From the NCBI GenBank assembly GCA_020832345.1, contig JAFIEY010000154.1, positions 1-32,061 on the forward strand: DNA of 32,061 bases, written 5' to 3'. This document shows, one piece after another, positions 1 to 32,061 of this stretch. A model generated the notes under the pieces. It worked only from the letters and a program-made list of their open reading frames with translations. It was not told where the DNA came from and searched no databases. Positions within the stretch are counted from its first letter, which is position 1; the number at the start of each line of letters is the position of its first letter. The position numbers and the translations under genes are program-made. This stretch comes from Cryomorphaceae bacterium (GTDB lineage: Bacteria > Bacteroidota > Bacteroidia > Flavobacteriales > Schleiferiaceae).

Positions 1-130
1 CCAACCCCATTCCCGAAACCTAACACCGACCTCCGAATTCCGACACCGTACATAACATCCACAATCCAAACCGCACCCAAACCCCATTCCCGAAAAACAA
101 CGCCTAACCACCTTCCGCTCATCGTTCGGT
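1..130. repeat. Intergenic stretch with a 16-bp direct repeat
   Basis: No gene is visible here. The 16-base string AACCCCATTCCCGAAA occurs twice, at 3-18 and 80-95 (period 77), in a C-rich stretch of short CCGA/CCGAC-like words. It could be the edge of a longer repeat array that continues left of the window. Only two copies are seen, so nothing more can be said. Confidence 0.45.
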
Positions 131-232
131 TTATTTAGAAACCTTCTTTCCGCTTGCCTTTGCACCTTTGATGGTTTTCCCGTCTATAGCAATCTCCTTA
201 CTTGGACTTAGCTGAACTTTGGCACTAACCAT
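131..232 (-). pseudogene. Possible transposase fragment (IDGKT motif), 33 codons
   Basis: A 33-codon reading frame starts with ATG at 232 and stops with TAA at 131-133. It contains the string EIAIDGKTIKGAK. IDGKT with a following basic residue is the context of the first catalytic Asp in DDE transposases of the ISAs1/H-repeat type (family knowledge). The frame is far too short for a transposase and ends quickly, so I infer a decayed scrap. It lies immediately behind, and in frame with, the stop of the 467-aa gene (TAA TAG ATG), so a tiny downstream cistron is the alternative. The assignment rests on one short motif. Confidence 0.3.
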
Positions 233-235
233 CTA

Positions 236-1639
236 TTAAACCAATCCCACCGACCGCAATTCATCCCTGAAAGCGACTAATCGGGAGAAATCGGTATATA
301 ATTTGGCCGCTAATTTCTTTACGTCGGTTCGTATTTCCGGTATTTCCGAAGCTGTTTTTAGTATTTGGGCTATTCTATTGTAAAAGTTCCTGCCGCGTTC
401 ATCGATGAGAAATTTCCCAATTTCAATTTCCAATATCTCCAATGCCGATTTCGGTTGTGCCTGAAGGCAAGGCGTTATGATTTCTACAAAATTATACCTG
501 TCGAGGTGCAAACCAATGAACTCTATGGCTTTCGCATTTTCCCCCTCTAGGAATAAAGCCCGAACATACGCTGGCTTGTCCCTTTTAAATCTGTGGATAT
601 AATTTAGACGCTCCTCTCGATTCATCAAGGTCTGTAATATCCTATAATATTCCTCCGAAAATCCCCGGTTATTTAAATGTTTGGTTATTTCTTTATACAG
701 TTCGGGGTCGTCGGATATGTCCAAGTTATCAAAAAAATACTTGGCAAGTTCTACTAGGTAATACCCCTCGTGCCATAAAATTCTGGCAATTTTGACAAAC
801 TCCGGTTTGTTGTTGGTACGGTAATAAACCAGTAGAGACCGAGCAATCTGAATATCTAATTTATAATATTTTAGGGCTGACTGCTCCCATGCCAATTGTC
901 CACCGGCTTTCTTTTGCAGCTCAGTTACCAACCGGGGGAGTAGGTTTTTGATATTCTTTTCTTCAATCAAATCAAGCAGGATATTGGCCTCTGCACCGGT
1001 GTGAACCAAGGCTTCAAGGTAAATATCGAATAAAGTTAAAAAATCAGGATGGTCGGAATAATACGCGTGATGGTGGTCAAAAAAACCGTTGGCAATTGTG
1101 AACAGTTGATCTTCTGAAAGTTTTATGGACTTGAATAAAGGAAGGTATGTTTGTAAGTTACATTCAAAAAATTGAATCATTTTGAGATTAGCATCCTCAA
1201 ACGCACTGTATTCATCATCCAGTTTGGCTTGTAAGCAGGCATCATGTACCCCGATGATGTGAAAAAAAGCCAGCTCAAATTGCTGTTCGGAACAAAGTCG
1301 CTCTACATCGCCCAAATGAAGATTTATATGAAATTCGATTTTATCCTCTGCTATGTGTTCCATCGCCTCATAATCCGGAATATATCCATTGTGTCGGGGT
1401 ACATAATTTTCCCAGTCTGGATCATTTATATTGATGGCTTCTAATTCCGAAATGACAAGGTCAGTGGTGACCTGGATAAATTCATCCACACCATCTATGG
1501 TCATTTTTTGTTCTTTGCCAGAAGGTTTCAGGTAGAAGTTCGTGAAATCTTCTTTAAGATCCGGATACTTTTTAAAGGCCTCATTTAGAAATTCCAGCTT
1601 TCGCTTATCACTGGATTGGTGAAAGAATTGTTCAAACAT
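236..1639 (-). CDS. Hypothetical protein, 467 aa, helical
   Basis: I do not recognise a named family. The protein has no signal peptide or membrane segment, is rich in charged and aromatic residues, and looks mostly alpha-helical, with helix-turn-helix repeats through the middle and C-terminal half that resemble TPR-like or armadillo-like scaffolds. The last 60 residues (a YNRIAQILK stretch, then LAAKLYTDFSR and a terminal RDELRSVGLV) recall the helical tail found in some SWIM zinc-finger proteins, but no CxCx(n)CxH zinc motif is present. The ATG at 1639 is the first in the frame. The gene stands alone: it is divergent from the WG-repeat gene, and repeat copy A sits in the gap. It is a convincing gene by length and codon texture; function unknown. 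Confidence 0.8.
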   Translation of the reverse strand: MFEQFFHQSSDKRKLEFLNEAFKKYPDLKEDFTNFYLKPSGKEQKMTIDGVDEFIQVTTDLVISELEAININDPDWENYVPRHNGYIPDYEAMEHIAEDKIEFHINLHLGDVERLCSEQQFELAFFHIIGVHDACLQAKLDDEYSAFEDANLKMIQFFECNLQTYLPLFKSIKLSEDQLFTIANGFFDHHHAYYSDHPDFLTLFDIYLEALVHTGAEANILLDLIEEKNIKNLLPRLVTELQKKAGGQLAWEQSALKYYKLDIQIARSLLVYYRTNNKPEFVKIARILWHEGYYLVELAKYFFDNLDISDDPELYKEITKHLNNRGFSEEYYRILQTLMNREERLNYIHRFKRDKPAYVRALFLEGENAKAIEFIGLHLDRYNFVEIITPCLQAQPKSALEILEIEIGKFLIDERGRNFYNRIAQILKTASEIPEIRTDVKKLAAKLYTDFSRLVAFRDELRSVGLV

Positions 1640-1814
1640 GCGTCAAAGTTCGTAATAAATTCGTTTTGCTATATCATATTTGGATTGTTTTTTTAGTGTT
1701 TTATCAACTCATGGAATGTGTCGATACTTGGCGCAAGATTTTTTGGCATTCTGGTTTATCCGAAACCAGATTTATTAATTTGTTGTAGAGATATTTTTAT
1801 GAAAAGTAAATCAA

Positions 1815-1945
1815 GAGTCCTCTCCAAAAAGGATGATTTCAATAAAAATCGAAGCGATGTTGATTTTTGAACCGGAGCAAGTGAGGATTCAAAAGTATAT
1901 CGACAAGGAAGATTTTGGCAGAAAGGGACTTTTTGGAGCAGACTC
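1815..1945 (+). mobile_element. MITE-like element, copy A (131 bp)
   Basis: Full-length copy. The left end is GAGTCCTCTCCAAAAAGG and the right end, read in reverse complement, is GAGTCTGCTCCAAAAAGTC, giving imperfect terminal inverted repeats of about 17 bp. Both sides carry the 6-base direct repeat AATCAA (1809-1814 and 1946-1951), a target-site duplication. The inner CTAAC..GTTAG hairpin seen in copies D and F is missing (CGGAGCAAGTGAGG here). It lies between two divergent genes, 175 bp from the 467-aa gene and 116 bp before the WG-repeat gene, and is the only copy not next to a stop codon. It happens to be open in one frame, but copies D and F break that frame. Confidence 0.85.
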
Positions 1946-2030
1946 AATCAATGAAAATCGTATATTGGTATGCCAATTCAGACTTTACCCGGTATCCAGA
2001 TACGAATCCAGGACTTTTTCTCGTTTTATT

Positions 2031-2038
2031 TATATTTG
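2031..2038 (+). promoter_or_regulatory. Candidate -7 box TATATTTG
   Basis: Perfect match to the Bacteroidota -7 consensus TAnnTTTG, 23 bp upstream of the ATG at 2062. No good TTTG box is visible at the -33 position. It lies downstream of repeat copy A, so the promoter was not destroyed by the insertion. Confidence 0.4.
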
Positions 2039-2061
2039 TGCTGAAAAATGCGATATATTAT

Positions 2062-2619
2062 ATGAAATACTTTAGTTTATTTTTAATCAGTTTGTTATCC
2101 CTTGGCTTAAGTGCGCAGGAATTTGTAACACCCAAGATGTTGAAAAAATTGCGGGCTTCGGATTTTGTGGAAGATCCAATTAATGGGGACGGGGTATTTT
2201 TGGCGAAACACAAGAAGACAGGGCTTTGGGGTATGTATCAGGCTTTTTCCGATAAAGAAATAGAAGAGGCAATCCCGATGCTATTTGATTCTATCGACTT
2301 CTTTAAATTTAATGCGGAATTTACCGGAGTTTGGCGCAACGGCAAGGTGGGCATTTATACCTCGATGTGGGGAAATCACGATCCCAAACTCACGGTAGAA
2401 TGCCTTTACGACGATTACAAAATGATTTCGGTTAATCGTACCATTTCAGAAGGCGGGTATAAGTTTACCCGAAAGTCAAATTACCTGGCCGTTAAGAGAG
2501 ATGGGTTATGGGCCTATATCGATTGGCTCACCGGAGAATTGAAAACGGATTTTCTTTATGATTTGGAAAAGGAAAAAATGCCTTATCCGGATTTTATTCA
2601 AACAGGTGATGAAAATTAA
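2062..2619 (+). CDS. Secreted WG-repeat protein, 185 aa
   Basis: Start chosen at ATG 2062 because it gives a typical signal peptide (MKYFSLFLISLLSLGLSAQ, ending in an SAQ cleavage context); the frame is open upstream to 1915, but that part runs through a repeat element and has no coding character. The mature part carries WG/KWG-type repeat units: TGLWGMYQ, then VWRNGKVGIYTS, then VKRDGLWAYIDWLTGELK. These are short beta repeats found in many exported Bacteroidota proteins. Role unknown; a periplasmic or surface binding function is the usual guess. A TAnnTTTG box lies just upstream. Convergent with the following lipoprotein gene. Confidence 0.8.
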   Translation: MKYFSLFLISLLSLGLSAQEFVTPKMLKKLRASDFVEDPINGDGVFLAKHKKTGLWGMYQAFSDKEIEEAIPMLFDSIDFFKFNAEFTGVWRNGKVGIYTSMWGNHDPKLTVECLYDDYKMISVNRTISEGGYKFTRKSNYLAVKRDGLWAYIDWLTGELKTDFLYDLEKEKMPYPDFIQTGDEN

Positions 2620-2671
2620 TTAGAAACAGGTTTTAAATTTAGACCTCTCCGGTACTTTTTATTCACATTCG

Positions 2672-4081
2672 CTATATTTCCAATAGCTTCAATAGTTGCT
2701 CTGAACTTCCCGGGTTTCCTTCATCTTCACCAACGAATAAATCGTGTTCTTTCATCACGAAAGTGTACTCATTCTTATTTGCGTTTATATCCGCATTTTC
2801 ATAATCTGAATAGGTGAAATAATAGAGCTTTTCATCACGAATGCCCCAAAAGGCATGTGCAAATGATGGTGTAAGCGTAATATTGGTACTATGACAACTA
2901 AAGAGCGCATTGGTTTCCCTTTGGACTAAATAAAAGATTGAAAACGCTATTTTGACATCATTTTTATCTTTGAAGACAACATTAATGTTGAAAGTCCTGT
3001 CATTTCTAATTATTCTGTCGCAATTCCAAATTCCAAATTGTTCAATTTCAAAAGGCCTTGTAATTTCTCTTGCTATTTTTCGTAATTTTTCTGCCTTATT
3101 AAACTTTTCTAGCACCTCTTTTCTTTCCGCTTCATATTCTTCTTTTGCAGTTTGGTAAAGTTCCATCGCCTCGGTAAAGTCTTTTCCTTCATATACCGGA
3201 CGAACCTTGTAGGATACTTTTCTTGTTCTGGTCGAGAAAGTAATTAAATATACATCTCTATTATCGGTTTTATCTAAAGAAACCATATCCCATTCATAGT
3301 CAGCTTCTTTAGGGTCGTAGTTTTTTTCACTTTTATCAATTTCAAATCTGGTGTTTTTGAAGATTTTTAATTCGGGAATAAAATCAACATCAGGAATTTC
3401 TACCGTAAAATTGGGCATCTCTAAATTGGCTTTTTTCGGTTTTACAGGAGGCGGATTTTCCATATCTGATAAATAGGCCATCTCCATTATTTCAGGTTCT
3501 ACTTCCTCGGGAATATTTGTCGTTTTGATTTCACTTTTCCCTTTTACAATCCACTTCTCTTGTATGGTATCTAAATAGTATAGGTTGTGACTAGAATCAT
3601 CATTTTTTGAGGACAAGGAAATTAGCGGTTTATTTTCCGGATTTACAAAAACAGGTTCATTGTTTTTAAATGCATTTATTTCACACATTCCGGATGATTC
3701 AAAAGTAAAAGTTTCGTTTAAAGTGTCGTATTCCATGGGTATGCCTGCGACAAAAAAATCCACTGGATTTAGGAATTCTCTAAAAGCAATTTGAATTTCG
3801 CCTTCCAGGATATTTCCGTCTTTGTCCAAAAATGCATTGGGTGGAAAATATACTTTAGATCCGGTTTTAAACTTTAACTCGCCACCTGTTTTTGCAGATA
3901 TGGCAAAATCCTCAAAGGGGATGTTTAGATTTTTTATGGGTGGATTTACAAATCGTTTTTCAGCAGTTATTACTTGACGCTCATCCTCTTCTTTGTTGGA
4001 AACGTTTGGCTTTTCAGTTTCATTGGTACACGAAATAATGAATAGACCAAGAATTATTTTGTTGACAATTTTAAGCTTCAT
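2672..4081 (-). CDS. Hypothetical lipoprotein, 469 aa
   Basis: The N-terminus MKLKIVNKIILGLFIISCTNE is a lipoprotein signal with lipobox IISC (Cys about residue 18). Residues 60-180 hold a conserved Bacteroidota-type beta domain: GGELKFKTGSKVYFPPNAFLD, then GNILEGEIQIAFREF and FFVAGIPMEYD. I recognise this layout from uncharacterised surface lipoproteins, but it has no functional name I can support. A charged helical stretch (about 300-350, rich in E and K) is followed by a second beta region. It probably sits in the outer membrane. Monocistronic; about 205 bp of gene-free sequence, then repeat copy B, separates it from the next gene upstream. Confidence 0.8.
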   Translation of the reverse strand: MKLKIVNKIILGLFIISCTNETEKPNVSNKEEDERQVITAEKRFVNPPIKNLNIPFEDFAISAKTGGELKFKTGSKVYFPPNAFLDKDGNILEGEIQIAFREFLNPVDFFVAGIPMEYDTLNETFTFESSGMCEINAFKNNEPVFVNPENKPLISLSSKNDDSSHNLYYLDTIQEKWIVKGKSEIKTTNIPEEVEPEIMEMAYLSDMENPPPVKPKKANLEMPNFTVEIPDVDFIPELKIFKNTRFEIDKSEKNYDPKEADYEWDMVSLDKTDNRDVYLITFSTRTRKVSYKVRPVYEGKDFTEAMELYQTAKEEYEAERKEVLEKFNKAEKLRKIAREITRPFEIEQFGIWNCDRIIRNDRTFNINVVFKDKNDVKIAFSIFYLVQRETNALFSCHSTNITLTPSFAHAFWGIRDEKLYYFTYSDYENADINANKNEYTFVMKEHDLFVGEDEGNPGSSEQLLKLLEI

Positions 4082-4286
4082 CCGTTCAATTTTTTTTGAT
4101 TAAACCTTATGCGATTGATAAAACCAAGACAATACACAATTTTTTATCAAATGCATTTTTTGGAAATTAATTTTATGGGTGCAACATCCCCGAAAAGAAA
4201 GAATAGCTTTTCGGATAAATTGAATAATACCAAACCCCCTGCAATTAATCTATGATTATGTAACGATACTTTTTAATTTTAAGTAT

Positions 4287-4341
4287 GAGCCCACTCTAAA
4301 AAGGAAGATTTTGGCAGAAAGAGACTTTTTAGAGCAGACTC
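4287..4341 (+). mobile_element. MITE-like element, copy B (55 bp, internal deletion)
   Basis: Both termini are present (GAGCCCACTCTAAAAAGGA on the left; reverse complement GAGTCTGCTCTAAAAAGTC on the right) but the middle is gone. The join is at AAGGAAGATTTTGG. In full copies AAGGATGATTT (near the left end) and AAGGAAGATTT (near the right end) form a near-identical direct pair, so the deletion looks like recombination between them. No target duplication can be seen now (AAGTAT / AGATTT). The right end is 6 bp from the stop codon of the 373-aa gene. Confidence 0.75.
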
Positions 4342-4347
4342 AGATTT

Positions 4348-5469
4348 CTAATTTTGTGGCCAATCCGCGATGGTAATCGCATATAAAATGTAGGCTTCCG
4401 CCATTGGACTTATGCGCATTTCCCCAAATCTGAGTTTGTATTTTAGCTCGTTTTCGGATGTGATTTTTTTTGCGCCCAAATTTATCAATCGCTCAATTTT
4501 TTTTGCCGTTTTATAATCTCCGGCCATAATGGAATTACTGAGGGCAAATGCATTTGCGGGAATACTGAAACCCCAAATAATGGGGCCGGAGTCGATATCG
4601 CCTTCACTGGAGGTTTTGTCGTTGTGTCGCTCTCTGAAAAGTCTATAAATCAAATAGTTTTGACTAAAATGTTTTTTGTAGTTATGGTATAATTCTAACG
4701 CAAATTCTTTGTCGAACTGACTGATGAACATCATGCTCCAACCCAACATTGAGCCTCGGGGCTCCTCCAATGATTCACCCGTTTCGGGATTTATGGTTGA
4801 AAATAAGGTTCCGGTATTTTTGTCCACGTAATTTGCCTTGACATATTTTACCCATTTTTCGCAAATGCTGTCATTCGAATTTTGGTCATTATAGCTGTGT
4901 AGTTTTAGCGAAGCAATGGCAACGGAATTATCCGGTATCCAAATGGCGGATTTATATGATTCGAGATTTATAAATTTTGAATCATTATATCGCTTAACAA
5001 GTGATTTTGAAATGCTGTCGTTGAGGTTGTTATATGTTGTGTCCTCTGTCATCATCCGATAAATACCAAGCATGAGATTGAGGTGTCCCAAATACAATAT
5101 AGAGTAATCCTGTTTTAGATGTGTCGGGTCCTCAATTCCATAGTGTGTATAGATTTCCGGTTGTAAAACCCTTGCAATAGATGTCCTAATTAATTCAATG
5201 GATAAATCTAAATATGCATCATCCGAAGACGATAAATTTGCCAGTGCATACGTGGTGTACGCATAAGTGAATAACATAAACTCATGACTTTCAGTTTCCA
5301 AGTCCATGATTTCCGAACCCGGTTTCAAAGGTTGTTTGATCACGCGCTCAAGGTAGTTTAACCGCTTTTCTATCGAATTTGAATTTGGATATTTGTATGT
5401 CTGGAAACTCAAAACTATAATCCAAATCACAAAAACCGAAATCAATAAACCAACTATTTTGATCTTCAT
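4348..5469 (-). CDS. Membrane-anchored helical-toroid-like protein, 373 aa
   Basis: An N-terminal hydrophobic segment (residues 3-22, IKIVGLLISVFVIWIIVLSF) suggests a membrane anchor or uncleaved signal. The remainder is helical, with motifs such as YLGHLNLMLGIYRMM, GSMLGWSMMFISQ and GDIDSGPIIWGFSIPANAFAL. The D-x-DSGP-x-x-x-G stretch and alternating helices look like an (alpha/alpha)6 barrel of the kind seen in linalool dehydratase/isomerase-like and glycoside-hydrolase-like proteins. This is inferred from overall look only; no catalytic assignment is possible. Repeat copies flank both ends: B just after the stop, C upstream of the start. Same strand as gldC/gldB upstream but about 160 bp away, so a separate unit is likely. 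Confidence 0.7.
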   Translation of the reverse strand: MKIKIVGLLISVFVIWIIVLSFQTYKYPNSNSIEKRLNYLERVIKQPLKPGSEIMDLETESHEFMLFTYAYTTYALANLSSSDDAYLDLSIELIRTSIARVLQPEIYTHYGIEDPTHLKQDYSILYLGHLNLMLGIYRMMTEDTTYNNLNDSISKSLVKRYNDSKFINLESYKSAIWIPDNSVAIASLKLHSYNDQNSNDSICEKWVKYVKANYVDKNTGTLFSTINPETGESLEEPRGSMLGWSMMFISQFDKEFALELYHNYKKHFSQNYLIYRLFRERHNDKTSSEGDIDSGPIIWGFSIPANAFALSNSIMAGDYKTAKKIERLINLGAKKITSENELKYKLRFGEMRISPMAEAYILYAITIADWPQN

Positions 5470-5530
5470 GGATTCAAAATTGAATTCATATCATTCGACT
5501 TTTTCTTTTTGCAATTAGAAATCCACGTTT

Positions 5531-5610
5531 GAGTCCATTTCAAAAAGGATGATTTCAATCAAAACCGACGTGGAGGATTTTAGCAGAAAGGGACTTTTTG
5601 GAGTGGACTC
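5531..5610 (+). mobile_element. MITE-like element, copy C (80 bp, internal deletion)
   Basis: Left end GAGTCCATTTCAAAAAGGA continues into GATTTCAATCAAAACCGACG; right end in reverse complement is GAGTCCACTCCAAAAAGTCC. About 50 bases between the left half and TTTTAGCAGAAAGG are missing compared with full copies. The flanks ACGTTT and ATGGTT match at four of six positions, so any target duplication has decayed. The right end lies 21 bp from the gldC stop, in the same orientation towards its gene as copies B, D, E and F. Confidence 0.75.
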
Positions 5611-5631
5611 ATGGTTTACAGCCAGTGCAGA

Positions 5632-5967
5632 CTACTTGTCAAATAAGTCCAGTTCTAAACCAAAATTGTGGGCGTACTTCCGCATATTCATGGCAGCCTT
5701 TTCCTCGTTGGTGGCCCGTTCGAGCGTATCAGCCATACTCATTATGGTTTGGTGAAAAAACTTCTTCATATCGTCTATGGTCATTTCTTTTGTCCAAAGG
5801 TCCAAGCGTAAGCATTCTTTGGCTTTTTCGTCCCATACGGCAACCATCATCGAACCGGCAGGTTGGTTTTCAACGCCACCATCTTTGGCTGTCCAGTGAA
5901 TGGTTTCGGGTACGTTGTTTTCGTCGAGAACTATAGAGAATTTTACGGTTGATTCGCGCTTGGCCAT
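5632..5967 (-). CDS. gldC: Gliding motility protein GldC, 111 aa
   Basis: Small soluble protein matching GldC in size and sequence: MAKRESTVKFSIVLDENNVP at the N-terminus, IHWTAKDGG and the acidic helical tail (NMRKYAHNFGLELDLF). No signal peptide or membrane segment. In Flavobacterium johnsoniae gldB and gldC are adjacent; gldB is needed for gliding, while loss of gldC has a milder effect (established knowledge). Here gldC directly follows gldB on the same strand with a 15-bp gap, so the two are cotranscribed. Repeat copy C lies 21 bp past the stop. Confidence 0.93.
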   Translation of the reverse strand: MAKRESTVKFSIVLDENNVPETIHWTAKDGGVENQPAGSMMVAVWDEKAKECLRLDLWTKEMTIDDMKKFFHQTIMSMADTLERATNEEKAAMNMRKYAHNFGLELDLFDK

Positions 5968-5982
5968 AGGGATTAAAATTTT

Positions 5983-6981
5983 TTAGGGTTTGTATCCTGA
6001 GGCTGCAAATATACCACGATGATCTTCTTCTTTTAGCAAATCAGACAGTTCTTTTCCCGGGTGTTTTTTCATGTATTTTTTTACAATTTGCCATCCTATC
6101 CACTGACCAACTTGTCCGGGCGTCTGATTGTCGAATTCCATATAGAATTTGCTAAACGGTGCCGGCTCAATAAATCGACGTTTGTATTCGCCCTGCTGAT
6201 TGAAAATGATATCCTGTTCGATAAAAAACCGCCACATGATCCGCTCGTTTTCCACACAAAACACGATGTGGTCTTCGTTGTAATTGAGCAATTCTCTTTC
6301 GCTGAGTCCGGGAATTAGTTTTTCCAGTGCGTATAATTTTTTTCCGTGAAATATGACCTCATTAATAAAACTCATATCGGATACATCGTAACGGATTTTT
6401 TGGTTGATTAATTCCCTCGCCAGGGCAATGGGAAGTTGTTCGGCATCATGACGAAAATTTAAATACTCCGCGTTTTTCGCATACGCCGGGTGATCTTTTC
6501 CCAAAAAGAGATCCAGAGAAATAAAAGCCGACTGCAGACTATCTACATATATAATTGGAAAGTCAAAATCCAGACCAGATATATAGGTATATATGTGTAA
6601 TGTGTCGGGTGTTTTCGGGAAATAATACCGATAATGTTTAAACATATTTGTCCACTTGTCCTCCATTTTTTTGAGGTTGGGATATTTGTTACTAACCTCA
6701 CCGTGCAAGCGAATCATAAACTCAAGAGTCCTTTGACTTTTCCAAAAGGGTATTGCGCTGTTGCCTTCAAAGAAGGGCGCAAAGGTTCCCTGCATCATTT
6801 TATTTATCTCCAAAGTAAAATTTGTGGTATCAAGTGCAAAAAATGCTTCATCAAAACGGTGGGTGTTTACCTTTGCATTTATTTGGCTGGTGTCAACATA
6901 ATCATCGGGTTGGCAACTGCTTGAAAAAATGACTGTCAATAAAAAAATGCATGAATAAATGGTATGTCTCATTTTCGGCAT
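5983..6981 (-). CDS. gldB: Gliding motility lipoprotein GldB
   Basis: A lipoprotein signal is visible in MRHTIYSCIFLLTVIFSSSCQ (lipobox SSSC), so the ATG at 6972 is a credible alternative to 6981. The body matches GldB: THRFDEAFFALDT, then a long alpha/beta region with QLPIALARELINQ, WRFFIEQDIIF and a C-terminal GQWIGWQIVKKYMKK and ...GYKP. About 320 residues is the normal length. GldB is an essential gliding lipoprotein associated with the T9SS/gliding machinery. It is the first gene of gldBC and is divergent from the small barrel and nadE. The T9SS cargo further along the window fits an active gliding/T9SS organism. Confidence 0.94.
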   Translation of the reverse strand: MPKMRHTIYSCIFLLTVIFSSSCQPDDYVDTSQINAKVNTHRFDEAFFALDTTNFTLEINKMMQGTFAPFFEGNSAIPFWKSQRTLEFMIRLHGEVSNKYPNLKKMEDKWTNMFKHYRYYFPKTPDTLHIYTYISGLDFDFPIIYVDSLQSAFISLDLFLGKDHPAYAKNAEYLNFRHDAEQLPIALARELINQKIRYDVSDMSFINEVIFHGKKLYALEKLIPGLSERELLNYNEDHIVFCVENERIMWRFFIEQDIIFNQQGEYKRRFIEPAPFSKFYMEFDNQTPGQVGQWIGWQIVKKYMKKHPGKELSDLLKEEDHRGIFAASGYKP

Positions 6982-7013
6982 ATAATTGGTATCCTAGGAT
7001 TAAATACAAAAAT

Positions 7014-7021
7014 CAAAAATA
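7014..7021 (-). promoter_or_regulatory. Candidate -7 box for gldBC
   Basis: Read on the minus strand the sequence is TATTTTTG, fitting TAnnTTTG, 32 bp upstream of the gldB ATG at 6981. No convincing -33 box is seen. It falls in the 51-bp gap shared with the divergent barrel gene. Confidence 0.35.
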
Positions 7022-7032
7022 CAACGGTCTCT

Positions 7033-7668
7033 ATGAAAACAATAAAAAACTTTGCTCTGGTGTTTTTTGTGATGTTTGGGTTTGCAATACAAGCACAAAC
7101 CGGATATCGCATGGGTTTGCAGATTTCTCCCAACCTGGGTTTTATTCCCACTTCGAGTGATTTGAAAAGCACATGGAAACCGGATATCGGTTTTGGACTC
7201 ACGGTGAGCAGATACTTTGACGAGCGCTATTCTTTTAATACAGGTGTAGAGCTTCCCAGTCTTCGCACGAGCATCGGAAATGAAGCCGGTGATACAAGTA
7301 TGTCTTTCCGGGCGAGTTTTGTACAAGTTCCACTCGCCTTCAAAATGAAAACCATCAGTTTTGGATATTGGACAATTTACGCGCGGGTAGGGGGATCCAT
7401 CGGGATTAAATATCAGGAAAATGCCGAGTTTTCTCAGGAAGGCTTAACCACGCAGTCTAATCCCGACGCCCAAATTGAAAATTTCCTGCTTACGGCGATG
7501 GGCTCCATAGGTGCCGAATATGATTTGGGAATTGAATCGTCACTTTTTATGTCTTTGGATTTTCACCGCTCCTTATTGAACCAAGTGGATCCGAGAAATG
7601 TTCCTTTTTTAGGAAAAGATCGACCGAGGATGAGTTGGATAGCGCTCAACCTTGGAATTATTTTTTAA
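7033..7668 (+). CDS. Outer-membrane beta-barrel protein, 211 aa
   Basis: Start set at ATG 7033, which yields a signal peptide (MKTIKNFALVFFVMFGFAIQAQ); the open frame reaches back to 6964 but overlaps gldB's start and lacks export character there. The mature protein alternates hydrophobic and polar residues with Gly/aromatic strand ends (YRMGLQISPNLGF, FGYWTIYARVGGSIGIKY, SLFMSLDFHRSLL, and a C-terminal ISWIALNLGIIF-like strand ending in Phe). This is the outer-membrane-beta-barrel (PorT-like) layout. It is divergent from gldB and 31 bp ahead of nadE on the same strand. A PorT-type T9SS role is possible but not shown. Confidence 0.8.
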   Translation: MKTIKNFALVFFVMFGFAIQAQTGYRMGLQISPNLGFIPTSSDLKSTWKPDIGFGLTVSRYFDERYSFNTGVELPSLRTSIGNEAGDTSMSFRASFVQVPLAFKMKTISFGYWTIYARVGGSIGIKYQENAEFSQEGLTTQSNPDAQIENFLLTAMGSIGAEYDLGIESSLFMSLDFHRSLLNQVDPRNVPFLGKDRPRMSWIALNLGIIF

Positions 7669-7699
7669 CGAACAAGTTATCTGATACGCAAAAGAATTT

Positions 7700-8485
7700 A
7701 TGAAGAATATTGAGAACCAAATTGTCACTTGGCTAAAGAACTATGCAAATTCCTCAGGCCTTAAGGGTTTTGTCGTAGGTGTTTCGGGAGGAATAGACAG
7801 CGCAGTGACTTCCACGTTATGCGCAAAAACCGGTTTACCAGTCCTCTGTCTGGATATGCCCATTCACCAGAAGGAAAATCAGGTGGCGAGATCCCAGAAA
7901 CACATCACTTGGCTCATGGAGAAATACCCCAATGTTGATACAAAGACTGTTAATCTGACGGCTGTTTTCGACAAGTTCGTAGAAACAGTTGAGGCTGATG
8001 ACGATTCTGAACAGGTAAAACTTGCCTTGGCCAATTCAAGATCAAGGTTAAGAATGACAACACTTTATCAATATGCAGGTACCCTAAACAGATTGGTGGT
8101 TGGCACGGGGAATAAGGTTGAGGATTTTGGTATCGGTTTCTTTACAAAATATGGTGACGGTGGCGTCGATTTGTCGCCAATTGCTGACCTAATGAAAAGT
8201 GAAGTATTTGCTTTAGGCAGACATTTGGGTGTGATCGAGGAAATTTTAACCGCCCCCCCAACAGATGGACTTTGGGATGATGACCGGACAGATGAAACCC
8301 AAATTGGAGCCACTTATGACGACATGGAATGGGCCATGAAGCAGCATGAGTTGGGAAAAAAAGTTGAAGATTTTCCGGGTCATAAGAAAAAAATCATGGA
8401 AATTTACCTTCGTCATCAACGCAAAAACGCCCATAAGATGCATGCTATTCCTGTGTGTGTTATCACTAAAGAAAAAAATGTGTGA
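7700..8485 (+). CDS. nadE: NAD(+) synthetase, ammonia-type
   Basis: Makes NAD from deamido-NAD, ATP and an amino donor, the last step of NAD synthesis, in the cytoplasm. The ATP-pyrophosphatase P-loop VSGGIDSAV lies at about residues 29-37. Downstream are GTGNKVEDFGIGFFTKYGDGG, LSPIADLMKSEVF and the substrate-binding APPTDGLWDDDRTDE, all typical of NadE. At 261 residues it lacks the N-terminal nitrilase-type glutaminase domain of the large glutamine-dependent enzymes, so it should use ammonia directly or a separate glutaminase. It follows the small barrel gene by 31 bp, probably as one operon, and nadE beside gldB/gldC is a layout I associate with flavobacteria. Confidence 0.94.
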   Translation: MKNIENQIVTWLKNYANSSGLKGFVVGVSGGIDSAVTSTLCAKTGLPVLCLDMPIHQKENQVARSQKHITWLMEKYPNVDTKTVNLTAVFDKFVETVEADDDSEQVKLALANSRSRLRMTTLYQYAGTLNRLVVGTGNKVEDFGIGFFTKYGDGGVDLSPIADLMKSEVFALGRHLGVIEEILTAPPTDGLWDDDRTDETQIGATYDDMEWAMKQHELGKKVEDFPGHKKKIMEIYLRHQRKNAHKMHAIPVCVITKEKNV

Positions 8486-8512
8486 AAAATTTTCGTTAAT
8501 AAATTTTTTTCA

Positions 8513-8520
8513 TATCTTTA
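8513..8520 (+). promoter_or_regulatory. Candidate -7 box of the response regulator
   Basis: TATCTTTA fits TAnnTTTG at seven of eight positions, 27 bp before the ATG at 8548. A TTTTCG string lies about 19 bp upstream and could serve as a weak -33 box. Suggests the regulator has its own promoter behind nadE. Confidence 0.35.
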
Positions 8521-8547
8521 CCTCGATTTAAAAAACGTTAGAAAATT

Positions 8548-9192
8548 ATGACCAATTTAATTATCGCAGACGATCACATTGTAATTCGCAAAGGATTACA
8601 ATTGTATTTGAACAGGGACAAAAACCTCAAAGTTGTGGGCGAAGCAACTGATGGAGAGGAACTTCTGGAACTCATTAAGACCACAGATGTGGACTTAGTA
8701 CTCCTCGACATCGACATGCCTCGAATGAATGGTATGACTGCCATTCGTCACATCAAGGAAATTAAACCTGACATCAAAATCCTTATTTTGAGCATGCACC
8801 CGGAAGAATTGTATCTTTTGGCCACCAAAAAGCTTGGTGCCAATGGTTACATAACTAAGGACACTGAGCCCCGGATGATCCTCAAAGCCATCCGTAAAAT
8901 CATGGGCGGAGGTGAGTATTTCAATCGCGAAGTCATCAAGAGAATTCGCTCTAAGAAACACCCCAAACCCCTGGTTAAACTCTCTAAACGCGAAAGCGAA
9001 GTGCTTAACCGCCTTGCCGCTGGTCGCACCAATAAAGAGGTATCTGAAGAATTGGAAATTTCCGATAAAACAGTTAGTACCTACAAATTGCGCTTAATGC
9101 GTAAACTCGGTGCACGTAGTTTGGTGGAATTGGTAAACTTTGCCAAGTCTTATCAAACGGCTTCCCCGGAGAGTACGCGTTACCAAATGTAA
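8548..9192 (+). CDS. LuxR/NarL-family response regulator, 214 aa
   Basis: DNA-binding response regulator with an N-terminal receiver and a C-terminal LuxR-type helix-turn-helix. The acidic pair is at D8-D9, the phospho-acceptor is D54 in LLDIDMPRMNG, and LSMHPEE and NGYITKD carry the conserved Ser and Lys of the receiver. The HTH runs LSKRESEVLNRLAAGRTNKE then EISDKTVSTYKLRLMRKL, typical of NarL/FixJ. No histidine kinase is nearby, so it is an orphan in this window. It sits 62 bp past nadE and is followed directly by a strong hairpin terminator. Target genes cannot be told from the sequence. Confidence 0.93.
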   Translation: MTNLIIADDHIVIRKGLQLYLNRDKNLKVVGEATDGEELLELIKTTDVDLVLLDIDMPRMNGMTAIRHIKEIKPDIKILILSMHPEELYLLATKKLGANGYITKDTEPRMILKAIRKIMGGGEYFNREVIKRIRSKKHPKPLVKLSKRESEVLNRLAAGRTNKEVSEELEISDKTVSTYKLRLMRKLGARSLVELVNFAKSYQTASPESTRYQM

Positions 9193-9213
9193 CGACTTCT
9201 TGACTAATTTGAG

Positions 9214-9245
9214 AAACCGACGTCGAAAACACGTCGGTTTTTTTT
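9214..9245 (+). terminator. Rho-independent terminator after the response regulator
   Basis: A perfect 10-bp stem AAACCGACGT / ACGTCGGTTT (9214-9223 and 9231-9240) with a 7-base loop is followed by five more T residues. It lies 22 bp past the response regulator stop and touches the stop of the convergent yggS gene, whose 3' end overlaps the T-tract. Confidence 0.85.
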
Positions 9246-9906
9246 ATGCCCTATCCCCAAATATTTTTGAACCAATCCGTACCATATTAGAACCCGATGC
9301 TATGGCCAACGGATAATCTCCACTCATGCCCATGCTCAAATGATCAAATGCCCAATCGGGATAGGTTGAAACAATGCGTTCGTGCAATTTTTTTAAACCT
9401 AAAAATTCTCCTTTAACGATTTCAACATCTGTGGTATTGGTGGCCATGCCCATCAAACCTCTGCATTTTGTGTTGGGAAATGCCCCGGAATTTATCTCCG
9501 CACATAGCGCCAAGCACTCTTCCTCGTCCAAGCCAAACTTGGTATCCTCCGCAGCAATGTGAATTTGTAATAGGTATTCAACCACAACTTCGTCTTTTGC
9601 CGCTTGCTTGTTCAGTTCTTTCAAAACTTTTCTCCGATCGACGCCGTGAACCAAATGGACAAACTTGGTGAAGTATTTTACTTTGTTGGTTTGAATGTGA
9701 CCGATCAAATGCCAACGAATGTCGTCGGGTAAAACTTCGTGTTTCTCCACCATTTCCTGAATGCGATTTTCACCAAAATCTCGATGTCCCGCCCGATACG
9801 CCTCCATGATTTCGTCAGCGGATTTAAATTTACTCACCGCAACCAGTGTGCAGTTTTCTGGTAGTTCACCTTTTAAGATGTCTAAATTCTCTTTAATGTT
9901 GGACAT
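9244..9906 (-). CDS. yggS: YggS/PLPBP-family pyridoxal phosphate protein
   Basis: Pyridoxal-5'-phosphate homeostasis protein, 220 residues, cytoplasmic, a single alanine-racemase-type TIM barrel. The PLP lysine is K26 in AVSKFK. Family strings follow: RDFGENRIQE, RWHLIGHIQTNKVKY, the FGLD segment, GLMGMAT, and the C-terminal LSMGMSGDYPLAI then NMVRIGSKIFG. The family holds PLP and affects amino-acid and vitamin B6 balance rather than catalysing a known reaction. It follows the DUF1015 gene on the same strand with a 36-bp gap, so the two are probably cotranscribed. It converges with the response regulator across the shared terminator. Confidence 0.94.
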   Translation of the reverse strand: MSNIKENLDILKGELPENCTLVAVSKFKSADEIMEAYRAGHRDFGENRIQEMVEKHEVLPDDIRWHLIGHIQTNKVKYFTKFVHLVHGVDRRKVLKELNKQAAKDEVVVEYLLQIHIAAEDTKFGLDEEECLALCAEINSGAFPNTKCRGLMGMATNTTDVEIVKGEFLGLKKLHERIVSTYPDWAFDHLSMGMSGDYPLAIASGSNMVRIGSKIFGDRA

Positions 9907-9942
9907 GAAAAACCTGTTTTGATTTATAGCAAGGATTTTGTG

Positions 9943-11166
9943 TTACCCTTTTAGATGTTCTAATGGGTAAACAATTAATCCACTCCTAAGTTTAGGTTCT
10001 ATATAGGTGCTTTTTGGCGGCATGGTTAGCCCCGCATCCGCAATTTTCATGACGGTTTCAAACGAAATGGCCGGCGGTAAAAATCCCAATTGAATTTTCT
10101 TTTTCCTCATATACGCACAAATCTCAGAAAACGAATGGGTAGAAGGTTCGTAATGCAATCGTTTGTCGTTGCGGTCATCATTGATTCCACCAATGGGTTT
10201 GAGGATATTTTGATACAACCGGGAGGTGGGCAGTTTTTCCAAAATACCGTCGTTTTCGCGCTCAGGCCACTTGGTAATATGCACCGCAGCCCCGGAACTA
10301 TCAAAAGCCAATACACCGGTTCTTACTTCAAAATTATCCGGATCATCAATTTTCTGAAATGGTAAATCTTTGGTATTTATTATTCTGGAGAAATCTTCAA
10401 TGGATTCTATTGTGGGGATTTTAAGTAGCCGGTAAAAGGGTTTGCTGCTTAATGCGCTTTGTGGCAACAAAAAAGCCAGACACCCTGCCGCCGGATTGTT
10501 TGCGGGTTTACCTCGGCCGAGTAGGGCACTGGAAGCAGAGCGGTGGTGCCCATCGGCAATGTATAGATCCTGATGCTTTGCAAAAATGTTTCTGATGTAT
10601 TCCAGATTTGAACCGCCGGTAATAACCCAAAGTTTGTGTAAAATCCGATCTGTGGTGGTAAATTCATACTCAGCGCGTTCCCGTGTGATGGCCCTAGCAA
10701 AGTCCTCCAGATACACATCGTCTCGATGCGCCAATAAAACCGGTTCGGCGTTAAATCCCGTTACTTCTAAATATTCCCGAAACATTTCCTCCCTTTGGGT
10801 AAGGGTGTTTTCGTGTACCTTTATATGACCAGCATCGTAATCTTTGGTCGATACTGCGCCAATCCAACCTCTGTAGGTTTTGCCCTGATATGTTTGTTCA
10901 TATAAATAAAATGCCTCCTGATCTTCCCGAATGAAGATGCCCTTATCCTGAAACTGCTGAAAGACATGACGAACCTCTAGGTATCTTTCCGTGCCTTTTA
11001 ATTTATTGGCCGTAGGTGGATGAATAATATGTAGAAAAGAAAAGGGATTGGTGGCTAATTTTTCCCGCAATTCTCCCGGTGTATAAGTGACATACGAGCG
11101 AGAGGCGGTTAGGTGGACTTTGTCCCGGGTGGGGCGAATTCCGCGAAATGGAAAAAAATGTATCAT
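9943..11166 (-). CDS. DUF1015 family protein, 407 aa
   Basis: Matches the uncharacterised DUF1015 family in length and motifs: the start IHFFPFRGIRP, then TYTPGELREKL, FLHIIHPPT, GHIKVHENTL with TQREEM after it, and the highly conserved LYIADGHHRSASS near residue 205. The HEN and DGHHR histidines and acidic residues look like a catalytic or metal site (inference). The family is common in Bacteroidota and has been seen near serine-biosynthesis genes, but its reaction is not known to me. Upstream of and co-directional with yggS, so probably one transcript. A -7 box almost abuts the ATG, implying a very short or absent leader. Confidence 0.9.
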   Translation of the reverse strand: MIHFFPFRGIRPTRDKVHLTASRSYVTYTPGELREKLATNPFSFLHIIHPPTANKLKGTERYLEVRHVFQQFQDKGIFIREDQEAFYLYEQTYQGKTYRGWIGAVSTKDYDAGHIKVHENTLTQREEMFREYLEVTGFNAEPVLLAHRDDVYLEDFARAITRERAEYEFTTTDRILHKLWVITGGSNLEYIRNIFAKHQDLYIADGHHRSASSALLGRGKPANNPAAGCLAFLLPQSALSSKPFYRLLKIPTIESIEDFSRIINTKDLPFQKIDDPDNFEVRTGVLAFDSSGAAVHITKWPERENDGILEKLPTSRLYQNILKPIGGINDDRNDKRLHYEPSTHSFSEICAYMRKKKIQLGFLPPAISFETVMKIADAGLTMPPKSTYIEPKLRSGLIVYPLEHLKG

Positions 11167-11170
11167 GCTG

Positions 11171-11178
11171 CAAATATA
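11171..11178 (-). promoter_or_regulatory. Candidate -7 box TATATTTG, almost leaderless
   Basis: On the minus strand TATATTTG is a perfect TAnnTTTG match ending 4 bp before the ATG at 11166. If used, transcription would begin at or next to the start codon, giving a leaderless mRNA for the DUF1015-yggS unit. Confidence 0.4.
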
Positions 11179-11200
11179 AATCTGCCAAAACCGTATTCGA

Positions 11201-11208
11201 TACGTTTG
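11201..11208 (+). promoter_or_regulatory. Candidate -7 box TACGTTTG
   Basis: Matches TAnnTTTG on the plus strand, 55 bp ahead of the ATG at 11264. With the minus-strand box at 11171-11178 it makes a compact divergent promoter pair 22 bp apart. Confidence 0.35.
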
Positions 11209-11263
11209 GAATAAATTTTACCATCCAATCCAAAGCAGTATTTTCGCGCTTCAAACTAAAAAT

Positions 11264-12460
11264 ATGCGAACCATTAGGTTTTACTTGCGCAAACTTATCA
11301 CTTTCTTGGGCAAACCCCTGGCCCGGCGGTTAATATCTGCTGAGAGAAAACGCTTGAACCAAAAAGCTTTTCCGACCACACCGGATTATGCCCAACTAAA
11401 ACAAAGCGCCCAACTCGCCCAAAAGTGGTTGCTCCATGCGCAGCAACAATCCCCAGATGGCGGTTTCCCAACGTATGATCTCGCCGAGGGATTTGGCGCT
11501 TCTTATCCCGAAACCTCTGGTTATATTTTGGATAGTTTGCTGACGTATCAATCCCGATTTCCTTCACATATTTTACAAAAATCCGTGGAGGATGCGACCA
11601 ATTGGCTTTTGGAAATTCAGCACCCCGAAGGTGGGTGGCAGAGTGGATACGTCAATGAAAATAAACCGCCCATCGTTTTTAATACCGGACAGGTAATGCG
11701 TGGCCTGATTCATTATTTTACCCTTACCCGTGATGAACGTCTGGGGAAATCCCTTGATGCCGCTGCCCAGTGGATTGTGAATGTGCAAGAGTCGGAAGGA
11801 TATTGGGCCAAACACAATTTTCTCGGACTGCCTAGGGTTTACGACACTTATGTTGCTGCACCACTTGCGAGGTGGGCGAAAATCAGAGACCGCGAAGATT
11901 GGGTGAAATCAGCGCAGAAAAACATCAATTGGGTTTTGGGAAAACAAAAGCAAAATGGATGGTTTTACGATGCAGACAACACCGTGAAACACAATGACCG
12001 TCCGATACTTCATACCATTGCCTATACCGTGGACGGATTGATTGAGTTTTTTGAAATCACGGGAGATCAAAGGGCTTTGGAGGCCGGTATCCGTGCCGCG
12101 GAAGTATTGGCAAAAATGACCTTGGACAATCCCAAGCTACCCGGACGATTCGATGGTGAGTGGAAGGGCTCCGAGGCCACTATCCTTACCGGTTGTGCCC
12201 AAATGAGCATTGTTTGGGGGCGATTGATAAAAATTCAACCGGAAATGGAAATTTGGAAAGATGCTAAAAACCAAATGGATGCTTTTTTGATTTTTGCCCA
12301 ATGGAAAAGTGAAAGTATGCCGGATTTACAGGGTGCGCTCACCGGATCATTTCCGTTTTGGGGAAAATATGAACCTTTTCGATGTCCCAATTGGGCAGTA
12401 AAGTATTTCCTCGACGCGATGATGTCAAATCCAACTTTTGAAAAAAATAGGTATGGGTAA
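11264..12460 (+). CDS. Prenyltransferase/squalene-oxidase-repeat-like protein
   Basis: A 398-residue protein with repeated helical units carrying Gly-rich turns: SPDGGFPTYD, HPEGGWQSGY, QESEGYWAKH, KQNGWFYDAD. These resemble the QW-type repeats of squalene cyclases and prenyltransferases and imply an (alpha/alpha)6 toroid. The terpene-cyclase DxDD acid motif is not seen, so a glycan- or polymer-acting enzyme is as likely (inference). The N-terminus is basic with a short hydrophobic stretch (FYLRKLITFLGKPL), possibly membrane-associated. The last codons overlap the AAC(3)-like gene by 8 bp, so the two should be translated together and act in one pathway, perhaps on a cell-envelope polysaccharide. 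Confidence 0.75.
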   Translation: MRTIRFYLRKLITFLGKPLARRLISAERKRLNQKAFPTTPDYAQLKQSAQLAQKWLLHAQQQSPDGGFPTYDLAEGFGASYPETSGYILDSLLTYQSRFPSHILQKSVEDATNWLLEIQHPEGGWQSGYVNENKPPIVFNTGQVMRGLIHYFTLTRDERLGKSLDAAAQWIVNVQESEGYWAKHNFLGLPRVYDTYVAAPLARWAKIRDREDWVKSAQKNINWVLGKQKQNGWFYDADNTVKHNDRPILHTIAYTVDGLIEFFEITGDQRALEAGIRAAEVLAKMTLDNPKLPGRFDGEWKGSEATILTGCAQMSIVWGRLIKIQPEMEIWKDAKNQMDAFLIFAQWKSESMPDLQGALTGSFPFWGKYEPFRCPNWAVKYFLDAMMSNPTFEKNRYG

Positions 12461-13352
12461 TTTTAGAGATAATTTTCGCGCCATGCTACCGGAGTATTTG
12501 CTTGCGCAGTTTAGAAAGTATAAAAAATTTCGTCACAACCGGAAATTGCAGTCCATGCGGAAAAGGGGAGAGGTGGTGAAAGTGGATGAGATTGTCGAGG
12601 TACTGCGCCAACAAGGTATTCAAATTGGAGATAGTGTATTGGTTCACTGCGCCATGAGTAAAATTGGTCCTTTGGAAAAAGGCCCTAAAACTTTGGTTGA
12701 CGCTTTAATCACGGTGGTAGGTAAAACCGGAAACATTTTGATGCCGACTTCGCCAAATCCCGCCATGCAACTGGATTACATCAAAAACCTCGAAGTATTT
12801 GATGTGGAAAATTCACCTTCAAAAATGGGCGCAGTTACCGAGTATTTTAGGCAGTTACCCGGCGTTGAACGCAGTTGGAGTCCCACAGAACCTGTAAGTG
12901 TTTTAGGGCCGGATGCCAAATGGTTTACCGAGGGTCACGTTTATAAACCCACCCCTTATGATGCTGATTCACCATTTGCACGACTTGCACAAAAGGGTGG
13001 AAAAATTTTGTATATCGGGGTAACCTTAATCAATGCGGGAACTTCATTACACCTGTTGGAAGATGCGGTGGAGGATTTTCCTCTACCGGTGTATTTTCCT
13101 GAAAAGTTTCCTGTAAGGGTGAAATCTCCCGATGGCAAAGTACACGCTTGGGAAATTTCAGTGCATAACCCCGAAGTTTCTAAAACGCGAAAATGCGATG
13201 ATTTACTGCCTCTCTTTCAAAGCAAGGGAGTAGCCCAAGCATTTAAGCTGGGACTAGCTCCCTCTTGGATTTTTGATGCCCGCGGTATGTTTGAAGTGAT
13301 GATGGAAGCCTACAGCGAAAGTGGCGTAACGATGTACGGTATTGTGAAATAA
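12453..13352 (+). CDS. AAC(3)-family N-acetyltransferase
   Basis: Acetyl-CoA-dependent acetyltransferase of the aminoglycoside 3-N-acetyltransferase (Antibiotic_NAT) family. Visible family strings: GDSVLVHCAMSKIG (about residues 56-69), the ILMPTSPNPA segment, GAVTEYFRQLPGVERSWSPT, SPFARLAQKGGKILYIGV and GTSLHLLEDAV, containing the conserved histidine. I chose ATG 12453, overlapping the previous stop as ATGGGTAA; a TTG at 12438 is an upstream alternative. Many environmental members act on cell-surface amino sugars rather than on drugs, and the tight overlap with a toroid protein favours such a role here. It should not be read as a resistance gene without testing. Confidence 0.88.
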   Translation: MGNFRDNFRAMLPEYLLAQFRKYKKFRHNRKLQSMRKRGEVVKVDEIVEVLRQQGIQIGDSVLVHCAMSKIGPLEKGPKTLVDALITVVGKTGNILMPTSPNPAMQLDYIKNLEVFDVENSPSKMGAVTEYFRQLPGVERSWSPTEPVSVLGPDAKWFTEGHVYKPTPYDADSPFARLAQKGGKILYIGVTLINAGTSLHLLEDAVEDFPLPVYFPEKFPVRVKSPDGKVHAWEISVHNPEVSKTRKCDDLLPLFQSKGVAQAFKLGLAPSWIFDARGMFEVMMEAYSESGVTMYGIVK

Positions 13353-13387
13353 TCTTTCAAAGTAGTCTCACGGTTTTCCTTTCAAAA

Positions 13388-14065
13388 TTAATCTGCTTGG
13401 AAAAACTTATAAACCATTCCGGCCAAAGCTGCTCCAACAATAGGTATAACAATGAATAACCACAACTGTGAAATGGCCCAGTCACCGACAAAGATGGCTT
13501 GACTGATACTCCTAGCAGGGTTAACGGAAGTGTTGGTAACGGGTATGCTAATCAAATGAATAAGGGTAAGTGCAAGACCAATGGCCAAGCCGGCAAAACC
13601 TTTTGGTGCCCTTTCATCTGTTGCGCCTAAAATAATAAGTAAAAACATAAAGGTCATAACCAATTCGGTAACAATGGCAGCCATCATACTGTAGCCACCC
13701 GGGGAGTGATCCCCATAGCCATTTGCCGCAAAAGAACCGATTTCACTGCCATTACCTGTAACAATAATATACAGAATGCCGGCAGCGGAAATCCCGCCCA
13801 ATACTTGGGAAATAATATAAGGAAGAATTTCTTTAGCGCTAATTCTTCCGCCCATCCATAAGCCTATGGTTACAGCGGGATTTAAGTGTGCGCCTGAAAT
13901 GTGCCCCATGGCGTAGGCAATGGTTAGAACGGTTAGACCAAACGCGAGAGAAACCCCCACAAGTCCAATACCCACTTCTGGGAATCCAGCTGCTAAAACA
14001 GCACTTCCACAACCCCCCAGAACCAACCAAAATGTTCCAAGAAATTCAGCTAATTGATTTTTCAT
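13388..14065 (-). CDS. aqpZ: Aquaporin Z-type water channel
   Basis: Six-helix inner-membrane channel of the MIP family. Both NPA loops are present: [10 protein letters not shown] (about residue 58) and [10 protein letters not shown] (about residue 177). The histidine of LIHLISIP and the Arg after the second NPA are the positions that make the narrow water-selective filter in AqpZ, so a water channel is favoured over a glycerol facilitator. Start chosen at ATG 14065 ([18 protein letters not shown]), which begins at the usual place for the family; 14095 adds ten residues without support. It converges with the acetyltransferase gene, and a 440-bp gene-free leader region lies upstream. Confidence 0.94.
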
Positions 14066-14507
14066 GATTAATTTTAATAAAGTTTTCCTACTCATAAGGC
14101 TTTTCGGGGACGCCCCGTTTTTTTGAGTGGATTCCGGCCTCCACTTTCCAATAATGCAACCAACTTTGCAGTAGTCATTATCGATGGCCGAAAATACAAA
14201 ACAATATGTTTTTTATTGACTAAAATTTAACTTTAGAAAAAGTTTTACAAATTTATCAGCTGTGTAAAATGGATGCAGTTTTCTATTATGCAGTAATTTG
14301 AGGTTATAATTATGGTAGAATAAATCCTACTAACGGGAAGTTGTATGTTTGCATGAAATACGAATAATTGATTGGGTTTTGGGAATACAATTAGCGTATC
14401 CTTTGGTCTCTCATAGCTAATGTACATGGATACTTCATCCGAAAAACCAAAACCTAATTTCTGATAATTCGATTGTGTAATTTATCTGATAAAATGATAC
14501 TAAGTAT
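14066..14507. other. Gene-free region upstream of aqpZ
   Basis: I see no gene or tRNA in these 442 bases. It holds a strong G/C hairpin with a T-run on the plus strand (14105-14124), and a minus-strand TAAATTTG box (14248-14255, matching TAnnTTTG) that could start aqpZ transcription and leave a leader of roughly 175 bases containing that hairpin. The rest is AT-rich and unstructured to my eye. Confidence 0.4.
14105..14124 (+). terminator. Hairpin with T-run, terminator-like
   Basis: CGGGG-ACG-CCCCG (14105-14117) followed by seven T residues. On the plus strand this is a compact intrinsic terminator, although the nearest plus-strand gene (acetyltransferase) ends 750 bp earlier and the transcript would have to cross aqpZ in antisense. 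On the minus strand the same hairpin would lie 40 bases ahead of the aqpZ start codon. Confidence 0.45.
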
Positions 14508-15206
14508 TCAAAAGCTGGTTGCGATCATTACACCGTATTGAAACCCTGGGCCGCTTTTTCCTGTGCCCGCCATTTGTCCATCGTAATTGTAGAACCCGAC
14601 CTCCGGCAAAATTGAAATATTGGGACGAATGTCTTTTTTTAGACCAAATGAAAGTCCAGCGATGTTTACAAAATTCGCACTTGATCCCTCTGGCGCTGTA
14701 GGAATGGCCAGGTTTACGTATCGTGCCATTACCGTGAACTGCATGGTTTCATTGACGTTATACGTGCCTAAAAGTGCGGCATTGGGACTATACGCCAATC
14801 GGGTATCCTCTTCGATTAGAACGTGAGCACCGCCAAAGCCCAATACAATTCCGAAATCAAATTTGCTGCCCGGTTTGGTAAAGCAATATTTTACATCTAA
14901 ATTGATTCCGAAACCCGGGCCAACTGTGGCAAATGGCAGGGGAATGGGTGCGAGTCTTAAACCGGCGTCCAATCGCTCACCGATACCGTACCTGAATCCA
15001 GCGTGGGGAATGGTGAAAAATGCACTGGTCAGCATGGGGTCGCCCAGGAAAACCATTTGTCCGCCCAAACCCGCCGCAAAACCAAATTTACCTTTGTGAA
15101 GGGTTCTTGCCGTACCAAAATTGACTACCCAAAAGGCTTTTGAGCTTATGGGAACTAATAAACTCATTACCAGTATCATGATGATATAAATCTTCTTATT
15201 GATCAT
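14508..15206 (-). CDS. Predicted outer-membrane beta-barrel protein, 232 aa
   Basis: Signal peptide at the N-terminus (MINKKIYIIMILVMSLLVP, cut near SSKA). The mature chain is a run of Gly- and aromatic-rich strands such as FGFAAGLGGQMVFLG, FGIVLGFGGAHV, MQFTVMARYVNLAI and a terminal FQYGVMIATSF ending in Phe, as expected for an outer-membrane barrel. No named family is evident. It is the last gene of the minus-strand cluster of cytochrome, DoxX and TauE genes, 62 bp behind tauE, and could be the outer-membrane part of that system (inference from position only). Confidence 0.75.
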   Translation of the reverse strand: MINKKIYIIMILVMSLLVPISSKAFWVVNFGTARTLHKGKFGFAAGLGGQMVFLGDPMLTSAFFTIPHAGFRYGIGERLDAGLRLAPIPLPFATVGPGFGINLDVKYCFTKPGSKFDFGIVLGFGGAHVLIEEDTRLAYSPNAALLGTYNVNETMQFTVMARYVNLAIPTAPEGSSANFVNIAGLSFGLKKDIRPNISILPEVGFYNYDGQMAGTGKSGPGFQYGVMIATSF

Positions 15207-15268
15207 AGTTGGTTGTATTTGTATTGTTTAGAAAAATGTGAAATGGAAATTTTGTAGTCTTATGAAAA

Positions 15269-16042
15269 TTAAATTAAACCTGCACCTAAGGCTATGGAAA
15301 TCAAAATTAACATAATCGCCACCACAACTTGCAGGAAATGTAAGGTTACCTTTTTGAGCAGTTTATTACCGATAAATGCACCGGCAATTGCCGCCAGGGT
15401 TGCGCATAAAACGATGGCCAAATTTTCATTTAATCCGGCTCGGGTGAATTTTGTCGCATATACACTTAACCTGGTGAAATCCACAAACGTGGAAACCACA
15501 ACTGCAGTTCCGATAAACGCTTCTTTTGAAAGTCCTGCTTTGATGAGAAAAGCACTGCGCAACGCTCCCTGGTTTCCCGATAATCCACCAAAAAAACCGC
15601 TAAGCGCCCCACCAATCGATAGTTTGTCTTTACCAAATTGTAATTTGTTGAAAAAGGGCAACAAATCCATACTTGCAAATGCGATGAGGAGAAGTGAGAT
15701 GATGAATTTTACCGGATAGACTTCAAAGGTTTTTCCAAACATTTCGTATGAAAATAATGGAGATGCGTCCGGGATATTAAAAAGCAACCAAGATCCAATA
15801 AACGCTGCTATGACGGCGGGAATCCCAAATCGCAGTAAAACAGCCTTATCGGCATTTCTCCCCACCAAAATCAATTTGAAAATATTATTAAAAAAGTGTA
15901 CAATCCCCGTGAGTCCGATGGCGAGTTCCACAGGAAAGAAAACCATAAATACGGGCGTTAAAATCGTACCCAATCCAAAACCGGAAAAGAAAGTGAGAAT
16001 AGCCGCGGTAAATGCGACGATGGTGATGATGAGGAAATCCAT
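15269..16042 (-). CDS. TauE/SafE-family membrane exporter
   Basis: Inner-membrane protein with seven to eight hydrophobic helices, matching the TauE/SafE (DUF81) family, whose members export sulfite, sulfoacetate or related anions. Family signatures are FFSGFGLGTILTPVF in the first repeat and the mirrored GALSGFFGGLSGNQGALRS in the second, as expected for the internal duplication. The length of 257 is normal. It lies 24 bp behind doxX-like and ahead of the barrel gene on the same strand. With DoxX and a c-type cytochrome beside it, handling of sulfur oxyanions is a reasonable but unproven reading. Confidence 0.9.
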   Translation of the reverse strand: MDFLIITIVAFTAAILTFFSGFGLGTILTPVFMVFFPVELAIGLTGIVHFFNNIFKLILVGRNADKAVLLRFGIPAVIAAFIGSWLLFNIPDASPLFSYEMFGKTFEVYPVKFIISLLLIAFASMDLLPFFNKLQFGKDKLSIGGALSGFFGGLSGNQGALRSAFLIKAGLSKEAFIGTAVVVSTFVDFTRLSVYATKFTRAGLNENLAIVLCATLAAIAGAFIGNKLLKKVTLHFLQVVVAIMLILISIALGAGLI

Positions 16043-16066
16043 AAATTAATTCCGAATTGAGAATTT

Positions 16067-16507
16067 TCAATTTTGGGCATGCGTATTTTTGACGATGGAG
16101 GCGTCAAAACTCCATTTGCCACTGCCTTTGATTAACAGAAATACACTTCCGAGCAACATGGCCCAGTCGGTACGACTTCCGTGCATCATTTCCCAAAATC
16201 CCTGATTGGCTAATACTTCTGATTTTGTAGTGGTGAAAGCAACCAGCATAATTACAATAAGTGGGATGCTTGCGAGTCGGGTTAGAAAACCGATTAGGAT
16301 TAAGGCGCCACAGAGGATTTCGAAGGTGCCGACAAAGCTTCCCAAAAATTCAGGGGAGGGCAGACCTATTTTTTCAAACCGACCGGCTCCACGAATGGCG
16401 GGAAATAAAAATTTCTGTATGCCTTCGGATAAAAAAACGGCTCCTACCATTAATCGGATGATGATGGTGGTTTTTGACGGGTCTGTGGAGCGGATATTTT
16501 TGAGCAT
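16067..16507 (-). CDS. DoxX family membrane protein
   Basis: A 146-residue protein with four hydrophobic helices, typical of DoxX. Visible strings: IIIRLMVGAVFLSEGIQKFLFP, GRFEKIGLPSPEFLGSFVGT, EILCGALILIGFLTRLASIPL and the terminal MLLGSVFLLIKGSGKWSFDA. Family members occur as subunits of thiosulfate:quinone oxidoreductase and in membrane redox or thiol-stress complexes, but many are uncharacterised. It begins 1 bp after the cytochrome stop (TAA C ATG), so translation is surely coupled, and the tauE-like gene follows after 24 bp. Confidence 0.9.
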   Translation of the reverse strand: MLKNIRSTDPSKTTIIIRLMVGAVFLSEGIQKFLFPAIRGAGRFEKIGLPSPEFLGSFVGTFEILCGALILIGFLTRLASIPLIVIMLVAFTTTKSEVLANQGFWEMMHGSRTDWAMLLGSVFLLIKGSGKWSFDASIVKNTHAQN

Positions 16508-16508
16508 G

Positions 16509-17003
16509 TTATTTTTGAATTGGTGATTGTCTTTTATTTGGAGGTTTTACGCTAAAAAACGGCATTTTTTCCTTGGCGTGACAGTTGTTGCATTGCGTTG
16601 TCAGCATTTCAAATCCACGTTTAAAAACGGCGGTATCCCGTTCTGAAACAGACTTCTGCATTTCCGGCAAGGCGAAGCTGAGAAAGTGTTCTGCCGATTT
16701 TGCGCGTTTGGGTCTGCGTTCTAATCCATTTTCAATGGCGACCCTTATTTTCTCTATTTGATAGTCTGCATATTCCCAGTTTTCATCCTGACCGGCCCAA
16801 TACAATTCCTGGTAGCGATAGCCGGTTTCCACCATCGCATGGTCAAATCCGCGAAATTGTTTTTCTATCTTTTTGATTTTCTCCCGCTCGGACCCCTTAA
16901 TCCATGCGCCCTGTTCGGGTTGGGATTTTTCGCGACAACCTGAGGCTATGAAAAACACTGCGAATACAAAAGTGTATAAAAGGAAGCCAGTATATTTTTT
17001 CAT
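16509..17003 (-). CDS. Lipoprotein c-type cytochrome, 164 aa
   Basis: The start at ATG 17003 gives a lipoprotein signal (MKKYTGFLLYTFVFAVFFIA then SGC). The mature chain is helical: HAMVETGYRYQELYWAGQDENW, DYQIEKIRVAIENGLERRPK, LPEMQKSVSERD, then a C-terminal heme-attachment motif CNNCH (about residue 142). This layout of a four-helix body with a single late CxxCH resembles cytochrome c'-like proteins seen in many Bacteroidota. One heme is expected, anchored at the periplasmic face. First gene of a tight trio with DoxX and TauE, with a candidate AraC operator and promoter just upstream. Confidence 0.85.
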   Translation of the reverse strand: MKKYTGFLLYTFVFAVFFIASGCREKSQPEQGAWIKGSEREKIKKIEKQFRGFDHAMVETGYRYQELYWAGQDENWEYADYQIEKIRVAIENGLERRPKRAKSAEHFLSFALPEMQKSVSERDTAVFKRGFEMLTTQCNNCHAKEKMPFFSVKPPNKRQSPIQK

Positions 17004-17007
17004 ACGG

Positions 17008-17065
17008 CAAATTTGATACAATAAATCCATTCAAACATGGTATATTTGAAAAAATAATGGTATAT
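17008..17065 (-). promoter_or_regulatory. Candidate AraC-type operator and promoter
   Basis: Two identical 9-bp direct repeats ATGGTATAT lie at 17037-17045 and 17057-17065, 20 bp apart from start to start, close to two helical turns, as for tandem AraC-family half-sites. On the minus strand the proximal repeat is followed directly by TTTG (17035-17032), a -33 box, then 16 bp later by CAAATTTG (17015-17008), seven of eight against TAnnTTTG when the first base is ignored. The cytochrome ATG is at 17003. The site sits between the AraC gene and the genes it probably controls. Confidence 0.5.
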
Positions 17066-17078
17066 GTTTAAAACAGGT

Positions 17079-17921
17079 TTATGCGTTAAACCTGAATTTC
17101 TGCGGCGTTTGCCGGGTCGCTTTTTTAAAGTACTTAATAAAGTGGGATGCATCCGAAAAATCCAATTCATGTGCAATTTCAGAAACGGTTTTGGAAGTGT
17201 AAATCAACAGGCGTTTGGCTTCACTTAAAATAAACTCAGACAGGACTTCCGTTGCCGATTGATTCGCAATTTTACGGCAAACGGCATTTAGATTTTGGGG
17301 AGAGGTATTTAGTTCACCAGCGTAGTGAGTAATCTTGTTTTTTAAAGGCATCCCGGCGTTTAGTAGGTTTAAAAAGGCATGGTAAAGATCAGGTTTCACT
17401 TCCGATTTCAATAGAGTGGGTTTGGCAATTTCCAACACTTTTGAAATCAACGCTTTTAGGAGACCTTCGGTGATGGTAAATGTTTGGTCAGTTTGGGTTT
17501 TATTTTCAGATGTTAATAGTTCAAAAATTCGCTCTATGGTATCTGTTTTTGAAATGTTTATGCTGCTGAGGCCACTCACATTGGAAAATAATGATTTCAG
17601 TTGTTTGTCGAGGGTTTTTTCGATAAATGATTTTTTCACAATTATCACATAACCTTGTGGTTCTTGGGTTAATTCCCAATAATGCACTTGCTCTTTGCGC
17701 ACAAAAAACATGACGGGAGGTTCTACTTTGTAGCGGAAATTATCGATGAAATGAAAACCATCGCCTCGGGATAAATAAACAATTTCAAAATAATTGTCGT
17801 GTTTGTGGGGTGCAGTTTTTCTGATACTATTTTTAAATGGCGCAATCTTTATATTTTTATCCAGTTCAATTTTATTTTTCACCGGAATATTAGTATTCCC
17901 ATATCCTTCATTGTTTTTCAT
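17079..17921 (-). CDS. AraC-family transcriptional regulator, 280 aa
   Basis: N-terminal cupin-type sensor region with HKHDNYFEIVYLSRGDGFHFID and FFVRKEQVHYWELT (about residues 39-85), and a C-terminal double helix-turn-helix: AGELNTSPQNLNAVCRKIAN, then VSEIAHELDFSDASHFIKYFKKATRQTPQKFR, the classic AraC ending. The cupin histidines suggest small-ligand sensing, ligand unknown. It lies 13 bp behind a small lipoprotein gene and 75 bp ahead of the cytochrome gene on the same strand. The pair of direct repeats in that 75-bp gap makes it the likely activator of the cytochrome/DoxX/TauE genes. Confidence 0.92.
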   Translation of the reverse strand: MKNNEGYGNTNIPVKNKIELDKNIKIAPFKNSIRKTAPHKHDNYFEIVYLSRGDGFHFIDNFRYKVEPPVMFFVRKEQVHYWELTQEPQGYVIIVKKSFIEKTLDKQLKSLFSNVSGLSSINISKTDTIERIFELLTSENKTQTDQTFTITEGLLKALISKVLEIAKPTLLKSEVKPDLYHAFLNLLNAGMPLKNKITHYAGELNTSPQNLNAVCRKIANQSATEVLSEFILSEAKRLLIYTSKTVSEIAHELDFSDASHFIKYFKKATRQTPQKFRFNA

Positions 17922-17934
17922 TTTCGCTCAGAAA

Positions 17935-18417
17935 CTAAGGGTTGTTTACTTTCTCTAGCTCCAAAGCCAATAACTTTAAATCCTGTTTCATCAGATTGAT
18001 TTGTGCTTCAATTTGGTCGTGCATATTGGCGCGGTTAGTCAGTTGGTCAGCGGTATATTTTCCGCCTTCTCCAAAAAACAATGCATAAACAATTTCTATT
18101 CTTTTTTCAATCGTTGGTGACAATTTGTAGTCTTTCTTTAGGTTGACATAATCCGATAAAAGATCCAGAATTCCAATGGCATTTCCGGCGTTTAAGGCTT
18201 GAAACGAAAAACGATTTGTCAAAACCGTATCAATATTAATGGAATGAATTGGTTTGGGTAAATCGCCCTTAGAGTAGCTATAAGCCGTTTGATGACTACA
18301 GTTGCTTTTATCAAGTTGCGAATTGAGCTGTGCATTTTTTATATTGGCACAAGATGTAAGGAGAAAAGAAAAAGTAAGTATCGCCCAAATTGGGTAATTA
18401 TTAATATGTAACCTCAT
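17935..18417 (-). CDS. Small lipoprotein, 160 aa
   Basis: N-terminal lipoprotein signal MRLHINNYPIWAILTFSFLL with lipobox TSC. The mature part is helical, with Gln/Asn-rich character near the N-terminus and a Lys/Leu-rich C-terminal helix (LMKQDLKLLALELEKV). I do not recognise the family. It is 13 bp upstream of the AraC gene, so they are cotranscribed and it may be a signal-side partner of that regulator (position only). A 173-bp AT-rich gap separates it from the next gene upstream. Confidence 0.75.
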   Translation of the reverse strand: MRLHINNYPIWAILTFSFLLTSCANIKNAQLNSQLDKSNCSHQTAYSYSKGDLPKPIHSINIDTVLTNRFSFQALNAGNAIGILDLLSDYVNLKKDYKLSPTIEKRIEIVYALFFGEGGKYTADQLTNRANMHDQIEAQINLMKQDLKLLALELEKVNNP

Positions 18418-18590
18418 ACTTTTATTTTGTCTTTTATATGATTTCTGTTTTTATAAGGGAAATCAATTATGAATTGATGTAGGTTTAATGATCACCAATT
18501 CTAAGTCCGCAAATTACAAAATAAAGTGATTAAAATTCTTGAGGTTTTTTCTTATCAAAGACTTAGATGTTTGGATTTTTATTTTAGGAA

Positions 18591-21500
18591 CTATTTCACC
18601 ACCTGTAGTTTTTGATTGAATATGATCTTCCCGTCAGACTTCATTATTTGTAAATGATAATTGCCCGAAGGAACGTCTATGCTCAATTGCTGTAAACGAT
18701 TTGGGCTGAGTTCTTTTTGCATAACCACTCTTCCCGCGCCGTCTATAAGGATTGCTGTACTAGAAGATGCCCAGTCAGACTGGCGTTCTATGGTGATTTC
18801 GTCAGTTGTGGGGTTTGGAAAAATGGACGTGCTTTCCCCGTCGTGCTTGCTGGTACTCAACCCGGAAATATTTACCGTTTTGCTGCTGTGCATTTCACAA
18901 CTGTCGCTGTTTACCATTTCCAATTGCACCAGACCAACCCCACTTGAAGCCCATTCAACGTCGATGCTGTTAGAACCCTGACCATTGATGATTTGCCCGT
19001 TGTTAATTGTCCAGTGATAATTTGCCCCAGGCGAACCTATGACCGAATAATTCGTGGTTTCGTCTCCCGCTACAATTGATTTTCCATCGATGACCACGCT
19101 TGGATGCGCTGCATTTGGAGAAAGTGGTTTCTGGGGTACGTGACCTTCGCCCACAATGATATCGTCTATTCGCAGAAAATCTCTGGTTCCATTGGCAGTG
19201 GATCGACGGTTTCCAGTATGGTAATAGCGCCACATCAATTGAATGCATTCGCGACCGACCAAATCCGTGGGAATGGGGTAGGGGCCGATTACTTCGCTGT
19301 GGTTTAGGGTAGCGTTTGGTATGTATTCCACCGGATTTCCGTTGCTATCGGGAAAGTTTATCCACGGGCCAGAGGAACCCAACCGATATTGTAGTCGAAT
19401 GCGGTATTCTCGGGCGTTGTACTCGAGTGTCCCACCAACCCATTGCACAAAGCCGCGATTCATGTTTTCGGTGTTTAAGTTCAGGATAATACCGCCCAGT
19501 CGGGTGCCAGGAAATCCGGGATTGCCTTGACTGTTTCCGGTGTTGATGAGTGCCAAACCATCATCGTTCAGCCCAATGATGCGGGTGCGTGAGGTTAAAT
19601 TATATGCCCCATTGGTTTCTCCGGCTATGACCGCCTGATCGCTGGGATCATTTTCGTCAAAATAAACAAACTGAATATGGTACGGAGTATCCCCTGCTTG
19701 GGATTGACTCGGCCAGTTGTCGAAAACGTAGGGGCAGTTTGCTAAAACGTGCGGCTCAGGCCCGCAAACGATGCCTGTGTCTGGGGAAAAATACGCCTTG
19801 GCCAGCGTGTTTCCGGTCAGACTTAATGAAATGATTTCGTCGTAAAGGGTGTCTGAGCCTACTTCCCAAAAGGCAAATCGATACCCCCAATTGGCAATGG
19901 CTTCCAATTCAACAGGGTTGTGGCGGAAATATACGCCGGTCCAGGGATATGGGCTTTTAGGAATCCCTACTGTTGTATCTAAAATGGTAATGGTATTAAC
20001 CCTGATGTGACCTCGCAGAGTATCGTTTACATCCACCGTGAGGTCGTGGTCGGTAACGAGACTAAATTGGTTTCGAAGGTGAATGCGAGCAAATGCCGGT
20101 CGTGCATCTGCCCAATCATGCATGAGTTGGATGTTGTCGTACCACTCTTGCATGTCGTTGTAATGTCCCCATCGTAAAATGTGTTCGTGCATATAGGGCT
20201 CGTAAATGGCTTTCATGCTGTCAAAAACCTGATGGGTATGACTGGGCAAAAAGCAAGTATTCATCAAATCGCAATAACGATTTATGAAGAATTCCTTGTA
20301 TTTTTGGTTGTCCCATAAATTTCGGAGTAAAATACCCACATCGCCATTTAGCCTGGCGTGATTGAGGGTATTGTGATCCACATCGCCGATTCCCCCGGAA
20401 AGTCCATAACCGAAATCTGTATCGTAGAGAAGCCAGCGCCATCTACCATCGTGGCCGCGAGGGGCATTTGGCGTATAGGGAACCCGCTTGCGCCACCATT
20501 TGATATTTGCCACAGGCCAATCGGTATTACGAGAAAAAATCCCCGTGATGGCATAATCCGTGAAATCCTCGATGTCCATTTGTTTTTCAACTTCTGCAAA
20601 AAGGGAATCATTGCTAAGGTTGTTGGATATCATATAAGCCCGCATTTGGTTAAAGTGCAAAGCATTTCCGTCATTGGCAACGCCCAAGGGTGTTAGAAAA
20701 TCAATTTCTGATGGGTCTAATCCAAACATGCGGTTGATGTAGTGGCGATTTTGAAATTCACGGATGTTGATGTGCCCCCAGAATTCACCATTGATAAACA
20801 CGATGGCTGCTTCGCTTTGTTGAATGTCAAAGTGTAGATGATTGACCAAATTTTGAATGGCTGCGTCACGAAAGGAGGTTAAAAGTTCGTCGTTTCCGGA
20901 ATTTCTCAATAGGAGTCGCTTGTATTCAGTATGTGCACGAAGATTAAAAATGGGATAATTAATGGTGGACGGGCCGTATTCGTTTCGCGCATATAATCGA
21001 AAGGTTTTTCTTCGCCTGGCCCTCGACCATCCGCCATGGATTCGGGCGCCAACAATTTGACCGACTTGTTTGTTGCCCGATTCATCAAAATATTCAAAGT
21101 TTACCGGATATTCATTTGATCGACCACTTCGATGCCAGTTGGCAGGTGAATTTCCTTGGGCTGTTCCGCCAGAACCTGATCGCCAGGATTCAAAGTCAAC
21201 ACCAGCTGCGTAAATACCATCATGATAACCAAACAGCAGGTTCTCATCTGTGCTGATGGAAATTACCGGAAGCGTGTACCGTCCAACCAAGTCGCTGCCT
21301 ACGAAATAGGTTTCGGTAGCCACCGGACTTGAAATTGCACCACTTCTTACTGCGATGGCTCGAACCACTGTGCCTTTTCTCATTAAGGTATCAGGAATAT
21401 AATCCGGATTTAGGTTAAAGGTAGAAGATTTTGCGCTTGTGCGGTTGGTGTCTGAAGTGCGGTTGTTGATGGGAATAGGGTTGTTATAGATAAATGTCCG

Positions 21501-22229
21501 CATGGTATCCGTTAAAAACGGTGTCGCTGGAGTTGCCGGAAATTGTGGATATTGGTTTTTATATTGATACCCTTCTCCGTTTAGTCGGTTGGGATCGGGA
21601 AAGGAGCCATCTAAGGTGTAATAAATACTTACGCCAGTATCTGAAGACGAAAGTGAAAGTCCAAATGGATTATTGTAAAACCCGCCGTTTTGAGAAAAAG
21701 TAGGAGGGTCGAGAATATCGTTATAAGCTATAGAAGTGTTGTTGGTGGATTCAGGTGTAGGATCAGAAAAGTAGCTCCAAGATGCGGCGCCATCTGTTGT
21801 GCGACCTTTTGAAATATCGGTAGTTTGAGGACCAAAATGAATTGAATCCACAATGGTTACACCATCGGGCATGGTTAAAATGACAGATTCTCCCTGAGAT
21901 GCTGACAAACTAAAATTGGTGTGCATGTTACCTCTGGATGTATCCCCGCTGGCCCAGTACAGCAAGTATCCACCGGTTAATATGGCGATGTTTTGGGTAA
22001 TTTGGTGTTTGGTGAGATTGGTGGGGTCGTCAGAAAGGTAATAATTCTGTAAATTAATTTGTGTTGTACCTGTGTTGTGAAGTTCTATCCAGTCTTCGTA
22101 TTGGTTGGTGTTGTCGGAAATGGTATTGCTGTTTGAAGCTAAAAATTCATTAATGACAACTGGGGGAGGGGTTTGAGCATTTGAAACAAGATATATTAAA
22201 ATCAAAACGCCGGTAAAGCAAAATCGCAT
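18591..22229 (-). CDS. T9SS-secreted CotH-kinase / lamin-tail protein, 1212 aa
   Basis: Signal peptide at the start (MRFCFTGVLILIYLVSNAQ). Residues about 20-150 are a lamin-tail domain (VVINEFLASNSNT, DWIELHNTG, YYLSDDPTN). Residues about 170-300 hold a chitobiase/hexosaminidase C-terminal-like segment (GVSIYYTLDGSFPDP). Residues about 310-700 are a CotH kinase-like domain: ARIHGGWSRARRRKTFRLYA, RLLLRNSGND, VFINGEFWGHINIREF and the metal-site string WLLYDTDFGYG. A PKD/Ig-like region follows, then a T9SS sorting domain (SIFPNPTTDEITIER to the final Lys). CotH kinases phosphorylate spore-coat proteins in Bacillus; in Bacteroidota such secreted proteins have unknown targets. Divergent from the MarR gene. 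Confidence 0.9.
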   Translation of the reverse strand: MRFCFTGVLILIYLVSNAQTPPPVVINEFLASNSNTISDNTNQYEDWIELHNTGTTQINLQNYYLSDDPTNLTKHQITQNIAILTGGYLLYWASGDTSRGNMHTNFSLSASQGESVILTMPDGVTIVDSIHFGPQTTDISKGRTTDGAASWSYFSDPTPESTNNTSIAYNDILDPPTFSQNGGFYNNPFGLSLSSSDTGVSIYYTLDGSFPDPNRLNGEGYQYKNQYPQFPATPATPFLTDTMRTFIYNNPIPINNRTSDTNRTSAKSSTFNLNPDYIPDTLMRKGTVVRAIAVRSGAISSPVATETYFVGSDLVGRYTLPVISISTDENLLFGYHDGIYAAGVDFESWRSGSGGTAQGNSPANWHRSGRSNEYPVNFEYFDESGNKQVGQIVGARIHGGWSRARRRKTFRLYARNEYGPSTINYPIFNLRAHTEYKRLLLRNSGNDELLTSFRDAAIQNLVNHLHFDIQQSEAAIVFINGEFWGHINIREFQNRHYINRMFGLDPSEIDFLTPLGVANDGNALHFNQMRAYMISNNLSNDSLFAEVEKQMDIEDFTDYAITGIFSRNTDWPVANIKWWRKRVPYTPNAPRGHDGRWRWLLYDTDFGYGLSGGIGDVDHNTLNHARLNGDVGILLRNLWDNQKYKEFFINRYCDLMNTCFLPSHTHQVFDSMKAIYEPYMHEHILRWGHYNDMQEWYDNIQLMHDWADARPAFARIHLRNQFSLVTDHDLTVDVNDTLRGHIRVNTITILDTTVGIPKSPYPWTGVYFRHNPVELEAIANWGYRFAFWEVGSDTLYDEIISLSLTGNTLAKAYFSPDTGIVCGPEPHVLANCPYVFDNWPSQSQAGDTPYHIQFVYFDENDPSDQAVIAGETNGAYNLTSRTRIIGLNDDGLALINTGNSQGNPGFPGTRLGGIILNLNTENMNRGFVQWVGGTLEYNAREYRIRLQYRLGSSGPWINFPDSNGNPVEYIPNATLNHSEVIGPYPIPTDLVGRECIQLMWRYYHTGNRRSTANGTRDFLRIDDIIVGEGHVPQKPLSPNAAHPSVVIDGKSIVAGDETTNYSVIGSPGANYHWTINNGQIINGQGSNSIDVEWASSGVGLVQLEMVNSDSCEMHSSKTVNISGLSTSKHDGESTSIFPNPTTDEITIERQSDWASSSTAILIDGAGRVVMQKELSPNRLQQLSIDVPSGNYHLQIMKSDGKIIFNQKLQVVK

Positions 22230-22338
22230 AAAAGTTTGTGTTTTCTAATCATTGATGAATATTCGGTAAAATTACAAACTGAAGTTTACTTAGAGAAGTC
22301 CCAGAATAAGTTGACTGGTTGCTTGACGAATAAAATAG

Positions 22339-22350
22339 TATGCATGCATA
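22339..22350. promoter_or_regulatory. 12-bp palindrome, candidate MarR operator
   Basis: TATGCATGCATA is a perfect 12-bp palindrome lying 9 bp upstream of the -7 box of the MarR gene. MarR proteins bind palindromes and usually repress their own promoter, so this is a candidate autoregulatory site. The position also lies between MarR and the divergent CotH-type gene, which it might influence. Confidence 0.4.
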
Positions 22351-22358
22351 AGGTTTGT

Positions 22359-22366
22359 TATATTTG
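22359..22366 (+). promoter_or_regulatory. Candidate -7 box TATATTTG
   Basis: Perfect TAnnTTTG match, 20 bp before the MarR ATG at 22387. The stretch where a -33 box should be overlaps the 12-bp palindrome, as expected for a repressed promoter. Confidence 0.45.
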
Positions 22367-22386
22367 TCCCCCATAAAACCCACACC

Positions 22387-22839
22387 ATGAAACCCGAAGA
22401 TACCATAGATTTTCAAATTAAATTTGCTTGGCAATCTGTGGGGAGACTGTACAATGAGGTGGCGGCTAAATACGAAAGTACCTGGGCAACGGGAAATGTA
22501 TTATTGGCAATTGATTTGGAAGAAGGTACGCCTTCAACAGCTCTTGGACCAAAGATGGGCATGGAGGCTACCAGTTTAAGCCGAATTTTAAAGGTGCTTG
22601 AAAGCAAAGGCCTTATCAGTAGGCAAACGGAAAAACGCGATCGCAGAAGGGTGATTGTAAAATTGACACCGCTTGGACTTGAAAAGCGGGAAGAGGCGAG
22701 AGAGGCCGTTTTGCGGTTTAATGCGATTATGCGTGAAAAACTGGGTGATAAAAATTTTGAATCCTTGCTTGAAAACTTAAAATCCGTAAATGATATACTT
22801 TCAGATGGTGGGATTAGTGGTAAAGATTTGAGATCGTAA
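22387..22839 (+). CDS. MarR-family transcriptional regulator, 150 aa
   Basis: Winged helix-turn-helix regulator of the MarR family: TALGPKMGMEATSLSRILKVL (recognition helix region) then ESKGLISRQ and the wing RDRRRVIVKLTPLG. The flanking helices form the dimer interface. Ligand and targets unknown. It has its own TATATTTG box with an upstream palindrome that may be its operator. It is divergent from the CotH-type T9SS gene, and repeat copy D starts 4 bp past its stop codon. Confidence 0.92.
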   Translation: MKPEDTIDFQIKFAWQSVGRLYNEVAAKYESTWATGNVLLAIDLEEGTPSTALGPKMGMEATSLSRILKVLESKGLISRQTEKRDRRRVIVKLTPLGLEKREEAREAVLRFNAIMREKLGDKNFESLLENLKSVNDILSDGGISGKDLRS

Positions 22840-22843
22840 GGAA

Positions 22844-22978
22844 GAGTCTGCCCCAAAAGTCCCTTTCTGCCAAAATCTACCGATAAGGAAGATTTTCAAA
22901 TCCTCACTAACAGCTAGTTAGATTCGGTTTAAAAATTCTCTCGATTTTGATTGAAATCATTCTTTTTGGAGAGGACTC
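22844..22978 (-). mobile_element. MITE-like element, copy D (135 bp, inverted core)
   Basis: Full-length copy in minus orientation. The GAGTCTGCCCC end faces the MarR stop codon, 4 bp away. It is flanked by perfect 6-bp repeats AAGGAA (22838-22843 and 22979-22984). It carries the inner hairpin CTAAC-AGCTA-GTTAG also found in copy F. Its internal segment 22872-22896 (AAAATCTAC...GAAGATTTT) is inverted relative to the other copies while the sequence on both sides is in normal order. Confidence 0.85.
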
Positions 22979-23034
22979 AAGGAATAATTTATATTCTTTT
23001 TCATATAAAAAACCCGGTATTCTAGCCTCTATCG

Positions 23035-23042
23035 TATTTTTG
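23035..23042 (+). promoter_or_regulatory. Candidate -7 box TATTTTTG
   Basis: Fits TAnnTTTG, 71 bp before the ATG at 23114. No good -33 box is seen. The transcript would begin before the hairpin at 23075-23097. Confidence 0.35.
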
Positions 23043-23074
23043 CCCGCTAAAATTATCCTGATTTTCTTCCATTT

Positions 23075-23102
23075 AACCCTAATTTTTTTATAGGGTTTTT
23101 AT
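23075..23102 (+). promoter_or_regulatory. Terminator-like leader hairpin
   Basis: AACCCTA (23075-23081) pairs with TAGGGTT (23091-23097) around an AT-only 9-base loop; T residues follow. It ends about 12 bp before the ATG of the 1404-aa T9SS gene, inside its likely leader, so it may attenuate or hide the start. The stem is A/T-weak. Confidence 0.35.
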
Positions 23103-23113
23103 CCTAAATTTTT

Positions 23114-26100
23114 ATGGAAAATCCAATGCAAAAATGCCTTTCCAGTTTTATTATATTTTTGAACTTAGGTTTTTTACCCCTGTTTGCGCAAAACTTTGAC
23201 TTTTTGGACGCTTTTCATTTTGGCGACGGAAAGGGGCAAAATAGCGAGGTCATGCATATTCATTCTTTTCAAAACAATGATATTCTATTGGTCGGGAAAT
23301 TTAACGGACTTTACGATTTTGATCTCGACAGTTCAAATCAAAACTTGCAATTCTCCCCATCTTTTAATAGCGGACAGTTTATGGCCCGTTATACGCAATC
23401 CGGTGAATTGGTTTGGGTGCGTCCGATTATTAGTCCCAGTCAAGTCATTTTTTATGGCATTACCCTCGATAGTCTTGACAATATCTTCGTTACCGGAGTT
23501 TTTGTGCCTTCGGTTTCGTTTACGCCCGGAAATCCCGCACATACCCTTCAGGGAAATAATCCTAATAATGGCAACGGCTTCCTGGCCAAGTTTAACGATC
23601 AGGGTGAATATTTGTGGTCCAATATGTTTTCCGGTAATGGGGTAGATGCCGGAATGGATATAAAAATCAATAGTCAAGGTAATATCATCGTATTGGGGCA
23701 CGTCAGTCAAACAGTGACCTTTGAAAGTGGAAACCCTTCTTCAGTGGTGGTCAGTGCTGGGTCAGCGGATATTTTTATCGCATCTTATGATCCATCCGGA
23801 CAATTTCAATGGGTCAATAGTATCCCTGGTGTGGGGGTTGACAATGCTCGTTCCATGGCTTTGGACGCTCAAGATAATATTTACATTATGGGGGATTTTA
23901 CATCTACCATTACCTTTCCAACCTCACCTCCAACGCCTACGGTCACAACCGGAGCTAACGATGTTTTTTTTGCACGATTTACGCCTAATGGAGATTGTTT
24001 GTGGGGAAAGAAAGTAGGCGGAACTTCCACCGACTTAGGCAGCCATCTCACGCTCGTTGGTGATACCACAATTGTAATAAACGGAAATTATCGGCTCAAT
24101 ATTCAGTTTGATCATGGGGGAAGCACACCTTCCTTTACCACACCAAACTCTAGCGCGGATGTATTTATGGCGGCTTACGATACCAGTGGTGGATACCTTT
24201 GGAATGTTCGATTTGGCAGCAGTGGACAAGACGAATCCTTTCAAACTGCTTTGGATGATTCAAACCGAATTTGGATTACCGGTCAAGTGCGACAATCTGG
24301 AAATTTAGATCCCGATGGCGCTACAGCACCTATTGGTTATAATACAGTTGGTAATCCATACTTAGCTGCATTTAATGTTCATAATGGCAATTACGAAAAG
24401 TCATTTGCGCCTGAGAGTCAGTTGTTGGCATCATACCATGCGGTGCATTGCGCACCAGATGGTTCCATTTATGGAGGAGGCCGGTTTCGTTCCGAAATGG
24501 ATTTAAATCCCAGTGGATCACCGTTTTTATTCCAAACGCCACAAACCAATATAACAGGTGCTTTTTGGGCAAAATACCACCAAGACTTGGACACCGCATG
24601 GATGCTTGGAATCCGAAAGGGTGGTGATGAAGAAATTCGCCGGGTTGAACACGATGCGCAGGGAAATGTTTTTATTGCCGGTATTTTTGAAGGCACGATA
24701 GATTTTAATCCCGGAGATACCAATCGGGTTTTAAAAAGTGCTTATGACGCAGTGGATTGTTTTGTAGCCTCATACACACCCAATGGCGAATTGCGCTGGG
24801 TACAAACTTTTGGTGGACAGGGAGATGATTTTCTCACGGCCTTTCGGGTAGATCCATCGGGAAATGTTTTTCTTGGCGGTCATTTTTGGGAAACCTTTCT
24901 CATGCCAAATGGAAATGGTTACGACACGTTGGTTCCCGTGATTTCTGGTGTGCTGCTTCGCCCGGATGCGTTTTTTATCAAACTCGACAATAACGGGAAT
25001 TTCATTTATGGCAATCAAATTGGAGGGGCCAATGACGATTTTATCAATGATTTTGGATTTTTTGGTAATGGGGATATGGTCATTACCGGAGATTTTCGGG
25101 GAGGAATGGATTTTGATCCCGCTTTATTGGGACAAAATACTTTTAGCGGAAATAATTCGGTGGCCTATTTTGCAAGGTATTCTGCGCAAGGACAATTTCT
25201 CTGGGCAAAATTAATCAATGGTTCAAGCAACCAATTTGGTCAATCGGTTTTTGTAGATCAGCAAGATAATATTCTGTTGACCGGTGCCCATCGAGGTACC
25301 ACTGATTTTGATCCGGGATCAGGGACTTTTCCTATTGTAAGCAACGGATCAAGTGATGATGTGTTTGTAGCAAAATATAACTCAATTGGTGATCTTACTT
25401 GGGCAAAAGGATTTGGCAGTACGCCATTTTCCAGGGGTTTTGGTATTTCAGCTGATGCCAATGAAAATGTGTATTTGACGGGGAATTTTTCCAATACAAC
25501 AGATTTTAACCCCGGGGGTACACCCACATTAATTACCTCCAATGGTAACACCGATGTATTTGTGATGAAATTATCCGCAGCCGGCAATTTACAATGGGTC
25601 GTTCCTTTTGGCGGCCCCCAAGAAGATGCTCCGCGGGATTTAAAACTTTTTGGTGATAAAATTTATACCACCGGATTTTTTCAGGGATCTGTGGATTTTA
25701 ACCACGGACAGGATTCGCTAATATTGACAAGCAATTCACTTCGAGATATGTATTTACACGTATTGGATACAATGGGTAATTTTTTCAATGCAGTGGCTTT
25801 AGGCGGAAATGGCAACGATTATGGTTTGGGAATAAGTCATTTTGCCGGAAATACGTATGTAGGTGGTTTTTTTGCCAATAATTTTGATGCGAATCCTGGC
25901 CTACAAAGTTTTGAGTTGAACAGTTTGGGAGGTAGAGATGCATTTTTGGTTAAACTCGGAAATGCCGGGCCTTGTCCCACCGTTTACGATACCCTGTTTG
26001 TAACCGAATGTGATGTTTTCTTTTGGAACAACGAAAGTTTCACTGAATCAGGGCGTTATTCCCGGGTTTTAACCTCACCACTCGGTTGCGATTCAATTGT

Positions 26101-27328
26101 TACGCTGGAACTTAATCTCGGATTCTCTTTTGATACCGCTTCTGTGGTTACAGCCTGCGATGCCTATTCATGGAAAGGTCAAACTTACGAGCAATCCGGT
26201 ATGTATTACGATTCACTTTTAAGTCAAACTGGTTGCGACTCAGTTTTGGTTTTAAACCTAACCATCGATCATGCTTTTTCAGATACCCTTTTGGCAACAT
26301 CCTGTAATGAATATCAGTGGCGTGGCCAAACCTATACCCAATCCGGAATATTTGTAGATTCCCTATTAAATTCCAATGGTTGTGATTCTGTATTTTTATT
26401 ACATCTAACCATTGATTCCGGATATGTTTCTCACCAAACGATAACTGCTTGTGATTCGTTTTTTTGGCGGGGACAAACTTTTACGCAAAGCGGTGTTTAC
26501 ACGGACTCACTGTTTAATTCCAACGGTTGCGATTCTGTCTTTGTGTTAGATTTATTGATCGACACAGGGTATGTGATGAATCAATCGGCAACTTCTTGTG
26601 GCAGCTATTCCTGGCGCGGAAAGGTGTTTTCCCAAAGTGGGGTTTATCGAGACTCCCTACTAAATGCCAACGGTTGTGACTCTGTATTTCAATTACATTT
26701 AAATATTGACACAGGATATAATAATTTGCAAACAATTTCGGCATGTAAATTTTATAATTTAGGCGGCCAAATTATTATTCAATCCGGACTTTACATTGAT
26801 TCACTGGTTAATTCCAACGGCTGTGACTCAATTATCGCGTGGCAAATTACCATTGATACAGTTGATGTTAGGGTAAATCAAAACGATCAATTTTTGGAAG
26901 CGCAGGCGGCAAATGCGCAATTTCAATGGTTGAATTGTCAGACGGGTTTTTCTCCTATTGCCGGCGAAACGCAATCCAACTTTACAGCCTTAGTAAATGG
27001 TGATTATGCAGTGGAGGTAAATGATGGTATCTGCACAGATACATCAGATTGTTTTACCGTGAATAATATTGGGATAGATGGATTTGACCAAAACAATATT
27101 CGTATTTTTCCCAATCCCGGAAATGGCGTATTTTTTATTGAAATTCCGAAAATTTCCGGTGCGGTAAATTTGAATATAATGGATGCCACCGGCAGTGTGT
27201 TGTACCATCGGGTAAGTGAGGCACAAGAGATGATGACTTTTCAATTGGATGTAGCTGCCGGCACCTATTTTGTGCGAATAGCGCATGATTTATTTTTACA
27301 CACTCAACGCATTATTGTGATAAAATAA
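23114..27328 (+). CDS. T9SS surface protein: beta-propeller plus six Cys modules, 1404 aa
   Basis: Signal peptide near the start (KCLSSFIIFLNLGFLPLFAQ); ATG 23126 is an alternative. Residues about 30-955 are SBBP-like beta-propeller blades with repeated phrases such as DFDPGSGTF, DFNPGGTP, FVASYTPNGELRWV and FGGQGDDF, giving a dozen or more repeats. Residues about 957-1250 are six tandem modules of roughly 49 residues with the pattern TACD..YSW.GQTY..SG.Y.DSL...NGCDS...L.L.ID, each with two conserved cysteines that could form a disulfide. A T9SS sorting domain ends the protein (IRIFPNPGNGVFFIEI to the final Lys). Probably a secreted, cell-surface adhesin or scaffold; target unknown. It follows repeat copy D. 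Confidence 0.92.
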   Translation: MENPMQKCLSSFIIFLNLGFLPLFAQNFDFLDAFHFGDGKGQNSEVMHIHSFQNNDILLVGKFNGLYDFDLDSSNQNLQFSPSFNSGQFMARYTQSGELVWVRPIISPSQVIFYGITLDSLDNIFVTGVFVPSVSFTPGNPAHTLQGNNPNNGNGFLAKFNDQGEYLWSNMFSGNGVDAGMDIKINSQGNIIVLGHVSQTVTFESGNPSSVVVSAGSADIFIASYDPSGQFQWVNSIPGVGVDNARSMALDAQDNIYIMGDFTSTITFPTSPPTPTVTTGANDVFFARFTPNGDCLWGKKVGGTSTDLGSHLTLVGDTTIVINGNYRLNIQFDHGGSTPSFTTPNSSADVFMAAYDTSGGYLWNVRFGSSGQDESFQTALDDSNRIWITGQVRQSGNLDPDGATAPIGYNTVGNPYLAAFNVHNGNYEKSFAPESQLLASYHAVHCAPDGSIYGGGRFRSEMDLNPSGSPFLFQTPQTNITGAFWAKYHQDLDTAWMLGIRKGGDEEIRRVEHDAQGNVFIAGIFEGTIDFNPGDTNRVLKSAYDAVDCFVASYTPNGELRWVQTFGGQGDDFLTAFRVDPSGNVFLGGHFWETFLMPNGNGYDTLVPVISGVLLRPDAFFIKLDNNGNFIYGNQIGGANDDFINDFGFFGNGDMVITGDFRGGMDFDPALLGQNTFSGNNSVAYFARYSAQGQFLWAKLINGSSNQFGQSVFVDQQDNILLTGAHRGTTDFDPGSGTFPIVSNGSSDDVFVAKYNSIGDLTWAKGFGSTPFSRGFGISADANENVYLTGNFSNTTDFNPGGTPTLITSNGNTDVFVMKLSAAGNLQWVVPFGGPQEDAPRDLKLFGDKIYTTGFFQGSVDFNHGQDSLILTSNSLRDMYLHVLDTMGNFFNAVALGGNGNDYGLGISHFAGNTYVGGFFANNFDANPGLQSFELNSLGGRDAFLVKLGNAGPCPTVYDTLFVTECDVFFWNNESFTESGRYSRVLTSPLGCDSIVTLELNLGFSFDTASVVTACDAYSWKGQTYEQSGMYYDSLLSQTGCDSVLVLNLTIDHAFSDTLLATSCNEYQWRGQTYTQSGIFVDSLLNSNGCDSVFLLHLTIDSGYVSHQTITACDSFFWRGQTFTQSGVYTDSLFNSNGCDSVFVLDLLIDTGYVMNQSATSCGSYSWRGKVFSQSGVYRDSLLNANGCDSVFQLHLNIDTGYNNLQTISACKFYNLGGQIIIQSGLYIDSLVNSNGCDSIIAWQITIDTVDVRVNQNDQFLEAQAANAQFQWLNCQTGFSPIAGETQSNFTALVNGDYAVEVNDGICTDTSDCFTVNNIGIDGFDQNNIRIFPNPGNGVFFIEIPKISGAVNLNIMDATGSVLYHRVSEAQEMMTFQLDVAAGTYFVRIAHDLFLHTQRIIVIK
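25984..26866 (+). repeat. Six tandem 147-bp coding repeats
   Basis: The DNA encodes six consecutive modules of about 49 codons, each containing GGTTGYGA(C/T)TC for the GCDS string. The first and sixth are the most diverged (NNESFTESG and NLGGQIIIQSG in place of WRGQTYTQSG), while modules 3-5 are the most alike, which suggests recent internal duplication in the centre. Confidence 0.8.
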
Positions 27329-27394
27329 ATGCTTTTCGCAAAGTATCTGGTCATTTGAGGTTTTTAATCACTTCCCTTTTACCGACTTAATTTT

Positions 27395-27519
27395 GAGTCC
27401 ACTTTAAAAAGGATGATTTCAATCAAAATCGAGGGAATTTTTGAAACGGAGCAAGTGAGGATTCAAAAGTCTATCGACAAGGAAGATTTTGGCAGAAAGG
27501 GACATTTTAGAGCAGACTC
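27395..27519 (+). mobile_element. MITE-like element, copy E (125 bp, overlaps a stop codon)
   Basis: Full-length copy without the inner CTAAC hairpin. Left end GAGTCCACTTTAAAAAGGA; right end in reverse complement GAGTCTGCTCTAAAATGTCC. Flanked by perfect 6-bp repeats AATTTT (27389-27394 and 27520-27525). The terminal bases form the TGA stop of the 557-aa minus-strand gene. It sits between two convergent genes. Confidence 0.85.
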
Positions 27520-29191
27520 AATTTTTAATAAGTCTATGCTGAAATCTGCGTCCATCTTCCAAAATAAATTCCAGGATATACACGCCACTTTTCAGTCTGT
27601 TGATGTCGATGGTTTTTTCTTCTGCTTCTTCTAACCAGCCTTCTTCGGTTCGAATGCCCCGCATATCGATAAACTGGTAAGCGACGCGCCCCTTTGATGC
27701 AGGATTTACCAAGGTGAGTTCATCGTTTGCCGGATTGGGGAAGAATTTTGGATTCAGTCGGAAGTCCTTAAAGTCTGCGGTAGATACAAATCCGCCACAA
27801 TCCTCTGCCCAAATCGCTATTAGCATGGTATCGGGATAAAGCCTAAACCCACAAAGTGTTTGTAAAGGATTTGCAGAATCCTGAACTATGAGCATAAAAT
27901 GCCAACCATTGTACTGGAAAGGTTGGGCCAACGAAATGATCAATTCATCCGATGCACTTGGATTTCCGAGCGACACATCCTGAATTGGAACAAATTGTGT
28001 GTCCGGCCCCATGATTTGGAAGCTTGTATTCGCAAAGTTATCAGGAGCCATATTATTTGCCATTTTAATTAAAATGGTTGAATCCTGACAATAGTAGTCT
28101 AACACCGGTAGTTCATAAGCAAAACTCGTAGGCGATGGATTGTGAATAATGGAATCTTCAGGTGTGTATCCCATAAAAAACACCCTTTTGTCTGTGGGAA
28201 CCAGATCGACTTTTTGATTGGGAACAGGGGAGGAGCTGCTTGTACTGAGAATAGAACTTGTAACTGTTGGTTGACTACAAGTACCTACGGCAGAGGTCAG
28301 GGTTTCTCGAAAAATCCTGCTCACTACATGATATGATGAGTCTGCTGCAACATAACGATAACGGGTGACAGTCACTACTTTTATAAAACTCCCGGTTATT
28401 CCCGTAGAGGTAAAAGTTATGTTTCCGTTTGATTGGTTGATTTGAATGGTGTCTTCAACCATTCCATAAGGTTTTTCCCGGCTAAACCCTGAAGCATATA
28501 CAGCTATTGGGAAGGCTGGTTCTTCGGGGCAATTATCTGAACCTGTACTGCGTATTTGACCAATTTGAAAGTGAATGGAGTCCTGACCAACATCTTGAAT
28601 GGTATTTAAAAGGGTTACATTTTGATTTACGCAAAATGATTCCATAGGATCAGTAGTAAATTGTGGTGAGCTAACATTGCCAAAGGTATTATTGAGAACC
28701 GCCATTAAATGAATATTATTAGCATTTGGGCCATAAGAGCTTATGTTTGTGATGTTACTAAACCCAATTCGACAGCAAACCACTGAGTGATTAAACCTAT
28801 AATCACTGCAAACCCCGGGAAGTATAACCGTGTTTGTATAAGTCGCTTTTTGAATTGGCGTAAAGTCTGGCGAGACTGTTTCACCACAATTGTAATTTGT
28901 CAAAGGTCCACCTGCGGTGGTATAACCAGGATCTAAATTTGCCGTTATATTCAAATCAGGAAAACAAGAACTAGAAATACATATTGGTGTTGACGAAGGA
29001 AATCCAAGGGCGGTGTATCGCAACGTCTTATAAAGTGTAATCTTAACCTCATAATGATGTGAAATATTGGTAGAGTCACCAATATACCTATAGGTTAAAG
29101 TTCCCCCGGTGATGTGTGCAGCACTTGCCTGAATGGAGAATCCAAAAATTAGGAGGAAGCTAAAAACGAAGTGGTGTAGTTTTGCATTCAT
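27518..29191 (-). CDS. T9SS-secreted surface protein, 557 aa
   Basis: Signal peptide (MNAKLHHFVFSFLLIFGFSIQASA) followed by the conserved mature start HITGGTLTYRYIGDSTN, which I know from a common but uncharacterised Bacteroidota surface family. The middle is beta-rich with paired cysteines (ICISSSCFPD, CSDYRFNHSVVCCRIG). The last 85 residues are a T9SS sorting domain: KFFPNPANDELTLVNPASKG to LIKN. Its stop codon is TGA formed by the end of repeat copy E; before the insertion it would have been TAA at the same codon, so the protein is unchanged. A perfect -7 box lies 46 bp upstream of the start. Confidence 0.9.
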   Translation of the reverse strand: MNAKLHHFVFSFLLIFGFSIQASAAHITGGTLTYRYIGDSTNISHHYEVKITLYKTLRYTALGFPSSTPICISSSCFPDLNITANLDPGYTTAGGPLTNYNCGETVSPDFTPIQKATYTNTVILPGVCSDYRFNHSVVCCRIGFSNITNISSYGPNANNIHLMAVLNNTFGNVSSPQFTTDPMESFCVNQNVTLLNTIQDVGQDSIHFQIGQIRSTGSDNCPEEPAFPIAVYASGFSREKPYGMVEDTIQINQSNGNITFTSTGITGSFIKVVTVTRYRYVAADSSYHVVSRIFRETLTSAVGTCSQPTVTSSILSTSSSSPVPNQKVDLVPTDKRVFFMGYTPEDSIIHNPSPTSFAYELPVLDYYCQDSTILIKMANNMAPDNFANTSFQIMGPDTQFVPIQDVSLGNPSASDELIISLAQPFQYNGWHFMLIVQDSANPLQTLCGFRLYPDTMLIAIWAEDCGGFVSTADFKDFRLNPKFFPNPANDELTLVNPASKGRVAYQFIDMRGIRTEEGWLEEAEEKTIDINRLKSGVYILEFILEDGRRFQHRLIKN

Positions 29192-29236
29192 AATGGATGT
29201 GTTTTGATAAGTAAATAAGAAGGATTAAAACCTTAG

Positions 29237-29244
29237 CAAATATA
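29237..29244 (-). promoter_or_regulatory. Candidate -7 box TATATTTG
   Basis: Perfect TAnnTTTG match on the minus strand, ending 45 bp upstream of the ATG at 29191 (557-aa gene). Repeat copy F begins only 45 bp further upstream, so the element borders the promoter on its far side. Confidence 0.4.
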
Positions 29245-29288
29245 GTAAATAAATTTTATTTTATTTTTCAGGTTTTAATTGAAAAGTT

Positions 29289-29430
29289 GAGTCAACTCCA
29301 AAAAGGTTGATTTCAATCAAAATCAACGCGGAGGGGATTTTTGAGCCGGAGCTAACTAACTGTTAGTGAGTATTCAGAAATCTATCGACAAGGAAGATTT
29401 TGGTAGAAAGAGACTTTTTGGAGCAGACTC
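29289..29430 (+). mobile_element. MITE-like element, copy F (142 bp)
   Basis: Longest copy. Left end GAGTCAACTCCAAAAAGGTT, right end in reverse complement GAGTCTGCTCCAAAAAGTCT. Flanked by perfect 6-bp repeats AAAGTT (29283-29288 and 29431-29436). Contains the inner hairpin CTAAC-TAACT-GTTAG just after CCGGAG. Its right end is 9 bp from the stop codon of the PAP2-like gene, in the standard orientation. Confidence 0.85.
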
Positions 29431-29439
29431 AAAGTTTAA

Positions 29440-30222
29440 TTAGAAATTATAGGTTACTCCCGTACCATTAAACCGCAACCCTCGGTCAGTGCTTTCTGCG
29501 CGATAAGTTCGGGCAACAAAGTACCCAATGGTAAAACCAACAGCCCCACCCACAAGTACATCCGAAATGTAATGCTCATTAGCCCAAACCCTCGTGGCCA
29601 TAACACCCATACCAAGGGCAACTGAAGAAAATTGCATAAAACGCTTGCCTGTAAAATCGGGAAAATAGGCTTCGCTAAATACCCAAAAATATCCGGCAAA
29701 TGACATGGACAGGGCGCTGGTTCCACTCCAAAATGACCGCCTGTCATCTAATACAATTTCATTTGGATCTAAATGTACTGCATACGGACGATAACGTGGA
29801 ATGAAGGATTTAACAACCTGGCTCGATAAGTAGGTGGCTGAAAGAGCATGTGATAGGGCAAGGCCGTTTACAATTATGGTGTTTTGTTTTTCGGGTAAAA
29901 AAGCAACTGCCGTAATTAATAACGAGAGTTGGCTGGAAAAAAGAGAATATTTAAACTGGGATATATGAGGTTGTTGTGCGACCAGGTCATGTGGGGTATT
30001 GCTCCATTGAGGAGAAATGTTGAAGGTGCCTTGAAAGTCAGGCAAGCCACCAACTAAATACGCTGCCATGGCTGTAGTAGTAAAAATCCCCGATTGGTAT
30101 AGATGTTTATTTTGCAGTTCAAATTGCGCCTTTATTCCGAAAGACAAAATAAGAAAATTGATAATTAAACAACGACGAAGCAGCATTTTTTTTAAAGAAA
30201 GCCAAGATTTTACATGCCGCAT
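29440..30222 (-). CDS. PAP2-superfamily protein with altered active site, 260 aa
   Basis: Related to lipid phosphatases of the PAP2 superfamily. Motif C1 is KSFIPRYRP (K138 to P146, KX6RP) and motif C3 is RVWANEHYISD (R211, H217, D221), both intact. Motif C2, normally PSGH, reads WSGT (165-168), so the acid/base histidine is missing and full phosphatase activity is doubtful. An N-terminal hydrophobic stretch (LIINFLILSFGIKAQ) gives export; ATG 30186 would make it a canonical signal peptide and is a credible alternative start. It lies 15 bp behind the small lipoprotein gene. A role in the envelope is likely, but it may act as a binding rather than catalytic protein. Confidence 0.8.
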   Translation of the reverse strand: MRHVKSWLSLKKMLLRRCLIINFLILSFGIKAQFELQNKHLYQSGIFTTTAMAAYLVGGLPDFQGTFNISPQWSNTPHDLVAQQPHISQFKYSLFSSQLSLLITAVAFLPEKQNTIIVNGLALSHALSATYLSSQVVKSFIPRYRPYAVHLDPNEIVLDDRRSFWSGTSALSMSFAGYFWVFSEAYFPDFTGKRFMQFSSVALGMGVMATRVWANEHYISDVLVGGAVGFTIGYFVARTYRAESTDRGLRFNGTGVTYNF

Positions 30223-30237
30223 TGCAGGAATTGAAAT

Positions 30238-30690
30238 TTATTGGTATCCATTGCGGGGTGGAGGACCGCCGGGTTCTTCAAATACACAGGGATTGCATCG
30301 TCTTCTGAGCAATACGGCTTCTACGTATTTTTTTCGTTTACTAATGATGGCACCGTAATCAGGCGTTTGACGATATAGGGTACATTTTTGATCATCAATT
30401 TCCGTGGAGGAATTGATTTTTTCCGGAAAGAAAAAAAACAGGCTATCACCCTTGACAACATTGTCGAAATGCATTTGTCCGATACCGTCCGTTTTCATCT
30501 TTTTCATTTCGTCATTAATGCGAACGTAAAAGGTGAAATCGCTTGCCAATCGTGGTTTATTTGTCGTTTCACCGATTGGGGCTGCGCCACCACAGTTATC
30601 TTCTTCCATCGTAAAAGTGACGGTGTATGATGGAGAAGCGCAAGCGGCAAACAGGAAAAGTGATGTTATTTTTAGGGCAACATTTTTCAT
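30238..30690 (-). CDS. Small lipoprotein, 150 aa
   Basis: Starts at ATG 30690, overlapping the stop of the BNR-repeat gene as ATGA, which supports this start over 30702. Lipoprotein signal MKNVALKITSLFLFAACASP with lipobox FAAC. The mature part has a Ser/Thr-rich beta character (PSYTVTFTMEEDNCGGAAP), several cysteines (NCGG, KCTLY, RRCNPC) and a Pro/Gly-rich end. No family recognised. Translational coupling to the preceding T9SS cargo gene and the 15-bp gap to the PAP2-like gene suggest one operon of three. Confidence 0.75.
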   Translation of the reverse strand: MKNVALKITSLFLFAACASPSYTVTFTMEEDNCGGAAPIGETTNKPRLASDFTFYVRINDEMKKMKTDGIGQMHFDNVVKGDSLFFFFPEKINSSTEIDDQKCTLYRQTPDYGAIISKRKKYVEAVLLRRRCNPCVFEEPGGPPPRNGYQ

Positions 30691-32061
30691 TGAACAACGC
30701 ATTTTTTCGTAAATGAACCTTTTACAGTTTCAAACTTTAAAACGTAAACACCACCGGGTATTTGACCAATGTCCAGTGCAAAACGTTGACCGTTAATAAC
30801 CGAAAAGTTTCTGATAACACTGCCGTCAACCCCCATCATTTGTACTTGAGCATCTTCAGGACTTTCAATAAATACCTGCCCACTAGCCGGATTGGGATAC
30901 ACCTTCGAGTTGTCTTTTAGGGTTTGGGTTTCGTTACTGACGTTGACATGGTAAAGTTGCGATTCCCAAACACCTCGTCCGTAGGTTCCAGCGCGAATGG
31001 TGCCAATGTTGTATTGAATTTTCAGGTCGTTTACAATCACATTGGGCATCCCGTCAAAAAACGGCTCCCATTCTGCCATGCCTTCCTCCCAATAGTAAAC
31101 ACCTACATCCATTCCAACATATAGTCTTTCCTTTTCTCCTTTTTGCTCTACTAAGCAATTGACCGGTAGATTTGGGAGTCCATCTCCAATACTTACCCAG
31201 TTTTGTCCGCCATCGGTTGACTTAAAAACTTTAGCTAGTTCTAAATAGCCTCCAAAGGTGAGATAAACGACATTGGGATCCTTGTGACCAACTTTCATAT
31301 CCGTAATACCTGCCCCCATTGGCAGTCCACCGGTTGTCATGCTCCAAGTGGTTCCTCCATTTGCAGTTTTAAAAGGCCGCGAGCCGGTTGTATAGTAAAT
31401 CACGTCTGGGTCACTTTCGCTTTGCGCGATGTGACGAATTTTACCTCCAATCGCAATTTGCGTAAAACTAAAACCGCCGTTAGTAGTGCGCCACAAATTA
31501 TCTTTACCAACGTATAATGTATTTGGATCCGTGGGGTGCATGATATACGGGGTAACCCAAAGTCCTGTCTCGTTGATGTTGTTCATTATTCGAGTAAAGG
31601 TTGATCCTCCGTTGGTAGAACGCCGCAGGTTTCCGAATTGGGTAGAAATATAAACGATATTTGGGTTTGTGGGATGAATTATGGTATGCATTCCATCTGC
31701 GCCAAAAATGTGCTTCCAAATACCATTTTCCCAGCGGTAAGTCCCGTTGTCTTGACTGCCAAATTGCATGATATTATTAAAGTTTGGACTGAGTCCCATG
31801 CCGTAAATCTGCGTTATTTCTAAACCATCAGAGAGGTCTTGCCAGGAAATTCCCCCGTTATTCGTTCGAAAAATTCCACCATCACATCCTACGTATAAAT
31901 AGTTGCCATAATATTCCATGTAGTGAATATCGGCATGTACATAAGGGTCATTTGTGTTGTCGTAGCGCCAATGTGTAACCAAACTAAAATCGTCACCACC
32001 GTTTGATGTTTGCCAAATATTTACCCCACCGGTAAAAACTTGATCCGGATTGGTAGGGGAG
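30687..32061 (-). CDS. T9SS-secreted BNR/sortilin-type repeat protein (partial)
   Basis: The frame is open to the right edge of the window, so the N-terminus lies outside; at least 457 residues are seen. It carries repeated BNR/Asp-box units (NNGGISWQDLS, TNGGSTFTRI, TNGGFSFTQI, ANGGTTWSMT, TDGGQNWVSI), the blades of a sortilin/glycosidase-like beta-propeller, interspersed with PTNPNIVYIST and DPNTLYVG phrases. A T9SS sorting domain closes it: KVYPNPASGQVFIESPE to KKCVVQ. Probably a secreted propeller, perhaps a carbohydrate-binding or hydrolytic one. A TTG inside the frame near 31982 is not the true start. Followed by a lipoprotein gene through an ATGA overlap. Confidence 0.9.
   Translation of the reverse strand, partial: SPTNPDQVFTGGVNIWQTSNGGDDFSLVTHWRYDNTNDPYVHADIHYMEYYGNYLYVGCDGGIFRTNNGGISWQDLSDGLEITQIYGMGLSPNFNNIMQFGSQDNGTYRWENGIWKHIFGADGMHTIIHPTNPNIVYISTQFGNLRRSTNGGSTFTRIMNNINETGLWVTPYIMHPTDPNTLYVGKDNLWRTTNGGFSFTQIAIGGKIRHIAQSESDPDVIYYTTGSRPFKTANGGTTWSMTTGGLPMGAGITDMKVGHKDPNVVYLTFGGYLELAKVFKSTDGGQNWVSIGDGLPNLPVNCLVEQKGEKERLYVGMDVGVYYWEEGMAEWEPFFDGMPNVIVNDLKIQYNIGTIRAGTYGRGVWESQLYHVNVSNETQTLKDNSKVYPNPASGQVFIESPEDAQVQMMGVDGSVIRNFSVINGQRFALDIGQIPGGVYVLKFETVKGSFTKKCVVQ

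Follow-up and report, generated by a model that had tools for sequence, protein, structure and literature searches.

The gene for a 557-aa protein in a Cryomorphaceae bacterium ends in a TGA stop codon that is shared between a MITE-like element, here called copy E, and its target site, the T belonging to the duplicated target and the GA to the end of the element. The flanks, when joined, suggest that the gene ended in TAA at the same codon before the insertion and that the length of the protein was left unchanged. We consider it very likely that this stop reflects the insertion of a non-autonomous MITE-like element at a 6-bp target together with ordinary selection against gene damage, with no dedicated stop-rescue property. 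Copy E lies in a 32,061-nt stretch of the host genome (GenBank assembly GCA_020832345.1, contig JAFIEY010000154.1, positions 1 to 32,061; family Schleiferiaceae), which was analysed as a whole and is referred to below as the window.

Copy E and the end of the 557-aa gene

Copy E (27395..27519, plus strand) is a non-coding element of 125 bp with the termini GAGTC/GACTC; as read in the window, it starts with GAGTCC and runs to GCAGACTC. It is bordered by two copies of AATTTT, on the left at 27389..27394 and on the right at 27520..27525, an exact repeat that represents the target-site duplication. The left terminal inverted repeat of 16 nt (27395..27410, plus strand) matches the right end at 12 of 16 positions, and the right terminal inverted repeat (27504..27519, minus strand) reads GAGTCTGCTCTAAAAT on the minus strand, with a TAA 10 nt in, in a second phase. 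The two repeats form the outer stem in the predicted fold, and copy E with its duplications has an RNA fold z-score of -4.57. An Rfam search at the gathering threshold gave no match to copy E. Elsewhere in the window, Rfam detects a DUF805 RNA (RF03081) at 14081-14149 on the minus strand (72.5 bits, with a gathering threshold of 51.1), which overlaps the start of the ORF at 13388-14095, presumably aquaporin-like to judge from its sequence.

The 557-aa gene (27518..29191, minus strand) encodes a protein with a type IX secretion sorting domain at its C-terminus (PF18962, residues 484-547), and the gene's convergent neighbour of 1404 aa (23114..27328, plus strand) has a Por_Secre_tail domain as well. 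On the minus strand, the 557-aa gene ends CTT ATT AAA AAT TGA GTC, which gives the C-terminus LIKN and places the present stop at 27518..27520. In silico removal of copy E and one AATTTT yields CTT ATT AAA AAT TAA GTC GG, in which the AA at 27387..27388 (minus strand) would complete the earlier TAA with the T of the target. The exact duplication and the joined flanks agree with the original prediction that copy E split a TAA and that a TGA was rebuilt in its place.

We infer the earlier TAA from the joined flanks because no real empty site was found: the 4 other genomes of the same genus that were searched gave no DNA match to the 600-bp flank, and a scan of genome contigs with the 557-aa protein returned no confirmed relative. 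More distant homologues (34-36% identity) stood in for the empty site in the comparison of C-termini. Three of them from the same genus, two in genome G003 and one in G002, reach residue 556, and their stops, TAA and TAG in the two G003 copies and TGA in G002, all fall in the alignment column of LIKN; the G001 homologue runs off its contig. Among the three paralogues checked in the same genome, two end in the column of LIKN and one ends 3 residues later. The agreement of all three same-genus homologues makes it probable that LIKN is native and that the protein kept its length, as had been predicted. Comparison with relatives, proposed beforehand as a check, thus yielded a shared stop column, but no true empty site.

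Copy E very likely arose when a non-autonomous MITE-like DNA transposon, of a kind that produces 6-bp duplications, inserted at this site. On the strand of the gene, the target reads AAAATT and overlaps both final sense codons as well as the T of TAA. A staggered cut with subsequent gap filling would have set the GAG of the element directly behind this T, turning TAA into TGA at the same codon and leaving the protein as it was.

The element family and its target

A pattern search with at most 3 mismatches located 377 left ends and 480 right ends across the genome, counts that include some short or one-ended forms, whereas reversed control patterns had 0 matches in the genome at the same threshold. 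A sample of 121 stretches, covering 1.6 of 4.0 Mb with the window included and picked in part for known copies, contained 238 distinct matches, of which 167 are full length and 154 have flanks. The commonest lengths among these 154 copies are 125, 136, 142, and 131 bp, and the consensus ends of the family are GAGTCCACTCYAAAAA and GAGTCTGCTCYAAAAA. Matches occur in 4 of the 88 genomes searched in the family of the host, namely, the host genome, two genomes of the same genus, and one of another genus. Short or right-end-only forms lie in the window at 4299-4341 and 5564-5610, and 47 partial matches were found. At two loci (L076:1796-2000 and L074:162-352), a full element and a partial right end are arranged in tandem, separated by a single copy of the 6-bp target, which would be expected had the element inserted beside a copy already in place. 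Several contigs of genome G000 begin or end inside an element copy (e.g., C78:109-138, C79:109-138, and C101:112-141), and the repeat seems to break the assembly.

The 6-bp duplication is exact in 83 of the 154 sampled copies and has at most 1 mismatch in 103. It is not a product of chance, because an exact 6-bp repeat stands beside 49 of 90 full copies as opposed to approximately 1.7 per 90 when the right flanks are shuffled. Duplications of 6 bp adjoin copies in related genomes too (L091, L092, and L094). Duplications and copy numbers together suggest that the family is mobile. As for the enzyme, DDE_Tnp_1 matches at six places in the genome; within the flanks retrieved, no such match falls between paired element ends, and at a single locus (L148) a whole element lies close by. 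The profile search of the genome gave no match for PF00872, PF12762, or PF07592, the last of which matched in no control genome either. Helper transposases from PF01609, PF07592, PF00872, and PF12762 were considered and set aside, none being linked to element ends.

The target logo, built from 81 copies, is symmetric and near-palindromic, with A at the first position (0.92), T at the last (0.92), and a preference for TTA before and TAA after, which amounts to an A/T-rich target of about TTA-AANNTT-TAA. The base adjoining the element is T at 135 of the 154 left junctions and at 140 of the 154 right ones. Because the target almost invariably ends in T and the element starts with GAG at either end, TGA is present at most junctions (249 of the 308 sampled), where it would act as a stop in one of the three phases. 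This bears out the earlier claim that the element end, read as TGAGTC, provides a stop whenever it falls in phase behind a T.

The two ends covary at base 11. Counted in the 148 copies that have C or T at both ends, among the 154 full copies in the window and L051-L193, 68 are T/T, 60 are C/C, and 20 are mixed (Fisher P 3e-20), and the coupling cuts across the length classes of 125, 131, 136, and 142 bp. Eight copies examined in related genomes comprise two T/T (L091 and L094), three C/C (L092, L095, and L098), one mixed (L096), and two whose ends are ill set. The pattern could reflect two subfamilies, symmetric ends needed by the transposase, or hairpin-based repair.

Stop codons inside the element ends

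In phase 2, a stop occurs within 15 nt at 129 of 154 left and 126 of 154 right ends (share in shuffles, 0.41), and in phase 1 at 79 of 154 ends on either side (0.29). The corresponding figures for phase 0 are 3 of 154 on the left and 2 of 154 on the right (0.31), and this phase is open for at least 36 nt in most copies. In phase 1, CTC TAA occurs 10 nt into the element at 74 left and 75 right ends of 154. Thus, two phases meet an early stop in the element ends and the third stays open, which is a property of the sequence of the ends.

Could the ends have evolved as low-damage landings, the junction TGA and the TAA 10 nt inside (T followed by GAGTCnnCTCTAA) closing two of the three phases within 13 nt so that insertions at gene 3' ends are tolerated? 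The early stops in phases 2 and 1 are consistent with such a history, and so is the three-phase average for a stop within 15 nt, approximately 0.46 on the left and 0.45 on the right versus 0.34 in shuffles, although the shuffles were by single bases and kept only the left flank. However, phase 0 is almost devoid of early stops, approximately half of the ends lack the TAA 10 nt in, and the TGA depends on the T of the target and on a GAG that is presumably needed by the transposase. On balance, we judge this history quite improbable, an assessment that also takes in the gene ends considered below.

Gene ends and insertion registers

Among the 154 copies, 28 gene 3' ends at 26 elements, called with a home-made gene caller and few in number, extend to the target or the element. 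The gene's own stop is intact upstream in 17 of the 28, and in 9 of these (8 TAA and 1 TGA) the presumed duplication begins with the last base of the stop. The other 11, likewise a small set, have their stop at the junction or within the element: 4 in phase 2 (the junction), 6 in phase 1, and 1 in phase 0. Duplications are poor, with at least 2 mismatches, in 4 of the 11 (L055, L167, L086 14428, and L141), so that the reading of the empty site is unsure for them; without these, the counts for phases 2, 1, and 0 become 2, 4, and 1. The four junction-phase stops consist of three TGA and one TAA, the latter at L167 in a copy with a variant end.

Copy E is the only case in which the stop codon is changed, the length kept, and the duplication intact. 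At L141, where the gene call is weak and the duplication has 2 mismatches, the stop is at the same distance and the tail is different. The three genes other than the 557-aa gene that have a junction stop would have lost 23 to 36 codons according to the joined flanks, two of the three having poor duplications; at L078, the present protein, which exceeds 1600 residues, has RKVIINK as its end at the junction TGA, and the joined flanks read 36 codons further. In four other genes, the ends SLL, SPL, or GPL come from the element, one gene gains 18 residues, and another loses one residue and has its tail changed. With altered C-termini of this kind elsewhere in the sample, the 557-aa gene might also be supposed to have had no TAA at this point, a longer or shorter C-terminus having been cut or extended by the insertion. 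We regard this as highly improbable, given that the duplication at copy E is exact, that the joined flanks give TAA at that very codon, and that the homologues share the stop column.

The registers of insertion at gene ends were set against a null of target preference, obtained by scoring each register around 923 gene ends that lack an element nearby with a weight matrix derived from 86 insertions remote from called gene 3' ends (registers -5 to 8, with 20 insertions observed). The same-stop register, 5, in which the T of TAA is followed by GA instead of AA, holds a single insertion, copy E itself, versus 2.3 expected of 20, and the junction phase accounts for 4 of the 11 gene ends versus an expected share of 0.363. 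Neither is over-represented relative to the target-weighted expectation, and the rebuilt stop is thus not above chance. Dedicated stop rescue is unsupported by either test, and the suggestion that the supply of a stop may make 3'-end insertion harmless finds no backing in the same counts. The coincidence with the stop of the 557-aa gene would instead stem from target preference and ordinary selection against gene-damaging insertions.

The clearest departure from the null is a deficit of insertions in the read-through register. Register 6, in which the stop is pushed away and the reading frame runs on into the element, has 1 insertion versus 5.6 expected, and register -2 has 9 versus 4.5 (1 of the 10 at register 6, binomial P 0.004, a post hoc comparison of small numbers). 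The deficit in phase 0 (1 of 11; P 0.06 or 0.02 by the range of the null) is post hoc and based on small numbers as well. The fit of the null is uneven, with 2 insertions, one having a poor duplication, versus 0.08 expected in register 3, none versus 2.3 in register -3, and 2 versus 0.6 in register -5. It is probable that insertions abolishing a stop are purged, in line with purifying selection. The use of phases 2 and 1 by 10 of the 11 genes that end at or in the element, together with the depleted read-through register, would also fit ends shaped as low-damage landings, but host selection alone suffices for the depletion. That selection has kept the paired stops symmetric at the two ends as a soft-landing device, one that lets the family spread through the gene 3' ends of a compact genome while read-through-phase insertions are purged, seems quite improbable to us.

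Relation to known repeats

In Streptococcus pneumoniae, the stop codon lies inside the BOX repeat in 36 of 58 overlapping genes, and for truncated proteins from such genes the description points to no strong evidence (PMC3049150). The present family supplies gene stop codons, as BOX does, and by that description the two are alike in that a short interspersed repeat at the extreme 3' end of a gene encodes its stop (PMC3049150). Unlike in BOX, the stop of the present family is explained by a symmetric 6-bp target and the element end. MITEAba12 of Acinetobacter, which measures 113 bp, has stops in all six consensus frames, and one copy ends a gene prematurely; as described, it resembles the present family in being non-autonomous and in having terminal inverted repeats (PMC6382973). 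The same description gives it 9-bp duplications and the proposed helper ISAba12 (PMC6382973), whereas the present family has 6-bp duplications and no helper was found among the families searched. In Coxiella burnetii, QMITE2 is described as adding 33 residues to enhC in one strain, an in-frame insertion at the 3' end of the gene that changes both the C-terminus and the stop (PMC5896051). In contrast, copy E appears to leave the length of the protein unchanged.

Given the precedents of BOX, MITEAba12, and QMITE2, repeats that supply gene stops are a known phenomenon, and copy E is a tidy but ordinary case that leaves the general view unchanged. It illustrates the joint formation of stop codons at insertion junctions by target sequence and transposon terminus. 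With several hundred ends in one genome, the cost of landing becomes countable for each stop-codon register.
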